Source of the DNA: Polyangium spumosum
GTDB taxonomy: Bacteria; Myxococcota_A; Polyangia; Polyangiales; Polyangiaceae
Direction: 5' to 3'
Assembly: GCF_009649845.1 (NCBI RefSeq)
Contig: NZ_WJIE01000005.1
Coordinates: forward strand, 744,001 to 808,000
DNA length: 64,000 nucleotides
Under the pieces are notes generated by a model. It saw only the letters and a list, made by a program, of their open reading frames with translations. It made no database searches and was not told the DNA's origin. The translations under genes were made by a program, and so were the position numbers. Shown here piece by piece: positions 1 through 64,000 of this stretch (positions within the stretch are counted from its first letter, which is position 1; every line of letters starts with the position of its first letter).

Positions 1-24
1 CAATTGGCATGTGCTGTGCCACGT

Positions 25-1176
25 TCACACATCCGGCGCCCCAGGGCCGCCATCCCTTTCCGGAAACGGAAGGCTGAGTTGCTCCGGAGCGCGCTCTGGC
101 CGACGCCACAAGAGCAGGTCGAGTTGCTCTCCTCCCGAAGGCACGGGCGACGACGTTGGCTCGGGGGCACGACCAGGCTTCTTTCCACCGCGGGGCGCAG
201 GCGGGGGCGGGGACGGCACTGACGGAGCCGGTGGCACCTCGCCCCCGCGCACGAGGCGAAGGAAGCCTGCGCCGCTCGGGAGCTCGCGCACGGGCCCGGT
301 CTGCGCCGGGAGCGTGAGGTGCTGCGGCACGGGTGCGTAGCCCTCTGGCTCGGAGAGGGCCGCCTCGATGAGCTCTTCGATCTCCCAGACGCGATCAACG
401 AGCCCCGCCTCGATCGCGGGGGTCACGCGGTGCGCCCCGTGGATCTTGCAGAAGTTGTACGCGGCGATCCCGAGCGACATCGCGGCGCGATGCCCGCGCA
501 TCGTCTTGCTGAAAGCGAGGCAGAGCCGGCGCGTGCGCCCGACCGTGTGGCGCAGGGTGAGGTTCAGCCGCTCGACGCCGGAGGTGCTCACGCGGGCTGC
601 ATCCGGCGCGCCGATGATCGAGCTCTTCCGGATGAAGTTCGCGTCGCGGGCCGGCTCATATCGATGATCGGGGCTCCTGGAGTAGCCGTACTGCTTCTGC
701 ACCTGCCCATATTGCACGTGCCCGCCGAAGCTCGCGCTCACCGCGCCGACGTACGTGGCGAGCCCGTCTGTCGAGATCTGCGGCACGACAAGCAGGCGAG
801 CGCGGAGGTCCGCGATGAATGCGTCGGTGGTGACCTGATCGCGCTTCCCAGCCCGGTAGGCGATCACGAGCTTCGTGCGTCGATCGAAGCCGATGAACGT
901 GTAGACGTCGCCCCACTCCTCGGGGTCTCCCTGGACGACGCGCCGCTCCTTCTTGGCGATGAAGCTCCACGTCTCGTCGCACTCCACGTCCTCACACGTG
1001 AGACCGCGCACAACACGGTTGTGGATCCGCGCGCAGCCCTCGCCGACGTCGAGCCCGAGTCGGAGGATGGTGCTCTTGGCGACGCCAGTCATCCGCTCGG
1101 TAGCGCGGATGCTGTTCCCCTCGATGAGCGACGAGACGACTCGCGCTCGGGTCTCCATCGGTAGAGCGTTCGCCAC
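25..1176 (-). CDS. IS1-family transposase (single ORF, proline-rich tail)
   Basis: This looks like a DDE transposase of the IS1 family. The N-terminal third has the helix-turn-helix typical of single-ORF IS1 transposases (EGNSIRATERMTGVAKST). The catalytic part shows ECDETWSF (first Asp), STDGLATY (second Asp) and TSGVERLNLTLR (the Glu), followed by the conserved AAYNFCKIHG and TPAIEAGL blocks. The frame is open to 1221; I chose the GTG at 1176 because AGGAGG lies directly upstream and the protein then begins MANALPMETR, as in relatives. After the catalytic core comes a roughly 85-residue Pro/Gly/Arg-rich tail that IS1 relatives usually lack. It contains two possible sliding-clamp motifs (QLDLLL and QLSLPF). 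The stop is only 24 bases from the window edge, so one terminal repeat is outside; I could not identify a convincing inverted repeat on the other side. It may be a complete element or a remnant. Confidence 0.85.
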   Translation of the reverse strand: MANALPMETRARVVSSLIEGNSIRATERMTGVAKSTILRLGLDVGEGCARIHNRVVRGLTCEDVECDETWSFIAKKERRVVQGDPEEWGDVYTFIGFDRRTKLVIAYRAGKRDQVTTDAFIADLRARLLVVPQISTDGLATYVGAVSASFGGHVQYGQVQKQYGYSRSPDHRYEPARDANFIRKSSIIGAPDAARVSTSGVERLNLTLRHTVGRTRRLCLAFSKTMRGHRAAMSLGIAAYNFCKIHGAHRVTPAIEAGLVDRVWEIEELIEAALSEPEGYAPVPQHLTLPAQTGPVRELPSGAGFLRLVRGGEVPPAPSVPSPPPPAPRGGKKPGRAPEPTSSPVPSGGEQLDLLLWRRPERAPEQLSLPFPERDGGPGAPDV

Positions 1177-1366
1177 AGCCTCCTGACCTCCAACAAGGAT
1201 GAGAGCCCGCTGCCAGGACACGGCCGGCAGCGACCTCGGTGTTGTAGACAGGAGGGGTAACCACCTCGTCGCGCGTGGAAATCCGGATCATCCATGATCC
1301 AGGTCAAGGATCCCCTACGAGGTTTTTCCGCGTTCCTTCATAAACACGTCGGCACTGATCTGGGGA

Positions 1367-1744
1367 TCAGGAAGAGCGCGAGCCGCGGCGCGCCCGCGCG
1401 CGGGCAGGGCGTCGCTGCTTCGTCGCTCCCGCAGCTCCTCGCAGCATCGCGAGCACGACATCCCGCGCGGCGACGGGCAGCGCGCGGATGGCGGTGAGAG
1501 CCTCCTGCTCCCAGTCCTCGAGCTCGCGCTCGCCGAGAAGCTCGGCCGCGCTCACGCCGAGCCGCTCGGCGATCAGAAGAAGAACTGGGATCGAGGGGAC
1601 GCGCTCGCCGCGCTCAAGGAGCCCGACGTAGTCCACGGAGACGTCGAGGTGCTCGGCCAAGACGGCCTGCGACCACCCGCGCGCGGCTCGGCACCGGCGC
1701 ATCACCTCGCCGATCCTCGCGGCGATCTTCGCCTCGCTCTCCAT
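1367..1744 (-). CDS. Small XRE-family DNA-binding regulator
   Basis: 125 residues. Residues about 8-65 form a Cro/CI helix-turn-helix: RIGEVMRRCRAARGWSQ, then VLAEHLDVSVDYVGLLERGE, with the usual LGVSAAELL helix at the end. The C-terminus is Arg/Ala-rich (RRPARARARRG) and probably non-specific DNA contact or disorder. The frame is open to 1924, but the ATG at 1744 is preferred because everything upstream of it is low complexity and overlaps the divergent gene. It faces the coiled-coil gene at 1866 across 121 bp containing two copies of a 12-base repeat, so autoregulation and control of that neighbour is a reasonable guess. No toxin partner is evident. Confidence 0.7.
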   Translation of the reverse strand: MESEAKIAARIGEVMRRCRAARGWSQAVLAEHLDVSVDYVGLLERGERVPSIPVLLLIAERLGVSAAELLGERELEDWEQEALTAIRALPVAARDVVLAMLRGAAGATKQRRPARARARRGSRSS

Positions 1745-1786
1745 GGCGCGGAGCAGAGATCCGCTGGCCTCCGGTTGCGACCGACC

Positions 1787-1821
1787 GAAAGTACGTGTAT
1801 CGACGAACGGAAAGTACGTGT
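1787..1821. promoter_or_regulatory. Two 12-base direct repeats, candidate operator
   Basis: GAAAGTACGTGT occurs at 1787-1798 and exactly again at 1810-1821, 23 bases apart (about two helical turns). Both lie in the 121 bp between the divergent XRE gene (start 1744) and the coiled-coil gene (start 1866). The spacing and position fit an operator for the XRE protein. This is inference only; no -10 or -35 was clear. Confidence 0.4.
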
Positions 1822-1865
1822 CTGGGGCGGCCGCCTGCTGGCCGCTCGACGAGGAGGCGAGCGCG

Positions 1866-2621
1866 ATGGGTCCGACGGGCGGGGCAGATGGCGGTGAGGA
1901 ACGTGTGGTGCTGAAGGTGGACACGGCGACGGCGCCGACGGCGCCCGCGCCCGCGCCCGCGCCGAGCCCGCGCTCAAGGCTCTGGACCTACGTCGCCGTC
2001 GTGGGCGGGCTGATCGTCGCCGCGCCCTTCGTGGTGGCCAGCCTGCACCAGCGCTCCGTCGCAGAGCAGAAGTGCGCCGGGGCGCGCAAGACCGTCGAGA
2101 ACCGGATCGCGCGGGAGGACTTCGAAGAGATCGAACGGTTCGTGGCCGAGGCGGAGCGGGTCTGCGGCTCGGAGCACGAGGAGGAGATCCGGAAGCTCCA
2201 GCGGGAGATCTCCGAGAAGCGCGGCCCCGCAGAGGAGCGTCAGGCGCGCGAGGCGCAGGAGCGGAGAGCGGCGGCGGCGAAGGAGGCCGTCGCCGAGGCC
2301 GAGGCGAACGAGCGCGCCGCCGTGAAGCTCTTCCCCGAGAGGGCCAAGCACATCGACGAGTGGCTCGCGGATGCCGAGAAGGCGATCGCGCAAGGGCGTC
2401 GGGAGGACGCGCTCACGGCCGTCGTCCGGTCAGAGCAGGTGCTCGACGGGTTCAAGGGGACGAGCGTCGAGCGGTCGCCGCGCTGGCGTGAGATCGAGCG
2501 GAGGATGGCCGCGCTGCGGAAGAGGCTCGGCGTGAAGGGGGACTCGGCGAGCGCGGCGTACGAGGAGGGGATCGCGAAGGAGGTGCTGCGGCAGCTCCAG
2601 GAGGACCGGGGCGGCAGGTAG
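1866..2621 (+). CDS. Membrane-anchored coiled-coil protein, function unknown
   Basis: 251 residues, not recognised as a named family. The start is the ATG at 1866, with GAGGAGG just upstream; the same frame is open further back but overlaps the divergent regulator. The N-terminus (about 1-38) is Ala/Pro-rich, followed by one hydrophobic helix at roughly 40-60 (LWTYVAVVGGLIVAAPFVVA). The rest is highly charged and predicted mostly coiled coil, with runs of Glu/Arg/Ala and repeated EAERV / EAEAN / AEKAIA patterns. The likely topology is a short cytoplasmic N-terminus, one membrane pass and a long extracytoplasmic helical stalk. It sits beside a transposase and an XRE regulator, so it may be mobile-region cargo. 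Confidence 0.65.
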   Translation: MGPTGGADGGEERVVLKVDTATAPTAPAPAPAPSPRSRLWTYVAVVGGLIVAAPFVVASLHQRSVAEQKCAGARKTVENRIAREDFEEIERFVAEAERVCGSEHEEEIRKLQREISEKRGPAEERQAREAQERRAAAAKEAVAEAEANERAAVKLFPERAKHIDEWLADAEKAIAQGRREDALTAVVRSEQVLDGFKGTSVERSPRWREIERRMAALRKRLGVKGDSASAAYEEGIAKEVLRQLQEDRGGR

Positions 2622-2736
2622 CACCGGCCCGGCGACCGCCTCACGCGCCCTCGCCAAGCGCTTCAGGTGGTCGTTGTTGACGCCGAGGTGGTCGCGAGGT
2701 GGTCGCGTTTGAGGGCGGTCGCGACCACTACCCGCG

Positions 2737-2902
2737 CACGCGTCTCCAGGTCTCGCCCACGCGTCTCCAGGTCTCGTGCGACCGACCTCAAGGTGAGCGA
2801 ACGAACCCCGAAGGTCACGCCCACGCGTCTCCAGGTCTCGCGCGCACGTCTTCAGGTCGCGCGCGCGCGACCTCCACCTCGCGCGGACGCGCCTCTCCAG
2901 TG
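2737..2902. repeat. Degenerate 21-22 bp tandem repeat array
   Basis: The core CACGCGTCTCCAGGTCTCG is exact at 2737-2755, 2758-2776 and 2822-2840, with a diverged copy at 2845-2861. The bases between also fit a unit of about 21-22 bp in weaker form. The array fills the gap between the coiled-coil gene and the EboD-like gene (2622-2902); I see no gene in this gap. A 21 bp unit keeps every frame open and would encode seven-residue repeats, but there is no start site or codon bias to suggest it is translated. Confidence 0.7.
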
Positions 2903-4114
2903 TCACGCCAGCGCAAACGCGTGCGCCCGGTGCGCGTCGCGGTGCGCCAGCCGCGTGATCGCCTCGCGCAGGACGTCCTCGCGTAGCTCTTGCGAGGTCA
3001 CGCCTCGGCCGATGCCGCAGAGCAAGGGCACGCGCGGCGCGTGGCCGAAGGAGCGCTCGGACAGGCCGTCGAGCAAGAGGAGACGGCCCTCGGAGTCGAC
3101 GTTGCCGAGCGCGTCGTGCCAGAGTCGCAAGCCGAGCCGCTCGAGCAGGCGGTGGATCGCCTCGCGGTCGGCCTCGCCGAGCGTCCTGTGGAGCGCGCCG
3201 AGCGTCGTGTCGAGCGCGATGCCCACCGCGAGCGCCTCGCCCTGGCGGATGCGGCGCTCGGTGGAGAGCTCGATCCGATCCGCCGCCCACGCCCCGAACG
3301 CGAGCGGGCCCTCGGGGCCGTAGACCTCCTCGTCCGACGTGTGGGCCGCGAGGTCCGCGTGCAGCGCCGCGCTCCGCTGGAGCAGCTCGGCGACCGCGTC
3401 ACGCTCGCCCGAGGCGACGCGGTGCGCATGCGCGACGATCCAGCCGAAGAGCTGCTCGTCCCAGAGCAACGCGGCGCGTACGGCCTGGACGAGGCCAAAG
3501 ACCTTCTCGCGTGTCTTCTGCGTCTCGACGAACCGGCGATCACACACCACGGCGAAGGGCGCGCGGAACGTGCACAAGAAGTCCTTCGTGCCGAACGCGT
3601 TGATCGAGCTCTTCGGCAACACCGCAGGGCCGGCCTGCGCGAGCGTGGTCGTCGGGACACGCACGACGCGCGGCGCGCTCTGCATCGTCGACGCGGCGAA
3701 CCCCGCGAGGTCGAGCAACGACGCTCCGCCCACGGTGAGCAGGATCGAGCGTCGATCCAGCTCCAGCGCGTGGAAGTACGCCTGCAGGCGCGAAGGCAAC
3801 GTCGCGTCGTCCTTCATGTTCTCTCCCCCGCCCTGAACGATCGGCGGAGCCACGAGATCCAGCGCGTCGTTGTGACACCGAGCATACCGCTCGATGTGCA
3901 AATTCAGCTCGGGCTGGGCAGCGAGCGCACCTCGGTCGACGATGGCGGCGACGCGGTGCCTCTGGTCGGGCTCACGCCGGACGAGGAGGTGCCGCAAGTC
4001 ACGGTTCATCGGCGAGAACACGTCGCTCGTGAAGCAGACGGGGTACTCGAACGACGACGATGAGGCTCTGACTTGGACAATCACAGCGCGCTCCAGAGGT
4101 GAGCACGCGTGCAT
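2903..4114 (-). CDS. EboD/3-dehydroquinate-synthase-like protein, catalytic ligands lost
   Basis: 403 residues, co-linear with EboD, the dehydroquinate-synthase-like protein of ebo clusters. Landmarks in order are [86 protein letters not shown] and [14 protein letters not shown]. Active family members carry Glu in G-x-AEAVK, His in the FGHW-type motif and His in RHGEAV as metal ligands. Here these are GLVQAVR (Gln), FGAW (Ala) and RQGEAL (Gln). The Q-N/D-SGVGVK loop is also changed, to QAGPAVLPK. It is therefore probably a pseudoenzyme, although the fold looks intact and the frame is undisturbed. No other ebo gene is nearby. The start may be the ATG at 4114 or the GTG at 4084; the latter has CTGGAG six bases upstream. 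Confidence 0.75.
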
Positions 4115-4150
4115 GCGGCGTACCGACCGGCCAGGCGCGATGATGGGCAG

Positions 4151-4189
4151 AAATGAACAATCCCCGGGAGGCGCGAGGCCTGCCGGGGA
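4151..4189 (-). terminator. Rho-independent terminator after tRNA-Pro
   Basis: Arms 4161-4172 and 4178-4189 pair over 12 bp with one mismatch around a 5-base loop. Reading on the minus strand, the hairpin is followed by the T-rich TTGTTCATTT (4160-4151). It begins 25 bases beyond the tRNA-Pro 3' end. Confidence 0.75.
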
Positions 4190-4210
4190 CGGTTCGTGTC
4201 TCGTTGCTGC

Positions 4211-4287
<77 letters not shown>

Positions 4288-4322
4288 AGTGCCTCCGGCT
4301 TTCGCCGTCGACGTGGGGGCGC

Positions 4323-4351
4323 ACCATGCTCGCACAGGACGCTTCTGTCAA
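4323..4351 (-). promoter_or_regulatory. Candidate sigma-70 promoter for tRNA-Pro
   Basis: On the minus strand, TTGACA (4351-4346) is followed after 17 bases by CATGGT (4328-4323), about 36 bases before the tRNA 5' end. The -35 is perfect and the -10 is weak (3 of 6 matches). Confidence 0.5.
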
Positions 4352-4646
4352 GTCCTGATGAGCAGAGACCGCCGTTCAGGGGACACCGCCCTGGGCGGCC
4401 TCACGTCCGCCGGGGACGTCGCCTGTGCGGAAAAATCTTGAAACGCAAGCAAAAAAAGCGATCCCGGACCGGACGGGCTCGTGTTAAAGTGCTACTGGAA
4501 TCAAGGCTTGGGGGAGCCAAGGACGCCCCCAGTTCGAGATGCGGCGACTCCAGGGGGGGATTCGAGGGAAGAGCCCGGTCGGTCCGGGTGGCGCCCTCGG
4601 CGTCGACGATAGCCCCGGTCGATGTGGCCGCGAATAGGAGGATAAG
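4352..4646. other. Intergenic stretch upstream of the response regulator
   Basis: Together with the tRNA promoter, this completes a 359-base gene-free stretch (4288-4646). I see no reading frame with coding character. An A-rich run (AAGCAAAAAAAGCG near 4447) and GTTAAAGT (near 4482) are the only AT-rich blocks and may belong to the promoter of the gene at 4647. AGGAGG at 4637-4642 is its ribosome binding site. Confidence 0.4.
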
Positions 4647-5255
4647 GTGGCAATCGAGCTTCCGGCTGTTCGCATCCTGATCGTGGACGATGACCGAGCC
4701 ATCTGCGACTACATGCAGACGTTGCTCGAGCGGGATGGTTACCAGGTCAAGACCCTGGTGGATCCATCGGCCGTGGAGGAGGAGGTCCGCACCGGCGGGT
4801 ATCACCTCATCATCCTCGATCTGATGATGCCCAAGCTCGACGGGATCGAGGTGCTCAAGCGCATCCGCAAGGTCGACACCGACATCGCGGTCGTCATCTT
4901 CACGGGCTTCCCGAACCTGGAGAGCGCCGTGCAGTCGATGAAGCTCGACGCCGTCGACTACATCAAGAAGCCCTTCAACGTGGACGAGTTCCGCGAGGTG
5001 CTCGCCCGCGTGATGCGCAAGAAGGGCCTGGCGCGCACGCCCGAGGAGCAGCTGCACCGCGTCATCGGCGACACGATCCGCAACCTCCGCAAGGAGAAGG
5101 ATCTGACGCTCAAGCAGATGGCCAGGCGCACCGGGCTCAGCGTCTCCCTGCTCTCGCAGATCGAGCGCGCCGAGTCGAGCGCGTCGATCTCGTCGCTCTA
5201 CAAGATCGCCGTCGCCCTGGAGTCACGTATCCAGGATCTGTTCGGGCAGTACTGA
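4647..5255 (+). CDS. Response regulator: receiver domain fused to XRE helix-turn-helix
   Basis: 202 residues, GTG start five bases after AGGAGG. Residues 8-125 are a receiver domain: acidic pocket D14-D16, phospho-acceptor D58 in LIILDLMMP, T86 in VIFTGF, and the K108-P109 pair. Residues about 135-200 are a Cro/CI-type helix-turn-helix (IGDTIRNLRKEKDLTLKQMA, then RTGLSVSLLSQIERAE and SISSLYKIAVAL). Receiver domains joined to XRE DNA-binding domains are less common than OmpR or NarL types. It acts as a cytoplasmic, phosphorylation-controlled transcription factor; the target genes cannot be read from the sequence. No histidine kinase is adjacent, so it is an orphan regulator here. It lies 88 bp upstream of trpE on the same strand, but nothing shows that they are co-regulated. 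Confidence 0.85.
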   Translation: MAIELPAVRILIVDDDRAICDYMQTLLERDGYQVKTLVDPSAVEEEVRTGGYHLIILDLMMPKLDGIEVLKRIRKVDTDIAVVIFTGFPNLESAVQSMKLDAVDYIKKPFNVDEFREVLARVMRKKGLARTPEEQLHRVIGDTIRNLRKEKDLTLKQMARRTGLSVSLLSQIERAESSASISSLYKIAVALESRIQDLFGQY

Positions 5256-5342
5256 CGGACGCCCCGGTCACACGAGAACAAGGCGGCTCCCGAGCTTCGA
5301 TCCCCGCGGCAACACGCGCTCGCTCGGTGTAACCTCTCGCGC

Positions 5343-6860
5343 GTGAGCCAGAGCCAGATCCTCACCCGGACCCTCGCCGCCGATCACGTCACGCCCGTCC
5401 GCGCCTACAACGCGCTGCGCGCACAATCCGCCGGTCGCTCGTCCTTCCTGCTCGAGTCGGTGCTGCCCGGCGAGCGCTGGGGGCGCTACTCGATCCTCGG
5501 CTACCGCGCGCGCACCGAGCACGCCTACCCGCCCGGCGCGAACGCGCTCGAGCTGCTCGCAGGGGACGCCTCCGAGCTCGAGGACGCCGAGGGGCTCGCC
5601 GCGCGCTTCTCGCAGGCGCTCGTGGGTTACCTCGTCTACGACGCGGCGAACGTGGCGAACGGCATCAAGCCGTGGCCCAACGAGGGGATGAGCGGGAGGC
5701 TGATGCGCGACTGCACGGTGGTCGTGTTCGACAACCTCCAGCAGACGCTCACGATCGCAGGTCGATCGAAGGGCGCGATCGATCGATGCGCGTGGGAGAT
5801 GACGCACGGGCCGGAGCTCGATCCGTTGCCGTCACCCGACCCGACGCTGGAGGCGCTCTTCGCCGAGCCGAACATCGACGACGACACGTACGCGATGAAG
5901 GTCATCAAGGCGAAGCAGTACATCGAGGCCGGGGATTGCCTGCAGATCGTCCTCGGCCGTACGTTCCGCGCGCCGCTGCGGAACGCGGACGCGTTCGACG
6001 TGTACCGCGCGCTGCGGGTGCTTTCGCCCTCGCCGTACCTGTTCTTCCTGGACTTCGCGGAGACGCCGTTCGCCGAGGGGATGGCGATCGCGGGCGCGTC
6101 GCCCGAGACGATGGTGCGCGTGTCGGGCGGGAAGGTGACGCTCCGGCCGATCGCAGGGACGCGGCCACGCGGCAAGACGCAGGAGGAGGACGAGGCGCTC
6201 GAGCGCGAGCTCGTCGCCGATCCAAAGGAGCGCGCCGAGCACGTGATGCTGGTGGACCTCGCGCGGAACGACGTGGGGCGGGTGGCCGCGGCAGGATCGG
6301 TGAACGTGACGAGCGAGATGAAGGTGCAGCGCTTCTCGCACGTGATGCACCTCGTGAGCGAGGTGGAAGGGACACTCGCGCCGGACAAGTCGCCGATCGA
6401 CGCGGTGCGCGCGGCGATGCCGGCAGGCACGCTCTCGGGCGCGCCGAAGGTGCGGGCGATGCAGATCATCCGCCAGCTCGAGCCAGGGCCGCGCGGGGTG
6501 TACGGCGGCGCGATCGGGTACGTGCTGCCGGATGGAACGGTCGACTTCGCGATCCCGATCCGCACGGTGATCGCACGCGCGGCCGAGTTCGAGGTGACGG
6601 CGGGCGCAGGGATCGTGGCCGACAGCGATCCGATGCGGGAGGCCGAGGAGACGCGCATCAAGGCGCGCGCGGCGCTGGCGGCGATCCGGAGCGCGCAGGA
6701 CGCAGTCGAGCGGCGCGAGGCAGAGGCCGCGGCGCTGCAGAAGCGGCGCGAGGAGGCGGAGCGGAAGAAGGCAGAGGCCGCGGCGGCGGAGGCAGCAGCG
6801 GCGGCGAGCGGCGAGGGTGAGGGCGGGGGTTCGAGCGAGCCGGGCGCTTCGAGCGGATGA
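5343..6860 (+). CDS. trpE: Anthranilate synthase component I
   Basis: This enzyme converts chorismate plus ammonia or glutamine to anthranilate, the first step of tryptophan synthesis. The chorismate-binding core is clear: IAGTRPRG, VMLVDLARNDVGRV, FSHVMHLVSEVEG, MPAGTLSGAPKVRAM, GPRGVYGGAIGY and the end motif GAGIVADSDP. The N-terminal domain includes LLESVLPGERWGRYSILG, the tryptophan-binding type of segment found in feedback-inhibited TrpE. The length is 505 residues with a GTG start. The last 55 residues or so (from about 450) are a low-complexity Glu/Ala/Lys then Gly/Ser tail, not part of the enzyme fold. No trpG, trpD or other trp gene follows, so the amidotransferase subunit must be elsewhere. 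PabB or another chorismate enzyme is less likely given the N-domain. Confidence 0.9.
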   Translation: MSQSQILTRTLAADHVTPVRAYNALRAQSAGRSSFLLESVLPGERWGRYSILGYRARTEHAYPPGANALELLAGDASELEDAEGLAARFSQALVGYLVYDAANVANGIKPWPNEGMSGRLMRDCTVVVFDNLQQTLTIAGRSKGAIDRCAWEMTHGPELDPLPSPDPTLEALFAEPNIDDDTYAMKVIKAKQYIEAGDCLQIVLGRTFRAPLRNADAFDVYRALRVLSPSPYLFFLDFAETPFAEGMAIAGASPETMVRVSGGKVTLRPIAGTRPRGKTQEEDEALERELVADPKERAEHVMLVDLARNDVGRVAAAGSVNVTSEMKVQRFSHVMHLVSEVEGTLAPDKSPIDAVRAAMPAGTLSGAPKVRAMQIIRQLEPGPRGVYGGAIGYVLPDGTVDFAIPIRTVIARAAEFEVTAGAGIVADSDPMREAEETRIKARAALAAIRSAQDAVERREAEAAALQKRREEAERKKAEAAAAEAAAAASGEGEGGGSSEPGASSG

Positions 6861-6867
6861 TTGCGCG

Positions 6868-7248
6868 TCAGACGCGGCGCGCCCCGATACCAAAGGCCAG
6901 TCGAATGCTCGGTCGCGTCAGATAAAAGACGACCACGCCCGCGATCACGATGGCGATCCACGCGGGCCATGCCGCCGCCGGGGCCGCGGCGACGGAGATG
7001 ATCGCGAAGAGGGCGTTCACGGCCTGGACGCCGAGCGTGACGACCCACGCCCAGGATCGCAGCATGAGCAGGCCCCAGGCGACGGCGAGCATGGCGATGC
7101 CCACCGCGACGTCGAGCGCGATCGCCCAGGGCGGCAGCGCCGCCCCCGTGAGGGCCGGGACGCTGGAGAGCACCGTGAGCACGCCGCTGAGCGCCATGAG
7201 CACGGCGACCGCGATGATGCCGGCCGGCCTTGTCGTCAGTTCCTTCAT
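6868..7248 (-). CDS. Small integral membrane protein, unknown
   Basis: 126 residues with four hydrophobic segments spaced as transmembrane helices: around AGIIAVAVLMALSGVLTVL, AIALDVAVGIAMLAVAWGLL, WAWVVTLGVQAVNALFAI and WIAIVIAGVVVFYL. Short loops join them and a basic tail follows. No enzyme motif is visible. It resembles generic four-helix DoxX-like or DUF membrane proteins only in architecture. The ATG at 7248 puts the first helix about ten residues in; the frame also has an ATG at 7266. It converges tail-to-tail with trpE, seven bases apart. Confidence 0.55.
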   Translation of the reverse strand: MKELTTRPAGIIAVAVLMALSGVLTVLSSVPALTGAALPPWAIALDVAVGIAMLAVAWGLLMLRSWAWVVTLGVQAVNALFAIISVAAAPAAAWPAWIAIVIAGVVVFYLTRPSIRLAFGIGARRV

Positions 7249-7305
7249 GACGACGAGCCGATGCAAGAGGCGCGCGACGCGCCCCTCGCGCCCGGCCGAT
7301 CGCCG

Positions 7306-8628
7306 CTAGCTCTGGTATTCGCGGAGCACCGTCAGATCGCGGGAGACCATGCGGAACGCCGCGCGCTCGGCCTCGGCGCGGATCTTCTCCTCGTCGAGCG
7401 TCAGGATCGTCCCGTTCTCGTAGAGGAGCCTTCCAGCCACGAAGACGTGGCTGACGTCGCTGCCCTTCGCCGCGTGCACGAGGTTCGCCACGAGGTCGTG
7501 GCGGGGCACGAGGTGCGGTTTGTCGAAATTGAAGAGGACGAGATCGGCGGCCTTGCCGGCCTCGAGGACGCCCGACGAGGGAAACCCCATGGCGCGCGCG
7601 CCGGCCTGCGTGGCGATGCGGAGCGAGGCGTCGCCGGCGATGGCCTCGGCGTCGCGGCGCGCGAGCTTCTGGAGCAGCGGCAGGAAGCGGACGGCCTCCT
7701 TCATGTCCATGTCGTTGTTCGACGCGGGCCCGTCGGTCCCGAGCGCGACATTGACGCCGGCGCGCAGCAGCCGCGGCACGTCCCCCGGGCCCATCGCGAG
7801 CTTCGCGTACGTGATCGGGCAATGGGCGACCGTCGCCCCGCGGCGCGCGAGGATCGCGACGTCGTCGTCGCTCAGATAGAGCGCGTGCGCCGCGATCGTG
7901 GGCACGTCGAGCACACCCGTCTCCTCGAGCAAGCGCGTGGGCGTCATGCCGTGCGTGGCGAGCGAGCGGCTCACCTGCTCCTCGCTCTCGGCGAGGTGAA
8001 TGTGCAGGCCGAGGCCCTTCTCCTTCGCGAGCGCCGCGATCTCGCGCAGGAACGCGGGCGGGCAGACGTAGGGCGAGTGCGGACCGAGCATCGCGCGGAT
8101 GCGGCCCTCGGCCTCGCCGTGAAAGCGCTCGGCGAAGGCGAGCGCGGCCGGGAGATCCGCGCCGACCTCCTTGCCCGCGCCGAGGCCGAACTGGCACCAC
8201 GCGAGCGACGCGCGCAGGCCCGAGGCCTCCACGACCTCGGCGACGTGGTCCATGTAGAAGTAGTGATCATTGAAGGCGACCGTGCCCGAGCGGATCATCT
8301 CGCACGCGGCGAGCAAGGCTCCGGCGCGCACTTCTTCGGGGCCGAGCGCGGACTCGGCGACCCAGACGCGCTCGTTGAACCATCGATCGAGCGGCAGGTC
8401 CTCGGCGTAGCCGCGGACGAGCGACATCGACGCGTGGCAGTGCGCGTTGAAAAATCCGGGCACGGCGACGTGATTCGCGCCGTCGATCGTCCTGTCGGGC
8501 GCGAATTCGACGGGCGCCTCGCCCACGGCGACGAGATTCGCGCCGTCGATGGCGATGGCCCCGCCCCGGATCACCGTGCCTTTTTCGTCGAGGGTCACGA
8601 TGTCCACGTCCTTGATCAGCGTCTTCAC
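7306..8628 (-). CDS. Amidohydrolase, MTA/SAH deaminase-like (MtaD/SsnA group)
   Basis: 440 residues of the metal-dependent amidohydrolase superfamily. Metal and catalytic landmarks: HCHASMSLVRGYAED (H-x-H), HIHLAESEEQ, HALYLSDDD and GTDGPASNNDMDM (the final Asp). The N-terminal beta-sandwich segment (VDIVTLDEKGTVIRGGAIAI) and C-terminal GKAADLVLFN are present. Closest families are 5-methylthioadenosine/S-adenosylhomocysteine deaminases and related chlorohydrolase/guanine-deaminase-type enzymes; the exact substrate cannot be fixed from the sequence. I took the GTG at 8628 because GAGGAGG lies just upstream; the frame continues to 8676. It is divergent from the vgrG island across 116 bp. Confidence 0.85.
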   Translation of the reverse strand: MKTLIKDVDIVTLDEKGTVIRGGAIAIDGANLVAVGEAPVEFAPDRTIDGANHVAVPGFFNAHCHASMSLVRGYAEDLPLDRWFNERVWVAESALGPEEVRAGALLAACEMIRSGTVAFNDHYFYMDHVAEVVEASGLRASLAWCQFGLGAGKEVGADLPAALAFAERFHGEAEGRIRAMLGPHSPYVCPPAFLREIAALAKEKGLGLHIHLAESEEQVSRSLATHGMTPTRLLEETGVLDVPTIAAHALYLSDDDVAILARRGATVAHCPITYAKLAMGPGDVPRLLRAGVNVALGTDGPASNNDMDMKEAVRFLPLLQKLARRDAEAIAGDASLRIATQAGARAMGFPSSGVLEAGKAADLVLFNFDKPHLVPRHDLVANLVHAAKGSDVSHVFVAGRLLYENGTILTLDEEKIRAEAERAAFRMVSRDLTVLREYQS

Positions 8629-8744
8629 GTCCCGTCCTCCTCGCCGAATCCTACAGCGAATGTTTTCCCTCCCCAAGGGCGGGAACGATGATAGTCTCGG
8701 CGCCGCTGCGAGGACTTTGGGGCGGATCCCCGGGGAGCTTTGCC

Positions 8745-11171
8745 ATGGCTTTGACCGAACTCATCACCATCTCGTCGAGCGTGCTGCCGGACACGACGCG
8801 CGTCGTCGCATTCCGCGGCGCCGAGGCCATCTCCCGGCCTTACGAGTTCGAGATATTCCTGTCGCTCGAGGGGGAAGAGGGCGACGGGCTGGATCTCGGC
8901 GACGCGATCGGGGCGAAGGCGCAGCTCGTGATCGATCGGGCGGACGACAAGCTCCCGCCCTTCGTGTTCGCGGGGATCCTGGCGAGCGTGGAGCTCCTGC
9001 ACGCGATCGAGGGCCGCTCGCTCGTGCGCGCGGTGCTCGTCCCGCGGCTATGGCTGCTCGGCCTCTCGAAGCACAGCCGCATCTTCACGAAAAAGAAGCT
9101 GCCCGAGGTGATCGAGTCGATCCTCGAGGAGAACAGCCTCTCCGGCGACGATTACGAGCTCCGGCTCGGCTCCTACGACACGGAGGAGCACATCTGCCAG
9201 TACCGGGAGAGCGACCTCGATTTCATCTCGCGCTGGATGGAGCGCGAGGGCATTTATTATTACTTCATCCACAGCGAGGACGGCGAGAAGCTCGTCATCA
9301 GCGACGGCGCGTCGTACGAGAACGACATCGTGGGCAGCCCCGTGCGGTATTACCCGCAGTCCGGGCAGGACCGGAGCGCCGGGCCCTCGTTCCGCGCGTT
9401 CACGAGCCGGCACCGCACGCTGCCGTCGATGGTCAAGCTCAAGGATTACGATTATGCCCGGCCAAACCTGACGATCGCCGGCTCGTCGCAGGTGTCGTCG
9501 AACGGCGCGGGCGAGGTGAGCCTCTATGGCGAGCGGTTCTTCTCGGCCGCGGCGGGCGAGCGGCTGGCGAAGCTCCGGGCCGAGGAGATGCTGGCGCGCG
9601 AGGTCGTCTACCAGGCGCGCGGCTCGCGCTCGCACCTGCGCGCCGGGCACGTCTTCGAGCTCGAGGAGCACCCGCGCGCCGCGCTGAACACGAAGTACCT
9701 CGCGGTCGAGGTGCGCCACCACGGCAACCAGGCCGCGGGGGCGTCGGCGTTCCAGCGCCTGCTCGATCTGGAGCACGACGAGGTGTATTACGTCGAGGTC
9801 GAGGCGATCCCGGAGGGCACGCAGTTCCGGCCCGAGTCGCGCACGCAATGGCCGCGGATCTACGGCTACGAGAATGGCACCGTCGACGGGCCGGCCGACA
9901 GCGAGTACGCCCAGATCGACGACCAGGGCCGGTATTCGGTCAAGTTCAAGTTCGACGAGACGAACCTGAAGGACGGCAAGGCGAGCACGTTCGTGCGCAT
10001 GATGCAGCCGCACGGCGGCGGCATCGAGGGGTTTCACTTCCCGCTGCGCAAGGCCACCGAGGTCGTCTTCAGCTTCCTCGGCGGGGATCCGGACCGGCCG
10101 GTGATCTCGGGCGTCGTGCCGAACGCGCTCACGCCGAGCCCGGTGACGAGCGGCAATCATACGAGGAACGTGATTCAAACGGGCGGGCGGAACCGGCTGG
10201 AGCTCGAGGACAAGGCCGGGCAGCAGCGCATCACGATGTCGACGCCCTATTCGAATACCTACCTGCGCATGGGCTCGCCGAACGCGGACCACGAGCTCAT
10301 CCTGCACACCGACGACAACACGCTCCTCGATTTCGGCGCGAACCACGACCTGCACGTCGGCCAGGAGGGCAGCGGGACGTGGGACGTGAAGGTCAAGGAC
10401 AACTGGGTCACGCACGTCGAGACGGGTTTGCACGAGCTCTGGGTCGACGAGGGCTCGTCCGCGACCACGGTCAAAGGCGACACGATGCTTCACGTCACCG
10501 AGGGCAACCTGTTCACCGACGTGGACACCGGCGTGATGGAGACGACGGTCAAAGGCGATACCTCGCTGCAGGTCGTCAGCGGGAATTACAAGGCCGACGT
10601 CGACGCGGGCACCGCCACGGTGAACGTGAAGGGCGACACGAACGTCACGGTATCGGCCGGCAATACGAAGGTCGACACGTCCGGGACCACGGATATCCTG
10701 AGCGGCGGCTTGATCTCGATCACGTCGAGCGGGGACGACGTCAAGATCGAGGGGAACAAGGTCTCGACGACGAGCCGCTCGGACTGGTCGTGGAAGATCC
10801 TCGGCACGAAGGTGAGCTTCTCGGCCGGCAGCACGCTCGATTTCAAGCTCTCGCAGGCCACGAGCTTCACGATCGGGATGACGAACAGCTTCTTCGCGGG
10901 CATGACGAACTCGTTCACGATCTCCTCGGCGAACTCGTTCACCATCGGCAGGCAGCTCGCGGTGTTCGTCGGCGGCAAGACGGGCGTGACGGTCTCGGAC
11001 GAGCTGAACCTGACCGTGGCGCAGAAGTTGTCCCTGGAGGCGGGCATGTCCGTGACGATCGCTGGCTCGATCGGCATCAAGCTGGTGCCCACGGAGATCG
11101 ACCAGATGATCACGGACCTGAAGCAGGCCGCCACGAACGTCGAGCTGAAAGGCTTCAAGATCGTCATATGA
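8745..11171 (+). CDS. vgrG: Type VI secretion spike protein VgrG
   Basis: 808 residues. VgrG trimers form the puncturing tip of the type VI apparatus. The N-terminal gp27-like region is recognisable (RVVAFRGAEAISRPYEFEI, ICQYRESDLDFISRWMEREG, a landmark of all VgrGs). A gp5-type OB domain follows around 375-465 (YSVKFKFDETN, MMQPHGGGIEGFHFPLRKA). After GGRNRLELEDKAGQQRI comes a beta-helix/needle region with repeated T-x-V-x-G-D-T turns to about residue 640. The C-terminus (about 690-760) has Thr/Asn-Ser-Phe motifs at short intervals. No separate toxin domain is attached. The ATG at 8745 has GGGGAG upstream. It overlaps the next gene by ATGA and heads a five-gene + strand run; no tss structural genes are present, so this is an orphan vgrG island. 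Confidence 0.95.
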   Translation: MALTELITISSSVLPDTTRVVAFRGAEAISRPYEFEIFLSLEGEEGDGLDLGDAIGAKAQLVIDRADDKLPPFVFAGILASVELLHAIEGRSLVRAVLVPRLWLLGLSKHSRIFTKKKLPEVIESILEENSLSGDDYELRLGSYDTEEHICQYRESDLDFISRWMEREGIYYYFIHSEDGEKLVISDGASYENDIVGSPVRYYPQSGQDRSAGPSFRAFTSRHRTLPSMVKLKDYDYARPNLTIAGSSQVSSNGAGEVSLYGERFFSAAAGERLAKLRAEEMLAREVVYQARGSRSHLRAGHVFELEEHPRAALNTKYLAVEVRHHGNQAAGASAFQRLLDLEHDEVYYVEVEAIPEGTQFRPESRTQWPRIYGYENGTVDGPADSEYAQIDDQGRYSVKFKFDETNLKDGKASTFVRMMQPHGGGIEGFHFPLRKATEVVFSFLGGDPDRPVISGVVPNALTPSPVTSGNHTRNVIQTGGRNRLELEDKAGQQRITMSTPYSNTYLRMGSPNADHELILHTDDNTLLDFGANHDLHVGQEGSGTWDVKVKDNWVTHVETGLHELWVDEGSSATTVKGDTMLHVTEGNLFTDVDTGVMETTVKGDTSLQVVSGNYKADVDAGTATVNVKGDTNVTVSAGNTKVDTSGTTDILSGGLISITSSGDDVKIEGNKVSTTSRSDWSWKILGTKVSFSAGSTLDFKLSQATSFTIGMTNSFFAGMTNSFTISSANSFTIGRQLAVFVGGKTGVTVSDELNLTVAQKLSLEAGMSVTIAGSIGIKLVPTEIDQMITDLKQAATNVELKGFKIVI

Positions 11172-13837
11172 AGACGCTGAAGCCCCTGCGCCTCGGGGTC
11201 CTCACGCGCCCCTTCGAGAACGAGCGCCGGTATTACCTCTCCATCGCCGTGATGGCGTTTTTCCCGTTCGATCAGCCGGAGAGGCTCCTGCCCGAGATCT
11301 CGATGTGGAAGCTCGTGGCCGACGAGCTCGGTCAGGAGGGCATCCTCGACGAGTGCATGCCGAAATCCACGGCGGAGCTGCTGCTCGGCGCGCGCGCCTT
11401 CCCGCCGAACGGGCCGAAACCCTCGTGCCACGTGCGCCTGCAAATGGAGTCGGTCGACCGGACGCTTTATGTCTTCGGCGACCGCCGCTGGACCCTCGCG
11501 GGCGTGACGGATCCCCAGCCCTTCTCGGGGCTGCCCATCACCTGGTCGCGCGCGTTCGGCGGCGAGGGTTTCGCGAAGAACCCGATCGGCAAGGGCGCAA
11601 AGCCCGTGCGCGCCGACGACGTCGAGGTGCACGAGCTGCCCAACGTGGAGAACCCGAAGCAGCTCGTCCGCTCGCCGCGAGACCGCCCCGATCCCGCGGG
11701 GTTCAGCCCGCTCGACATCTCCTGGCCACAACGCACGTCGAAGGCCGGGACGTACGACGACAGGTGGCTGAAGGAGCGTTATCCAGGGTATCCCGCCGAT
11801 TTCGACTGGACGTTCTTCAACGTCGCGCCCGAGGGCCAGCGCTTCGCCGATTTCCTCCGCGGCGGCGAGGAGTTCGTCCTGGAAAACATGCACCCGCGCG
11901 AGGCCACGCTGCGCGGTCGCCTGCCGACGGGCGTCGCGCGTTGCTTCGTGGAGGTCGAGGCCGAGGGCGGGACGGAGCTCCGCGACGTGCCGACGCGTAT
12001 CGACACCGTATGGCTCTTCCCGCACCACGCGCGTGGCGTCGTCATTCACCGCGGCGTCGTGCCGGTGGCCGAGGACGACGCCGCCGACGTGATCAACCTG
12101 CTCGCCGCCTACGAGGCCCCGGGCAAGAGCAAGCCCGTCGCGCATTACAAGAAGGCGATGGCCGAGCGGCTCGATCCACGCACGGCCACCTTCGCCGTCC
12201 TGCGCGACCGCGACCTCTTGCCCGAAATGCCCGAGCGAGGCGCGCACCCCGACGAGGAGGTCTCGGACATGAACGAGCTGCTCGCGTCGGAGCGGCTCGT
12301 CCTGGAGAACGCGCGGCGCGGGGCACAGAAGCGGATCGACGAATCTCGCGAGGCGATCGAGAAGAACTTCGCCGCGCACCCGGAGCTCGCCGGGCACCCG
12401 CCCGACACATCCGGCATCCCGAAGGAGCTGCCGCCGATGGCCAAGGCGACGCACGATCTGGAGGAGCTGCCGGACGTCGTGGAGAACGCGCTGAAGGAGG
12501 CGGAGGCGGCGAAGAAGAAGGCCGAGGCCGAGGCGAAAGAAATGGAAGAGCGCGCGCGGGCGCTCTGCAAGGAGCAGAACCTCGATTACGACAAACTCGT
12601 CGCCGACGCGAAGGAGAAGGACCGGAAGGCGAAGCGAAGGTTCTCCGCCAAGGCGCAGCTCGAGCATCTCGAGGAGCTCGTGAAGCTCGCCGACAACGCC
12701 GACTTCGACGCGTCCGAGATCCGGGCGGCGCTGGCCGATCCGAAGCTCGTCGAGACGCTCGTCGCGCTCGAGGAGCAGCTCAACGAGGCCTACCGGCGAT
12801 TCGCGCACCACCTCGCGCCCACCGAGGCCGAGGGGGACGGGATCCTGGCGGCGGAGCTCGAGCGAGGCGCGCGGGCCGGCGAGACGTTCGCGGGGCGCGA
12901 TTTCACGAATGCAGACCTGCGGGGGCTCGATCTGCGTGGCGTCGACTTCGAGGGCGCGTTCCTGGAGGGCGCGCGGCTCGTCGGGACGAACCTCACGGGC
13001 GCGAACCTGAAGAAGGCCGTGCTCGCGCGCGCCGATCTGTCGGAGGCGAAGCTCGAGGGCGCGGATCTCTCGGACGCGAACGCGGGGGGCGTCGTGCTGA
13101 AGGACGCCGATCTCACGGGCGCACGCCTCACGCGGACGGTGCTCGCCAAGGCCGATCTCACGGGCGCACGCCTGCCGGGGGCGAACCTCGACGGGACGGA
13201 CCTCGGCGAGGCGCGGCTCGTCGGGACAAACCTCGAACGGGCGCGCGCCTCGAATTTGATGCTCCTCCGCGCGACGCTGGAGGACGTGAATCTGCGCGGC
13301 GCGGACCTCACGAAGACGATCTTCGTGGAGGGGAGCATGCGGAACGTCGATCTCTCGGGCGCGACGTGCGCGGGGACGGTGTTCCTCTCGACGTCGGGCG
13401 AGGGGACGCGGTTCGATCGGGCGGAGATGCGATCGGCGCGTTTCGTGAAGGAGGCGAGCTTTCCGCGGTCGAGCTTCGTCGGCGCGCGCATGGAGGGCGC
13501 CAATCTGCGAGGGGCGAACCTCGAGGGCGCCGATTTCAGCGACGCCGATCTGACGAGCGCCGACCTCTCGGAGGCGAAGCTCGAGGGGGCCCGGCTCGCC
13601 CGGATTCACGCGAACGACGCGCTGTTCGTCCGGGCGGACCTGCGGCGGGCGAACCTGGAGCAGGCCGTGATGATGCAGGCGATCCTGCAGAAGGCGCGCG
13701 TCGACGGCACGAATTTCCAGGAGGCGAACCTGTTCCGCGCGGATTTCTTGCGCATGCGCGGGGACAAACACACGAGCCTCAAAGGCGCATTCGTGAAGCG
13801 GGTGCGGAGCGTCCCGGAGCGAGGCGAGAATGGATAG
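11168..13837 (+). CDS. DUF2169 adaptor fused to a long pentapeptide-repeat domain
   Basis: 889 residues. Residues about 1-340 are a DUF2169 domain (ISMWKLVADELGQEG, RRWTLAGVTDP, PITWSRAFGGEGFAKNPIGKG, LENMHPREATLRGRLPTG, VWLFPHHARGVVIHRG). This family sits beside vgrG genes and is thought to load cargo or PAAR-like tips. Residues about 365-550 are charged and coiled-coil (EAAKKKAEAEAKEMEERA). Residues about 575-875 are some 60 pentapeptide repeats of the A-D/N-L-x-x type (TGANLKKAVLARADLSEA), which form a right-handed square beta-helix. The start ATG overlaps the vgrG stop, implying translational coupling. Its place directly after vgrG suggests an adaptor for spike assembly. The fused repeat helix might itself be exported. 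Confidence 0.9.
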   Translation: MKTLKPLRLGVLTRPFENERRYYLSIAVMAFFPFDQPERLLPEISMWKLVADELGQEGILDECMPKSTAELLLGARAFPPNGPKPSCHVRLQMESVDRTLYVFGDRRWTLAGVTDPQPFSGLPITWSRAFGGEGFAKNPIGKGAKPVRADDVEVHELPNVENPKQLVRSPRDRPDPAGFSPLDISWPQRTSKAGTYDDRWLKERYPGYPADFDWTFFNVAPEGQRFADFLRGGEEFVLENMHPREATLRGRLPTGVARCFVEVEAEGGTELRDVPTRIDTVWLFPHHARGVVIHRGVVPVAEDDAADVINLLAAYEAPGKSKPVAHYKKAMAERLDPRTATFAVLRDRDLLPEMPERGAHPDEEVSDMNELLASERLVLENARRGAQKRIDESREAIEKNFAAHPELAGHPPDTSGIPKELPPMAKATHDLEELPDVVENALKEAEAAKKKAEAEAKEMEERARALCKEQNLDYDKLVADAKEKDRKAKRRFSAKAQLEHLEELVKLADNADFDASEIRAALADPKLVETLVALEEQLNEAYRRFAHHLAPTEAEGDGILAAELERGARAGETFAGRDFTNADLRGLDLRGVDFEGAFLEGARLVGTNLTGANLKKAVLARADLSEAKLEGADLSDANAGGVVLKDADLTGARLTRTVLAKADLTGARLPGANLDGTDLGEARLVGTNLERARASNLMLLRATLEDVNLRGADLTKTIFVEGSMRNVDLSGATCAGTVFLSTSGEGTRFDRAEMRSARFVKEASFPRSSFVGARMEGANLRGANLEGADFSDADLTSADLSEAKLEGARLARIHANDALFVRADLRRANLEQAVMMQAILQKARVDGTNFQEANLFRADFLRMRGDKHTSLKGAFVKRVRSVPERGENG

Positions 13838-14876
13838 GGCGGAGCTCGAGGCGCGGGTGCGGGACGGCGACGCGATCACGGACGTCGATCTCGGAGCCAT
13901 GGACCTCGCGGGCGCGAGCCTCGGCGGCGGGATTTTTACGCGCGTGTGCTTCTCGGGGACGAACCTGGAGGGGGCGTCGCTGCGCGAAGGGATCTTCGAC
14001 AATTGCGTGTTCGACGGGGCCCGCATGGCGCGCGCGAATTTGCGGCTCGCGGTGATCGACAAGGCGTCCATGTCGTCGACGAACCTCGCGGGCGCGAACC
14101 TCATCGGGACGAAGATCACCGGCGGATCGCAGCGGAGCTTGCAGCTCGGCGGCGCGGACCTGACCATCGCCGCCATCCTGAACGCAGACCTCTCGGGCGC
14201 CAATCTGGAGGGCGCGAAGCTCGACCGGACGACGTTCGTGGACACGGTCGTCGCGGGGATCAACCTGTCCCGATGCGCCGTCAAGCAATGCGTGCTCCTC
14301 AAGGCCGACCTCTCGGCCGCGAAGCTCGCGGGCGCGTCGTTCGACATGGCGATCTTCACGGAGGGGAGCCTGCGCGGGCAATCGCTCGCGGGGGGGAGCT
14401 TCCGGATGTGCCAGTTCGCCGGGACAGACCTCGAGGGCGTGGACTTCACCGGGGCGGACCTCACGCAATGCAACTTCAAGGACGCGCGGCTGGTCTCCGC
14501 GAAGCTCGATCGAGCGAAATGCACCCGCGCGCTCTTCGTGGAGGCGAAGCTCCACCGGGCGTCGCTCACGAAGGCGCTGCTGTCGCAATCGATCTTCATG
14601 AAGGCCGAGCTCCTGGGGGCGAACCTCGCGGGCGCGAAGGCCGACCAGTGCATCTTCAAGCGCGCGAATTGCCAGGCCACGAGGTGGAGCGAAGCCGACC
14701 TCACGTACGCCGATTTCAGCTACGCCGACGTGAGCGCGTGTGATTTCCGGGGCGCGACGCTGATGCGCGCGCTCTTCCACGCCTCGATCCAGAAGGACAC
14801 GCTCTTCGGCGCCAGTCGCGCCGCCGCGCTCGCCAACGACCCCGAGATGCTCGAAGCCGAACGATTCCGGAGCTAG
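13830..14876 (+). CDS. Pentapeptide-repeat protein of the VgrG island
   Basis: 348 residues, almost entirely pentapeptide repeats from about residue 18 to 330 (DLAGASLGGG, TNLEGASLREG, ADLSGANLEGAKL, ADLTYADFSYADV). It has no signal peptide or other domain. Predicted structure is a continuous square beta-helix of about 60 repeats, a fold found in gyrase-mimicking proteins and in VgrG-linked accessory proteins. The ATG lies eight bases inside the end of the previous gene, so the two are translationally coupled, and the repeats of the two proteins are closely similar; they may pack together or have arisen by duplication. A role as effector, immunity or chaperone protein cannot be chosen from the sequence. 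Confidence 0.85.
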   Translation: MDRAELEARVRDGDAITDVDLGAMDLAGASLGGGIFTRVCFSGTNLEGASLREGIFDNCVFDGARMARANLRLAVIDKASMSSTNLAGANLIGTKITGGSQRSLQLGGADLTIAAILNADLSGANLEGAKLDRTTFVDTVVAGINLSRCAVKQCVLLKADLSAAKLAGASFDMAIFTEGSLRGQSLAGGSFRMCQFAGTDLEGVDFTGADLTQCNFKDARLVSAKLDRAKCTRALFVEAKLHRASLTKALLSQSIFMKAELLGANLAGAKADQCIFKRANCQATRWSEADLTYADFSYADVSACDFRGATLMRALFHASIQKDTLFGASRAAALANDPEMLEAERFRS

Positions 14877-14886
14877 GAGAACGCAC

Positions 14887-15531
14887 ATGGTCGCCCCTGC
14901 CTCGATCTTGCACGAAGAACAGGTCATTCAGGAGACCGCCCGGGTCGTCGCGGACAAACCGCTGCTGCTCCGGGCCGGCAGCGTCGAATATCGCGCCGAA
15001 CGCGCCGCGAGCTGCCTGCTCTGCCCCGCCGTCGGCGACGAGGTGCTCGTCGCGCTGCTGCCGGATCGGCGCGCGTTCGTGCTCGCAGTGCTGACGCGCG
15101 ACGCCGCGAAGCGGAGCGAGGTGCGCGTGGACGGCGACCTCCTCATCGCCTCGAATTCGGGGCGCGTCTCGGTCTCCGGGCCGGAGGGGGTCGCCGTGGT
15201 GACGCCGGGCGACGTGGAAATGGTGGCCGGGAAGATCACGCTGCGATCGGCGGCCACGGCGCTGGCGAGCGAGGCGATCACCGTGGTCGGAAAGGCCGTG
15301 GTGATGGAGCTCGATCGGGTGAAGCTCGGCGCGCGTACGCTCGATTCGGTGCTCGAGCGCTTCACGCAGAAGGTGAAGCGCGCGATCCGCACGGTGGAGG
15401 AGACGGACCACCTGCGCGCCGAGCGCATCGATTACGCCGCGGAGAAGAGCCTCGCGGTGTCCGCCGAGAATGCGGTGGTGACGGCGCGCGAGCTCGTCAA
15501 AATGGACGGCGGCCAGATCCACCTCGGCTGA
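14887..15531 (+). CDS. DUF3540 protein of the VgrG island
   Basis: 214 residues. It matches the small DUF3540 family that accompanies DUF2169 and VgrG genes. It contains CLLCPAVGDEVLVALLPDRRAFVLAVL, resembling the OB-fold segment of VgrG/gp5, then a stretch of beta-strand repeats (VRVDGDLLIASNSGRVSV, GKITLRSAATALAS) similar to the DUF2345/needle region, and a helical region DSVLERFTQKVKRAIRTVEE. It is therefore probably a spike-tip or baseplate accessory built from a truncated VgrG-like needle. AGGAGAACGCAC upstream supports the ATG. It is 10 bases after the pentapeptide gene and 11 bases before the PAAR-like gene. Confidence 0.85.
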   Translation: MVAPASILHEEQVIQETARVVADKPLLLRAGSVEYRAERAASCLLCPAVGDEVLVALLPDRRAFVLAVLTRDAAKRSEVRVDGDLLIASNSGRVSVSGPEGVAVVTPGDVEMVAGKITLRSAATALASEAITVVGKAVVMELDRVKLGARTLDSVLERFTQKVKRAIRTVEETDHLRAERIDYAAEKSLAVSAENAVVTARELVKMDGGQIHLG

Positions 15532-15542
15532 GGAGGGCACAC

Positions 15543-15935
15543 ATGTTCGCGAACACGCAGATGATGGGCATGGACCTCGGCTTCCCGGACGTGTGCCTGA
15601 CGCCGACGCCGGCGCCGGTGCCGATCCCCTATCCGAACGTCGCCATGGGGCCGATGGGCGTGCCCGCCGCCTACAACATCCTCTTCGTGTGCGCACCGGC
15701 GCACAACATGGGCACGTCGATTCCGATGACGAACGGCGATAACGCGGGCGTCGCGCTCGGCGTGGCCTCCGGGATGGTGATGGGGCCTCAACGGCACCTG
15801 CTCGCGGCGTTCACCTGCCTCATCGGCGGCATGCCCGCCACGCGGATGACGAGCATGGGCATTCACAACATGACGAACTGCCCCGGGATGCGGCTCGTGC
15901 CGAGCCAGCCGAAGGTGCTCATCCTGTCGCCCTGA
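15543..15935 (+). CDS. DUF4150 PAAR-like spike-tip protein
   Basis: 130 residues. The family (DUF4150) is PAAR-like and caps the VgrG needle. Typical landmarks are CLTPTPAPVPIPYPNVAMG near residue 20, PMTNGDNAGVALGVASG and LTMP-type turns (MPATRMTSMGIHNMTNCPGM), ending VPSQPKVLILSP. There is no C-terminal toxin extension, so this tip would carry cargo non-covalently or none. AGGAGGGCACAC upstream is a strong ribosome binding site. It is the last gene of the five-gene run; the next gene is on the opposite strand. Confidence 0.85.
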   Translation: MFANTQMMGMDLGFPDVCLTPTPAPVPIPYPNVAMGPMGVPAAYNILFVCAPAHNMGTSIPMTNGDNAGVALGVASGMVMGPQRHLLAAFTCLIGGMPATRMTSMGIHNMTNCPGMRLVPSQPKVLILSP

Positions 15936-15952
15936 TCAGGGCCGCGGCGGGA

Positions 15953-16345
15953 TCAATTCCGATCGTTCGGCACCCAGCAGACGTCGCCGGAGAAGCCGAG
16001 GGAGCCGCCATACTGGCTCTCGCCCTCGCGAGCCCAGAGCCGCGCGCCGCGACCGTCGTAACACTCGATCGCGCCGCTCTTGTAGAGGAAGAGCCGGCCA
16101 TTGCGGATGACGACGCCGCCCCGCGCGCCCTTGCGGGTCGGCACGCGCCAGAGGAGCTGGCCAGATTGCTGCTGGACGCAGGCGAGGAAATCGTACGCGG
16201 CGACGACCGCGACGCCCTCGGCAATCGCGAGGCGCGCGTAGATCGGGTTGCAGCCGGGGAGCGAGGTCGACCAGCGGACGGCGCCGGTCGTGGGGTCGAT
16301 CGCGGTCAACGTATTGGGCTCGAGCACGAGGAGGGGCTCTTCCAT
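15953..16345 (-). CDS. Short PQQ-type beta-propeller repeat protein
   Basis: 130 residues containing two or three propeller-blade repeats: LTAIDPTTGAVRWSTSLPG, FLACVQQQSGQLLWRVPTRK and GAIECYDGRGARLWARE. The D-x-x-T/S-G-x-x-x-W pattern is the PQQ/YVTN/BamB-type blade. Two or three blades cannot close a propeller, so this is a fragment, an oligomerising unit or a decayed gene. There is no signal peptide. It converges with the PAAR-like gene at its 3' end, 17 bases apart, and might belong functionally to the spike island, but strand and spacing argue against one operon. Confidence 0.6.
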   Translation of the reverse strand: MEEPLLVLEPNTLTAIDPTTGAVRWSTSLPGCNPIYARLAIAEGVAVVAAYDFLACVQQQSGQLLWRVPTRKGARGGVVIRNGRLFLYKSGAIECYDGRGARLWAREGESQYGGSLGFSGDVCWVPNDRN

Positions 16346-16432
16346 GCGGCGACGTTACCACATCGGCGGAGGCCCGCGCAGCAGGCGTGGCCGCGGCAAC
16401 GCGCGCCGTGTAGAGTGTCGGGGCGGAGATCG

Positions 16433-16882
16433 ATGAAAGAGCAGAACAAGAACCGCCTCTCGACCATCACGGGTCGTTATGCCGCGCGTCAACGCGAGAA
16501 GGCCGCGCCCGACAGGTGCGCGTTCGACGCGGCCTTCGTCGAGGCGCGCGAGAGGGTCCTGCGGCCCGTGTTCGAGGACTTCGCGGCCGAGCTGCGAGCC
16601 GCCGGGCACGAGGCCATCGTCGTGGACGACGGGGCGAAGGAGACGCCGAGCATCGAGCTCGTGCTGGGGATCGGCGGGGCAAAACCGAAGGCCGAGGGGG
16701 ATCGTGTCGCCTTCGTGGTCATCACGCGCCGGCCGACGCCCGAGGTGCTCGCCTATCTCGTCGTGCGGCCGCCGCCGCTCGACCTTTTGCGATACGCGTC
16801 GCCGTCGGCGATCACGGCGGGGGAGGTGGAGCAGGTGCTGATCGACGCAATCGAGCACATTTTCGCGTGCCATTCTGTCTGA
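16433..16882 (+). CDS. Hypothetical protein, 149 residues
   Basis: I do not recognise a family. It is soluble: a helical N-terminus (NRLSTITGRYAARQREKAAP, FVEARERVLRPVFEDFAAEL), then beta strands (HEAIVVDDG, SIELVLGIGG, RVAFVVITRRPTPEVLAYLV) and a final helix VEQVLIDAIEHIF. No Cys or His cluster and no nucleotide motif is seen. The ATG at 16433 was chosen; the same frame is open far upstream but only as antisense to the PQQ-type gene. It is six bases upstream of the LD-carboxypeptidase gene on the same strand, so the two are probably co-transcribed. Confidence 0.6.
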   Translation: MKEQNKNRLSTITGRYAARQREKAAPDRCAFDAAFVEARERVLRPVFEDFAAELRAAGHEAIVVDDGAKETPSIELVLGIGGAKPKAEGDRVAFVVITRRPTPEVLAYLVVRPPPLDLLRYASPSAITAGEVEQVLIDAIEHIFACHSV

Positions 16883-16888
16883 GAGGCC

Positions 16889-17764
16889 ATGCTGAAGCGA
16901 AATGCCACGATCGCCGTCGTCGCCCCCGCGGGGATCCCGCAGCTCGCCGGGGTCGCGGCCGGCGTGCGGCTCGTGAAGAGCTGGGGCTACGAGGTCGTCC
17001 TCGCGCCGAACCTGGAGAAGCAACACCATTACACCGCAGGCCCGGCCGCGACGCGGACGGAGGACCTGCTCTGGGCGCTCACGGCGGAGGGGATCGACGC
17101 CGTCTGGCTCGCCCGAGGCGGCTACGGGTGCATGCATTGCCTGCCGAGCCTGCCCAGCGAGGGGCTCGACGGGCGGCCGGTGATCGGCTGCTCGGACGCG
17201 ACGGCGCTGTTTTCGGCGCTGGAGAAGACACGCAGCGGGCACCTCGTGCACGGGCCGATGCTGGAGTCGATCACGACGAAGGTGGACGAGGCGACGCGGA
17301 CACGAATCCGGGCAATGCTGGCAGGCGAGGAGGTCGCGGCCATTCCGGCGACCCACTTCGCGGGGCCAGCGGACGAGGTGCGCGGGCGGGTGCTCGGGGG
17401 GAACCTGTGCGTGCTCGCGAGCCTCGCAGGGACGCCGTGGGCGCTGTCGGCCCGAGGGGCGATCGTGGTGCTGGAGGAGGTGACGGAGGTGCCCTACCGG
17501 GTCGATCGGCTGCTCACGCAGCTCCGGCTGAGCGGGGCGCTCGACGGCGCAGCGGGGATCGCGCTCGGCGATTTCACGAAGTGTGATCCGCCGGAGGGCG
17601 CCCGCTACGAGCTCACGGACGTGCTGCGCGAGGTGCTCGAGCCGCTCGGGCTGCCGGTGTGGTCGGCGCTGACGCTCGGCCACGACAAACGCAATCTGGC
17701 GTTTCGTGTCGGCGAGGAGGGCACGCTCGGGGCAGGCGGGCTCTCGCAAGAACGAAGCGCCTGA
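16889..17764 (+). CDS. LD-carboxypeptidase (peptidase family S66)
   Basis: 291 residues. S66 enzymes remove the terminal D-Ala from murein tetrapeptides during peptidoglycan recycling in the cytoplasm; MccF-type relatives cleave microcin adducts. The Ser-Glu-His triad is visible: S102 in VIGCSDATALF, E200 in EEVTEVPYRVDRLLTQL and H265 in LTLGHDKRNLAF. The N-terminal IAVVAPAG and LARGGYG motifs are typical. There is no signal peptide, as expected for the cytoplasmic type. Length matches the family (about 300). It follows a hypothetical gene by six bases; the tRNA terminator lies just past its stop on the opposite strand. Confidence 0.88.
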   Translation: MLKRNATIAVVAPAGIPQLAGVAAGVRLVKSWGYEVVLAPNLEKQHHYTAGPAATRTEDLLWALTAEGIDAVWLARGGYGCMHCLPSLPSEGLDGRPVIGCSDATALFSALEKTRSGHLVHGPMLESITTKVDEATRTRIRAMLAGEEVAAIPATHFAGPADEVRGRVLGGNLCVLASLAGTPWALSARGAIVVLEEVTEVPYRVDRLLTQLRLSGALDGAAGIALGDFTKCDPPEGARYELTDVLREVLEPLGLPVWSALTLGHDKRNLAFRVGEEGTLGAGGLSQERSA

Positions 17765-17791
17765 GCCACACGCAGGCCGGGGCGTCGAGGT

Positions 17792-17832
17792 CCAAAAAGC
17801 AAAAGGGGCCGACTCCTTTCGAGTCGACCCCT
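17792..17832 (-). terminator. Rho-independent terminator after the initiator tRNA genes
   Basis: On the minus strand, AGGGGTCGACTC (17832-17821) pairs over 12 bp, with one G-T-type mismatch, with GAGTCGGCCCCT (17815-17804) around GAAAG. It is followed by TTTTGCTTTTTGG (17803-17791). It ends the transcript of the two tRNA-fMet genes. Confidence 0.85.
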
Positions 17833-17852
17833 CTGGCTCCGATCTTCGGACT

Positions 17853-17929
<77 letters not shown>

Positions 17930-17996
17930 TCATGTGTCGTTTTACGTGATCAACCGAGCGTGGAGGGCAGCGCCTACGGCTGACCCCACGCTCCGC

Positions 17997-18073
<77 letters not shown>

Positions 18074-18109
18074 TCACGTTCGCCAAACGAAGCGGCGACG
18101 ACGGGTCGG

Positions 18110-18137
18110 AACCTACTCCTGTCCGTGCAGGAGTCAA
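18110..18137 (-). promoter_or_regulatory. Sigma-70-type promoter for the tRNA-fMet pair
   Basis: On the minus strand, TTGACT (18137-18132) is followed after 16 bases by TAGGTT (18115-18110), about 37 bases before the first tRNA. Both boxes are close to consensus and nothing else in the gap fits. Confidence 0.65.
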
Positions 18138-18205
18138 GCCCCTCGTGACCGTTCGATCACGCTTCCCGTCGAACGGCCGTTTTTCGGGGGTTTCCGGGGA
18201 GTTTT

Positions 18206-20461
18206 TCAGGCATTGAGCAGCCAGGCAGGGACGAGCGGGCTCGGCTTGCTCGTCGAGATCACCCAGAGCTGATGCGCCGCGCGGGTCGCGCCGATGTGGA
18301 GCAGGTGCCGTGACTCGTCGTCCAGCGGGTACGTCGAGCCGTTCACGTCCACGAGCACCACGTAGTCGTACTCGAGGCCCTTCACCTGCCGGATCTCGGT
18401 GACGTCCACGCCCGGGCGGAAGAGGAAGTCGAACGCTCGCACGCGGCGCAGGCTCGGGATCTCGGCCATCTTCAGCGCCTCGTAGTACGCGTCCGCCTGC
18501 TCGGGGTGGCGCGCGAGGATCGCGAGCGTGGCGCGTGGCTCGCGCGAGAAGAGCGGGCGAATCGAGTCCGCGAGGAACGCGACGGCCGCGCCCTGGCTCG
18601 GGAAATGGTGGTGCTCGACGGGCGCGCCCGTGCGCGGCGCGACGGGCGGCGTGGGATCGGCGAGCGGGCCGAGGACGTCACGGGCGAACGCGAGGACCTC
18701 ACGCGTGGAGCGATACGCGATGCGCAGCGGCTCGATGTTGACCGAGTCGAGGCCGAGGTCTTCGAGCACGCGGCTCCAGTCGCGGAAGCCCGAGTCCATG
18801 AAGAGGCGCTGCGCGGTGTCACCCGCGAGCGTGACCGACTTCTGCCTGGAGACGACGCCGAGCAGGACGCCGAGATCCACGGGCGCGAGGTCCTGCGCCT
18901 CGTCGACGAAGAGGTGCTCGAAGACGTACGGCTGTTTGCCCTTCTTGAGGTCACCCTTGATGACCTGATAGGCGCGGAGCAGGAGCGCGTCGTCCTCCGG
19001 ATCGAGCAGCGCGCGCTCGTCCTCCTCGATGGGCCTGTCGTCGGCGCCGAGGCGCTCGTCTTCGCCGTCCTCCTCGATGGGCTCGTCGGCGAGCGCCGCC
19101 TTGCGCTCGGCGCGATCGCCGGGGTCACGATCGAGGACCGCAGGGCATCGCTCGGCGCACCAGCGCCACGCCTGGCGGACCTTGTCGAGGCCGAACTCGG
19201 GGTCGTTCGCCTCGGCGAACGCCTTCTCGACGCTCTCCTTGTCCGTGAGCAGATCGGCCCAGAACCAGAGGATGCCGCGCGAGTCCTTGCGCGTCGTGAG
19301 GTCGAGCGCGTAGGCGCGCGCGCGCTCTTCGAGCAGGCGCAGGAGCGCCGGGTGCGTCTTGTACCGCGTGACGGCGCTCGGGGTGTTCTCCTCGACGGGC
19401 GCCTCGAGCCAGGGGAAGGCGCGCGTGCGCGCGGCGCGGGCCCACTCGGCGAAGGTCTCGACCGTGACCTGGCCGATGCCGAGCGCAGGCAAGACCTCGC
19501 TGATGTAGGCGCGGAGCGCGGGGCTGCCGACGATGACGAGCATCTTGTCGGCGGAGAAGCGCTGCCGGTTGTTGAAGGCGAGGAAGGCCATGCGGTGGAC
19601 GCCGATGGTCGTCTTGCCGCTGCCCGCGCCGCCCTGGATGACCACGATGCCCGCGTCGGGCCGCGAGATGAGCTCGAACTGCCGCGGGTCGAGCAACGCG
19701 GCGATCTCGGGCAGGTGCCTGTCCTCCTTCGCCGCGAAGCTCGCGCCCGTGCCGAGCGCGCCGCGCATGTCCTCGGGGCGGACGGCCTTGCCCTGCCCGC
19801 CCGCGAGCACGACGGCGCGGGCGTCGAGCCTGCGGTAGCCGTCCTCGACGCGCACGAACACGCCTTGCGGCGCGGCGATGCGGTAGAGCTCGCCGCTCTC
19901 GATGGTGACGGTGCGCCGCGCGAGGACCTTGCCCTCGACCTCGCGGTCGCCGAAGGTCTCCTCGTACTCGGCGCCCTCTTCGTAGCGGTAATAAAGCTGG
20001 CTGATCGGAGCGTGGCGCCAGTCGACGATACGCACGCCCGCCTTGGCGTCGACGTGTGTCGTGCGGCCGATGAGGACGTCGCGGTCCTGCTTGCCGCGCT
20101 CGCGGAGGCGGAGGTGGCCGAAGTAGGGCGAGCGAGGATCGACGGGCTCGGTGACGACCTCGGCGCGGCGCGCGGCGACACCCGCGATGCGCTCCATCTG
20201 CTGCACGAGCGCGGGGACGTCCTCGAGGCGGCTCGCCGCGATCTGATCACGCAACGAGATCATCTGCGCCTCGTAGTCCTCCGTCGGCGGCGGACGCGAA
20301 GGCTTCACGGTCGCGAGGTGCTCGCGCACGCGATCGAGCAGCGCTTGCTCCTCGCGAACGATCGCGAGCTCGTCGGCGCCGCTCGTCTGCGGCGTGCTGG
20401 AGGGGTTGGCCGAGCTCGTCTCGGGGCGAAGGGGCTGCGCGGTCGTCTGCTTGGCGGTCAC
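18206..20461 (-). CDS. HelD-like superfamily 1 ATPase (UvrD/Rep family)
   Basis: 751 residues. HelD proteins are UvrD-like ATPases that recycle stalled RNA polymerase. Landmarks: coiled-coil N-terminal arm (residues about 30-110), IGRTTHVDAKAGVRIVDWRHAPISQLYY (the DWR-P motif typical of HelD), Walker A GGAGSGKTTIGVHR near residue 280, Walker B HLFVDEAQDLAPVDL, Q/GDTAQRLF motif III, AYRSTREVLAFA motif IV and KGLEYDYVVLVDV (motif V) then GATRAAHQLWVI (motif VI). A charged insertion of about 60 residues (EEDGEDERLGADDRPIEEDE) lies between the two cores. It stands alone between the tRNA genes and the SulP gene. The function is inferred from family; a DNA helicase role cannot be excluded. Confidence 0.85.
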   Translation of the reverse strand: MTAKQTTAQPLRPETSSANPSSTPQTSGADELAIVREEQALLDRVREHLATVKPSRPPPTEDYEAQMISLRDQIAASRLEDVPALVQQMERIAGVAARRAEVVTEPVDPRSPYFGHLRLRERGKQDRDVLIGRTTHVDAKAGVRIVDWRHAPISQLYYRYEEGAEYEETFGDREVEGKVLARRTVTIESGELYRIAAPQGVFVRVEDGYRRLDARAVVLAGGQGKAVRPEDMRGALGTGASFAAKEDRHLPEIAALLDPRQFELISRPDAGIVVIQGGAGSGKTTIGVHRMAFLAFNNRQRFSADKMLVIVGSPALRAYISEVLPALGIGQVTVETFAEWARAARTRAFPWLEAPVEENTPSAVTRYKTHPALLRLLEERARAYALDLTTRKDSRGILWFWADLLTDKESVEKAFAEANDPEFGLDKVRQAWRWCAERCPAVLDRDPGDRAERKAALADEPIEEDGEDERLGADDRPIEEDERALLDPEDDALLLRAYQVIKGDLKKGKQPYVFEHLFVDEAQDLAPVDLGVLLGVVSRQKSVTLAGDTAQRLFMDSGFRDWSRVLEDLGLDSVNIEPLRIAYRSTREVLAFARDVLGPLADPTPPVAPRTGAPVEHHHFPSQGAAVAFLADSIRPLFSREPRATLAILARHPEQADAYYEALKMAEIPSLRRVRAFDFLFRPGVDVTEIRQVKGLEYDYVVLVDVNGSTYPLDDESRHLLHIGATRAAHQLWVISTSKPSPLVPAWLLNA

Positions 20462-20520
20462 GTTGGATGATCCGTAAAAATGGGCGCCCGTTCGCGAGGC
20501 GACCGCGCGTTTTGACCCAT

Positions 20521-20554
20521 CCTCCCGGGCAACGCAAGGGTTTGCCCGCGGAGG
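20521..20554. other. Strong hairpin between HelD-like and SulP genes
   Basis: CCTCCCGGGCAA and TTGCCCGCGGAGG pair over 12 bp with one bulge around an 8-base loop. It follows the SulP stop on the minus strand. No T-run follows in either direction, so it may attenuate or protect RNA rather than terminate. Confidence 0.35.
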
Positions 20555-20623
20555 ATCGTGCTTGTGCTCGAGCGGTTCGGCCGTCCGGGGAGGAGGGGAC
20601 GGAGCGGAGGGAGGGCGCGTGGC

Positions 20624-22258
20624 TCAGGTGCGCGCGGCGAGGCGCGCGGGGCTCGGCTCGGCGACCGAACCCATCGAGGGCCTCCGCGTGTCGTCCTTCG
20701 TGCGGACGTCGCGGATCTCGACCTGGATGCCGCGCATCGCCGCGGAGACCTGGAAGTCCTCGATCACCTCGAGGATGTCCTGATCGATGAACTCGGCGCG
20801 GGCGCCGTCGATGACGACGGACGAGCCGTCGGGGACCCGCTTGAGCACGCTGATGAACGTCGCCTTGTTGAGGAAGGAGACGTCCTTCTTGAAGGTGATG
20901 ACGCGCCGCTTGCCTTCCTTCGTGATGGTGAAGGCCGCGCGCATGTGGCTGCGCAGGACGAAGGCCACGCCGACCACGATGCCCGCGAGGATGCCGCGCA
21001 AGAGGTCGGTGAGGAGGATGGCGGAGATCGTGAAGGCGAACGGGATGAACTGATCCCAGCCGAGCTTGTACATCTTCTTGAAGAGCTCGGGCTTCGCCAG
21101 CTTGTACCCGGTCATCAGCAGGATCGACGCGAGGCACGCGAGCGGGATCATGTTGAGCAGCGGGGCGATGAAGAGGACGGCGAGCAGCAAGAAGAGGCCG
21201 TGGAAGACCGTCGCGCCCCGCGTCCGACCGCCCGCGTTGATGTTCGCGCTCGAGCGGACGATCACGCTCGTCACGGGCAGACCGCCGAGCAGGCCGCTCG
21301 CGGCGTTGCCGAGGCCCTGCGCGATGAGCTCACGATCGAGCGGCGTGTTGCGCTTCCAGGGGTCGAGTTTGTCCACGGCCTCGATGCTGAGAAGGGTCTC
21401 GAGGCTCGCGACGATGCCGATCGTCAGAGCGACGACGTAGACGCTCGGGTTCGAAAGCGCGTCGAAGGTCGGCACGCGGAGCTGCGAGAGCGCGCCGCTC
21501 ACGCCGTCGTACGGGGGCAACGTGACGAGGTGCGACTGCTCGAGCGCGATGGGCATGCCGCCCTTGCGGAACAGGATGTTCAGCCCGGTGCCGACGAGGA
21601 CGACGACGAGCGCGCCGGGGAGCCACGTGAGCTTGCGCAGCCGCTCGGTCTTCTCCCAGAGGACCAGGATGCCCATGGAGACCGCGCTGATGAGCAGCGC
21701 GCCCCGCTCGAGGCGGCCGAAGGCGTGCAGGACCATCGTGAACGTGTTCTCCGACTCGGAGACCACGAAGGACTCGGAGCCCTCCTTGTCGAGGTCGTAG
21801 CCGATGGCGTGCGGGAACTGCTTGAGGATCAGGATCAGGCCGATCGCGGCGAGCATCCCTTTGATGACGGATGACGGGATGAGGTAGACCGCCGTGCCGA
21901 GGCGCGCGACGCCGAGGATGATCTGCAGGACGCCGCCGAGCAGCACGGCGACGAGGAAGTTCTCGAAGGTGCCGAGCTTGTCGATACCCGCGACGACGAT
22001 CGCCGTGAGGCCCGCCGCCGGCCCGCACACGCTGAGCGGCGAGCGGCTCAGGAGCGGAATGAGGAGCCCGCCGATCACGCCGGCCGTGAGGCCCGCGAAG
22101 AGCGGAGCATTCGAGGCGAGCGCCACGCCGAGGCATAACGGGAGCGCCACGAGGAACACGACGAGGCCCGCGGGCAGGTCGTACTTGAAGTTCGCCAGGG
22201 GGCTGAGGTTCGGCCGACCTCCCTCACCGCCGCTGCCGCTGGTCTTCGCGTTGGCCAT
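20624..22258 (-). CDS. SulP-family anion transporter with STAS domain
   Basis: 544 residues. The N-terminal 420 residues or so are a SulP membrane domain with about 12-14 helices; conserved blocks include YDLPAGLVVFLVALPLCLGVALAS, SVCGPAAGLTAIV, GNAASGLLGGLPVTSVIVRSSANINAGGRT and LLRGILAGIVVGV. Residues about 440-525 form a STAS domain (VSFLNKATFISVLKRVPDGSSVVIDG, EFIDQDILEVIEDF). This subgroup often moves bicarbonate, sometimes sulfate; the substrate cannot be told here and no carbonic anhydrase is adjacent. Two tandem dyads lie about 100 bases upstream of the ATG. Confidence 0.88.
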   Translation of the reverse strand: MANAKTSGSGGEGGRPNLSPLANFKYDLPAGLVVFLVALPLCLGVALASNAPLFAGLTAGVIGGLLIPLLSRSPLSVCGPAAGLTAIVVAGIDKLGTFENFLVAVLLGGVLQIILGVARLGTAVYLIPSSVIKGMLAAIGLILILKQFPHAIGYDLDKEGSESFVVSESENTFTMVLHAFGRLERGALLISAVSMGILVLWEKTERLRKLTWLPGALVVVLVGTGLNILFRKGGMPIALEQSHLVTLPPYDGVSGALSQLRVPTFDALSNPSVYVVALTIGIVASLETLLSIEAVDKLDPWKRNTPLDRELIAQGLGNAASGLLGGLPVTSVIVRSSANINAGGRTRGATVFHGLFLLLAVLFIAPLLNMIPLACLASILLMTGYKLAKPELFKKMYKLGWDQFIPFAFTISAILLTDLLRGILAGIVVGVAFVLRSHMRAAFTITKEGKRRVITFKKDVSFLNKATFISVLKRVPDGSSVVIDGARAEFIDQDILEVIEDFQVSAAMRGIQVEIRDVRTKDDTRRPSMGSVAEPSPARLAART

Positions 22259-22360
22259 CGTTTCCTAACTCCCTACCGCCGAGGTTGCCCCCACCCGTCC
22301 GAAGGAACGATGCGGGGTAGCGCGCGCTGTAAACCGCGGCAATCAGCGGCAGACATGCGC

Positions 22361-22398
22361 CGTCGGTTTTCTCCGACATGCGTCGGTTTTGTCCGACA
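22361..22398. promoter_or_regulatory. Two tandem dyad sites, candidate operator
   Basis: CGTCGGTTTTCTCCGACA (22361-22378) and CGTCGGTTTTGTCCGACA (22381-22398) are 20 bases apart and differ at one position. Each is an inverted repeat GTCGG-N6-CCGAC. The form (TGTCGG-N6-CCGACR when read on the minus strand) resembles CRP/FNR-type sites. They lie between the divergent SulP gene and the gene at 22525. Confidence 0.45.
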
Positions 22399-22524
22399 TC
22401 GAAGGATCGCACAACTCGCGTGGCGCCAACACCACTGGAGACCGTGATCCAAGGCACGCAGGTTTTTTCGAAGTTTCACAGCGGTCTTGAGACCGCGGAG
22501 CTCTGGGCTTATGGGTTTTCAAGC

Positions 22525-22926
22525 ATGGAACGCTCCTTCTCGGATGACGCGCTTCCCCTCCACGAGCTGATCCTGCGCTCTTTCCGGCAACGGGAAGCGC
22601 TGTGGAACCTGGTGCTCGCGACGTATCGGGTGGAGCTCACGGGGCTCCTCAGCCGCGCCGCGAAGACCGGATTCGAATTCGGCGACGCAAACACGGTGAT
22701 CGATCTGGCGGAGCAGATCGCGTCGGTTGCGCGCGCCGCCGATCTGTCGACGATCCGCAAAGACGCGCTCTCGCTGCGCGCCTTCGCCTCGGCCGCCCAG
22801 GACGGCGGCGAACAGGAGGAGGGCAAGGTGCTGCTCGCCGGGCTCCGGCTCATCGATCGGATCCTCGACGAGGCCAAGGAGCGCGCAAAGGCAGCCGAGC
22901 CGTCCGCGCCGCAGGTGCTGAACTAG
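22525..22926 (+). CDS. Hypothetical helical protein, 133 residues
   Basis: No family recognised. Predicted all-helical and soluble (LPLHELILRSFRQREALWNLVLATYRVEL, VIDLAEQIASVARAADLSTIRKDA, KVLLAGLRLIDRILDEAKERAKA). The ATG at 22525 was chosen; the open frame reaches back to 22378, into the operator-like repeats, and a 6 bp hairpin (22481-22496) sits upstream of the chosen start. No strong ribosome binding site precedes it. It is divergent from the SulP gene and may share its regulation. Confidence 0.5.
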   Translation: MERSFSDDALPLHELILRSFRQREALWNLVLATYRVELTGLLSRAAKTGFEFGDANTVIDLAEQIASVARAADLSTIRKDALSLRAFASAAQDGGEQEEGKVLLAGLRLIDRILDEAKERAKAAEPSAPQVLN

Positions 22927-23064
22927 CCGGACGAGAGGGCTCGCCGTGTCACCCTGGTGCGCACGCGTCCCCGAAGCCCCCTGGCGCAGCCCGTGCTGGA
23001 GCGCGGGGCGCGGCCGTCCGTGCCGGCGCCGCGCGCCGAGGAGCGGCACCCCCGCGCGCACCCC

Positions 23065-24099
23065 ATGAGCACCAGCGTCGTCCCCGCGTCCTCCACCCGC
23101 CCCGCACGTTGCCCGCAGCGGCGCGCCGTCACGAGCGCGCCGATGCGCGTGTCGTTCGCCGGCGGCGGCAGCGACCTGCCGCCCTTCGTCGAGGGCCTGC
23201 CCGGGCGCGTCGTGGGCAGCGCGATCGGGCTGCGCGTGCGCGCGCTCGTCGAGCCGTTCGATCGAGGCTGGGTCCGGCTCGAGGTGCCCGTGGCAGACGA
23301 GGCGACGACGCGCCGGTGCCACGAGCCGCCGTCGAGCGAGCTCGCGTTCCGTCTGCTCGAAGCCGCGCTCGCGCGCACGGGCGTGGCGGATGGAGTGCGG
23401 CTGCGGATCGACACGGATGTCGCGCCGGGCGCAGGCCTCGGCGGGAGCGCCTCGGCCGCAGTGGCGGCGCTCTCGGCGCTGCGGTGGAGCGTGGGCGAAG
23501 TGACGGCCGAGGAGGAGCTCGCGCGCGACGCGACGGTGATGGAGCGCGAAGGGCTGTCGATCGTGTGCGGCGCGCAGGACGCGATCTTCGCGGCGTGCGG
23601 AGGGATGCTCGATCTCGCGTTCGGCGAGGCGGGGTGCACGCGTATCGATCGGATCACGCCGGACGAGGCGCTCGCGGCGGAGCTCGAAGCGGGGCTCTTG
23701 CTCGTCGACACGCACGTTCGGCGCGTGTCGGGCGAGGTGCTCGAGCAGGTCGACGCGGCGGCGGCGCTCGCGAACGTCGCGGAGCTGGTCGCGTCGGCGG
23801 CGGAGGTGGTCGAGGCGCTGCGCGAGGGATCCCTCGGGCGCGCGCTCGAAGGGATGCGGCGGAGCGCGGTGGCGAAGGTGCGGCGCGCGCCCTCGGCGAG
23901 CGCGCTGGCGACGGAGCTCGGCGAGCGGCTCGCGGGGCTCGGCGTGGAGGTGATCCGCGCGTGCGGCGCAGGCGGAGGCGGGCACGTGCTCGTGTGGGCG
24001 CCCGAGGCGCGCCACGCGGAGATCCTGCGCGCCCTTGGCCCCGCCACGGTCCGCCGGCCGGCGCTCGCGGCGCCCGGGGTGCGGATCGAGCCGGTCTAG
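23065..24099 (+). CDS. GHMP-family sugar kinase (heptose-7-phosphate kinase-like)
   Basis: About 344 residues. GHMP small-molecule kinase motifs: SAPMRVSFAGGGSDLPPF (motif 1, as in HddA/FucK-type kinases), VAPGAGLGGSASAAVAAL (the phosphate-binding loop) and RACGAGGGGHVLVWAP (motif 3). The opening R-V-S-F-x-GGGSD-x-P is typical of D-glycero-D-manno-heptose 7-phosphate kinase and L-fucose kinase C-terminal domains. The start is uncertain: residues before about 27 from the ATG at 23065 look non-homologous. No heptose or LPS genes are adjacent. Its stop overlaps that of the convergent dehydrogenase by three bases. Confidence 0.75.
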   Translation: MSTSVVPASSTRPARCPQRRAVTSAPMRVSFAGGGSDLPPFVEGLPGRVVGSAIGLRVRALVEPFDRGWVRLEVPVADEATTRRCHEPPSSELAFRLLEAALARTGVADGVRLRIDTDVAPGAGLGGSASAAVAALSALRWSVGEVTAEEELARDATVMEREGLSIVCGAQDAIFAACGGMLDLAFGEAGCTRIDRITPDEALAAELEAGLLLVDTHVRRVSGEVLEQVDAAAALANVAELVASAAEVVEALREGSLGRALEGMRRSAVAKVRRAPSASALATELGERLAGLGVEVIRACGAGGGGHVLVWAPEARHAEILRALGPATVRRPALAAPGVRIEPV

Positions 24100-25127
24100 G
24101 GGACGAGCACGACGCGGCCGAAGACGGCGCGCGCCTCGAGCAGGGCGTGCGCCTCGGCCGCGTACCGGAGCGGGAGCTTGCGATCGATGACGGCGCGGAT
24201 CGCGCCTTTCGCCGCGAGGTCGAGCACGTGTTCGAGGTCCTCCCGCGTGCACGACGCCGACCCGGCGATCGTATGACCCCAAAGGATCAAGGCGCCGAGG
24301 CGGAGGGAGACCTTCGCCTGATCGATGTTGCCGACGACGACCAAACGACCGCCGCGGCGGAGCGTCTTCAGGGCCGCGCCGAAGGTGGCGCTGCCGGTGA
24401 GCTCGAGCGCGACGTCGACGAGGCCGACGCGGGCCTTGACGTCGTCCTCGAACCTGCCGTCGGGGCTGACGATGACCTCGTCCGCGCCGAGCTCCGCGAG
24501 CGCCGCGGCCTTCGCGGGGCTGCCCGTCACGGCGACGACACGCGCGCCGAGCTGCCGCGCGACCTGGATCGCCGCGGTGCCGACGCCGCCGCTCGCGCCC
24601 GTGACGACGACGGTCTCGCCGGAGGCGAGCCGCGCGCGGGAAGCCAGCGCCTGGTAGGCGACGCCCGCCGTGCACATGAGGGTCGAGGCGTCCTCGAAGG
24701 CGAGGAGCTCGGGGATCTTCACGAGCGCGCGGTGGTGCGCGACGACGAGCTCGGCGTACGCGCCGTCGACGGTGTGGCCGAAGCTCTGATAGGCACGCTC
24801 GCAGAGCAGCTCCTCGCCGCCCAGGCAACGCGGGCAGGCGCCGCAGGTGGGCCGGTGCAGGTTGGCGACGCGATCCCCGGGGGAAAAACCCGCGCGGGCC
24901 GCTCCCTCGCCGACGGCCTCGACCTCACCGGCGAACTCGTGGCCGAGGATCGTGGGCAGCTTCATCAGCGGGAAGCCGCCGCGGCGATCGATGAGATCAC
25001 GGCCGCACACGGACGCGGCGCGCACGCGGACGAGGACCTCGTCGGCGCCCGGGGCGGGGTCGGGGGCGCTCGGGGACGGGACGAGTTTGTCCGGTCCACC
25101 CACCTCGCGAAGGACGACGGCGCGCAT
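24096..25127 (-). CDS. Zinc-type alcohol dehydrogenase / quinone oxidoreductase (MDR superfamily)
   Basis: 343 residues. MDR landmarks: SVCGRDLIDRRGG (catalytic zinc Cys), ILGHEFAGEVEAVG (GHE), the structural-zinc run CGACPRCLGGEELLC (four Cys), and the Rossmann motif VVVTGASGGVGTAAIQVARQ for NAD(P)H. The substrate is unknown. The start is two bases after the ddl stop on the same strand, so both are likely in one transcript, though there is no obvious link in function. The 3' end overlaps the convergent GHMP kinase. Confidence 0.85.
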   Translation of the reverse strand: MRAVVLREVGGPDKLVPSPSAPDPAPGADEVLVRVRAASVCGRDLIDRRGGFPLMKLPTILGHEFAGEVEAVGEGAARAGFSPGDRVANLHRPTCGACPRCLGGEELLCERAYQSFGHTVDGAYAELVVAHHRALVKIPELLAFEDASTLMCTAGVAYQALASRARLASGETVVVTGASGGVGTAAIQVARQLGARVVAVTGSPAKAAALAELGADEVIVSPDGRFEDDVKARVGLVDVALELTGSATFGAALKTLRRGGRLVVVGNIDQAKVSLRLGALILWGHTIAGSASCTREDLEHVLDLAAKGAIRAVIDRKLPLRYAAEAHALLEARAVFGRVVLVP

Positions 25128-25129
25128 GC

Positions 25130-26251
25130 TCAGGTCGACGTCTTCAGCTTGCGACGGCGCTCGGCTCGCGCGAGCGCGAGGTCGATCAGGCGGGAGACGA
25201 GCTCACGCGGCGGGACGCCGCTCGCCTCCCAGAGCTTCGGGTACATCGAGATCGAGGTGAAGCCGGGCAGCGTGTTGATTTCGTTCACGTAGACCTCGCC
25301 GGTCTTCTTCGACAGGAAGAGGTCGATCCGCGCGAGCCCGGAGGCCTCGAGGACGCGGAAGGTGCGGAGCGCGAGGAGCTGCACGGCGCGGGTCTCGGCC
25401 TCGTTGAGATCGGCCGGGACGCGCGTGGTCGCGCCGCGCTCGTCGATGTACTTGGCGGCGTACGAGTAAAACCCGTCCGGGTGATCGACCACGATCTCGC
25501 CCGGGATGCTCACGATGGGCTCCTCGTCGCCGAGGACCGCGCACTCGATCTCCCGCACGCCCTCGACGCCTTGCTCGATGACGATCTTGCTGTCGTACGC
25601 GAACGCGAGGCTGATGGCGTCCGCGAGCGCCTCGTAGGTCTTCACCTTGGTCACGCCGACCGACGAGCCCAGGTTCGCGGGCTTGACGAAGAGCGGGAGC
25701 ACGAGCCTCTCGCAACGCGCGAGCACCTCGCTGGGATCGCGCTCCCACGCGAGGCGACGCACGGTCTCGTACGGGACGAGGGGGAGCTCGTCCTGCGCGA
25801 GCAGCCGCTTCATCACGTCCTTGTCCATGCCCACGGCCGAGCCGAGCACGCCGGAGCCGACGTAGGGCACGCCCGCGAGCTCGAGCAGGCCCTGCACGGC
25901 GCCGTCCTCGCCCATGGGCCCGTGCAGCACGGGGAAGACCACGTCGATCGCCTGCGAGGCGCCGCCGACGGTCAGCGCGGCCTCGCCGGCGGTGCCCGGA
26001 TGCGCGAGCAGCGCGACGTCGGGGGCCGACTGGTTGAGCCGCGCGAGGCGCGGATCACGCGAGGCGCCGAGCAGGAGCGCCTCCTCCTGGAGGAGCCACC
26101 GGCCCGCCTTGTCGATGCCGACGAGGACGGGATCGAACCGATCCCGATCGAGGGCCTCGACGACGTTGCGGGCCGAAAGGAGGGAGATCTCGTGCTCGGC
26201 AGAGCGACCGCCGAAGAGCACGGCGACACGGAGCTTGCGCGGGGCGCTCAT
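25130..26251 (-). CDS. ddl: D-alanine--D-alanine ligase
   Basis: 373 residues. It joins two D-Ala molecules with ATP for peptidoglycan precursor synthesis, in the cytoplasm. The ATP-grasp fold is clear: VLFGGRSAEHEISLLSA, VFPVLHGPMGEDGAVQGLLE, GSAVGMDKDVMKRLL, PLFVKPANLGSSVGV (ATP loop), EQGVEGVREIECAVLG, and the Mg-binding end VNEINTLPGFTSISMYPKLWEASG. Length and motif spacing fit the DdlA-type enzymes (about 365), and the serine/tyrosine signature of D-Ala-D-Ala ligases is kept, with no sign of VanA-type D-lactate specificity. It is first of a two-gene minus-strand unit with the dehydrogenase. Confidence 0.95.
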   Translation of the reverse strand: MSAPRKLRVAVLFGGRSAEHEISLLSARNVVEALDRDRFDPVLVGIDKAGRWLLQEEALLLGASRDPRLARLNQSAPDVALLAHPGTAGEAALTVGGASQAIDVVFPVLHGPMGEDGAVQGLLELAGVPYVGSGVLGSAVGMDKDVMKRLLAQDELPLVPYETVRRLAWERDPSEVLARCERLVLPLFVKPANLGSSVGVTKVKTYEALADAISLAFAYDSKIVIEQGVEGVREIECAVLGDEEPIVSIPGEIVVDHPDGFYSYAAKYIDERGATTRVPADLNEAETRAVQLLALRTFRVLEASGLARIDLFLSKKTGEVYVNEINTLPGFTSISMYPKLWEASGVPPRELVSRLIDLALARAERRRKLKTST

Positions 26252-26349
26252 GAAGGCCGCACCCTAGCAGGCCGATCGAGGGCGGTGAACTTCCGGCCGA
26301 GGTCGGCCCCGATCGAGCTGGATCACGCGGGCTCGCGCGGACGAGCTCG

Positions 26350-26706
26350 CTACGGCTGGGCTTCGTCGGCGACGACGAACGCCTTGCGGATCTTGTCGAC
26401 CGCGACGCGCTTGAGGACGTGCCCGTCCGCGAGCTCGACGTCGACCGTGGCCACGCGCCCCTTCTGCAAGCCGACACGGGTCACGTGGATCCGCGCGCCC
26501 TTGCTGAGCGAGGCCTCGCGCAGGGTGACGTCCGCCGTGGCGACGAGGAACATGCCCACGCCGATCTCGCGCGGCTCGCCCGCCGAGGGCGTGTCCTTCG
26601 TGTCTTTCGTGTCGGCGCGGGCGACGCTCGACGTGGCCATGAGGCCACCGGAAGCCGCGACCAGGGTCAGGAGCGAAGACAGAACCCGCGCACGCATACG
26701 CCCCAT
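26350..26706 (-). CDS. Small secreted protein, unknown
   Basis: 118 residues (115 if the ATG at 26697 is used). An N-terminal signal peptide ends near SSVARA (residues 1-31). The mature part begins with a Thr/Asp/Lys linker (DTKDTKDTPSAG) and forms a small beta-rich domain (VGMFLVATADVTLREASLSK, GRVATVDVELADGHVLKRVA) reminiscent of SH3-like periplasmic domains. No catalytic residues are evident. It is 98 bases upstream (5') of ddl on the same strand, so co-transcription is possible. Confidence 0.6.
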   Translation of the reverse strand: MGRMRARVLSSLLTLVAASGGLMATSSVARADTKDTKDTPSAGEPREIGVGMFLVATADVTLREASLSKGARIHVTRVGLQKGRVATVDVELADGHVLKRVAVDKIRKAFVVADEAQP

Positions 26707-26769
26707 CTTACGAGATTCTCGCGATCGCGGCCCGACATTTCAGGCCCTGCCGCCGGACGGACGCGGCCT

Positions 26770-27378
26770 TCACGGCTCCTTGGGACACCAACCATCCAGC
26801 GCCTTCTCCACGAAGAGCAGCCGGTCCTGACCCCAGAACAGAAGATCCCCGACGCGGAAACATGGCGCGCCGCAGACGCCCGCACGCTCGGCCTGCTCGG
26901 TGGCCTCCCGGAGCCGCTGCTTGATCCGCTCGTCCGCCGTCGCCGCGACGAGCGCCGCGCCGTCGAGCCCGACCGAGGTCGCGACGTCCACGAGAACGTC
27001 GTCCGCGGAGATGTCGCGATCCAGGGCCCAGTAGGCGCGGTAGAGGGCGGCGACGAGCGGACCGACGTGGGTCTCCGGCGCCGCCAGCACCATACGCAGG
27101 GGCTTGACCGTGTTCATCGGGAAACGCGAAGCGAAGCGGAACGGGACGCCCCAGTGATCGGCCCATCGATAGAGATCGGCCGTGATGAGCCGTCGCTTCG
27201 GCTCGGGCATGGCGGCGAGCGGCACGTTGGGTGTGCCGATCGCCTTGAAGAGCGCGCCGAGCAGGAAAGGCCGATACACGAGCGTGGCGCCCTTGCGCGC
27301 CGCGAGGGCCTCGACCTGCGTGGCGCCGAGGTACGCGAAGGGGCTCGAGAAATCGAAGAAGAACTCGACGCGCTTCAT
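26770..27378 (-). CDS. DsbA-fold 2-hydroxychromene-2-carboxylate isomerase-like protein
   Basis: 202 residues. The family uses glutathione to isomerise hydroxychromene carboxylates in naphthalene breakdown; many members have unknown roles. Landmarks: VEFFFDFSSPFAYLGATQVEAL (the FDFxSP-Y start with the active-site Ser), RPFLLGALFKAIG, WADHWGVPFRF, and the cis-Pro region GVCGAPCFRVGDLLFWGQDRL. The start ATG at 27378 places the first strand at the N-terminus; an in-frame ATG eleven codons earlier is possible. No aromatic-degradation genes are adjacent, although a hydroxybenzoyl-CoA-reductase-type operon lies 16 kb away. Confidence 0.8.
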   Translation of the reverse strand: MKRVEFFFDFSSPFAYLGATQVEALAARKGATLVYRPFLLGALFKAIGTPNVPLAAMPEPKRRLITADLYRWADHWGVPFRFASRFPMNTVKPLRMVLAAPETHVGPLVAALYRAYWALDRDISADDVLVDVATSVGLDGAALVAATADERIKQRLREATEQAERAGVCGAPCFRVGDLLFWGQDRLLFVEKALDGWCPKEP

Positions 27379-27501
27379 GGGCTCGGAGCGCGAGGTTCGA
27401 CCGGGCTTCACGGCGACTCAACCCAAAACTCTTCCGTCCGCGATCAGGCCCCCAAGCCCAGCGAGGGCGCCGTGTCGGAAGGAGCGAACGGAGGAACGAC
27501 G

Positions 27502-27753
27502 ATGCGAAAGACGACGATCATGGCTCTGGCGACCCTCGGCGCGACCCTCTTCACGAGCGCGGCCTACGCGGAGCCCAAGAAGGAGAAGGCCGAGAACTAC
27601 GGCTACACGTTCGACGACGACGCGCTGCTCGGGGGTGACCTCGGCGCCCAGACGGCCGTGATCAAGGTCCGGCAGAAGGGGATGCGCGACAAGCTGATCC
27701 GACCACGCGTGCAGTTCGTGAACGAGCTCCTGAAGTCGGTCGAAGCGCTCTGA
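27502..27753 (+). CDS. Small exported protein, unknown
   Basis: 83 residues with a signal peptide (MRKTTIMALATLGATLFTSAAYA, cleavage after AYA) and a short basic mature part (about 60 residues) containing GYTFDDDALLGGDLG and VIKVRQKGMRDKLIRPRVQFV. Small exported proteins with this FDDD-L-GG pattern occur in myxobacteria, but I know no function. GAGGAACGAC upstream supports the ATG. It is divergent from the isomerase gene and converges on the hybrid kinase gene, with a strong hairpin between. Confidence 0.65.
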   Translation: MRKTTIMALATLGATLFTSAAYAEPKKEKAENYGYTFDDDALLGGDLGAQTAVIKVRQKGMRDKLIRPRVQFVNELLKSVEAL

Positions 27754-27824
27754 GCGGCGCCCCCTCGAGACGCTCTCCTCTCCCCCACCCCACCCCGCAC
27801 ATCCCCTCGCATCGTCACGAAGAC

Positions 27825-27864
27825 GCCTCCGCGCGAGCTCGATCATGCCCGCCCGCGCGGAGGC
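27825..27864. terminator. Hairpin between convergent genes, possible bidirectional terminator
   Basis: GCCTCCGCGCG (27825-27835) pairs perfectly over 11 bp with CGCGCGGAGGC (27854-27864) around an 18-base loop. It sits between the stops of the exported protein (27753) and the hybrid kinase (27872). No T-run, so factor-independent termination is uncertain. Confidence 0.4.
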
Positions 27865-27871
27865 TCGTGGC

Positions 27872-30800
27872 TCACGTCGAGAGGGGCGGCGGCGCGGACT
27901 CGCGGTCGAGCTTGCGCGGGGACAAACTCGCGACGGTCGCGGCGAGCTCGGCGGCGTCGACAGGCTTCGGGACGTGCATCTGGAAGCCCGCGGCGAGCAC
28001 ACGCACGCGGTCCTCGGCGCTCGCGTACGCGGTGAGCGCCACCGCCGGGAGCGCGCCCCAGCGCGCAGGCTTGAGCGCCCGGATCTGCCGGATGAGGGCA
28101 TAACCATCCTCGCCCGGCATGCCGATGTCGGAGACGAGGACGTCGGGGCGGAACTCGTCGAGCGCCGACAAGGCCGCGGCCGCGCTGCTCACGCAACGAA
28201 CGACGGCGCCGCACTGGCCGAGCATCGCAGCCAGCATCTCGCGGCTGTCCTGCTCGTCGTCGACGAGCAAGAGGCGCAGGCCTTCGAGCGAAGGGAGCTC
28301 CTCGAGGCCCGTCGGCAGCGGCGTGAACCGGTCGAGGCTCGCGAGCAGATCCGGGTTCGCGCTGAGCGGCAAGAGCACCGAGAAGATCGAGCCCTTGCCC
28401 TCGCCCGCGCTGTCGGCGCGCACCGCTCCGCCATGCAGCTCGACGAGGTGCCGGACGATGGCGAGCCCGAGCCCGAGCCCGCCGTGCTTGCGCGTCGTGG
28501 TGCTGTCGCCCTGGCGGAAACGATCGAAGACGTACGGGAGGAACTCCGGCCGGATGCCCTCACCCGTGTCGCGGACCGTGACCCGCGCGTGCTGGCCCGC
28601 TCGGCCGAGCACGAGCTCGACCCGACCGCCGTGCGGGGTGAACTTGATCGCGTTCGTCAGCAGGTTCCAGACGATCTGCTGCACGCGGCTGGGATCGCCC
28701 TCGACGAGGCAACCACGCTCGAGGGTGCTCTCCAGGTGGACCGACTTCGCCGTCGCCGCGGGGCGAACGGCCTCGATGGCCGCGTTGATCGGGCCGACGA
28801 GGTCGAGCGTGCGCAGCTCGAGCCGGAGCTTGCCCATGACGATCCGCGACGCGTCGAGCAGGTCCTCGACGAGCCGGGCCTGCAGCATGGCGTTGCGCTC
28901 GATCGTCGCGAGGGCGCGCTCCTGGGAGGTGCCGTTGAGCGAGGCGGTGCGGAGCATGCGCGTCCAGCCGAGGACCGCGTTGAGCGGCGTGCGCAGCTCG
29001 TGCGAGACGGTGCCGAGGAACTCGTCCCGCATGCGCGTGGCCTCCTGCGCGTTCTGGTAGAGCCGCGCGTTCTCCAGCGCCATCGCGGCGCGATGCGCGA
29101 GCTCCTCGGCGAAAGGCAGGTCCTTCGTGGAGTACCGATCGCCGACGCGGAAGAGCGAGAGCGTGGCCGAGGCCGTGTCGCCCACGGAGAGCGGGACGAC
29201 GATGGCCGAGCGCGCACGGAGCTCGCCGAATCGCCCGGCTTGCTCGGGCGAACCCACGATGCGCTCGAGCGCGGAGCCGCCGAGGTCGGCGAAGATCTCG
29301 GAGGTGCGGCTCGCGAGCACACGCGCGACGGGGCCCTCGCTCCAGCCGTCGACGGCGCCGCGGCGCAGCTCCTGCACGTCCCGCTCGAGGGCTTGATCCT
29401 CGTGGGCGACGGCGACGGTGATCGTCGTGCCGTCCTCGGAGGCGACGTCGAGCATCGCGTAGGTCGCCATCGTGGGCACGACGAGGCGGACGATCTTCTC
29501 GAGCGTGGCCTCGTAGTCGAGCGATGAGGAGAGCAGCGCGCTCGCCTCGGCGAGGAACGACGAACGGCGGGCCGCGTCCTCGGCCTCGGCGCGCGCGATC
29601 TGCTCGCGAATGAGGCGCGTCCGCTCCTCCTCGGCGCGCTTGCGCTCGCTGATGTCGCGACAGACCCCGACGAGGTAACGCGCGCGGCCCTCCTTGTCGA
29701 AGACGGGCTTGGCCGTGATCTCGATCGGGATCGTCGTGCCGTCCTTTCGAACACAAACGATCTCGCCGAGGAAGGCGCCCTGGTCGCGGATGCCGCGCAG
29801 GATGCGCGGGCCGATGCGCTCGAGCGTCTCGGCGTGCGCGAGGATCGTGACCGAGCGGCCGATGGCCTCGGCCTCGTTGAAGCCGAAGATCTGGGTGGCC
29901 TTGCCCATCCAGCGGAGGATCGTGCCGCCGAGATCGGTCACGAGGATCGCCTCGGGCATCTGCTTCAGGATCTCGTGCGAGAGGTGCACGGCCTCCTCGG
30001 CCGCGCCGGCGGAGAGCGAGGCACGATCGAGGGCGTCGGCGCAGTGCTGGGCGAGCGAGAGGATCACCCAGCGCTCGTCGTCGTCGAAGGCGCGAGGCTC
30101 CTGGAACGAGAGCGAGAGGCTGCCGACGACCTGGCCGTCGACGAAGAGCGGCACCGCCGCCCACGCATGGCTGCCGCGCACGAGATCACCGAGCGGGAGG
30201 CCCGGATAACGGGCCGCGAGATCGGCGCGCGAGCGGAGCCAGATCGGCTGCTTGATGCGCACGGCCTCGGCGACGGGCGCCTCGGTCGCCATGGAGATGC
30301 GAGGGCTGTGCGCGGGGATCACCTCGGGGTGGCCCGCGGCATGGACGATCTCGAGCTCGGTGCCGCAAGGCGACAGGCGCGCGATCGAGCACGCGCGCGC
30401 CCCGAGGACACGCGCGCCGTCCTCCACCACGCGCCGCGCGACCTCGGTCGGCGAGACCGCGCGCGAGAGCGCCGCCGTGACCTCGGAGAGCCGCCTCATC
30501 TGCGAGAGCCCTCGCTCGGCCGCCTCGAAGGCCCGCTCGCGCGCCGACCGCGCGAGCGCCGCGTCGATCGCCGATGCGCCGAGGCGAACGAGCGCCTCGA
30601 TCAGCGCGCGCTCCTCGCGCGGCAGAGCCTCGCGAAACGGACCCACGCCGGCCGAGAGGACGCCGTGCGTGCGGCTCCCGACGCGCAAAGGAAAGACGAT
30701 CTCGCGCAGAGCACGCGCCGCGCGAGACCGCGCCGAGGGCGCAGCGCCGTCGGCGGAGACCATCGCGACCCGCAGCGATCCACGCCTCGTCTGCGGCTCG

Positions 30801-31147
30801 CCGGCTTCGAGGGCCGCCCGCGCGGCGCGGCCGTGGGCCTCGGCGTCACCGTCCGGGCTACACACGTCCCAGAGGCGCTGCTCGTCGCGCAGATCCACGT
30901 GCGCCACGGCGACACGACGCAGCTCCCCCCGCTCGAGCAGATCGATCGTGCAATAGTCCGCGAGGTTCGGCACCGCGAGCCACACGACCCGCGTGAGCAC
31001 CTCTTCCAGCGTCGACGCGCGCAGGAGCTCCTCGGCCGCTCGTTCGACGAAGGCGGCGCGGCGCCTCGTCCGAGCGTCGTTGATGTTCGTCACGCCCGTC
31101 TGCGCTTGATCCCGAACGCGCTCCGTCTTCGATGCATCCCCCGCCAT
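27872..31147 (-). CDS. Hybrid sensor histidine kinase (GAF-GAF-PAS-GAF-HisKA-HATPase-REC)
   Basis: 1091 residues, no transmembrane segment, so probably a cytoplasmic sensor. Domains in order: GAF at about 30-200, GAF at about 215-375, PAS plus PAC at about 385-510 (ILVTDLGGTILRWMGKATQIFGF, GEIVCVRKDGTTIPIEI), GAF at about 520-700, HisKA near 710 with the phospho-acceptor in VSHELRTPLNAVLGW, HATPase with NLLTNAIKFTPHGG, DTGEGI and GGLGLGLAIVRHLV, and a C-terminal receiver (about 960-1080; LLLVDDEQD, VLVSDIGMPGEDG, KPVD). The first GAF region is atypical in sequence. The signal is unknown. It is alone on its strand, 69 bases downstream of nothing obvious, so its partner regulator is not shown. 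Confidence 0.88.
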   Translation of the reverse strand: MAGDASKTERVRDQAQTGVTNINDARTRRRAAFVERAAEELLRASTLEEVLTRVVWLAVPNLADYCTIDLLERGELRRVAVAHVDLRDEQRLWDVCSPDGDAEAHGRAARAALEAGEPQTRRGSLRVAMVSADGAAPSARSRAARALREIVFPLRVGSRTHGVLSAGVGPFREALPREERALIEALVRLGASAIDAALARSARERAFEAAERGLSQMRRLSEVTAALSRAVSPTEVARRVVEDGARVLGARACSIARLSPCGTELEIVHAAGHPEVIPAHSPRISMATEAPVAEAVRIKQPIWLRSRADLAARYPGLPLGDLVRGSHAWAAVPLFVDGQVVGSLSLSFQEPRAFDDDERWVILSLAQHCADALDRASLSAGAAEEAVHLSHEILKQMPEAILVTDLGGTILRWMGKATQIFGFNEAEAIGRSVTILAHAETLERIGPRILRGIRDQGAFLGEIVCVRKDGTTIPIEITAKPVFDKEGRARYLVGVCRDISERKRAEEERTRLIREQIARAEAEDAARRSSFLAEASALLSSSLDYEATLEKIVRLVVPTMATYAMLDVASEDGTTITVAVAHEDQALERDVQELRRGAVDGWSEGPVARVLASRTSEIFADLGGSALERIVGSPEQAGRFGELRARSAIVVPLSVGDTASATLSLFRVGDRYSTKDLPFAEELAHRAAMALENARLYQNAQEATRMRDEFLGTVSHELRTPLNAVLGWTRMLRTASLNGTSQERALATIERNAMLQARLVEDLLDASRIVMGKLRLELRTLDLVGPINAAIEAVRPAATAKSVHLESTLERGCLVEGDPSRVQQIVWNLLTNAIKFTPHGGRVELVLGRAGQHARVTVRDTGEGIRPEFLPYVFDRFRQGDSTTTRKHGGLGLGLAIVRHLVELHGGAVRADSAGEGKGSIFSVLLPLSANPDLLASLDRFTPLPTGLEELPSLEGLRLLLVDDEQDSREMLAAMLGQCGAVVRCVSSAAAALSALDEFRPDVLVSDIGMPGEDGYALIRQIRALKPARWGALPAVALTAYASAEDRVRVLAAGFQMHVPKPVDAAELAATVASLSPRKLDRESAPPPLST

Positions 31148-31216
31148 CGTGCCCCGATCGCTCAGCCTAGCGATCGGTGAGGGCGCTCGCCACTGTGCGG
31201 GTCCCTTGCTCTCTTG

Positions 31217-32032
31217 TCAGGAGGAGCCTTCTCCGTCCACGTCGAGCGCGCGGCGCGCCGCGTGCACGAGGGCCTGGACCTCGGCGCGCACGCGCTCGCG
31301 TAGCTCCGCGACGTCCCCGCCGACGTCGACGATGGGCTCGCCGACGACGATGGCCGCGCGTGTCCTCGGCGCGCCGCTCACGCGGACCATGTGGTCGGCG
31401 AAGCTCTCGGAGCCAAACGACGCCGCCGCGCCCTCGTAGGCGAGGCCGACGGGGACGATCTCCGCGCCCGTGCGTTGCGCGGCGAGGAAGGCGCCCGGCT
31501 TGAAGGGTCGCACCTCGTCGCCTTCGTACGTCGTGCCCTCGGGGTAGACGAGCACCGCGCGGCCTCGCTCGATCGAGGCGGTCATGGCGCTGATCGCGGC
31601 CGCTCCGCTCTGCTTGTTCGTGCGATCGACGAAGAGCGTGCCCACGCGCCGCGCCGCGACGCCGATGACCGGCCAGCCCGAGAGGTCGGCGCGGCTCAGG
31701 ATCGTGGCCTCGATGTAGGCGAGGCAGATCGGGATGTCCAAGCCGGAGCGGTGGTTCATCACGAACACGCGCCCTCGCCCTCCGGCGCCCGCGCCCGGAT
31801 AGACGTCGCCTCGCTCCACGTGGGGGCCGCGGGCGATCATTTCGACCCCATACAATCGGAGGAGCGCCTCGCCGTACCGCCGGATCCACGCGTGGAGCAC
31901 GGCCTGGCGCTCGGACACGGGCGAGATCGCCGTGTCGATCTCCAGCATGCCGTACATGCTGAACGTGAGGCCCACGAACGCCGCGGTGCGGCCGAGGAAG
32001 CGCCCCTTCTCCACGAGGCCTTGGCTGCTCAT
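31217..32032 (-). CDS. 1-acyl-glycerol-3-phosphate acyltransferase-like (PlsC family)
   Basis: 271 residues. It would transfer an acyl chain to lysophosphatidate or a related lipid at the inner membrane. The acyltransferase motifs are VMNHRSGLDIPI (motif I, here NHRSGLD instead of the usual NHxSxxD spacing NH-RSG-LD), RVGTLFVDR (motif II), VYPEGTTYEGDEVRPFKPG (motif III) and VPVGLAYEG (motif IV). A hydrophobic N-terminal helix (FVGLTFSMYGMLEI) anchors it. The start ATG overlaps the gatB stop (ATGA), implying coupling although the functions differ. Confidence 0.85.
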   Translation of the reverse strand: MSSQGLVEKGRFLGRTAAFVGLTFSMYGMLEIDTAISPVSERQAVLHAWIRRYGEALLRLYGVEMIARGPHVERGDVYPGAGAGGRGRVFVMNHRSGLDIPICLAYIEATILSRADLSGWPVIGVAARRVGTLFVDRTNKQSGAAAISAMTASIERGRAVLVYPEGTTYEGDEVRPFKPGAFLAAQRTGAEIVPVGLAYEGAAASFGSESFADHMVRVSGAPRTRAAIVVGEPIVDVGGDVAELRERVRAEVQALVHAARRALDVDGEGSS

Positions 32033-33477
32033 GCCCCGCTCCCTTCGCCGAGGAGACGCACGAGCACCGCGTTCACCGTCGCCGGATCCGCGCTGCCCTT
32101 CGTCTGCTTCATGATCTGTCCCACGAAGAACCCGAGCAGCGCCGTCTTGCCCGCGCGATACGAGGCGACCTGCTTCGGGTTCGCCTCCATCACGCTGCGC
32201 GCGATCGCCTCGATCGCTGACGCGTCGCCGAGCACGGCCATGCCGCGCTCCCGCACCACGTCGGCGGGCGCTTTGTCCGTGCCCGCCACCGCCGCGTAGA
32301 GCTCCTTCGCCTGCTTGCCGCTGATCGTGCCCGCATCCACGAGCCGCAGGATCTCCGCCACCTGCGCGGGCGTCACAGGGATCGTCGCCGAGAGCCCCGT
32401 CGTGGTCACGTCGCGCAGCACCTCGCTCTGCACGAAGTTCGCGAGCTTCACCGCGTCGGGATACGTTGCCCGCGCCTCGTCGAAGAACCACGCGATCGCG
32501 GGATGCGCGCCGAGCACGCCCGCCTGGTACGCCGTGAGCCCGAGCTCCAGCGTCCACCGCGTGCGCTTCGCGACGGGCAGCTCCGGCAGCGCTTCCTGCA
32601 CCGACTCGATGAACGCCTCTTCGAGCACGAGCGGCGGCAGATCCGGCTCGGGGAAGTAGCGGTAGTCGCTCTCGTTCTCCTTGTCGCGCAGGAGATAACT
32701 CTCGCGCTTCTCCGCGTTGTAGCCGCGCGTCTGCTGACGGACCCGCTCGCCCCGCTCGACGAGGTTCACCTGCCTGCGGATCTCCACGTCGATCGCGTCG
32801 GCCACGAACTTGAACGAGTTGATGTTCTTCAGCTCGACGCGCGTGCCGAGCCGCGTCTCGCCCACCTTGCGGATCGACACGTTCGCGTCGCAGCGGAAGC
32901 TGCCCTGCTCGAGGTTGCCGTCGTTCACGCCGGTGAACATGAGGACCTCGCGCAGCCGCCGGAGGTACTCCGCCGCCTCCGCGCCCGAGCGCAGATCGGG
33001 CTCGCTCACGATCTCGATGAGCGGCGTGCCCGCGCGGTTCAGGTCCACGACGGACTCGTCGCCGACGCCGTGCAGGTTCTTTCCCGCGTCCTCCTCCATG
33101 TGGATCCGGCGGATCCCCACGCGACGCGGCGCCCCGTCCACCTCGACGTCGAGCACACCCGAGAGCGCGAGCGGCAGGTCGTACTGGCTGATCTGGTAAC
33201 CCTTCGGCAGGTCCGGATAAAAATAGTTCTTCCGGGCAAACACGCTCCGGGCCTGGATCGAGCAGCCGAGGGCGAGCGACGCGCGCACCGCGAGGGCCAC
33301 GGCCTCGGCGTTCAAGACGGGCAGCGCGCCGGGCAGGCCGAGGCAAACAGGGCAGGTGTGCGTGTTCGGCGGGTCGCCGAAGCTCGTGGCGCAGCCGCAG
33401 AACGCCTTCGTCCGCGTGAGAAGCTGCGCGTGCACCTCGAGCCCGATCACGGGCTCGTACGCACCGTAGGCGGTCAT
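32029..33477 (-). CDS. gatB: Asp/Glu-tRNA amidotransferase subunit B
   Basis: 482 residues. GatB is the kinase/tRNA-binding subunit of GatCAB, which turns mischarged Glu-tRNA(Gln) or Asp-tRNA(Asn) into the correct amide. Landmarks: IGLEVHAQLLT, a zinc-type set FCGCATSFGDPPNTHTCPVC, GLPGALPVLN, FARKNYFYPDLPKGYQISQYD, IHMEEDAGK, GTPLIEIVSEPD, DANVSIRK, LKNINSFKFV, and the C-terminal YqeY-like tail (about 340-482). Length matches the family (about 480). gatA and gatC are not in the window. It is the first gene of a pair with the acyltransferase. Confidence 0.95.
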   Translation of the reverse strand: MTAYGAYEPVIGLEVHAQLLTRTKAFCGCATSFGDPPNTHTCPVCLGLPGALPVLNAEAVALAVRASLALGCSIQARSVFARKNYFYPDLPKGYQISQYDLPLALSGVLDVEVDGAPRRVGIRRIHMEEDAGKNLHGVGDESVVDLNRAGTPLIEIVSEPDLRSGAEAAEYLRRLREVLMFTGVNDGNLEQGSFRCDANVSIRKVGETRLGTRVELKNINSFKFVADAIDVEIRRQVNLVERGERVRQQTRGYNAEKRESYLLRDKENESDYRYFPEPDLPPLVLEEAFIESVQEALPELPVAKRTRWTLELGLTAYQAGVLGAHPAIAWFFDEARATYPDAVKLANFVQSEVLRDVTTTGLSATIPVTPAQVAEILRLVDAGTISGKQAKELYAAVAGTDKAPADVVRERGMAVLGDASAIEAIARSVMEANPKQVASYRAGKTALLGFFVGQIMKQTKGSADPATVNAVLVRLLGEGSGA

Positions 33478-33525
33478 CGGGCGGAGTATGGCAAGCCGAA
33501 GCGCGAATGCCCCTGCTTTCCCGCC

Positions 33526-33563
33526 GAAAACAAAAGCCCCCTCTCCCGGAGAAGAGGGGGCTT
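33526..33563 (-). terminator. Rho-independent terminator of the nuo operon
   Basis: AAGCCCCCTCT (33534-33544) and AGAGGGGGCTT (33553-33563) form an 11 bp perfect stem with an 8-base loop. On the minus strand it is followed by TTGTTTTCGG. It lies 22 bases beyond the nuoI stop. Confidence 0.85.
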
Positions 33564-33584
33564 CTGTCCGTCAGCGAATCCGGA

Positions 33585-34259
33585 TCAGTGATCCATCTGC
33601 TCGCGCGACAGGCCGGGATGCGTCGGATCGCCCGGCTCGTGGCGCGGGTTCGCGCTCGTGCGCGAGCCGTCCCGGCCGGTGAACTCCATGAGCAGGTCCT
33701 TGCGGTAGATGAACTGCTCACGCGAGTCGTACGGCGTCGCGTGTATGCCCGTGTCCATGCGGATCGCGTCGCAGGGGCACGCCTCGACGCAGAACCCGCA
33801 GAAGATGCAGCGCAGCTCGTCGATGACGAACGTCTTCGGGTAACGCTCGTAGCCGCGCCGCTTGTCGCCCTCGGCGTACTCGCCCGCCTCGATGTGGATG
33901 CACTGCGCAGGGCAGGCAGTCGAGCAACACAGGCACGCCACGCAACGCGGCGAGCCGTCATCACGCAGCGTGAGGCGATGCAACCCGCGGAAGCGCTCCG
34001 GGTAGGGGCGCTTCTCCTCCGGGTAGCAGATCGTCGTCACGCCCTCGTTGAGGGCCTCGAGCACCGGGTCGGGCTTCTGGCCGAGCATCATCTCCTTCGT
34101 GTTCTTGAAGAAGTGACGCATGGTGATCGCCATGCCCCGGAGGAACTCCGGCAGGTAAGCCTGGACCTCGGCCGTACGGCGGGGCCGCGGGATGGCCTTG
34201 CCCTCGATGGGCTTGCCGGCCGGCTTGGTCCACGGGTTCGAGGGAGTGCGCTTCGGCAT
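33585..34259 (-). CDS. nuoI: NADH-quinone oxidoreductase subunit I
   Basis: 224 residues. NuoI carries clusters N6a and N6b and passes electrons toward NuoB and quinone. Both [4Fe-4S] sets are present: CVACLCCSTACPAQCIHIE and CIFCGFCVEACPCDAIRMD. The N-terminus has the amphipathic region (EFLRGMAITMRHFFKN) that contacts the membrane arm. The C-terminal 35 residues are basic and not conserved. It is the last gene of the operon, 12 bases after nuoH. Confidence 0.95.
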   Translation of the reverse strand: MPKRTPSNPWTKPAGKPIEGKAIPRPRRTAEVQAYLPEFLRGMAITMRHFFKNTKEMMLGQKPDPVLEALNEGVTTICYPEEKRPYPERFRGLHRLTLRDDGSPRCVACLCCSTACPAQCIHIEAGEYAEGDKRRGYERYPKTFVIDELRCIFCGFCVEACPCDAIRMDTGIHATPYDSREQFIYRKDLLMEFTGRDGSRTSANPRHEPGDPTHPGLSREQMDH

Positions 34260-34271
34260 CGTTCGATCCTC

Positions 34272-36041
34272 TCAGGCCTGCTGAGGCTCCGGCTTGACCC
34301 CGCCCATCGCGGCCGCGAAGCGCGCCGCAGACGAGGCGAGGAACTTCTTGCGCTCGACCGGCTCGAGCAACCCGACCACGAGCGCCACGAAGCCGGCGAG
34401 CGTGGCGACGGCGACGAAGCCCTGCGTGATGTCCGCGAGGAGCTTCAGCCACGAATCCGCCGCCGGGCCCGCGTTGCGGAGCGCCAGCACGACCACGCCC
34501 GTCACCATCATGTTGGCGATGGCGAGCGGCAGGAGCTTGGTCCAGCCGAGCTTCATGAGCTGGTCGTAACGGAAGCGCGGCAAGGTCCAGCGGAAGAAGA
34601 TCTGCACCCACGTGACGAAGATCGTCTTCCCGAAGAACGCGAGCGCCGAGATGATGCTCACCGCGAGGTGCGTCATCTTGTACTGGAAGAGCATCGTGTC
34701 GCCGAACGCGATCGTGATGCCGTCCGCGTGCAGGAAGGGCAGCGAGTAGCCGCCGAAGAAGAGCGCGACGAGCAGGGCGCTCGAGAAGGCGAGCTCGATG
34801 TACTCGCCCGTCATGAACATGCCCCACTTGAAGCCGGAGTACTCGAGGAAGTAACCGGCGACGATCTCGCTCTCGCCCTCGGGCTGATCGAAGGGCACGC
34901 GCTTCGTCTCCGCGCAAAGCGCCGTCAGGAACAGGATGAACCCGAGCGGCTGCACGAACACGCCCCACGCGTTCGCGCCCTGCCACACGGCCATGTCGCT
35001 CATGCGGACGCTGCCGTAGACGAGGAAGAGGCCGACGAGCGACAGGCCCATCGCCACCTCGTACGAGACCATCTGGCTCGACGCGCGCAGGCCGCCGAGG
35101 AGCGCGAACTTGTTGTCGCTCGCCCAGCCCGCGATGGCCGCGCCGATGATGCCCGTGCCCGCGATGCCGAAGATGTAGAGGATGCCGACGTTGAGGTCGA
35201 TGATCTGCATCTTCACGAGGAAGCCGTTGCACGCGCCGCTCGCCGGGACCGTGGCCACGAGGTTGCCGAGGTCCGAGAAGTCGAACGTGCCGTTCCGGTT
35301 GCCGTCCGTGAAGCAGAGGTCCGGGCCGAAGGGGACGACGGCCATCACCGCGATCGCCGAGAAGACCGCCAGCATCGGCGCGAGTCCGTGCAGGATGCGG
35401 TCGGCGTTCTTCGGGATGAAGTCTTCCTTCCAGATCATCTTGATCGAGTCGGCGATCGCGTGGAGCGTGCCGGCGAGGCGCAGCGGGATCGGGCCGTCAG
35501 GCACGCGCGAGGTCGCGTAGAGCGCGACGATCAGGAAGACGCCGCCGAGCACGAAGCCCGAGACCTGCGCGGCGAGCGGCATCGACGCGGGAGGCACGAG
35601 GCGCCCCGCCACGAGGCCGAGCGCGTGCACGCCGAGGCCCGCGAAGAAGAACGATCGCGGGTCCACGTCCGCGAACATCTCCTCCGCCTTGTTGATCGCG
35701 CCGCCGCTCCGCACCTTCGCGCAGAGCACGAGCAGGCTGAACCAGCCGACGAGGATCGCGAGCTGCACGTTCACCGTGAACCGCTCGGCCGCCGCGCGGC
35801 CCGCGAGCGCGCCGAGCGACGAGAAGATCGCGAGCACGCCGAAGAGCGCAGGCGGCAGGAGCACGATCCCACGCGCCAGCATGTTCGGCAGGTGCACGAC
35901 CGCGCGGTTCGGGCCCACGCGGTCCTGCACCATCGCTCCTTGACGGCGATCTGCCCACGTGCAGAGCGCCGCCATGTTCAAGAAGAACAGGAGCATGATG
36001 AGGACCTTGACGACCGAAAGGACAATCTCGACGGCACTCAT
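34272..36041 (-). CDS. nuoH: NADH-quinone oxidoreductase subunit H, extended
   Basis: 589 residues; typical NuoH is about 320-430. NuoH forms the quinone-access channel at the foot of complex I. The C-terminal two thirds are normal: GTLHAIADSIKMIWKEDFIP (191-210), GWASDNKFALLGGLRASSQMVSYE, LTALCAETKRVPFDQPEGESEIVAGYFLEYSG and TLPRFRYDQLMKLGWTKLLP. The motif that usually reads R-x-GPNR-x-G-x-x-G-x-x-Q-x-x-AD-x-x-K is interrupted: RVGPNRA ends at 47 and resumes near 188. The roughly 140 residues between hold about four hydrophobic helices. A second oddity is the loop DGNRNGTFDFSD (246-257), which fits a calcium-binding EF-hand/dockerin loop. The start ATG is four bases inside nuoG (ATGA overlap). 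Confidence 0.92.
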   Translation of the reverse strand: MSAVEIVLSVVKVLIMLLFFLNMAALCTWADRRQGAMVQDRVGPNRAVVHLPNMLARGIVLLPPALFGVLAIFSSLGALAGRAAAERFTVNVQLAILVGWFSLLVLCAKVRSGGAINKAEEMFADVDPRSFFFAGLGVHALGLVAGRLVPPASMPLAAQVSGFVLGGVFLIVALYATSRVPDGPIPLRLAGTLHAIADSIKMIWKEDFIPKNADRILHGLAPMLAVFSAIAVMAVVPFGPDLCFTDGNRNGTFDFSDLGNLVATVPASGACNGFLVKMQIIDLNVGILYIFGIAGTGIIGAAIAGWASDNKFALLGGLRASSQMVSYEVAMGLSLVGLFLVYGSVRMSDMAVWQGANAWGVFVQPLGFILFLTALCAETKRVPFDQPEGESEIVAGYFLEYSGFKWGMFMTGEYIELAFSSALLVALFFGGYSLPFLHADGITIAFGDTMLFQYKMTHLAVSIISALAFFGKTIFVTWVQIFFRWTLPRFRYDQLMKLGWTKLLPLAIANMMVTGVVVLALRNAGPAADSWLKLLADITQGFVAVATLAGFVALVVGLLEPVERKKFLASSAARFAAAMGGVKPEPQQA

Positions 36042-37663
36042 GCGCTCACCTCGGGCTTCGCGGCCCGATCCGCGTCACGGCTCGGGGCGGGCGCCTCGGG
36101 CGTCATCGCCCGACGCACCTCCGCGAGCGTCTTGAAGGTCATCGCGTAGCCGAGCTCCTTGCCGAGCTTCGACACGAGCTCCCAGCCCGGACGCGCGTCG
36201 CCGCGCGCCTTGAGCGCGCGCTCGCTCTTCTGCGCGAGGCCCTGGCGGTTGACGTACGTGCCGTCCTGCTCCGCCCACGCCGTCGCGGGCAGCGCGACGT
36301 GCGCGGCGCGCGCGAGCGGCCCGTCGTGCGCGGCGATCGTCACCACGCCCTTGAGCTTCGACAGCGCGCTCTCGGCGTCCTTCGCCTCGACCTCGATCTC
36401 GGCGCCGAGCGCGATCACGAACGAGTACTTGCCCGCCTTGATCGCGTCGAAGAGCGCCGCGATCGGCTTCGGCGCGGGCGCGTTCGCGAGCTGCATGACG
36501 CCGAGCGTGTTCGGGTTCTTGTCCTCGCTCATGAGGATCTCGTCCCCGCGACCGAGCGGACGACCCGACACGTAGAGGTCCTTCGCGCCGATGAACGTCT
36601 TCGCGAGCGTGAGCAGCGCGTAGTTGTCCTCGTTCGAGTGCTGCGCGCTGAGCACCACGGCGACCCGCGCCGGATCGTCCTTGATCCCCGCGAGCTGATC
36701 CTTCGCCGCCGCGAGCGCGTCTTCGAGGCTCGCGTCCTCGCCGCCGACGAGCGCCGCGCCGAGGCGACCCTCGACCGCGCGCTTGTACGAGAGCATGCCC
36801 TCGTCGCACATCCAGTACTTGTTGACCTCTTCGTTGTCGCGCGGGCGATGCCGATGCGGCGTGTTCGTCCGCGGATCGTAGTCGAGGTAGGCGTTGCAGC
36901 CCGTCGCGCAGCCCTGGCAGATCGTGCGGGCGCTGCGGAGGAACCACACGCGCGCCTTGAAGCGGAAATCCTTGGAGGTCAAAGCACCGACGGGGCAGAC
37001 GTGCTCCGTCATGAGCGTGTAGTCGTGGTCGAGCTCGCGGTCCGGCGAGACCACGATCTCGTTCAGGTTGCCGCGCTCGCGCACGCTGAGGATCGGGTCC
37101 TTGGCGATCTCGGCCGTGAAGCGGACGCAACGCGTGCACACGATGCAGCGCTCGGCGTCGTAGACGATGGTCGGCCCGAAGACGACGGCCTTCGGCTTGT
37201 GCACGACCTCCTGCTGCATGCGCTTGCCCGTGCCCTGATGCTCGAGCCAGTAGTCCTGCAGGCGGCACTCGCCGGCCTGATCGCAGATCGGGCAGTCGAC
37301 CGGGTGGTTCAGGAGCAAGAGCTCCTGCACCGCGCCGCGCGCCTCCTCGACGTGATCGCTGCCCTCGGAGAGGACCTCCATGCCCGGCGCGCAGGCCTGC
37401 TGGCAGGCAGGTACGAGCTTCGGCTTGCGGGCGGGGACGTAGTCCTTTTTCTCCGGGTCCCAGCGCAGGATGTCGAGCTGCAGCGCGGGGCGGCCGGGGG
37501 GCGGCGCGACCTCCACGAGGCACATGCGGCAGTTCGCGGCGACGGAGAGGCCCGGGTGCCAGCAGTAGTGGGGGATGTCGATGCCGGCGCGGTGCGCCGC
37601 CTTGATGATGGTGTCCCCTTGCTCGAAGGGGATCTCGCGCCCGTCGATCTTGATCGTAGCCAT
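36038..37663 (-). CDS. nuoG: NADH-quinone oxidoreductase subunit G (short form)
   Basis: 541 residues, shorter than E. coli NuoG (about 900). Iron-sulfur sites in order: [2Fe-2S] with HYCWHPGLSVAANCRMC and CQQAC; the His/Cys3 cluster HPVDCPICDQAGECRLQDYW; [4Fe-4S] CIVCTRCVRF and HVCPVGAL; and a molybdopterin-domain type cluster TICQGCATGCNAY with a distant Cys in YWMCDEG (N7-like). The rest of the molybdopterin-oxidoreductase domain is reduced to about 250 residues (LYVSGRPLGRGDEI, HVALPATAWAEQDGTYVNRQGLAQ). It should carry electrons from NuoF/E, which are not encoded here. It follows nuoD by one base. Confidence 0.93.
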   Translation of the reverse strand: MATIKIDGREIPFEQGDTIIKAAHRAGIDIPHYCWHPGLSVAANCRMCLVEVAPPPGRPALQLDILRWDPEKKDYVPARKPKLVPACQQACAPGMEVLSEGSDHVEEARGAVQELLLLNHPVDCPICDQAGECRLQDYWLEHQGTGKRMQQEVVHKPKAVVFGPTIVYDAERCIVCTRCVRFTAEIAKDPILSVRERGNLNEIVVSPDRELDHDYTLMTEHVCPVGALTSKDFRFKARVWFLRSARTICQGCATGCNAYLDYDPRTNTPHRHRPRDNEEVNKYWMCDEGMLSYKRAVEGRLGAALVGGEDASLEDALAAAKDQLAGIKDDPARVAVVLSAQHSNEDNYALLTLAKTFIGAKDLYVSGRPLGRGDEILMSEDKNPNTLGVMQLANAPAPKPIAALFDAIKAGKYSFVIALGAEIEVEAKDAESALSKLKGVVTIAAHDGPLARAAHVALPATAWAEQDGTYVNRQGLAQKSERALKARGDARPGWELVSKLGKELGYAMTFKTLAEVRRAMTPEAPAPSRDADRAAKPEVSA

Positions 37664-37664
37664 C

Positions 37665-38879
37665 TCAGTGATCGCACTCCCCGCCGATCATGTTGAGGGA
37701 ACCGAACGTCGGCACGACGTCCGGGATCATCAGGCCCGTGATGAGCTGCTCGAGGCCCTGCGTGGTGGCGAAGCAGGGGGGCCGGATGCGCACGCGGTAG
37801 GGCGTGCCGCCGCCGTCGGAGACCATGTAGAAGCCGAGCTCGCCGTTGCCCGCCTCGGTGTACGAGTAACACTCGCCCGCCGGGACCTTGATGCCCTCCA
37901 TCACGATCTTGAAGTGCTGGATGGTGGCCTCGATGGTCGTGTACACCTCCTGCTTCGGCGGCAGGACGATGCGCGGATCGTCGATGTTGATCGGGCCCTC
38001 GTCCGGCATCTGATCGAGCGCCTGCTCGATGATCCGCGCCGTCTGCCGGATCTCCTCCTGGCGACACATGAACCGGTCGTAGTTGTCGCCCGTCGTGCCC
38101 ACCGGAACGTCGAACTCCATCCGGTCGTAGACCAGGTACGGATGCGCGCGGCGCACGTCGTAGGGCACGCCCGAGGCGCGCAGCACGACGCCCGTCCAGC
38201 CGAGCGCGAGCGCGTCCTCCTTCGACATCACGCCGACGTTCTCGAGCCGGTCGAGGAAGATGCGGTTCTTCAGCAGGAGCTTCTCGCCCTCGCTGATGAG
38301 CTGCAGCACGCGCGGCACGCCCGCGCGGACCATGTCCTTGAAGTACTTCGTCGGCGGGTTCGCCATGCCGCCCACGCGGCCGAAGCTGTGCGTGACGCGC
38401 GCGCCCGTCTCCTCCTCGAAGATGTCCCAGATGATCTCGCGGGCGCGGGCGAAGTAGAGGAACGGCGTGAACGCGCCGAGCTCCATGCACATCGCGCCCG
38501 AGCAGATCATGTGGTCGCAGAGGCGCGCGAGCTCGCCGAGCACCACGCGGTAGTACTGGCAGCGCTCGGGCACCGTCACGCCGAGCATCTTCTCCACCGC
38601 GAGCGCGAAGCCCACGTTGTTCAGCATCGGCGAGACGTAGTTGCAGCGGTCGACGTAGGGGAAGATCTGCGTCCAGGTCCCCCGCTCGCACATCTTCTCG
38701 AAGCCGCGGTGCAGATATCCGATCTGCACGTCGGCCTTCTGGATCATCTCACCCGAGAGCTCGAGCACGATGCGCACCGTCCCGTGCATCGCCGGGTGGG
38801 ACGGGCCCATGTTGAGCATCATCGGCTCGCTGGGCAGCTCGAGGAGGCCCTCCTCGAGGTCACGATCCAAGGGTTCCAT
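37665..38879 (-). CDS. nuoD: NADH-quinone oxidoreductase subunit D
   Basis: 404 residues, the hydrogenase-like large subunit next to the quinone site. Conserved blocks: LNMGPSHPAMHGTVRIVLELSG, QIGYLHRGFEKMCE, PYVDRCNYVSPMLNNVGFALAVEK, CDHMICSGAMCMELGAFTPFLY, FGRVGGMANPP, DNYDRFMCRQEE, KVPAGECYSYTEAGNGELGFYMVSDGG and the C-terminal PTFGSLNMIGGECDH. The GPSHPAMHG His and the C-terminal Asp are quinone-site residues. It is three bases after nuoC and is followed by nuoG rather than nuoE. Confidence 0.96.
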   Translation of the reverse strand: MEPLDRDLEEGLLELPSEPMMLNMGPSHPAMHGTVRIVLELSGEMIQKADVQIGYLHRGFEKMCERGTWTQIFPYVDRCNYVSPMLNNVGFALAVEKMLGVTVPERCQYYRVVLGELARLCDHMICSGAMCMELGAFTPFLYFARAREIIWDIFEEETGARVTHSFGRVGGMANPPTKYFKDMVRAGVPRVLQLISEGEKLLLKNRIFLDRLENVGVMSKEDALALGWTGVVLRASGVPYDVRRAHPYLVYDRMEFDVPVGTTGDNYDRFMCRQEEIRQTARIIEQALDQMPDEGPINIDDPRIVLPPKQEVYTTIEATIQHFKIVMEGIKVPAGECYSYTEAGNGELGFYMVSDGGGTPYRVRIRPPCFATTQGLEQLITGLMIPDVVPTFGSLNMIGGECDH

Positions 38880-38882
38880 GGC

Positions 38883-39464
38883 TCAGTTCGTCTCCTCGCC
38901 CCGCGGGTAGTCGTGGGTCTGTCGACCAAACGGCATGCCCTCGTCGAGGCCGAAGGGGGGGAGTTTGTCGGGGACGTTGCGCAGCTCGACGAGCGGCTGA
39001 ATCTTGTCCGCCGGATAATCCTTGCGAAGCGGGTACCCGACGAACTCGGGGTACATCAGGATCCGCCGCAGATCGGGGTGACCCTTGAAGTGCACCCCGA
39101 ACATGTCGAAGCACTCGCGCTCGAACCAGTTCGCGCCTATCCAGACGGACACGAGCGAGTCGATCTCCACGCCGTTCGCGTCGTCGTCGCCGATCCGCGC
39201 CTTCAGCCGGATGCGGTGGTTTCGCTCGAACGAGTGCAGGTGCAGCACCACCTCGAAGCGCGGCGTCTGCCGGCCGAGCCAGTCGACCGCCGTGAGGTCG
39301 ACGAACATGTTCATCGCGCACTGCGGATCGTCCCGGAGAAACTTGGCGATCTCGAGCCACTTCTCGGGGTTCACCACCGCCGTGTCGTCGCCGAACTGCG
39401 AGTGGGTCTCGTAGATGTCGGCGCCGAACCGGCTCTTCAGGATTTCGAGGACGCGCTTGCTCAT
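38883..39464 (-). CDS. nuoC: NADH-quinone oxidoreductase subunit C
   Basis: 193 residues, the 30 kDa subunit of the peripheral arm. Landmarks: FVDLTAVDWLGR, FEVVLHLHSFERNHRIRLKARI, SVWIGANWFERECFDMFGVHFKGHPDLRRILMYPEFVGYPLRKDYP. The start ATG at 39464 overlaps the nuoB stop (ATGA). It is separate from nuoD rather than fused. Confidence 0.95.
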   Translation of the reverse strand: MSKRVLEILKSRFGADIYETHSQFGDDTAVVNPEKWLEIAKFLRDDPQCAMNMFVDLTAVDWLGRQTPRFEVVLHLHSFERNHRIRLKARIGDDDANGVEIDSLVSVWIGANWFERECFDMFGVHFKGHPDLRRILMYPEFVGYPLRKDYPADKIQPLVELRNVPDKLPPFGLDEGMPFGRQTHDYPRGEETN

Positions 39465-40048
39465 GTTGCGGTGCTCTTCTTGCCGAGCCTCACGAGGTTG
39501 CCCGCTTGCACGGTGGGATCGCGCCGCGGCTTGACGATCGCGGGCGTGCGATCCCCCCGCGCGATCTTGTCCTGCAGGAGCAAGAGGCCGTCGATCACGG
39601 CCTCCGGGCGCGGGGGGCAGCCAGGGACGTAGACGTCGACGGGGATGACTTTGTCGATGCCCGCGAGCGTCGTGTAGTTGTCGTAGAAGCCGCCGCACGA
39701 CGCGCACGTGCCGAAGGCGAAGACGTACTTCGGGTCCGCCATCTGCTCGTAGATGCGCTTGAGCGCGGGCGCCTGGCGCTGGCTGATCGTGCCGACGACC
39801 CAGAGCAGGTCCGACTGGCGCGGCGAGAAGCGCGGCGCCTCGGCGCCGAAGCGCGCCATGTCGAAGCGAGGGCTCGCCATGGCCATGAACTCCATGGCGC
39901 AGCACGCCGTGATGAACGGGTACTGGAACAGCGAGTACTTCCTCGCCCAGTTCAAGAGCGCATCGAACTTCGTCGTGGCGAAGCCGGTCTCCGATCCCTC
40001 GAGGACCTGGATCGTCGTGCCAGCGCCGCCAGAGGTCATTTCTCCCAT
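39461..40048 (-). CDS. nuoB: NADH-quinone oxidoreductase subunit B
   Basis: 195 residues. NuoB holds cluster N2, the last in the chain before quinone. The ligands are visible: ITACCAMEFMAMASPRFD (tandem Cys), FAFGTCASCGGFYDNY and DVYVPGCPPRPEAVIDGLLLL. Two starts are possible: ATG at 40048, with AGGAG seven bases upstream (chosen), or ATG at 40039, which makes an ATGA overlap with nuoA. The tail after the last helix (about 30 residues) is basic. Confidence 0.95.
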   Translation of the reverse strand: MGEMTSGGAGTTIQVLEGSETGFATTKFDALLNWARKYSLFQYPFITACCAMEFMAMASPRFDMARFGAEAPRFSPRQSDLLWVVGTISQRQAPALKRIYEQMADPKYVFAFGTCASCGGFYDNYTTLAGIDKVIPVDVYVPGCPPRPEAVIDGLLLLQDKIARGDRTPAIVKPRRDPTVQAGNLVRLGKKSTAT

Positions 40049-40392
40049 TCGAGGGCTCCTTTCTTCCAGATGTAGAGCAGCGCCACCACGAGCATGAGGA
40101 TGAACGAGCCCATGGTCGCGAGGCCGATCCAGCCGAGGTTCTTGAACTCCACCGTCCACGGGTAGATGAGCACCGCTTCGATGTCGAAGACCACGAAGAG
40201 GATCGCCGTGAGGTAGAACTTGACGCTCGGCTTCACGAAGCGACCGCCCGTCGTTTCGCTCCCGCACTCGTACGGGATCATCTTCTCCGGCGTCGGGTTC
40301 TTCGGTCCGAGCAACGTGCTGATCGTGAACAAGGCGCCTGCGACGACCATCGCCACGATCAAGAGCAGGAAGAGGGGGACGTAGGTGGACAT
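40036..40392 (-). CDS. nuoA: NADH-quinone oxidoreductase subunit A
   Basis: 118 residues with three transmembrane helices (VPLFLLLIVAMVVAGALFTIS, FYLTAILFVVFDIEAVLIYPW, IGLATMGSFILMLVVALLYIW). The PYECGSE loop after helix 1 and FDIEAVLIYPW are family hallmarks; the loop Cys is kept. It is the first gene of the operon. Upstream lies a triple GGAG repeat and a promoter about 170 bases away. Confidence 0.96.
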   Translation of the reverse strand: MSTYVPLFLLLIVAMVVAGALFTISTLLGPKNPTPEKMIPYECGSETTGGRFVKPSVKFYLTAILFVVFDIEAVLIYPWTVEFKNLGWIGLATMGSFILMLVVALLYIWKKGALEWEK

Positions 40393-40396
40393 CGTT

Positions 40397-40423
40397 TGCT
40401 CCGGGTGCTCCGGGTGCTCCGGA
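40397..40423 (-). repeat. Three tandem copies of a 9-base unit with SD-like core before nuoA
   Basis: TGCTCCGGG repeats at 40397-40405 and 40406-40414, with a third copy at 40415-40423 that differs only in its last base. On the minus strand each copy contains CCGGAGCA, so GGAG occurs three times at 9-base steps before the nuoA ATG. Only the last one has normal spacing (7 bases). Confidence 0.7.
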
Positions 40424-40560
40424 GACGCGGTGTACTCCGGATGAAGGACCGACCGAAGAGGCTCTCGCGCGCCTCTCGCGATCGCTCGCGATCACGAGCG
40501 GGCGCTGCCAGGCTCCGAGACGCAGCGAAATCCGTGCGATCTCGGCACAATCGCCGCGGC

Positions 40561-40589
40561 TATGTAGCTTTGGGGTTCTGGGGTGTCAA
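40561..40589 (-). promoter_or_regulatory. Sigma-70-type promoter of the nuo operon
   Basis: On the minus strand, TTGACA (40589-40584) is followed after 17 bases by TACATA (40566-40561). The predicted leader to the nuoA ATG is about 160 bases. It is the only good match in the 256-base gap (40393-40648), which holds no gene. Confidence 0.65.
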
Positions 40590-40648
40590 TTGGGCGGGGG
40601 GTTTGGGGGCGAAGCTCGCTCGCGAGCGGAACCCCATGCACGAAATGA

Positions 40649-41767
40649 TCAGCTCTTCGCGCTCAGCACGAGCCCACGGAACGCCGTCAGCGCCGTGCCG
40701 AGCCGGGTCTCGATCTCGCGGATCTCCTCCATGAGCTCCGCGTCGGGGACGCCCGCCGTCCGGGCCTCCCGCACACACGCGAGCGCGGCCACGTACCGCT
40801 GCCGCTTCACGTACGCCTTCGCCAGGAGCGGCCAGATGAGCTTGGGCGGCGCACCGAGGCTCGCCGCGCGCCGGAGCCCGCCGATGGCCTCCCCCGCGCG
40901 CCCGTTCTCGAGCTGCGCCTCCCCGAGCCGGCGGAAGATGTCCGCCGCCGCCGCCCCATCCTGCGCGTACTGCACCGCGAGGCGCATGACCTCCTCGCCC
41001 TGGTGCTCCTCGCCGAGCTTCACGCACGCCGTGCCGAGCAGGCCGAGCCCCTTGGCGATGAGCGCGCGCGCGTCGGTCGTCAACATCTGTCCCTCGGGCG
41101 TGCGCAGGAAGATCGCAAGGGGCGCCGGACACGCGCCGAGGAGCTGCACCACGCGCGACCAATCGCCACGCTGGCTCGCCGCCTCGGCCTCCGCGACGCG
41201 CGTCAGATCGATCGCCGACCGCGAGCCGGCCGAGGCGCGCTCGAGCTCTTCACGCACGTGCGCGCGGATGCGCGCGCGGAACTCGCCGAGCTCGTAGGTC
41301 TGCTCGAGGCCGTCGCGCAGCACGAGCAGCCTCGACGTGCGACCGTCGACGTAGAGCTTGCGCAGGCTGTAGCCGAAGAGCGGCGCGAGCAGGAGGTAAC
41401 GCACCCCGATGTGGAGCTGCAGCGCCTCGATGTCCGTGTCGCGCTCGGGCGGCCCGGGCGTCGCGTCCTCGGTGAGCAACGCGCCGACGAGCCGATGCCG
41501 GAAATCGGCCAGCGTCAGCCGCTGGACCTCGCTCTCTTCTTCCTCGTCGCCCGGAGGCGCGATGACGAAGTCCACGAGGGTGTTGTCGGGGTTGCGGCGG
41601 TCGACCGTGAGCGCGGTGATGCGCGCCCCCGTGATCATCGAGAAGGCGAAGAACGTCTCGCCGACGATGTCGCAGAGCGCCTGAAAGCTGCCGATCCCAT
41701 CGCCGATGCGTTCGAACCAGCCGTCCGTGCGGACCGCATCGAGAGAGAAAACTCGTTCCTTCGCCAT
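40649..41767 (-). CDS. TPR-like helical protein, function unknown
   Basis: 372 residues. The ATG at 41767 gives MAKERVFSLDAVRTDGWFERIG; upstream sequence in the frame is not protein-like. The N-terminal part (about 1-190) is mixed alpha/beta (AFSMITGARITALTVDRRNPDNTLVDF, RRLTLADFRHRLVGALL), then residues about 215-372 form paired helices of TPR type (AAAADIFRRLGEAQLENGRAGEAIGGLRRAASLG, KLIWPLLAKAYVKRQRYVAALACVREA). No signal peptide. The role is unknown; TPR proteins serve as scaffolds. The 213 bases between this gene and the TonB-like gene contain a 7 bp hairpin (41886-41903) and a 6 bp hairpin (41949-41963) but no T-run. Confidence 0.7.
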   Translation of the reverse strand: MAKERVFSLDAVRTDGWFERIGDGIGSFQALCDIVGETFFAFSMITGARITALTVDRRNPDNTLVDFVIAPPGDEEEESEVQRLTLADFRHRLVGALLTEDATPGPPERDTDIEALQLHIGVRYLLLAPLFGYSLRKLYVDGRTSRLLVLRDGLEQTYELGEFRARIRAHVREELERASAGSRSAIDLTRVAEAEAASQRGDWSRVVQLLGACPAPLAIFLRTPEGQMLTTDARALIAKGLGLLGTACVKLGEEHQGEEVMRLAVQYAQDGAAAADIFRRLGEAQLENGRAGEAIGGLRRAASLGAPPKLIWPLLAKAYVKRQRYVAALACVREARTAGVPDAELMEEIREIETRLGTALTAFRGLVLSAKS

Positions 41768-41980
41768 GAGCGGGAGATTGGGGAGAGTCGCACGAGCCGC
41801 GCGGGATGTCACCGCCCGTGGTCGTCGCCGCGCCCAGTGTTGCCCGTCCACCGGGTCGCCGAAAAGCCCCCTTCTACAAAGATTATTGTGGCTCTTGCCA
41901 CAAACCCCCGGAAATCCTGCAGGCCCGCCCACCAATCGACGCAGAGGCCGCGAATTTTTCGCGAACCACGCGTCGCCGGA

Positions 41981-42964
41981 TCAGGTCGCCGGGCGCGCGC
42001 TCGCCGAGGCGCGCACGTGGCGCTTCGCGCGCGCGCCGATGTTCGCCGCGTCGAAGCTCACGCTGCCGCCGAGGCTGTCGCTCGAGCCGCCCTTGTTGAT
42101 GCTCGTGCCGCCCGTGCTGCCGTCCGGCTTCTGGAGCTGCGAGATGACCTCGACCATCACGATCGCGCCCGCCGCGTACGACTCGGGCAGCGTGAACTGA
42201 CGGCTCGCGAGCCGCCCGCTCACGGCGCCCGCGACCGCGCTCCAGTCGCCGGCGTTGCCCGCCGACGAACGCACGACACGCACGCTCGACACGCGACCGC
42301 CGGGCGCGATGCGCACCTCGAGCGTCGCGCGCGCGACGTCGGGCGTCCCCGAGCCACGCACGACGTCGCTGACCACGCTCGCGATCGTGCCCGCGCCCGG
42401 CAGATCCAGGCCGAGCTGCCGGTCCTTCTCGCGCATCACGTCGGCGATGAGCTTGCCGGCGATCTTGCGATCGACCTCGGGCGCAGGCCCGACCGTGGTC
42501 GGCGCCGGTTTTGGTCTGCCCGCCTCGGGGATGACGCCCGGGATCGCCCACGCAGGGCCGCCGATGCCCGGGATCCCCGCGCCCACGCCGGGCACCGCAG
42601 GCGGCGGCGCGCCGTATTCGTCGGGCGCGCCGGCCGACGGCACGGCCGTGGGCACGGGATCGACCTGCTGCGGCTCGACCTGGTTCGGTTGCGCGTTCGG
42701 ATCCACGGCGCGTGGATCGACCGACTCCGTCGTGCGCGGACGCGTGTCGTTCACCGCGACGGCAGGGTCCGGCTCATGCTCGGGCCGCGGTTCGTCCGGG
42801 CGCGTCGGCTCGATCAGCTCGGGCTCGATCTCGATCTCCATGCGCCGCGCCATGCCGGTCGAGATCGCGAGGATCGCGCCCTGGGGACGCGGCGCGACTC
42901 GGGCGACGACCGGGATGAAGAAATGCACCCCGGTGGCGACGAGGACGAACGGGAGAAAGCGCAC
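41981..42964 (-). CDS. TonB-like envelope protein
   Basis: 327 residues. One N-terminal transmembrane segment (FLPFVLVATGVHFFIPVVARV) is followed by a long Pro/Asp/Glu-rich region (about 40-165; PNQVEPQQVDPVPTAVPS), which would span the periplasm, then a C-terminal domain (about 205-290) with the TonB/TolA-type fold: ATLEVRIAPGGRVSSVRVVRSS and FTLPESYAAGAIVMVEVISQ. The last 35 residues are Ser/Gly-rich. TonB couples inner-membrane proton motive force to outer-membrane receptors; without exbBD nearby this may be a stand-alone relative. The start ATG at 42964 puts the membrane segment at residue 3. Confidence 0.7.
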   Translation of the reverse strand: MRFLPFVLVATGVHFFIPVVARVAPRPQGAILAISTGMARRMEIEIEPELIEPTRPDEPRPEHEPDPAVAVNDTRPRTTESVDPRAVDPNAQPNQVEPQQVDPVPTAVPSAGAPDEYGAPPPAVPGVGAGIPGIGGPAWAIPGVIPEAGRPKPAPTTVGPAPEVDRKIAGKLIADVMREKDRQLGLDLPGAGTIASVVSDVVRGSGTPDVARATLEVRIAPGGRVSSVRVVRSSAGNAGDWSAVAGAVSGRLASRQFTLPESYAAGAIVMVEVISQLQKPDGSTGGTSINKGGSSDSLGGSVSFDAANIGARAKRHVRASASARPAT

Positions 42965-43073
42965 CTACAAGGACCTTGGTCCGCGCGCGTCGGCGCCGCA
43001 AGGGAGGAATTTCGAGCCCGCGCGTGGATCGCACGCATGATCGCAAGACACCGCGGATCTCAGCCTTCCGCCT

Positions 43074-44069
43074 TCAGCCTTCGAGCCGGGCGACGGCGCG
43101 CTCGACGAGCGCGGGGACCATCTCGCGGCGCCACTCGGTGTCGTCGTCGACGTTCGGGAGGGGCTTGCACTCGGCGTAGGCGCCACCTCCGAGCTCGCGT
43201 GCGGCGACGTCGAACGGGGTCCCGGGACGGACCTTCGCGGCGGCGCGGACGCGGCGCGGGCGAGCGCCGAGCGCCGAGACCACGACGTCCGCGGCGTCGA
43301 CGCGCGATGTCTCCACGCCCGAGACGTCGAGGCGCACGGCGATCGAGAGCAAGGGAAAGTCGATCGCGCCTCTGCGGCGGAGCTTCTCGAAGGTGGAGCG
43401 TCGGCCCGGGTGGCGCGTGATGGAGACACGCGTGACGAGCTCGCCCGGCTCGAGCACGGTGTTCTTCACGCCGTCGGCCACGTAGAAATCGTGGGCCTCG
43501 ACGACACGCGCGCCGCGCGGGCCGACGAGGTGGATGTCGGCTTCGAGCGCGATGAGCGCGGGGGCCGTGTCGTTCGAGGCGGCGGCGACGCACCTCGATC
43601 CGCCGCGCACGACGTGGCAGACCGTGCCGTCCTTCTTGAGGCAAAAGCCCAGCGATTTGCGCCAGAAGTAGGTCTGGTTGTAGTAGCGGCAGCGCGTGTC
43701 GAGGCAGATGTTGCCGCCGAGCGTGCCCATGGAGCGGTGGTGCGGTCCGCCGACCTGGGACGCGGCCTCGGCGAGCGCGGGCGCGGCGCGGCGCACGAGG
43801 ATCGAGCTCTCGATCTCGGCGAGCTTCGCGCCCGCGCCGACGACGAGTTTGTCCGCGTCGCCCTCGCGGACGAGCGAGATGCCGCGGAGCTCGTCGATGC
43901 CGGCGATGGAGACGACGTGCTCGGGCTCGGCGAGCCCCTGCTTCATGTTGGGCAGGAGGTCGGTGCCGCCGGCGAGGATGACGGCCTTGTCGCCGAGGCG
44001 CGCGAGCAAGTCGATCGCCTCGGCGAGGGTGCGCGGCCTGTGATGATCGAAGACGGGCAGCGGTAACAT
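43074..44069 (-). CDS. FAD subunit of a molybdenum hydroxylase, 4-hydroxybenzoyl-CoA-reductase beta type
   Basis: 331 residues. FAD-binding fold of xanthine-dehydrogenase-type enzymes: LGDKAVILAGGTDLLPNMKQG, LVVGAGAKLAEIE and HRSMGTLGGNICLDTRC. In addition there is a Cys loop, C-x15-C-x7-C-x8-C (CRYYNQTYFWRKSLGFC, then C in GTVCHVV and C in GSRCVAA). This exact spacing marks the beta subunit of 4-hydroxybenzoyl-CoA reductase, where it binds an extra [4Fe-4S] cluster. That enzyme removes the para-hydroxyl of 4-hydroxybenzoyl-CoA using low-potential electrons. The gene is the last of a three-gene operon, seven bases after the molybdenum subunit. Substrate is inferred, not proved. Confidence 0.85.
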   Translation of the reverse strand: MLPLPVFDHHRPRTLAEAIDLLARLGDKAVILAGGTDLLPNMKQGLAEPEHVVSIAGIDELRGISLVREGDADKLVVGAGAKLAEIESSILVRRAAPALAEAASQVGGPHHRSMGTLGGNICLDTRCRYYNQTYFWRKSLGFCLKKDGTVCHVVRGGSRCVAAASNDTAPALIALEADIHLVGPRGARVVEAHDFYVADGVKNTVLEPGELVTRVSITRHPGRRSTFEKLRRRGAIDFPLLSIAVRLDVSGVETSRVDAADVVVSALGARPRRVRAAAKVRPGTPFDVAARELGGGAYAECKPLPNVDDDTEWRREMVPALVERAVARLEG

Positions 44070-44076
44070 GGTGGCC

Positions 44077-46383
44077 TCACTCCGCCTCGGCTTGTTTCTT
44101 CCGCAGCGCCGCGAGCACACGCGCCGGCGAGAAGGGCAGCCTGTCGATGCGGACGCCGACGGCGTCGAAGATGGCGTTCGCGATGGCGGGGATCGACGGG
44201 TGCAGCGGGCCTTCGCCCGACTCCTTGGCGCCGAGCGGGCCCTCTGGATCCTCGCTCTCGACGATCAGCGCGTGTAGCTCGGGGACGTCGAGGCTCGTCG
44301 GGATGCGGTAGTCGAGCAGGTTCGGCCCTTTGTGCAGGCCGTCGGGGCCGATGACGTGTTCTTCGAGCAGCGCCTCGGCCGCGCCCATGTAGGCCGAGCC
44401 CTCCATCTGCCCCTCGACGATGACGGGGCAGAGGGCCTTGCCGCAGTCGTGCGCGACCCAGATGTCCTCGACGCGCACGATCCCCGTGCGCGCGTCGACC
44501 GAGACCTCGGCGACGTGCGCGGTGAACGAATACGCGGGTGAGGCGCCGATGGTGCCGCCGCGGTAGTCGCCGCCGAGCTTGGGCGTGTTGTAGTGACCGA
44601 CGGCGCCGAGCGTGCCGAACTTCGCCTCCGCGAGCTGGATGGCCTCCGTGACGCTCACGCCGCGCGTCGGATCGTGCACGACGACGAGCGCGCCACGCGT
44701 GACGAGCACGCTCTTCGGATCGACCTCGAGCTTCTCGGCGACGGCGGCGACGAGCTTCTGCTTGATCTCGCGCGCGGCCATCAGGCACGCGTTGCCGTTC
44801 ATGAAGGTCCCGCGCGACGAATAAGCGCCGAGGTCGACGGGCGTGAGGTCCGTGTCGCCGGAGACGACGCGCACCGAGCCGAGATCCAGGCCGAGCTCGT
44901 CGGCGACGAGGACGGCGAGCATGAGGTCGCAGCCCTGGCCGATCTCGCTCTGGCCCGAGAAGACCGTGACCACGCCGGACCTGTCGACCTTGAGCTGCAC
45001 GGCGCTCTGGGGCATCGCGTTCGGGTAGATCGCGTAGTTCGTCCCGCTGATGTACGCGCTCGTCGCGACGCCGAGCCCGCGCCCCTTCGGCAGCTTGCCC
45101 CAGCGCTCTTTCCAGCCGCTCGCCTTCTCCACGGCGTCGAGGCACTGCGTGATGCCGTTCGAGGTGACGCGCAGTCCGTTCAGCGTGGTCGTGTCCGGCG
45201 GGACGAGGTTCTTCCTCCGCAGCTCGATCGGATCGAGCGCGAGCGCGCGGGCGATCTTGTCGAGCGAGACCTCGAAGGCGAAGCGCGGCTGCACGCTGCC
45301 GTGGCCGCGCTTCGGGCCGCAGGGAGGTTTGTTCGTGAAGAGGCGCGTCGAGCGGAAGCGGTAGGTGTCGGCGAACGCGGGCAGCGTGAGGAGCTGGCCC
45401 GAGTAGTAGGTGGTGACGAGGCCAAACGAGGAGTACGCGCCGCCGTCGATGAACGTGCGCGCGTCAACCCCCGTGAGCTTGCCGTCGCGCTTGGCGCCGA
45501 CCTTCATGCGGATCTGCATCGGGTGCCGGCCGCGGTGCGCGTAAAACTCCTCCTCGCGCGTGTAGAGGAACTTCACGGGCCTCCCCGTGATCATCGCGAG
45601 CTTGGCCGCGCAGAACTCGAGCGAGAACGGCTCGCTCTTGCCGCCGAACGCGCCGCCGACGGGCGGCTGGATGACGCGGATGCGCGTGGGCGGGACGCGC
45701 AGGACACGCGAGAGCTCGCGGTGCAGGTAGTGCGGGACCTGCGTCGTCGACCAGACGGTGAGCAGCCCGTTCTTGTCGAGGTTCGCGATGGCGCAGTGGG
45801 TCTCGATCGGGGCGTGCGCGCTGCCCTCGTAGTAGTAGTCGCCCTCGATGACGACGTCGCTCGCGGCGAGCGCCTGGTCGACGTCGCCGAACGCGAGGTC
45901 GACCTCCTTCGAGACGTTGTCCTTGCCGCCCTTGCCGAGCCCGACCTCGGGTTTGTCGATCGCCGTCTGCAGATCGGTCGCGGCCGGCAGGACCTCGTAC
46001 TCGACGTCGACGAGCTCGGCCGCTTCGTGCGCGATCCGCTCGTCGGTGGCGGCGACGGCGGCGACGGCGTCGCCGACGAAGCGCGCGCGCTCGAGGGCGA
46101 GCGGGAACTCGTCCGGCGTCCACGGGATGATGCCGAAGCGCTCGGGCATGTCCTTGCCCGTGATGACGGCGACGACGCCCGGCTTCGCGAGCGCGCGTGT
46201 CGCGTCGATGCGCACGATACGCGCGTGCGGGTGCGGCGAGCGGACGATCCGGCCCCAGAGCATGCGCGGCAGGTGGATGTCGTCGGTGTAGCGGACCTGT
46301 CCCGTCACGCGCGGCGCGAGCAACGTGCGCGTGCGGCTCCCGACGAGGCCCCGGAGGCCACTCGGCTTGTGCGCGTCCGTCAT
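44077..46383 (-). CDS. Molybdopterin-binding large subunit of a xanthine-dehydrogenase-family enzyme
   Basis: 768 residues. Typical large-subunit motifs: VTGQVRYTDDIHLPRMLWGRIVRSPHPHA (N-terminal), EGSAHAPIETHCAIA, QPPVGGAFGGKSEPF (molybdopterin contact), NKPPCGPKRGHGSVQPRFAFE, GQSEIGQGCDLMLAVLVADEL, and the catalytic-Glu loop LGAKESGEGPLHPSIPAIANAI near the C-terminus. It matches the HcrA/CoxL type of molybdenum hydroxylases. With the [4Fe-4S]-bearing FAD subunit downstream, a hydroxybenzoyl-CoA-reductase-like reaction is more likely than a simple hydroxylase. The start ATG overlaps the stop of the upstream fusion gene (ATGA). Confidence 0.9.
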   Translation of the reverse strand: MTDAHKPSGLRGLVGSRTRTLLAPRVTGQVRYTDDIHLPRMLWGRIVRSPHPHARIVRIDATRALAKPGVVAVITGKDMPERFGIIPWTPDEFPLALERARFVGDAVAAVAATDERIAHEAAELVDVEYEVLPAATDLQTAIDKPEVGLGKGGKDNVSKEVDLAFGDVDQALAASDVVIEGDYYYEGSAHAPIETHCAIANLDKNGLLTVWSTTQVPHYLHRELSRVLRVPPTRIRVIQPPVGGAFGGKSEPFSLEFCAAKLAMITGRPVKFLYTREEEFYAHRGRHPMQIRMKVGAKRDGKLTGVDARTFIDGGAYSSFGLVTTYYSGQLLTLPAFADTYRFRSTRLFTNKPPCGPKRGHGSVQPRFAFEVSLDKIARALALDPIELRRKNLVPPDTTTLNGLRVTSNGITQCLDAVEKASGWKERWGKLPKGRGLGVATSAYISGTNYAIYPNAMPQSAVQLKVDRSGVVTVFSGQSEIGQGCDLMLAVLVADELGLDLGSVRVVSGDTDLTPVDLGAYSSRGTFMNGNACLMAAREIKQKLVAAVAEKLEVDPKSVLVTRGALVVVHDPTRGVSVTEAIQLAEAKFGTLGAVGHYNTPKLGGDYRGGTIGASPAYSFTAHVAEVSVDARTGIVRVEDIWVAHDCGKALCPVIVEGQMEGSAYMGAAEALLEEHVIGPDGLHKGPNLLDYRIPTSLDVPELHALIVESEDPEGPLGAKESGEGPLHPSIPAIANAIFDAVGVRIDRLPFSPARVLAALRKKQAEAE

Positions 46384-48014
46384 GACTGGCCTTGCCTCCC
46401 CTCGCGTGAGCTCTTCTGGTTCGAGGGCAAGGGCTCTGGCGTGTCCTCGATCCCCGGCATCCCCACGCCCCGCTCCGCCTCGCCGCGCCGGATCTTCGCC
46501 GCGAGCTCGATCGCGTCGACGATCTTGCCATAACCCGTGCAGCGGCAGAGGTTGCCCGAGATGGCGCACTTGATCTCGTCCCGCGTCGGGCGCGGGTTCC
46601 TGTCGAGCAGCGCCGTCGCGGTCATCAGCATGCCGGGCGTGCAGAAGCCACACTGCCCGCCGCCGAGGCGATCGAAGCCGTCGAGCAACGCGTCGACGTG
46701 CGGCGCGCCTTCGAGCGTCTCGACCGTGCAGACGTCCTTGCCGTCCGCCTCGACCGCGAGCGTGAGGCAAGCGAGGGTCGCGACGCCGTCCACGACGACC
46801 GTACACGCGCCGCAATCGCCCTTGTCGCAGCCCTGCTTGGTGCCGACGAGGTCGAGGTCGTAACGCAACGCTTCGAGCAACGTCCTGCGCGGCGGGACCG
46901 CGAGCGCGACGGCGCTGCCGCCGATGCGGAGGGACATCGGCACGAGCCTCTCACCAGGCGCGGGCGGCTCGATGCGCTGCGCTTCTTCGGCCTCGGCGGG
47001 AGCGCGGTAGGGGCGCACCTCGAAGCGCGCGCCGCGTGTCTTCGCGCCTGCGATCGGGTGCCCTGCGGGGATCGGGACCCGGAGCGCGCGCGAGGCGAGC
47101 TCGCAGTACTCGACGAGGCGAGCCTCGGCGACACGCGCGCGCACGCCCAGCAGGCCGAGGTTCTCGACGAGCAGCTCGAGGTTCGTGTTGCCCACGCGCT
47201 CGCCCACGCCGAGGCCGGTGCCGTGCACGCGATCGACGCCGAGGGCGGCGGCCCAGAGCGCGTTCGGCAGCCCGATGCCGCGGTCGTTGTGCCCGTGCCA
47301 GTCGAGCTCGACGTGCCTCGCGCCGAGCTCGGCGAGGGTCTGCCGCGCGAAGCCGACGAGCGCCTCGATGCCGTAGGGCGTGACGTGCCCCGTGGTGTCG
47401 CAGAGGCAGATCCGGCTCGCGCCCGCGTCGATCGCGGCCTTGTAGAGGGTGCGGAGGACGTCGGGGTTCGAGCGGGTGGTGTCCTCGGTGACGAGGCAGA
47501 AGGGCAAGCCTGCAACCCTGGCCTCGCGGGCGGCGGCGGTGATGGCGCCGAGGAGGAAGTCCGTGTCCCAGCCCTCGACGGAGAGGCGGATGGGGGAGCT
47601 GCCGATGAAGGCGTAGACCTCGATGGGGATGCCGGCGCGATCGGCGGCGCGCGCGATGCCGTGGACGTCGGAGACGACGGTGCGGGCGGCGGCGGTGGGG
47701 ACGACGGCGAGCTTTTCGCGGACGATCTCGCGGCAGAGGAGGAAGCAGTCCTCGGCGTTGGCGAGGCCTGCGGCGGGCAGGCCGACGCTGACGACGTCGA
47801 CGCCGATGGCGGCCATGGCGTGGAGCAGGTCGATCTTCTGCGCGGCGTCGGGCTGGAAGCCGGCGGCGCTCTGCAGGCCGTCCCGGAGGGTCTCGTCGAC
47901 GACCTTCACGGGCCGCGGCCGCTCTGCGAAGCCACGCGACGCAGGGCCACCGGAGAGCGAGATCACGCGTCCCTGTCCATCAAGCGACGGGGCGCTGTCG
48001 TTCCAGTCGTACAT
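46380..48014 (-). CDS. Fusion: DRE-TIM (LeuA/HMG-lyase-like) enzyme joined to a molybdenum-hydroxylase [2Fe-2S] subunit
   Basis: 544 residues (ATG 48014). Residues about 33-320 are a DRE-TIM metallolyase domain related to 2-isopropylmalate, homocitrate and HMG-CoA-lyase-type enzymes: VVDETLRDGLQSA (R44-D45), LCDTTGHVTPYG, and the metal motif DWHGHNDRG (H240, H242), with HGTGLGVGERVGNTNLELL near the end. Residues about 358-515 are the small [2Fe-2S] subunit of xanthine-dehydrogenase-family enzymes: first cluster Cys 396, 401, 404, 416; second cluster Cys 455, 458, 490, 492 with the C-x2-C-x31-C-x-C spacing. The LeuA regulatory domain is absent. The frame runs through the junction without a stop; an internal ATG (MSLRIGG, residue 360) with a distant GAGG could also make a free small subunit. 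It is the first gene of a three-gene operon and faces a TetR-like palindrome. Confidence 0.88.
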   Translation of the reverse strand: MYDWNDSAPSLDGQGRVISLSGGPASRGFAERPRPVKVVDETLRDGLQSAAGFQPDAAQKIDLLHAMAAIGVDVVSVGLPAAGLANAEDCFLLCREIVREKLAVVPTAAARTVVSDVHGIARAADRAGIPIEVYAFIGSSPIRLSVEGWDTDFLLGAITAAAREARVAGLPFCLVTEDTTRSNPDVLRTLYKAAIDAGASRICLCDTTGHVTPYGIEALVGFARQTLAELGARHVELDWHGHNDRGIGLPNALWAAALGVDRVHGTGLGVGERVGNTNLELLVENLGLLGVRARVAEARLVEYCELASRALRVPIPAGHPIAGAKTRGARFEVRPYRAPAEAEEAQRIEPPAPGERLVPMSLRIGGSAVALAVPPRRTLLEALRYDLDLVGTKQGCDKGDCGACTVVVDGVATLACLTLAVEADGKDVCTVETLEGAPHVDALLDGFDRLGGGQCGFCTPGMLMTATALLDRNPRPTRDEIKCAISGNLCRCTGYGKIVDAIELAAKIRRGEAERGVGMPGIEDTPEPLPSNQKSSREGRQGQS

Positions 48015-48101
48015 GGGAACCCCCGAGGTGATCCGCAGTGATGAGTACCACGGAACGGGGTTCGGCCGGGATGGGGGATGCCCTCGTCGCCCCTCCGACC
48101 C

Positions 48102-48131
48102 TTGACACCTCACATCGGTGCCCTCTAAGTA
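48102..48131 (+). promoter_or_regulatory. Candidate promoter facing the NTF2-like lipoprotein gene
   Basis: TTGACA at 48102-48107 is followed after 17-18 bases by CTAAGT or TAAGTA, overlapping the palindrome at 48127-48146. The -35 is perfect and the -10 weak. It lies between the divergent fusion gene and the gene at 48222. Confidence 0.45.
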
Positions 48132-48146
48132 AGTGAGCACTTGCTT
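48127..48146. promoter_or_regulatory. TetR-type palindromic operator
   Basis: AAGTAAGTGAGCACTTGCTT: 9-base arms with 8 of 9 matches around a 2-base spacer. Size and form match operators of TetR-family repressors. It sits in the 207 bp between the molybdenum-hydroxylase operon and the lipoprotein gene, 770 bases from the TetR gene itself. Confidence 0.6.
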
Positions 48147-48221
48147 GCCGGCACCTCCGGGCAGCCGATGTCGAGCAGGGCAAGCAGTCGTCCTGAAAAC
48201 CCATTACGTAGAAGAGGTTCC

Positions 48222-48860
48222 ATGAACAGCGACAGCCGTGTTCACCGTCCGCGGCGCGGGCGCACGCTCCGAGGCTCGGGAGCGAAATGCATTTCCCTCC
48301 TGGCCATTGCGCTCGTGAGCCTGTTCGCGGCTTGCGAGCCCGTGGACGAGCCGCCTGCCGAGGCGCCGCAGGGCGAGCCCGACCTCGCGTCCCTCGAAGC
48401 GCGCATCTCCGTCCTCGAGGCCAAAGAGGAGATCCGCTCGACGCTCCTCGCGTTCGCCGCCGTGGTGGACTCGGCCGATCCGGAGAGGCTCCCGGACCTG
48501 CTCCCCTCCCTCACAGACGATTTCGTGCTCGACGCCGTTGATTTCAATGGTCAGGTCCACCATTTCGAGGGCGTCGTCGAGGTGCTCACGGGCTTCGGGC
48601 CCATCATGAAAGACGCAGACGCGAACCTGATGCCGAGCGCCATCGACGTGGAGCTCGACGGGGACACGGCCTATGCGTCCTTCAAATTCGCGAACTCGGT
48701 CAAGCCTCCGCCGCAGCTCGACCTGCCCGTCGACGAAAAGGTCCTCCTCTTCGCGGCAAACTCCGCCGTGTTCCACAAAAAGAACGGCGCCTGGAAGCTC
48801 GCCTCGTTCGAGCTCCTGCATTCCCTCGCCTACCCTGGTAGCCTCGCGCCAGCCCCGTGA
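48222..48860 (+). CDS. NTF2/SnoaL-like lipoprotein
   Basis: 212 residues. The N-terminus is basic then hydrophobic and ends in a lipobox-like LFAAC (LLAIALVSLFAACEPVDEPP), followed by a Pro/Glu linker, suggesting membrane anchoring by lipid. Residues about 60-200 look like a SnoaL/NTF2-type cone fold (LEARISVLEAKEEIRSTLLAFAAVVDS, DDFVLDAVDFNGQVHHFEGVVEVLTGF, DGDTAYASFKFANSVKP, WKLASFELLHSLAYPG). Such domains bind or transform small hydrophobic molecules; catalytic residues cannot be assigned. AGAAGAGGTTCC upstream supports the ATG. It is divergent from the fusion gene and upstream of the TetR gene, so the group is probably regulated together. Confidence 0.75.
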   Translation: MNSDSRVHRPRRGRTLRGSGAKCISLLAIALVSLFAACEPVDEPPAEAPQGEPDLASLEARISVLEAKEEIRSTLLAFAAVVDSADPERLPDLLPSLTDDFVLDAVDFNGQVHHFEGVVEVLTGFGPIMKDADANLMPSAIDVELDGDTAYASFKFANSVKPPPQLDLPVDEKVLLFAANSAVFHKKNGAWKLASFELLHSLAYPGSLAPAP

Positions 48861-48878
48861 AATGCACCCTCCCCGGGC

Positions 48879-48913
48879 TTGACACGGCCTCGGATGCAAG
48901 CAATTACTAGCTT
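48879..48913 (+). promoter_or_regulatory. Promoter and half-palindrome directly before the TetR gene
   Basis: TTGACA at 48879-48884 precedes an AT-rich block (AATTACTAG) 17-20 bases on. AAGCAATTACTAGCTT (48898-48913) is an imperfect inverted repeat, matching at 6 of 8 positions per arm, and ends three bases before the ATG at 48917. There is no ribosome binding site, so the transcript may be leaderless. Confidence 0.45.
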
Positions 48914-48916
48914 ACA

Positions 48917-49549
48917 ATGACGCGCACACGTCTCCCCGGCGCGGATCGGCGGCGGCAGATCGCCGAGGCCGCGCTGCGGATCATCGCCACAGCCGGCGTG
49001 CATCGCCTGACGGCCGTCGAGATCGCGCGAGAGGTCGGCATCGCCGACGGCAGCATCTTCCGCCACTTCGAGGACAAGCGCGCGATCGTCGCGGCGGCGG
49101 TGGACGTCTTCGAGGGGATGCTCTTGGAGGATTTCCCGCCCGAGGATCCCGATCCGCTCGAACGACTGAAGAGTTTCCTCCTCCGCCGCCTCGCGCTGGT
49201 ACGCGCGCACCCGGAGATCCTGAGGCTCGCGTTCAACGACCGGCTCGTCGAGGCCGCAGGCGAGGAGGGCGCCGCGCGCGTGCAGGCATCCGTGCAGCGC
49301 TCGATGTCATTCGTCCGAGCCTGCCTCGCCGAGGCCCAGGAGAAGGGGACGATCACGTCCGCCGTGCCCGTGGACGTGATGGTCTGGGCCGTCACGGGGA
49401 TCCTCCGCGGCGCCGCCTTCCAGGAAATGGCGGGAGCATCGAAGAGCCCGCCCCTCACGCCCGAGGCGCTCTGGCCCTCGATCGCGGCCTTGCTCCGCGG
49501 CCCGCCACTCCACCCGACCACGCACGAACACAAGGAACGAGCCAAATGA
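48917..49549 (+). CDS. TetR/AcrR-family transcriptional regulator
   Basis: 210 residues. Residues about 10-58 form the TetR helix-turn-helix: RRRQIAEAALRIIATAGVHRLTAVEIAREVGIADGSIFRHFEDKRAIV. The rest is the all-helical ligand-binding and dimer domain (LLRRLALVRAHPEILRLAFNDRLVEAA, PVDVMVWAVTGILRGAAFQEM). Ligand unknown. A TetR-like palindrome at 48127-48146 and a related half-site pair just before its own start suggest that it represses the fusion operon, the lipoprotein gene and itself. It is followed by the cupin gene with an ATGA overlap. Confidence 0.9.
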   Translation: MTRTRLPGADRRRQIAEAALRIIATAGVHRLTAVEIAREVGIADGSIFRHFEDKRAIVAAAVDVFEGMLLEDFPPEDPDPLERLKSFLLRRLALVRAHPEILRLAFNDRLVEAAGEEGAARVQASVQRSMSFVRACLAEAQEKGTITSAVPVDVMVWAVTGILRGAAFQEMAGASKSPPLTPEALWPSIAALLRGPPLHPTTHEHKERAK

Positions 49550-50055
49550 CCTTCGTATCTCGATTGGGTGTCCTCACGCTCGTCGCCTGCGCCGCCTCCG
49601 CCTGCGCGGGCTCGCCGCCCCCCGGGGCCAAATGCGTGAGCGCCGAGGAGGCGCATCACGCGCACGACGAGCACGCGCACGAAGCAAAAGCTCCAGCGAG
49701 CGCCGCGAAGGCCGAGGGCGCGCGCGTCGATCCGCTCACGATCCCCAGGGAGGCCGGGCCGGGCGAGCCGCTCGAGGTCAAGGTTCTCCTCGACAACCCG
49801 TTCATGAAGGTCGTGATCATCACGCTGCGCGCCGGGACGGTGCTGCCCATGCATACGGCGCCCGTGCCGGTCACCATCCAGGCCCTCGCGGGCGCCGGGA
49901 CGGTGCGCGCGAACGGGAGCGACACGCGAATCGATCACGAGCACCTCGTGGCGCTCTCCCCCGACGTCCCGCACGAGGTGATGCCCGACGCAGGGACCGA
50001 CCTCGTGCTCCTCGTGCAGCAAATGCGCGGTGCGCCTGCGAAACCCGCGCCCTAG
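49546..50055 (+). CDS. Cupin-domain lipoprotein
   Basis: 169 residues. Signal sequence with lipobox ASAC (MTFVSRLGVLTLVACAASAC; cysteine at residue 20), then a His-rich linker (AHHAHDEHAHEAK) that may bind metal. Residues about 70-160 form a cupin barrel: VLLDNPFMKVVIITLRAGTVLPMHTAP, VTIQALAGAGTVRANG and HEHLVALSPDVPHEVMPDAGTDLVLLV. The cupin motif-1 histidines are partly changed (PMHTAP for the usual H-x-H). It is co-translated with the TetR gene. The role is unknown. It may sense or protect a metabolite, or be an exported metal-binding protein. Its 3' end overlaps the convergent gene by four bases. Confidence 0.75.
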   Translation: MTFVSRLGVLTLVACAASACAGSPPPGAKCVSAEEAHHAHDEHAHEAKAPASAAKAEGARVDPLTIPREAGPGEPLEVKVLLDNPFMKVVIITLRAGTVLPMHTAPVPVTIQALAGAGTVRANGSDTRIDHEHLVALSPDVPHEVMPDAGTDLVLLVQQMRGAPAKPAP

Positions 50056-52139
50056 GCCACGGGCGGAAGCGTGATCTCGACCTGACCGATCCGGCTCACG
50101 GCCATCGTGAGCCGACCTTCGCCGATCGGAGCGGCGCGCCCTTTCTTCGCGGGCTCGCCCTCGACCTCGTAATCGAGCGTCACGCGGACGAGCGCGTCTG
50201 CCTGCGGATCGACCCACAGCTCTCCGCGCACCGAGCGCGGGGAGGCGTCTTTCATCAAGAGGCCCTTCACCATTCCCATGGCGGCCATCGCGGCCCCTTT
50301 CTGGAGCGAAGGGGCCGCCTCGCTATCGACCCGGTGGACCTCCACGCGGCGCCCGTCGAGGATATCGTGCCGCTGAAAGGTCGCGACGCTCGACGCGAAC
50401 GTCAGGGGTGCAATGAGGTCGAGCGGCCACAGGGCCCAGAAGAGGCTCAGCGCCGCGACCCGCTGGCCCTCGACCACGCGATAGGCGTCATCGCCGACCA
50501 TGTAGATATCGGCGTCGACGCTCCTGCCGCGCTCGGTGCCGCGGCGAATGAAATGCACCTCGTCGCCCTGGATGTCGGCGGCGAACGAGGACGTCTCCTG
50601 CGAAAAGGTCCGCTTCTTCTCGTCGAGGATCGGGCGCGTTTGCTCGACCTCGAGGTGCAGGGAGGGATAAAGGGTCGCGTACGAGGACACCTTGCCGATC
50701 GCCCGCTGGAGGTGACCGGAGCGGGTATCGACGCCGCCGTCCGGCGCGCTCGGGCCGGGGTCGAGGGACGGCGATTTCTCGGGCGGGTTCTCCGGGGACT
50801 TTTGCGCCGGCCCCTTCGGGCCGAGGTATTTGACCTTCGCGGTCGGGTGCACCTCTTTCGTCTTCTGGTCCTTGAACTTGAGGTCGCCGCCCTGGCTCAT
50901 CCACTCGTCCACCACCGCCTGGCCGGTCCCCAGGAAACAGTCCAATCGGGGGCCCTTGATGTCATAACCGACGTCCGCGACCTGACGAACGCCGACGACA
51001 CGACCGCTCTTCGAATCGCCGATCCACACGTAATGAAGCTTGGGGACGATGGTGAAATCACCGGCGGCCGTCACGCCCGGCGTGGGAGGAACCCTCGTGG
51101 AGCCTCCGGGATGGTCGTCCTTCTTGAACCGGGCCTTCTCCGGCGCCTCGAGCCATTGCCCCTTGAATTTCAAGGTCCCCCCATTCGTGACGTGCACGTA
51201 CTTGCCGTCGCGGGCGATGCCCGTTCCCTGCGTCGCGACGCCTCTCCTGTGGAAAAGGAACCTCTTGCCGTGCTTGCCGGAGAGGCCCTGGGCCTCCACG
51301 AGCTCTCCCCCGAGCTCTTCCTCCAGGCAATAATGATAACCCGTGACCCTGAACAGGCTCTCGTACCAGGCCTCCTCGAAAGGAACGGGCAGCTCGTCCG
51401 AGCTCGCCTCCTTCGACTCCACCCGGAACGTCGCCTCGCCGCGCTCCCGCGTCTCCACGGTGAACTCCGCCTTGCCCTCGCCGTCGGTCTTCGTCTTTTT
51501 GGGCTTGATCTCGTCCTCGCTCCGGCTCGATTTCAGCTCGACGTCGACCGAATCGATCGCCTCGCCGTCCTCCTGCCGCACGACCTTCACCTCGATACGC
51601 TGCCGATAAAGGACCCGATCACCCTTCACCTGCGCGTCGGTGGGGATGATCGGCAGCTCGTCGTCGAATTTGTTCTTCGGGATCGAGAGCGACGCGTGCA
51701 GCGGCGCGACCTCGAACGTCAGGGTCTCCTCGCTCCCGGGCGCGGAGAGGGGCATGTCGACGGTCATGTTCGGGCCAAACGCCTCGGCCCTGCCCGCGAC
51801 GGCCTCCCCGCGCGCCACGAGCGTCAGCGTGGGCTTCTCCTTGCCGCCGATGAGCCGCGCCGTCCCGCGAACCGGCGTGTCCAGGGTGAGGCTGCTCGTG
51901 ACGGGGCCGAGATCGAGCCCGCTGCGCAGCGCGCAGGTGCCGACGAGCGCCCCCTCGCCCTCCTCGGGGATCGAGAAAACCATCGTGATGGTCACCGCCA
52001 TCCGAACGCCGTTCACCTCCGCATCCCCGGTGATCGTCGCCTCCCAGCCCCCGTAAAGGCCGTCCATGCCGCGCCCGCGGGCCGTGTAGGTGATCGATCC
52101 CCTCGTCCACGTCTTGCAGAACTTGAACTTGCTCGACAT
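50052..52139 (-). CDS. Multidomain protein with a 3D (MltA/YocH-type) domain and LolA/LppX-like C-terminus
   Basis: 695 residues. There is no signal peptide or lipobox (starts MSSKFKFCKTWTRG). Residues about 1-130 are a beta-rich domain; 140-245 a second one with a KSSRSEDEIKPKK linker (Ig/carboxypeptidase-regulatory-like). Residues about 260-422 are a 3D domain, the double-psi barrel found in peptidoglycan-active proteins: FRVTGYHYC, TQGTGIARDGKYVHV (D311), ADVGYDIKGPRLDCFLGTG (D389, D400) and AVVDEWMSQGGDL. Residues about 475-690 form a long beta-sheet half-barrel resembling LolA/LppX carrier domains (KVSSYATLYPSLHLEVEQTR, GELWVDPQADALVRVTLDYE). A long Pro/Ser linker precedes it. The function is unknown; the lack of an export signal on a cell-wall-type domain is notable. 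It is flanked by accessory genes. Confidence 0.7.
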   Translation of the reverse strand: MSSKFKFCKTWTRGSITYTARGRGMDGLYGGWEATITGDAEVNGVRMAVTITMVFSIPEEGEGALVGTCALRSGLDLGPVTSSLTLDTPVRGTARLIGGKEKPTLTLVARGEAVAGRAEAFGPNMTVDMPLSAPGSEETLTFEVAPLHASLSIPKNKFDDELPIIPTDAQVKGDRVLYRQRIEVKVVRQEDGEAIDSVDVELKSSRSEDEIKPKKTKTDGEGKAEFTVETRERGEATFRVESKEASSDELPVPFEEAWYESLFRVTGYHYCLEEELGGELVEAQGLSGKHGKRFLFHRRGVATQGTGIARDGKYVHVTNGGTLKFKGQWLEAPEKARFKKDDHPGGSTRVPPTPGVTAAGDFTIVPKLHYVWIGDSKSGRVVGVRQVADVGYDIKGPRLDCFLGTGQAVVDEWMSQGGDLKFKDQKTKEVHPTAKVKYLGPKGPAQKSPENPPEKSPSLDPGPSAPDGGVDTRSGHLQRAIGKVSSYATLYPSLHLEVEQTRPILDEKKRTFSQETSSFAADIQGDEVHFIRRGTERGRSVDADIYMVGDDAYRVVEGQRVAALSLFWALWPLDLIAPLTFASSVATFQRHDILDGRRVEVHRVDSEAAPSLQKGAAMAAMGMVKGLLMKDASPRSVRGELWVDPQADALVRVTLDYEVEGEPAKKGRAAPIGEGRLTMAVSRIGQVEITLPPVA

Positions 52140-52205
52140 GTCGCGCTCCGTGCGGGGCTCCGTACCACGAATGAGGGAGGGACGGACGGGATGTGCGGTC
52201 AGGGT

Positions 52206-53324
52206 CTACGTGCGCACGGGTCGAAGCGCGAGGCCCCAGGAGAGGACTTCGTCGGCGAGGGCGCGGAGATCGTGATCCTCGGCGAAATTGAAACGCTTGG
52301 CGAGGTCTTTCTCGCGAGGAACGGTCTTCATCCATGCGATCACATCGACGAGCGCACCGTCGCCGAGCTTGTCGACCACGAAGCACTTGCATTCGTCACG
52401 CTTCACGCACTTGTTTTCAGGCTTCGTGCATCGATCGCGTTCTGCTTTCTGCGCCACGTCGCGCCAGTAAATCCCTTCGTCCGCGGTCCTGGGATGCTCG
52501 ACCTGGTACAGCGTGATCCCCTGCTTGAGATGAGCGTACTGAATGCACTCGCCGGATGCCGAGGACACGAGCACTTCGAGTCGCTCGACAGCGCGGACGC
52601 GGTGATCACCGTTCTTCGCACCGAAGACCTCTCGGTAAACCGAAAGCGGCACGACGGCCTCGGCCGTGCGCCTGGGGAGCAGGCGAGCGCGCTGGTACGC
52701 GGGGCGCTTGGCCGCCTCCTTTTCCAGGCCGTGATAGGACTCCCCGTGCCCACCGTCCCGATGCCGCTTGTCGCTGTCGGCAACGGCGAGCACGATCGTC
52801 CCCCTGGACGGCAGCGCGGCAAATTCACGGCCGAGCTGGGAGCCCCCTCCACCGCGGAGCGTGCAGAGCATGTCGAGGTGCTCCCAGCCCCGCATCGCGC
52901 GCCTCATCAGGCCGAGCAACTCGAAGAGCTCCGCGTCGGTCTTGTTCTCCCCGAGGAGGATCGAACGAGCGACGGCATCGAGGCTCTCGAAATCGTGCAG
53001 CGATGCTCGGATGGCGCTTCTGCCATCGGGTAGCGAACGGGCTTTGCCGTCGAAATCCGGCCCCAGGCCCAGCTCCAGATGCCAGGCCACGTCGCTGCGT
53101 AGACCGGCGATCTGCGCGTAATGCTCTTCGATGAAGCGGTTGAGCACGCGCCTGGCGCGGGGCGACCAGTCGACGGCGCGCATGCTCTCCGCGTCGCGAA
53201 GGTCGAAAGAGACGATATGGACGCCGCCGTGGTGGGCGAGTAGGAGATTCTCGATGGAGCCGTGGGAGCGCTCGTTCCCCGCGATCGCATCGGCGACCGC
53301 GGAGCCGTCGATGTGAATGAGCAT
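52206..53324 (-). CDS. TOPRIM-like nuclease-type partner of an AAA ATPase
   Basis: 372 residues; no named family recognised. Residues about 110-200 show the pattern of a TOPRIM fold: LLGENKTDAELFELL (E126 and D130, as in the E-G-x-x-D motif), a glycine turn LRGGGGSQL (157-164), and VLAVADSDKRHRDGG (D183-S-D185). TOPRIM domains in OLD, PARIS AriB and Gabija proteins use these residues for metal-dependent nuclease or related activity. The N-terminal part (1-110) is unassigned. A four-Cys cluster (C-x6-C-x5-C-x-C, in DRCTKPENKC to ECKCFVV, about 285-305) could bind zinc. The start ATG is three bases after the stop of the ATPase gene, so the two are an operon. The likely role is anti-phage or other conflict; this is inference. 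Confidence 0.65.
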   Translation of the reverse strand: MLIHIDGSAVADAIAGNERSHGSIENLLLAHHGGVHIVSFDLRDAESMRAVDWSPRARRVLNRFIEEHYAQIAGLRSDVAWHLELGLGPDFDGKARSLPDGRSAIRASLHDFESLDAVARSILLGENKTDAELFELLGLMRRAMRGWEHLDMLCTLRGGGGSQLGREFAALPSRGTIVLAVADSDKRHRDGGHGESYHGLEKEAAKRPAYQRARLLPRRTAEAVVPLSVYREVFGAKNGDHRVRAVERLEVLVSSASGECIQYAHLKQGITLYQVEHPRTADEGIYWRDVAQKAERDRCTKPENKCVKRDECKCFVVDKLGDGALVDVIAWMKTVPREKDLAKRFNFAEDHDLRALADEVLSWGLALRPVRT

Positions 53325-53327
53325 GGT

Positions 53328-54779
53328 CTACTCGGCCGCTTGCTCGTGAACGAGGCGTTCTCCTACCGGGGAGAGGAAGCCGTAGGGCCAGTCGTGAAGC
53401 GCGCCGTTTTCGCGATATCCCGCGAGCTTGACCACGGACTCGCGCGTCTCCTCGTCGAGGTCGAAGAGGACGATCTGCACGTCTTCGGGCTTGAGTGTCC
53501 CGTCGTAAATGAGCTTTCCGAGGCCGTTGATCAGCGTCTCGCTGTGCGTCTCGACCATGATCCGCGCCTCGGGGCCGGTCTTGCGGCTCTCGATGACGGT
53601 CTCGGCGAGCATGCGGGCGAGCTTGGCCTGGTGGGCGGGGTGGAGGTGGAGTTCGGGCTGTTCGAGCGCGAGGAGGGAGGCGCGGCGGCGCTTCTTGTTC
53701 TCCGGTCGGCGATAACTCGACCAGAGAGCGACCATGAGCGGCAAGACCTCGGAATAGCCGAATCCAACGTCAACAAGGTTGACGAAACGTTTCGCGCCCT
53801 GCTCTTTGACTTGGATCTCGACGTGGATCCCAGTTCGCAGAATCCTGGCCTCGAATCCGAGCGCCTCCCGTGTGAACGCAGCAAGACTCTCTACTTCCTC
53901 TGGCATCAGAGAATAAAGAAACATCGCGAGGTTTTTGCCGTCAGGATCGACCTCGTCCACGGCGAGATTTTGAATTCGGTAGGCCCGCTCGGCTCGAACA
54001 CGCAGGGGAGCAATGTATGCTACACGATGCATATACTCGGCGAGCGCCTCGTCTTGAAGTTTGATTATCATATTCTCCAGATGCCTCACCACATTGGTCA
54101 TCTGGACTCGCGGTGGGCCGCCACGAGCAACATCTTCGATGGATTTTATGGCGTTTTCCGAATCGAATTCTTCAAAATCATCAGACTCATGCATTGCCAA
54201 GTAACGTATCGCGGTAGGTTTACCCAATTGGATGGTCGGCAGTAAAAAGGCGGTGCCTCCGAGTGCGAGCGACTCTTGCAGCTCCACTCGCTTTCCGTTG
54301 ACCGCGAGTCCCTGCACTCGCCCCTCGTCATCCAGATGCCACAACCAACGCATTGATTCGCTGCGAAATTCGTATGCACTAATTATTGGTGTATCCCTAC
54401 CCACCAGGGTGACGGCGATGTCGATCGTACCTGTAGCTTCGGTTTTCTTCGACGCCAACTTCAACCGAAACTCGAACGTCACACTCGGCTCCGTCAGCCT
54501 CTCATTCGCCGCAATCTCCAGCGACCCGAAATCCACGAACCGCTCGTGGTACCAGAGGATCGGGCTGTTCCTCGGCGTCTCCACGCTCTGCCGTAGCAAC
54601 GGAAATGCCCGGAGGAACGTGCTTTTCCCCGAGCTGTTCCGACCCACCAGGACCGTGATCGGGCGGATCGGCACGAGGCCCGTGTCCGTCAGGCACCGCA
54701 GGTTCTTCACGCCGAAGGCTTCGAGGCTCACACCAGGATCGTAGCGGGCTTGGAAGGTCCCGGGAAGCAGGCGCGGCAT
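53328..54779 (-). CDS. AAA ATPase with DUF3696-type C-terminus (OLD/RecF-like)
   Basis: 483 residues. ABC-type ATPase of the RecF/OLD class: Walker A LVGRNSSGKST (46-54), conserved FGSLEIAAN, a signature-like DVGFGYSEVLPLMVALW, Walker B SLLALEQPELHLHPAHQ and switch VETHSETLINGLGKLI. The C-terminal segment LFDLDEETRESVVK to DWPYGFLSP is typical of DUF3696. No TOPRIM domain is attached; that role appears to be taken by the next gene, three bases downstream. The middle of the gene (53880-54460) is clearly less GC-rich than its neighbours (about 53% in sampled lines), suggesting transfer. The first 16 residues may not be translated: the GTG at 54731 starts at VSLEAFGVKNLRCL, where homologues usually begin. 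The start is therefore uncertain. Confidence 0.8.
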   Translation of the reverse strand: MPRLLPGTFQARYDPGVSLEAFGVKNLRCLTDTGLVPIRPITVLVGRNSSGKSTFLRAFPLLRQSVETPRNSPILWYHERFVDFGSLEIAANERLTEPSVTFEFRLKLASKKTEATGTIDIAVTLVGRDTPIISAYEFRSESMRWLWHLDDEGRVQGLAVNGKRVELQESLALGGTAFLLPTIQLGKPTAIRYLAMHESDDFEEFDSENAIKSIEDVARGGPPRVQMTNVVRHLENMIIKLQDEALAEYMHRVAYIAPLRVRAERAYRIQNLAVDEVDPDGKNLAMFLYSLMPEEVESLAAFTREALGFEARILRTGIHVEIQVKEQGAKRFVNLVDVGFGYSEVLPLMVALWSSYRRPENKKRRRASLLALEQPELHLHPAHQAKLARMLAETVIESRKTGPEARIMVETHSETLINGLGKLIYDGTLKPEDVQIVLFDLDEETRESVVKLAGYRENGALHDWPYGFLSPVGERLVHEQAAE

Positions 54780-54790
54780 CCATCAACCAT

Positions 54791-55136
54791 GCGGGCGGCA
54801 TCATCGACCCCGCCCACACCATCCCCCCACCCTGCCCGCACCTTCCCCGAAGCCGCCCACACCATCCATCGACCCTGCCCACGGCTTCCTCCAAGCCGCG
54901 GACACCATCCATCGACCCTGTCGACACCCTCCCGGAAGCCGCCCGCGCCTTCCTCGAAGCCGCGGACACCATCCATCGACCCTGCCCACACCATCCATCG
55001 ACCCTGTCGACACCATCCCGGAAGCCGCCCACGCCTTCCTCGAAGCCGCGGACACCATCCATCGACCCCGCCCACACCATCCACCCACCCTGCCCACGCC
55101 TTCCTCGAAGCCGTCCGCAGCGTCGGGGAGGCCGTC
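54791..55136. repeat. Array of 21-22 bp imperfect tandem repeats
   Basis: This holds most of the 442-base gene-free stretch 54780-55221. The commonest unit is close to CCCACACCATCCATCGACCCTG; the core ACCATCC starts at 54861, 54904, 54968, 54990, 55012 (variant), 55054 and 55076, i.e. at steps of 22 or about two or three times 21-22. A second unit type, CACGCCTTCCTCGAAGCCGCG, alternates with it. About 15 units in all. The units are contiguous with no unique spacers. Between the array and the OmpA-like start (55137-55221) only the AGGGAGG ribosome binding site is evident. Confidence 0.75.
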
Positions 55137-55221
55137 ACCTGATTGACGCGTCGCCGCATTCGTGGTCCCGTGGACACAATTGCAGGGCCGCGAACGGTCC
55201 CGACGCAGGGAGGATGATTCC

Positions 55222-55749
55222 GTGAGCCGAACGATGATGTCGACGATGGTGGTTGCGTTTCTCTTCGCCGTGGGTTGCGGCGGCGGCGGCAGCGCACAGC
55301 TCGAGGTGAAGACGGGCGACGACGCGCCCCCGCCGCCCGCCACCGCCGCCCCCGCCGAAGCCGCGCCCGCCGACGTGGGCGAGGCGCACTTCAAGGGGGA
55401 TCACCTCGAGATCGATCACCAGATCCTGTTCGACACGGACAGCGATCACATCAAGGAAGATCAGTCGCAGAAGGTCCTCGGCGACCTCGTCACCCTGCTC
55501 AAGGCGCATCCCGAGATCGTGCACCTGAGCATCGAAGGGCACACCGATACGCGCGGGTCGGCCGAGCACAACCAGGACCTCTCCGAGCGGCGCGCCAAGG
55601 CCGTCGCGCAGTACCTCAACAACCACGGCCTGCCGAACGTCAAGATCGACGCGAAGGGCCACGGCAACACGAAGCCGCTCTGCACCGAAGACTCCGACGC
55701 GTGCCACGACAAGAACCGCCGCGTCGAGTTCCTCGTCGTGAAGGACTGA
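55222..55749 (+). CDS. OmpA/Pal-like lipoprotein
   Basis: 175 residues from a GTG with AGGGAGG eight bases upstream. The signal sequence ends in a lipobox-like AVGC (residue about 19), then a Gly/Pro/Ala linker (DDAPPPPATAAPAEAAPAD). Residues about 60-172 are an OmpA C-terminal peptidoglycan-binding domain: HLEIDHQILFDTDSDHIKED, IVHLSIEGHTDTRGSAEHNQDLSERRAKAVAQYL (the T-D and R residues that hold diaminopimelate) and KNRRVEFLV. It would tether the outer membrane to the cell wall. A small insertion with two Cys (CTEDSDACHDKNRR) lies just before the last strand. It stands alone, 106 bases before lon. Confidence 0.88.
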   Translation: MSRTMMSTMVVAFLFAVGCGGGGSAQLEVKTGDDAPPPPATAAPAEAAPADVGEAHFKGDHLEIDHQILFDTDSDHIKEDQSQKVLGDLVTLLKAHPEIVHLSIEGHTDTRGSAEHNQDLSERRAKAVAQYLNNHGLPNVKIDAKGHGNTKPLCTEDSDACHDKNRRVEFLVVKD

Positions 55750-55855
55750 CGCGCCGCCCGCCCCCACCAAATCTCTCTGGCGCGCCCCACCACGGACCCG
55801 GTAAAACCCATCCGCCCCCGCGGCGATCCACGCCCGGGCGCTGGTTGTCAGGAAC

Positions 55856-58162
55856 GTGGCGCGTACACAGCTCCCTCTCATCGGCCTCCTCGAAGAGGCC
55901 GTCCTCCCAGGCGAAGAACGCTCTTTCACCGTCCCCGCCGTGGACACGGTCGCCCTCGTCGCGCTCGCGCGCGCCGCACGCGACGGCAAGGTCCCACCGG
56001 AGATCCTCGCGCTGACCATCACCTCCTCCGTGGAGCTGCCCTCCCTGGTCACCGGCAGGTGGGGCACGAGGTGTCGGATCGTCGCCGCAGACGAGACGTC
56101 CCTCACGCTCGCCGGCCTCAAGAGGGCCCGGCTCGTGACCGCGCGCGGAAAGGAGCCCCCGTACACGGCCGACGTGGACACGCCCGACGAGGACGAGCCC
56201 ACGCCGGACACGAAGGCGCTGCTCTCCGCCGCCCACCTGCTCTTCGCCGCCCTCGACCAAGGCGCAGCGCCCGAGCCCCTGGACTTCCACGCCCCCCTGC
56301 GCTCCGCGCTCGCCGCCGCCGCGCGCGCCATCTCCGGCAAGGGCGAGCTCGCCGAGCTCACCCAGCACCCGCTCGAAGAGGGCATCCGCCGCGTCGCGCT
56401 CCTGCTCGCGGCCCGCGCCGACGGGCGACACGCCGCCTGCGAGCTCGAAGAGATGCTGCGTCAGGCGATGGCGAAACCCGAGGTGCCCAAGGCCCTGCGG
56501 CAGAAGTTGTGGTCGCAGGTCGTCGAGCTCCAGAAGCGGCTCGACCTGCACGACCCCGCGATCGCCGAGGAGGGCGACGACCTCGCGCGGCTGCAGCGCA
56601 AGCTGTCCCAGGCAGGGATGCCCAAGGCCGCGCGCGAGACGGCCAAGCGCGAGCTGCGCCTCCTGCGCGGCATGCAGTCGAACCACCACGACTACTCCAC
56701 GTACACGAACCACCTCGACTTCATGGCGCGCTTGCCCTGGCAGCCAGACCCGGAGCGGCCGATCGACCTCGCCGCCGTACGCGCCGCGCTCGATCGGGGA
56801 CACCACGGGCTGGAGAAGCCGAAGCGGCGCGTCGCCGAGTACCTCGCGGTGCGCAAGCTCGGCGGCGAAAACGCCTCGATGATCCTCTGCCTCGCCGGCC
56901 CGCCCGGCGTCGGCAAGACGACCATCGCCCGCGCGATGGCCGAGGCCCTCGGCCGCCCCTTCGCGCGCGTCGCGCTCGGCGGCGTGCACGACGAGAGCGA
57001 GATCCGCGGCCACCGCCTGAGCTACGTCGCCGCGTCGGCCGGCCGCATCCTCCGCGCCATCGCGCAGGCTGGCAGCGCGAGCGCGCTCGTCCTGCTCGAC
57101 GAGATCGACAAGATCGGCGAAGGGCGGACGCGTAGCCCCATGGCCGCGCTGCTCGAGGTGCTCGATCCAGAACAAAACCCCCACTTCCAGGACAACTTCC
57201 TCGGCGTGCCCTACGACCTCTCGCACGTGCTCTTCGTGGCCACGGCGAACGACACGTCCCAGATCCACCCGACGCTGCTCGACCGGCTGGAGCTCTGCGA
57301 GATCGAGGGATACACGGCCGTCGAGAAGACCATGATCCTGCGGACGCACCTGCTCGATCGGCTACGCGCCGAGATCGGCCTGCCGAAGACGCCCGAGATC
57401 GAGGACGAGGCCGTCACGGCGCTCATCGACGGCCACACGCGCGAGGCCGGCGTGCGGCAGCTCCGTCACGCGCTCGCGAAGGTGCTGCGCGCGCGCGCCC
57501 TCGCGCTCGTCACGCGAAAGGACGGAGGCGCGACGGAGGCCAACGACGAGGCTGGCGCGCCGATCACCGTCGCCGAGGTCGAGGCCGCGCTCGGTCCGCC
57601 GCGCTTCACGAAGGCGAAGGCCCTCGGCGTGCTCCCCGTCGGCGTGACGACCGGCCTCTCCGTCGGACCCGGCGGCGGCTCGGTGCTCTTCGTGGAGGCC
57701 GCGACGATGCCAGGGCGCGGCGAGCTCGTGTCGACGGGCAGCCTCGGCGACGTGCTGAAGGAGTCCGTACGCGCGGCGCTCTCGCACCTGCGGGCCGAGA
57801 CGAGCCGCTACGGCGTCGAGCAGGGCAAGCTCGCGTCGACCGACATCCACGTCCACGTCCCCGAGGCGGCCCTCGCGAAGGACGGCCCGAGCGCCGGGAC
57901 GGCCATCTTCGCCGCGCTGGTCTCGGCCCTCTCGGGCAGGCCGGCGCCCGCAGATGCCGCGCTCACCGGGGAGCTCTCGCTCAGCGGTCGCGTGCTGCCC
58001 GTCGGCGGCATCCGCGCGAAGCTCATCGCCGCCGAGCGCGCCGGCCTCGCGCGCGTGGTGATCCCCGAGGCGAACCGCGCCGATGTCCCCGAGGACCTGC
58101 ACCTCGATGTGACGTTCGTGAACACGGTCGAAGAGGTATACCGCGCGCTCTTCCCGGCGTAG
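55856..58162 (+). CDS. lon: ATP-dependent protease Lon
   Basis: 768 residues, GTG start after AGGA. Lon degrades damaged and regulatory proteins in the cytoplasm. Residues about 8-200 are the substrate-binding N-domain (LPLIGLLEEAVLPGEERSFTV), followed by a helical region. The AAA module has Walker A AGPPGVGKTTIARAMA (near 347), HRLSYVAASAGRILRAI, Walker B ALVLLDEIDKIGEG and LLEVLDPEQNPHFQDNFLGVPYDLSHVLFVATAND. The protease domain has the catalytic Ser in AKDGPSAGTA (about 679) and Lys in LPVGGIRAKLIAA (about 722). The N-domain is somewhat diverged, so this may be one of the two Lon paralogues usual in myxobacteria rather than the housekeeping copy. Confidence 0.95.
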   Translation: MARTQLPLIGLLEEAVLPGEERSFTVPAVDTVALVALARAARDGKVPPEILALTITSSVELPSLVTGRWGTRCRIVAADETSLTLAGLKRARLVTARGKEPPYTADVDTPDEDEPTPDTKALLSAAHLLFAALDQGAAPEPLDFHAPLRSALAAAARAISGKGELAELTQHPLEEGIRRVALLLAARADGRHAACELEEMLRQAMAKPEVPKALRQKLWSQVVELQKRLDLHDPAIAEEGDDLARLQRKLSQAGMPKAARETAKRELRLLRGMQSNHHDYSTYTNHLDFMARLPWQPDPERPIDLAAVRAALDRGHHGLEKPKRRVAEYLAVRKLGGENASMILCLAGPPGVGKTTIARAMAEALGRPFARVALGGVHDESEIRGHRLSYVAASAGRILRAIAQAGSASALVLLDEIDKIGEGRTRSPMAALLEVLDPEQNPHFQDNFLGVPYDLSHVLFVATANDTSQIHPTLLDRLELCEIEGYTAVEKTMILRTHLLDRLRAEIGLPKTPEIEDEAVTALIDGHTREAGVRQLRHALAKVLRARALALVTRKDGGATEANDEAGAPITVAEVEAALGPPRFTKAKALGVLPVGVTTGLSVGPGGGSVLFVEAATMPGRGELVSTGSLGDVLKESVRAALSHLRAETSRYGVEQGKLASTDIHVHVPEAALAKDGPSAGTAIFAALVSALSGRPAPADAALTGELSLSGRVLPVGGIRAKLIAAERAGLARVVIPEANRADVPEDLHLDVTFVNTVEEVYRALFPA

Positions 58163-58191
58163 GAGCGCGCTCGAAGGGAGAGGACCAGGCC

Positions 58192-60231
58192 ATGTCGAAG
58201 AAGTATCCGCTGCTCGCGACAGCCGAAGAGATCCGCACGATCGCGCGCCGCGCCATCACGCTGATGGACGTGCTGCACGAGGGGCACGACGACGACGATG
58301 CCGCCTGGAACGATCCAGACATCCGGAGGCTCGACCACCAGGTCTTCCGCGCCGCGAAGGAGGCCATGCGCTTCTGCGCGACCGCGGCGGGCCTGCTCGG
58401 AGACGCGTCGCTCCTGCAGCTCGTCGCGCAGCTTCTCGAGGAGCAAGCCACGTGGGACGACCACGCGGACAAGGACACGGACGTCGTCGCCGAAGGGGTC
58501 GGGGAGCTGCTCCGGCGAGGCGCGCCCGTGAACGACAGCGTGGAGGCGTTCGCCGCGAGCCCGAACAACGAGATCCGCGCCGTGATCGCCGCAGGGCTGC
58601 GCCCGACGAGCGAGCGCGCCATCAAGCTCCTCGAGACGCTGGCCAAGGACCCCATCGCCGAGGTGCGCAAGCCGGCGCGGGAAGCGCTGGCCACGCGCGG
58701 AGAGCTGCCGTGGTGGGCAGGGAAGTGGCAACGAGATCCCCTCGCGCACCTGTCCGCGGACGACGCCGCGGCCCTGCGTGAGCCGATCGAGCGCATCTCG
58801 GCGATGCTCGACGAGTCGCGCTGGGCGCTCATGAAGAAGGAGCGCGAGTTCACCGACCTCGTCGCGAAGCTGCCCGACCCGATCGCCGTCGACGTGCTGG
58901 AGACGATGCTCTCGGCCGGCGGCACCTACGAGACGAGGATGCCCGCAGCGGGGGCGCATCTCCTGTCCCGCGAAGGCGGCATCGAGGCGTTCCTCCGGGT
59001 GCTCGCGGGCTGGACCAAGGGCCGCTCGTTCCACCTGACGACCGAGCACAAGGCCATGGCGACGGGGCTGTCGCACGACCGGGCCGCGGCGGTGGGCCTC
59101 GCGTTCGCGAAGTACGCGCTGTCGGCGCCGGGCGCGCTGCGCGACGAGTTTTCCACGCCCTACTTCCTGGCCGCCAGCTTCGCCGAGGACATGATGCCGC
59201 CGGGCGCGGACCTCACGCCGATCGTCGAGCTGGTCCTCGAGGCGCCCGAGGTGACGACGCGCCGATCGGATTACATCATCAGCAAGGTCGCGAGCATGCT
59301 CGGCGCGAACAACGCCAGGCCCGGGGCGCTCTCGGAGCGGCTGATCGCGGCGCGCCTGGCCGGTTATCCGGGCGCCTGGTCGCGGATGAGCGCGAGCATC
59401 GACAAGCTCCTGCAAAAGGCGCCGTTCGAGCTGCTCCGCCCCGCCGTGGAGCAGGCCTTGCGGAGCGACGACGACAAGCTCGCGCGCTGGGGGTTGCGGT
59501 GCATCCTGACGGACGCCCACGCCGCGGACACGGACGGGAGCCGGATCGAGCTCGCGGCCCGCCTCTGCGAAGACACGCGCCTCCGGGGCCTGATCACCGC
59601 CGATCCCACGCTGCTCAAGATGGCCATCACGCCGCTGCGCGCCGCGCTCCGGCGCGGAGAGCTCGCGTGCGCGGAGGCGCTCAACGTGGTCTCGACGATC
59701 TCCGAGCTCTGGGGCGGCGTCGCGCCTTCGTTCTACGCGAGGACCTTCACGGCCGGGGAGAAAGAGGCGTCGCGACGGAAGGTGCGCGACGAATATGCGG
59801 CGTTCCTCGGGCCGGAGGAGCTCCACGGCCCCGTCACCGAGGAAGAGTGGGCCGCGCTGCGCCGCGTCCGGGACGCGAGCCCTCCGGACGAATACACGGC
59901 CTGGATGCGCGTGCTCGGCGTCCTGCCGGAGGGCCCGTGGCACCCCGAGGATCGCGCGCTGCTCGATCGCGCCGTCGCGGCCTTCGCGGACGACTCGGAC
60001 CTCGCGATGCCGATCTCGATGTGCCTCACCGGGAAGGCGACGGTCGACGATCTGCACATCTTCGACCGGCTGCTCGAGGGCGCCTCCGACCAGCGAGCGC
60101 TCATACGCTCCAACATGTACTCGACCCGCGAGCGGCTCGGCCTGCCCGCGAAGCCCACCGAGGGCGCGACGAAGGCCGAGGCGACGTCCGGCGGCGACTG
60201 GATGGACGAGGACGAGGAGGACGACGCCTGA
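58192..60231 (+). CDS. HEAT-like helical repeat protein, unknown
   Basis: 679 residues, not assigned to a named family. Residues about 60-190 have HEAT/ARM-like helical pairs (LLQLVAQLLEEQATWDDHADKDTDVV, VEAFAASPNNEIRAVIAAGLR, AIKLLETLAKDPIAEVRKPAREALATRG). The centre and C-terminal part are also mostly helical (VDVLETMLSAGG, ALLDRAVAAFADDSDLAM) and end in an acidic tail (DEDEEDDA). There is no signal peptide or membrane helix. AGAGGACC upstream supports the ATG. It is 30 bases after lon on the same strand, so it may be co-transcribed; an adaptor for Lon is possible but only a guess. Confidence 0.65.
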   Translation: MSKKYPLLATAEEIRTIARRAITLMDVLHEGHDDDDAAWNDPDIRRLDHQVFRAAKEAMRFCATAAGLLGDASLLQLVAQLLEEQATWDDHADKDTDVVAEGVGELLRRGAPVNDSVEAFAASPNNEIRAVIAAGLRPTSERAIKLLETLAKDPIAEVRKPAREALATRGELPWWAGKWQRDPLAHLSADDAAALREPIERISAMLDESRWALMKKEREFTDLVAKLPDPIAVDVLETMLSAGGTYETRMPAAGAHLLSREGGIEAFLRVLAGWTKGRSFHLTTEHKAMATGLSHDRAAAVGLAFAKYALSAPGALRDEFSTPYFLAASFAEDMMPPGADLTPIVELVLEAPEVTTRRSDYIISKVASMLGANNARPGALSERLIAARLAGYPGAWSRMSASIDKLLQKAPFELLRPAVEQALRSDDDKLARWGLRCILTDAHAADTDGSRIELAARLCEDTRLRGLITADPTLLKMAITPLRAALRRGELACAEALNVVSTISELWGGVAPSFYARTFTAGEKEASRRKVRDEYAAFLGPEELHGPVTEEEWAALRRVRDASPPDEYTAWMRVLGVLPEGPWHPEDRALLDRAVAAFADDSDLAMPISMCLTGKATVDDLHIFDRLLEGASDQRALIRSNMYSTRERLGLPAKPTEGATKAEATSGGDWMDEDEEDDA

Positions 60232-60240
60232 AGCCCACGC

Positions 60241-61368
60241 TCAGCCCACGGGCGAGAGCGCCGGTTCACTCGGCGCGCGCAGGATGATCCGGCGCACGGC
60301 CTCCGGGTCGGTGATGCGCCGGAGCACAGGCTGCAAGCCCTCGGTCTCCCGCTCGCCGAACGCACCACTCGACGCGAAGGCCCGCGCCCGCGGGCCATCG
60401 AGCACCAGGAACAGATCGTTGTAGCCGCCCGCCGCAGGGCTATCGATGACGTCGACGATCCGCGTGCGCTCGAGGTGCAGCTCCTCGTCGCCGCGCTGGA
60501 TGAGGACACGCCGGTTCGTCACCCAGTAACGCGTCCGCGTCTCGAGCCGCGCAGGCCGGACGATCGAGGCATACACGACGAACGCGCCCGCCGAGACGAG
60601 CAGGAGGATCGTGAGCGCGAGCGAGGTGACGAGCGCGAAGAAGGAGAGCGACTCGGGCGAGAGGCCACCACGAACGACGGTGCGCGCGGCATGCACGGCG
60701 TGGCGCGAGGAGAAGATCGCGGAGGCGAAGAGGCCGAGGCCGAGCAGGAGGCCGAGGGCCGCGCGCCCGCTCGACGGGAGCCACTTGCGAAGGCTGTCGG
60801 GCGGATGGCCCGACCAGAGGACTCGCTCGCCGTCGTCGAGGCGCTGCGCGAGCAGGCGCTGGCCGTCGCCCGCCGGGGTGGAGGGCGTGACGCCGCGGAC
60901 GATGGCCCAGACACGATCCGGCGCGACGAGGCCGGTGAAGACGATGGCGAGGCGACGGCGAAGCGCGCCCGTGGGCACGGCGCGCACGAGCTCGAGGTCG
61001 CCGATGCCAGGACGCTTGGGGTCCCAATGAATGCGGGCGAAGCTGATCGCCGAGCGATCCATCATGCGGCGGTGGCGGCCGCGCTGGAGGATGACGTGGC
61101 GCTCGGTGACGACGAACTCGAGCTCGCTGCGCCACCACTTGGGCCCGTGCGCGAAGGCGACCGCGAGCACGGCCATCCACGCGGCGAAGGCGAGCAGCGC
61201 GCCCGGGCTCGATCCGAGCGCGGTGGCGACGACGACGGCCGAGGCCGTGGTGATGGCCGAGATGACGCCCGCGATCGCAGCCGCGATCTGATAGAGCACC
61301 GGGGACGTGACGGCCTTGGGGCGCCCCGCCCAGACGACCGACTCCTCGAAGAGCGAATCCCGCTTCAA
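60241..61368 (-). CDS. Membrane protein with duplicated PH-like (bPH2-type) units
   Basis: 375 residues. The protein is an internal duplication. Each half begins with a W-x-G-x-P motif (ESVVWAGRPKAVT at about 9; ERVLWSGHPPDSL at about 182), then two transmembrane helices, then a PH-type strand-turn (EFVVTERHVILQRGRHRRMMDRSAI; YWVTNRRVLIQRGDEELHLERTRI). Bacterial PH domains of this type (DUF304-like) sit at the inner membrane and are of unknown role. It is the last of three minus-strand genes (with two TPR proteins) downstream of the divergent Ser/Thr kinase. Confidence 0.75.
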   Translation of the reverse strand: MKRDSLFEESVVWAGRPKAVTSPVLYQIAAAIAGVISAITTASAVVVATALGSSPGALLAFAAWMAVLAVAFAHGPKWWRSELEFVVTERHVILQRGRHRRMMDRSAISFARIHWDPKRPGIGDLELVRAVPTGALRRRLAIVFTGLVAPDRVWAIVRGVTPSTPAGDGQRLLAQRLDDGERVLWSGHPPDSLRKWLPSSGRAALGLLLGLGLFASAIFSSRHAVHAARTVVRGGLSPESLSFFALVTSLALTILLLVSAGAFVVYASIVRPARLETRTRYWVTNRRVLIQRGDEELHLERTRIVDVIDSPAAGGYNDLFLVLDGPRARAFASSGAFGERETEGLQPVLRRITDPEAVRRIILRAPSEPALSPVG

Positions 61369-61443
61369 CCGAACGCCCTCCGCCCTGGTGACAGGGGAGC
61401 GTGGTGCTCCCTTGGGTCCGCGTAAAGGGTCACGAGAAGCTCC

Positions 61444-62463
61444 TCAGCGGCGACGCGCCGCCGAGAGGACACGCTCCCGCTCTTTCTTGCAGGCCTCGAG
61501 GCGAACGCGGGCGAGCGGGATCCAGCGGTCGTCGCTCGGCGCGCGTTCGAGGTAGGCCTCCCAGGACTCGACGGCCCGGGTGTAGGCGTCGGCGCGCACG
61601 GCGCCGAGGTTGCTGGCGCGCGCGCGGCTCCAGGCGCCGAGCGCCTCGTACCAGGCCTCGTCGTGCGGCGGCGAGAAGAACCAGGAAGACGCGTGGATCT
61701 TGCTGTCTCCCGGGTCGTACGCGCGCGCGAGGGCGATCGAGGCGAGCGCGCTGTCGAGGTCGCCGTCGCGATCCGTGGCGACCGCGAGGCCCCAGAGGGC
61801 AGTGACGCCGTAGTGGAACATCTCGATCGGCAGGAGCGAGCGGAGCGCGGCGCGATACCCCGCGATCGCATCCTCGAGCCGGCCCATGCCCATGTACGAC
61901 TCGGCGCGGTTGGCGAGCAGGATGGCGCGGTGGTGGCCGAGCGGCTCGTGCGCGAGGGCCTCGCCATACGCCTGCACTTCCTGATCACGCTTGCCGAGGA
62001 CGGCGTAGGCGATGGCGAGCTCGTTCCACGCGACGCTGGTGATCGCGGGCGGCGCGCTGCCCTTCGCGACGGTGAGGAGCACGCGGATCGCCTCCTCGAG
62101 CCGGATCGGGTTCGGCGGCTTGTTGTCCTGACCGAGCCGGCGAAGCACGTGGCCGAGGCGCACGCGCACCCGAGGATCCGCGCTCTCCGCGCCGCCCGCT
62201 TGCTCGAGGCGCTTTACCGCTTCGAGCAGGTAGACGTCCTTCATGCGCAGGAGGTCGACCGCGGCGCTCGGCTCGAACATGGGCTCGCTCTGCGCGAGGT
62301 CGTACTTGAGGAGGAGCTGATCGGCCTCGTCGAGCAGGTCGAGGCGCGAGGCGCCCGCAGGATCACGCGCCTTCATCCACACGGAAGGCGCGGCGAGCGC
62401 CTCGCGCGGAGAGGGCCACACGAGGGCGGCGAGCGCGACCGCGACGAACGCCGCGCGCTTCAC
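61444..62463 (-). CDS. Exported TPR protein
   Basis: 339 residues from the GTG at 62463. Signal peptide: VKRAAFVAVALAALVWPSPREALA. Mature protein is made of TPR helices: DPRVRVRLGHVLRRLGQ, PAITSVAWNELAIAYAVLGKRDQEVQAYGEALAHEPLGHH, ILLANRAESYMGMGRLEDAIAGYRAALRSL, ALASIALARAYDPGDSKI. It lies behind the inner membrane as a scaffold of unknown partners. The start overlaps the previous gene's stop (GTGA), so the two TPR genes are translationally coupled; they look like a duplicated pair, sharing the final motif W-x-x-YL plus A-R-x-RLEA. Confidence 0.78.
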   Translation of the reverse strand: MKRAAFVAVALAALVWPSPREALAAPSVWMKARDPAGASRLDLLDEADQLLLKYDLAQSEPMFEPSAAVDLLRMKDVYLLEAVKRLEQAGGAESADPRVRVRLGHVLRRLGQDNKPPNPIRLEEAIRVLLTVAKGSAPPAITSVAWNELAIAYAVLGKRDQEVQAYGEALAHEPLGHHRAILLANRAESYMGMGRLEDAIAGYRAALRSLLPIEMFHYGVTALWGLAVATDRDGDLDSALASIALARAYDPGDSKIHASSWFFSPPHDEAWYEALGAWSRARASNLGAVRADAYTRAVESWEAYLERAPSDDRWIPLARVRLEACKKERERVLSAARRR

Positions 62464-63485
62464 GGCGCCCCCTTCGCGGCGCGAGGCGCCTTCTTCGCGG
62501 CTTCGAGCCGCGCCCGCGCCGCAGCCGCCCACGGGGTCTTGCCACCCGGACCCGCGAGGTAACTCTCCCAGAGCTTCACCGCCGCCGCGCCCTCGGCCGC
62601 GAGCGCTTCGAGGCAAGCCTTGTCCTCGGCCGCCGCGAGGTAACTCGGGCCGCCCGCGCGCAGACGCACGCCCGAAGCGCGCGCATCGGCGAGCGCCGCG
62701 TCGGCCTGCACGCGCTCGCCGTTCCGATCGAGGACGAGCACGAGCGAGAGGAGCACGTCACCCGAGAGCGCGCTCGGCGGGCGCTGGCGCGCCTCGCGCA
62801 GGTACGCCGCGGCCTCGTCGAGCGGCGAGCGCTTGGCCTCGGCGGAAGGCGCTTCGGCGGGGGCCGGCGTCGCGCGTGACGCGGCCACGGCCATGGAGAC
62901 GTGCGCGGCCTCGAGCAGCACGGCGACGCGGCGATCGGCCGAGCCGAGCAGGTCGATGCGCGGCACGAGGGCGCGGTAGACGACGAGCGCGTCGTCGAGC
63001 TTGCCCGTCCGGCGCAGGACCTCGGCGAGGTCGTGCATCGTCGGCGGGTCCTCGACGCTGCGCGGATCCTTGCCACGCGCGAGCTCGAACTCCCGCGCGG
63101 CGTCGTCGAGCTTGCCGAGCGCGAGGTGCGCGCGGGCGAGGAGCACGCGCGGCGCGGCGAACCCGGGCATCACCTTCTCGGCGCCCTCGGCGGCGCTCTT
63201 CGCGGCGGCCGGATCCGAGACGAGCAGCGCCTTGGCGCGCCCGACGAGATCACAGTACCGCCCGAGCTCCGGGGCGCGCGCGAGCTCCCAGACCGTGGGG
63301 CGTCGGGACAACCCGCGACGGACGGTCGATGCGCACTCCCGAGGTCGGCCCGAGGCGGCGGCGGCGGCGACGAGGCTCGCGCCTTGTCCGCTCGAGGGAG
63401 GCGTCGGAGACGCGAGGACGATCGACGCGAGGAGGACGCTCGGGATCACGCGTCGCAGTATACCGATCGGTCGCGTGAAGCGCAT
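62460..63485 (-). CDS. Exported TPR protein (upstream of a pair)
   Basis: 341 residues from the ATG at 63485. The signal peptide is RRVIPSVLLASIVLASPTPPS. TPR-like pairs follow: AAKSAAEGAEKVMPGFAAPRVLLARAHLALGKLDDAAREFELARGKDP and PTMHDLAEVLRRTGKLDDALVVYRALVPR, then a charged linker and GGKTPWAAAARARLEAAKKAPR at the C-terminus. It is coupled to the next TPR gene by GTGA overlap and is divergent from the Ser/Thr kinase at 63617; the pairing of TPR proteins with such kinases is common in myxobacteria. Confidence 0.75.
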   Translation of the reverse strand: MRFTRPIGILRRVIPSVLLASIVLASPTPPSSGQGASLVAAAAASGRPRECASTVRRGLSRRPTVWELARAPELGRYCDLVGRAKALLVSDPAAAKSAAEGAEKVMPGFAAPRVLLARAHLALGKLDDAAREFELARGKDPRSVEDPPTMHDLAEVLRRTGKLDDALVVYRALVPRIDLLGSADRRVAVLLEAAHVSMAVAASRATPAPAEAPSAEAKRSPLDEAAAYLREARQRPPSALSGDVLLSLVLVLDRNGERVQADAALADARASGVRLRAGGPSYLAAAEDKACLEALAAEGAAAVKLWESYLAGPGGKTPWAAAARARLEAAKKAPRAAKGAP

Positions 63486-63616
63486 CACGGCCTCCGCGCG
63501 AAAAGCGGCCGCGGACGGAGAGAAGCGCACGCATTCGTCGTGTCTTGGCCGTATCTTTCGGTCGTCTCCTCCGGCACCCTGTAGAACCAGAAAGAACGGC
63601 CTCGAAGGATTCGTCG

Positions 63617-64000
63617 TGATGGACGGGGACCGCTGGCTCGAGCGAGGGGCGCGCGTCGGGGACTACACGATCGAGGATCTCCTCGGTGAAGGTGGGTTCG
63701 GCGCCGTGTTCCGCGCGCGGAGCGACGCGGGCGTGCCCGCCGCGCTGAAGGTCTTCAAGACGACCGCGGCCGAGCTGACGGCCGAGCGCCTGATCAGCCA
63801 GCAAAACGAGATCGAGGCGCTGCTCAAGCTCGATCACCCGTCGCTGATCCAGCTCTACGGCTACGGGTTCGTCGAGGGCGTGGGGTTTTACCTGGCGATG
63901 GAGCTCGCGGCGGGCGAGACGCTCGACGCTTACCTCGAACGGCTGGGCGCGCTCGACACGCTGGAGGCGGTGCGGCTGATGCGCAAGGTGGCCGAGGCGC
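63617..64000 (+). CDS. Ser/Thr protein kinase, N-terminal part (cut by window end)
   Basis: About 127 residues are present. Eukaryote-like kinase N-lobe: glycine loop LLGEGGFGAVFRA (about 22-34), the ATP-site Lys in ALKVFK, the helix-C region QQNEIEALLKLDHPSLIQLYGYG, and the hinge FYLAMELAAGETLDAYL. The catalytic loop and activation segment lie outside the window. GTG at 63617 and ATG at 63620 are adjacent in the same frame; AAGGA lies at a good distance for either. It is divergent from the TPR pair. Confidence 0.9.

Follow-up and report, generated by a model that had tools for sequence, protein, structure and literature searches.

The 64,000-nt stretch of Polyangium spumosum DNA analysed here (the window; contig NZ_WJIE01000005.1) raises the question of whether a carbon-carbon bond enzyme of the DRE-TIM type is truly joined in one gene to the electron-transfer subunit of a molybdenum hydroxylase, and what such a protein would do. 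A search of titles and abstract openings in the open-licence literature showed no description of this fusion. We found that the fusion is real and inherited, and we suggest, with a probability of about 0.5, that the operon encodes a hydroxybenzoyl-CoA-type reductase to which a DRE-TIM enzyme without a lid is tethered, acting on a carbon-carbon bond in the pathway of the reductase.

The gene lies in a minus-strand ORF (46380-48140) that gives 586 aa from a GTG start and 544 aa from the ATG at 48014, with zero internal stops (Table 1; residues are numbered from this ATG). Pfam detects HMGL-like (132.9 bits), Fer2_2 (91.0 bits), and Fer2 (28.8 bits) in one frame, each above its cut-off, which bears out the single open frame proposed in the initial annotation. 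The RD and HGHND motifs described there are intact in the barrel (R44-D45-G-L-Q48 and H240-G-H242-N-D, and also G-E-R-V-G-N276). All eight cluster cysteines are likewise present (Cys 396, 401, 404, 416, 455, 458, 490, and 492) and recur in every one of the 45 small-subunit rows aligned. The AlphaFold model predicts the barrel and the [2Fe-2S] half as separate domains, with pLDDT below 50 in linker residues 326-346. The junction, expected near 46950-46990, does exist, and its span is corrected to about 46947-47039.

Table 1. Features of the fused gene and its operon partners in the window
Feature	Position	Strand	Remarks
Fused CDS: DRE-TIM barrel, linker, and [2Fe-2S] small (gamma) subunit	46380..48014	-	544 aa, stop-free ORF
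DRE-TIM barrel	47040..47915	-	residues 34-325; R44, D45, E177, H240, H242, and N276 conserved
Linker	46947..47039	-	residues 326-356; long homologues carry the lid subdomain at the same place
HcrC-like double [2Fe-2S] domain	46479..46946	-	residues 357-512
HcrA-like molybdopterin (alpha) subunit	44077..46383	-	start codon inferred; ATG overlaps the TGA of the fused gene (ATGA)
HcrB-like FAD (beta) subunit with four-cysteine ([4Fe-4S]) loop	43074..44069	-	start codon inferred

An assembly or frameshift artefact would agree with the separate genes seen in G397 and G398, but the identical in-frame fusion occurs in 16 of the 183 genomes of the order. These include all six genomes of the genus, where the linker is in frame in every case and the Mo subunits are 94-95% identical, and three genomes assembled into no more than two contigs (G391, G372, and G328). 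The check for an error at the junction found none; fusion in 16 genomes led us to reject an assembly artefact, and we consider an artefact of either kind practically negligible. Separate genes in relatives, named at the outset as a possible refutation, were indeed found in these two genomes and others, but they do not refute the fusion since 16 genomes retain it. A close Mo subunit is encoded in 41 genomes; 16 of these have the fusion, 11 have a separate DRE gene directly adjoining the reductase (with ATGA overlaps in G397, G398, G318, and G395), one has a DRE gene in the same cluster about 10 kb off, and 13 have none in the stretch fetched, which counts against the reading that we prefer. At least two DRE matches at E <= 1e-60 are present in 33 of these 41 genomes vs 12 of the 142 others (hand count, kinship ignored).

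The model of the barrel matches homocitrate, isopropylmalate, and citramalate synthases with Z of 31-37, and the DRE-TIM barrel of HMG-CoA lyase with Z of 26-28.5. The metal ligands and the substrate arginine are found in 29 of 29 short rows of the alignment; R44, D45, H240, and H242 also occur in at least 98% of the 48 long rows and have counterparts, paired by motif position, in PMC8468904. The nearest stand-alone homologues have about 415 aa and end in a catalytic lid (TGVHA...YS), a motif absent from the fused form. All 48 long rows contain TGVHA (as TGVHAS in 4 and, by pattern, as TGVHAA-type in the other 44), whereas none of the 29 short rows, that of the window among them, has the lid motif. 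A catalytic Tyr lies in this C-terminal lid subdomain of Claisen-type synthases. PMC8468904 describes the role of the catalytic His388, also of this subdomain. The fused barrel lacks the subdomain as a whole, and with it both catalytic residues and a portion of the CoA site.

The barrel thus shares its fold and the R-D...Q, HxH, and GER-GN residues with the Claisen-type DRE-TIM synthases (2-isopropylmalate, homocitrate, citramalate, and methylthioalkylmalate), but it has neither lid nor regulatory domain, it is joined to a [2Fe-2S] domain, and its best score for IPMS, HCS, or citramalate synthase is 129.5 bits vs a cut-off of 517 (among the best 25 of 34 matching families). The NCBIfam cut-offs for 4-hydroxy-2-oxovalerate aldolase are missed too (NF006049, 61.2 < 229; TIGR03217, 49.9 < 286). 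The HMG-CoA lyase subfamily falls outside the best 25 of the 34 families matching the window protein, and two other short DRE proteins reach 24.6 and 25.7 vs its cut-off of 246. We take the RDGLQ sequence and the lack of a C-terminal lid to be traits common to HMG-CoA lyase and the fused barrel, whose GVGERVGN loop presumably differs from the cysteine loop of the lyase.

In the initial annotation, the electron-transfer domain stood in place of the LeuA regulatory domain. That domain is in fact absent, but the loss extends to the catalytic lid, which rules out a canonical LeuA short of its regulatory domain only. With both missing, acetyl-CoA condensation by the fused barrel is doubtful; the two proposed activities were acyl-CoA chain formation or cleavage, and lyase or aldol-type chemistry therefore seems more plausible than formation from acetyl-CoA. 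A reaction without the lid is not required everywhere, since four DREs next to a reductase (L039, L056, L166, and L171) have kept it. Lid loss takes two changes on the best tree, but the AU test does not reject a single clade uniting all 28 rows without the lid (p-AU 0.183), and we do not claim convergence.

The fused gene is the first of a three-gene operon, and the solved structures nearest to its partners are those of the Mo and FAD subunits of 4-hydroxybenzoyl-CoA reductase. In the PDB, each of the three subunits matches 1rm6 best (alpha, 608.3 bits to 1rm6_A; beta, 201.8 bits to 1rm6_B; small subunit, 149 bits to 1rm6_C, a narrow margin over the 146.3 bits to quinoline oxidoreductase), and the model of the [2Fe-2S] domain aligns with 1rm6_C with Z 26.4 and rmsd 1.3 over 157 residues. 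As in HcrABC/HbaBCD, there are three subunits, the cysteines of two [2Fe-2S] clusters, and an extra four-cysteine loop in the FAD subunit. The loop cysteines align with 1rm6_B, the first in 43 of 43 rows and the other three in 42 (the exception is L190), and the GAKE..EG motif common with 1rm6 is conserved. Unlike that enzyme, the gamma subunit here has an N-terminal DRE-TIM barrel, and all three subunits score under the NCBIfam equivalog cut-offs (alpha, TIGR03194, 836.3 < 994.55 bits; beta, TIGR03195, 274.6 < 404.55; small-subunit part, TIGR03193, 160.2 < 257.8), so the substrate may differ from 4-hydroxybenzoyl-CoA. The hydroxybenzoyl-CoA-reductase-type partner that had been proposed is supported by the PDB matches, by the loop with its four cysteines, and by neighbouring genes of the benzoyl-CoA pathway in relatives.

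Such neighbours occur in G115, where the set DRE-Had-Oah-Dch-BcrCBAD-[2Fe-2S]-Mo-FAD lies on a single strand; Had, Oah, BcrC, BcrB, and BcrD exceed their equivalog cut-offs, and BcrA and Dch stay below theirs. Homologues of parts of this set occur in five other loci (L165, L171, L176, L056, and L039), and the reductase of some relatives lies within class I benzoyl-CoA reductase clusters. Ignoring kinship, BoxB is present in 39 of the 41 close-Mo genomes vs 70 of the 142 others, and BcrB in 21 of 41 vs 3 of 142. All 16 fused genomes have BoxB, while 13 of them, the window's own genome and 12 more, show no BcrB match at E <= 1e-60. Flanking ORFs were clustered over 33 loci, mostly one genome per genus (ORFs of at least 140 aa passing a codon-GC filter), and no family around the fused gene is common to the window and another genus apart from that of the gene at about 41984-42964, which has a weak (32%) match. 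Shared flanking clusters, the Bcr set and aconitase, appear in relatives only.

The genome itself has a second, lid-bearing and unfused long DRE (G000:C6:297882). We rejected it as an aromatic enzyme: no other LeuA candidate was found, the genome has one LeuD/LeuC-like aconitase (L035 type) and one LeuB-like dehydrogenase, and a role in ordinary leucine synthesis is therefore no less likely. Five neighbouring genes of this genome (CcmF, CcmH, and others) are uninformative. The genome also has an HMG-CoA lyase-like gene (403.8 bits vs a cut-off of 246).

On the reading that we prefer, the three-subunit Mo enzyme would be of the 4-hydroxybenzoyl-CoA reductase type and most likely take the ring hydroxyl off a hydroxybenzoyl-CoA-type ester, with electrons passing from [4Fe-4S] to FAD, through two [2Fe-2S] clusters, and on to Mo. 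The product, benzoyl-CoA, would go to a class I benzoyl-CoA reductase in some relatives and otherwise to the aerobic Box pathway. The barrel, a lid-less member of the isopropylmalate/homocitrate-synthase group with its active-site residues intact, would most likely serve the same pathway by forming or splitting a C-C bond in a 2-oxo- or 2-hydroxy-acid, probably through lyase or aldol-type chemistry rather than acetyl-CoA condensation. The data show the fusion, its conservation, the cofactor ligands, the missing lid, and the pathway neighbours; catalysis, its substrate and direction, and channelling are what we infer. Against this reading stand the scores below the equivalog cut-offs, the barely better match to 1rm6_C than to quinoline oxidoreductase, the fused genomes without BcrB, the four lid-bearing DREs, and Sorangium, which keeps a short unfused DRE while its best Mo-subunit match is just 33% identical.

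The barrel could still be a synthase, receiving a lid in trans from the long paralogue or from the reductase and condensing an acyl-CoA with an aromatic 2-oxo-acid before a LeuD/LeuC-like aconitase acts. Aconitase genes adjoin short or fused DREs in L035, L168, L184, L189, and L236 and lie 2.4 kb away in L238, which hints at synthase-type chemistry and tells against our preferred reading, and the reductase-adjacent DREs with a lid fit as well. DRE and aconitase also co-occur (both in 117 genomes, one only in 13, neither in 53, kinship ignored), but this may reflect the plain leucine pathway of each genome. There is no sign of a binding partner, and a low-confidence linker sits at the lid position in the fused form, so we regard a lid in trans as unlikely. 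A chiefly structural role, in which the barrel contributes little catalysis and instead stabilises the reductase as a domain for dimerisation or assembly, is improbable. The missing lid and the two halves predicted as separate domains would suit such a role, but none of the short rows departs from the metal ligands and substrate arginine, as in a working active site, and the short DREs of Sorangium have no close reductase to stabilise. We give a similarly small chance to an oxidising hydroxylase for another substrate, with the barrel in that unrelated pathway. The sub-threshold subunit scores and the missing BcrB matches would agree with it, but the conserved four-cysteine loop and GAKE..EG motif, the benzoyl-CoA neighbours in relatives, and BoxB in every fused genome do not.

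A precedent exists in the DmpG-DmpF aldolase-dehydrogenase, which consists of separate subunits with an NAD dehydrogenase and acts on 4-hydroxy-2-oxovalerate. There too a DRE-TIM enzyme and a redox enzyme are held together and the intermediate is passed on (PDB 1nvm, 4lrs), but here the link is a covalent fusion to a Mo-enzyme subunit. In some soil myxobacteria, then, a C-C bond enzyme sits covalently on the electron-transfer subunit of a putative Mo aromatic-CoA reductase, a natural experiment on how a DRE-TIM barrel functions once its condensation lid is gone. An active barrel would point to a new intermediate leading to or from (hydroxy)benzoyl-CoA. A search of open-licence titles and abstracts yielded no benzoyl-CoA route for Polyangium. 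The data suggest that in myxobacteria the reductive removal of ring hydroxyls is combined with the Box pathway, which depends on oxygen. More tentatively, a lid-less alkylmalate-synthase-type barrel and the hydroxybenzoyl-CoA-type reductase may work as one bifunctional protein on a single aromatic intermediate, with a LeuD/LeuC-like aconitase, as a new route into benzoyl-CoA. If so, leucine-type carbon-chain chemistry would have been rebuilt as one of the aromatic breakdown steps that supply the aerobic Box pathway.

The initial annotation had proposed that a DRE-TIM enzyme and a [2Fe-2S] subunit share one open frame, and this was confirmed: the single frame at 46380-48140 (-) exceeds the Pfam cut-offs for HMGL-like (132.9 bits, cut-off 29), Fer2 (28.8, cut-off 21) and Fer2_2 (91.0, cut-off 30.3). 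Translation gives 586 aa if begun at an upstream GTG and 544 aa if begun at ATG 48014. The latter is likely the true start, because DWN near the N-terminus recurs among DRE-bearing rows (15 of 25 in alignment A2, some of the remaining rows being shortened). The TGA of the fused gene overlaps the ATG of the Mo-subunit gene (ATGA) and 7 bases separate the stop of the latter from the ATG of the FAD-subunit gene; therefore, the three genes look like a single operon, which may be controlled by the divergent TetR regulator.

Features of the fused operon and its upstream neighbours in the window
Feature	Position	Strand	Remark
FAD (beta) subunit, HcrB-like	43074-44069	-	third gene
Mo (alpha) subunit, HcrA-like	44077-46383	-	second gene
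DRE-TIM/[2Fe-2S] fused gene	46380-48014	-	first gene
SnoaL-like protein	48141-48860	+	immediately upstream of operon, divergent
TetR regulator	48917-49549	+	immediately upstream of operon, divergent

The best PDB matches of the reductase subunits are the chains of 4-hydroxybenzoyl-CoA reductase (1rm6): the alpha chain 1rm6_A for the Mo subunit (608.3 bits, runner-up 300.7), the beta chain 1rm6_B for the FAD subunit (201.8, runner-up 112.4) and, narrowly, the gamma chain 1rm6_C for the C-terminal half of the fused protein (149, runner-up 146.3). The FAD subunit of the window also has the four-cysteine insertion that holds the additional [4Fe-4S] cluster in the beta subunit of 4-hydroxybenzoyl-CoA reductase. 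Across the aligned rows, a few of which duplicate one genome, the first cysteine of this loop is present in 43/43 and the other three in 42/43 (exception L190), the eight [2Fe-2S] cysteines in 45/45 small-subunit rows, and the Glu ending the GAKE..EG motif, as aligned with 1rm6_A, in 45/49, with 3 rows truncated there and one having Asp. All three window subunits score below the NCBIfam equivalog cut-offs for 4-hydroxybenzoyl-CoA reductase, so the enzyme is not classed as a proven one. A passage of PMC6974649 states that Rhodopseudomonas palustris requires HbaB, a subunit of this reductase, to use 4-hydroxybenzoate.

The AlphaFold model of the fused protein (44-row alignment; mean pLDDT 83.4, pTM 0.68) has confident domains with a break at residues 326-346. 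For its first domain, Z is 31-37 against synthases of homocitrate, isopropylmalate and citramalate, the top match reaching 36.9 over 296 residues (rmsd 2.4); scores against HMG-CoA lyases and aldolases are lower (26-30). For the second domain, 1rm6_C (157 residues, rmsd 1.3, Z 26.4) is about as good a match as the small subunits of other molybdenum hydroxylases (Z 24-26.5). Such likeness of predicted folds is no proof of function for either domain.

From 183 genomes of the order, 43 have a match to the Mo subunit at E <= 1e-150; G350 and G321 were set aside as distant (43-45% identity), leaving 41 with a close Mo subunit. Locus stretches covered these 41 and G350, G321 being left out. The in-frame fusion is found in 16 of the 41: the window, five further species of its genus, G196, G328, G340, G356, G357, G358, G372, G409, G410 and G120, counting as fused G358 and G357, where contig ends leave the barrel and the Mo gene incomplete, respectively. 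An unfused DRE gene directly adjoins the reductase genes in 11 genomes, and in one (G115) lies within the same cluster, ~10 kb from them. No DRE was found within the stretch examined in 13, some of these stretches being short contigs. A second DRE match lies at another place in five of the 13 genomes (G102, G071, G281, G027 and G385), and the three examined (G102, G027, G071) lack the lid, a C-terminal catalytic subdomain. A scan by pattern across 84,980 species genomes, which omits near relatives of the window and sets no bound on the range of the fusion, gave at least 3 records in which one frame holds the query (L034, L035, L036); these are the already counted G409, G120 and G357 and add no genomes. 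Outside Myxococcota, at least one adjacent but unfused DRE gene occurs, in an Acidobacteria MAG (L039).

Another type of fusion, of the [2Fe-2S] and Mo subunits of the same reductase family in one open frame, was observed at L167:5384-8506 (G336) and L169:3-3626 (G337). The loci L170 (G102), L173 (G071), L174 (G281) and L175 (G056) have Mo and FAD genes of this family, and tblastn with the [2Fe-2S] domain of the window (E <= 1e-3) recognised no small-subunit gene within the stretch; that subunit must have diverged, been lost or be encoded elsewhere. A pair of odd records (L096/L044) may have wrong titles or bins: a MAG titled Bifidobacterium breve with a 48% match to the [2Fe-2S] half of the query, and one titled Gammaproteobacteria with a long, lid-bearing DRE near Gemmatimonadetes MAG copies.

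In its own genome, the fused gene is one of three PF00682 genes. It shares 50% identity with a stand-alone copy at C6:297891; the third gene, on C30, is HMG-CoA lyase-like. Among 77 homologues (89 collected rows minus 12 duplicates or fragments), 48 are long (~415 aa, with the subdomain TGVHA...YS) and 29 are short, ending after the barrel. For methylthioalkylmalate synthase, PMC8468904 describes Asp90, His288 and His290 as holding the metal, Arg89 and Thr257 as contacting the oxo-acid, and Gln93 and His388 as close to the reacting centre; the CoA site of the neighbour is completed by the C-terminal domain. The short forms share the barrel residues (R44, D45, Q48, T207, H240 and H242 as counterparts by motif position, kept in 29/29 rows) and differ from this enzyme in that the subdomain expected to hold the His388 counterpart is absent in 29/29. 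Judging by the title of one study, IPMS activity reportedly needs subdomain II. Both the fused proteins and the examined neighbours that lie divergent to the reductase have the short form; four reductase-adjacent DREs (L039, L056, L166, L171) have the long one. In a tree that included 15 fused rows, these form one group with Sorangium and the split pair of G397/G398 (SH-aLRT 99); the remaining short forms are placed elsewhere, and a single clade of all short forms was not rejected (p-AU 0.183). In Sorangium cellulosum (L037, L038), where the best Mo-subunit match is merely 33% identical, this lid-less DRE of the fused clade is a free-standing enzyme.

In G115, one strand carries, in order, DRE, Had, Oah, Dch, BcrC, BcrB, BcrA, BcrD, [2Fe-2S], Mo and FAD genes. 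Had (390.9, cut-off 338.65), Oah (502.9/464.45), BcrC (470.9/421.15), BcrB (684/486.55) and BcrD (329.3/312.85) exceed their equivalog cut-offs, while BcrA (528.7/578) and Dch (221.4/292.5) are below them. Parts of this set also have homologues flanking the reductase genes in L165, L171, L176, L056 and L039. On one contig (G385:C46, L165), BcrB, hydroxybenzoyl-CoA-reductase-type genes and BoxB lie within 9 kb, so that genes for the anaerobic benzoyl-CoA route are next to those for the aerobic one in G385. Across the 183 genomes, BcrB is above its cut-off in 24 (27 at E <= 1e-60) and BoxB has matches in 109, 106 above its cut-off, the genome of the window included (C4:596177). Taking kin genomes as independent and incomplete ones as complete, BoxB occurs in 39/41 close-Mo genomes versus 70/142 others, BcrB above cut-off in 21/41 versus 3/142, and at least two DRE matches in 33/41 versus 12/142 (hand count); fused genomes have BoxB in 16/16 and BcrB in 3/16.

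The gene after the fused operon in L035 encodes a LeuD/LeuC-like aconitase of a single chain. Such an aconitase adjoins short DREs in L168, L184, L189 and L236, lies 2.4 kb from one in L238, and, where adjoining a DRE in G316, G239 and G416, is a second copy. Aconitase and DRE family are both present in 117 of the 183 genomes, one alone in 13 and neither in 53. The genome of the window has one aconitase of the L035 type (C6:580982) as well as one LeuB-like gene that scores under its cut-offs; together with the long DRE, these could be a plain leucine pathway. The genomes of L236 (G333) and L238 (G359) have the short DRE and aconitase with no Mo-subunit match at E <= 1e-150, suggesting that this pair may work without the reductase. 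On a Streptomyces sp. KN37 plasmid (L191), a long DRE homologue (44%) is followed by aconitase and isocitrate/isopropylmalate-dehydrogenase-family genes; two crotonyl-CoA carboxylase/reductase genes are also there, beside PKS/NRPS, and the set is possibly an extender- or starter-unit pathway.

That the barrel has no lid speaks for a lyase or aldol reaction. Aconitase neighbours and adjacent DRE copies that bear a lid speak for synthase chemistry instead; we weakly prefer the lyase or aldol option. The nearest precedent for such an attachment is an aldolase-dehydrogenase complex (1nvm, by its entry title), in which a redox enzyme and a DRE-TIM enzyme are held together. Most likely, the reductase half would provide benzoyl-CoA through reductive dehydroxylation, and the barrel would catalyse a carbon-carbon step in that same pathway, the tether serving proximity.
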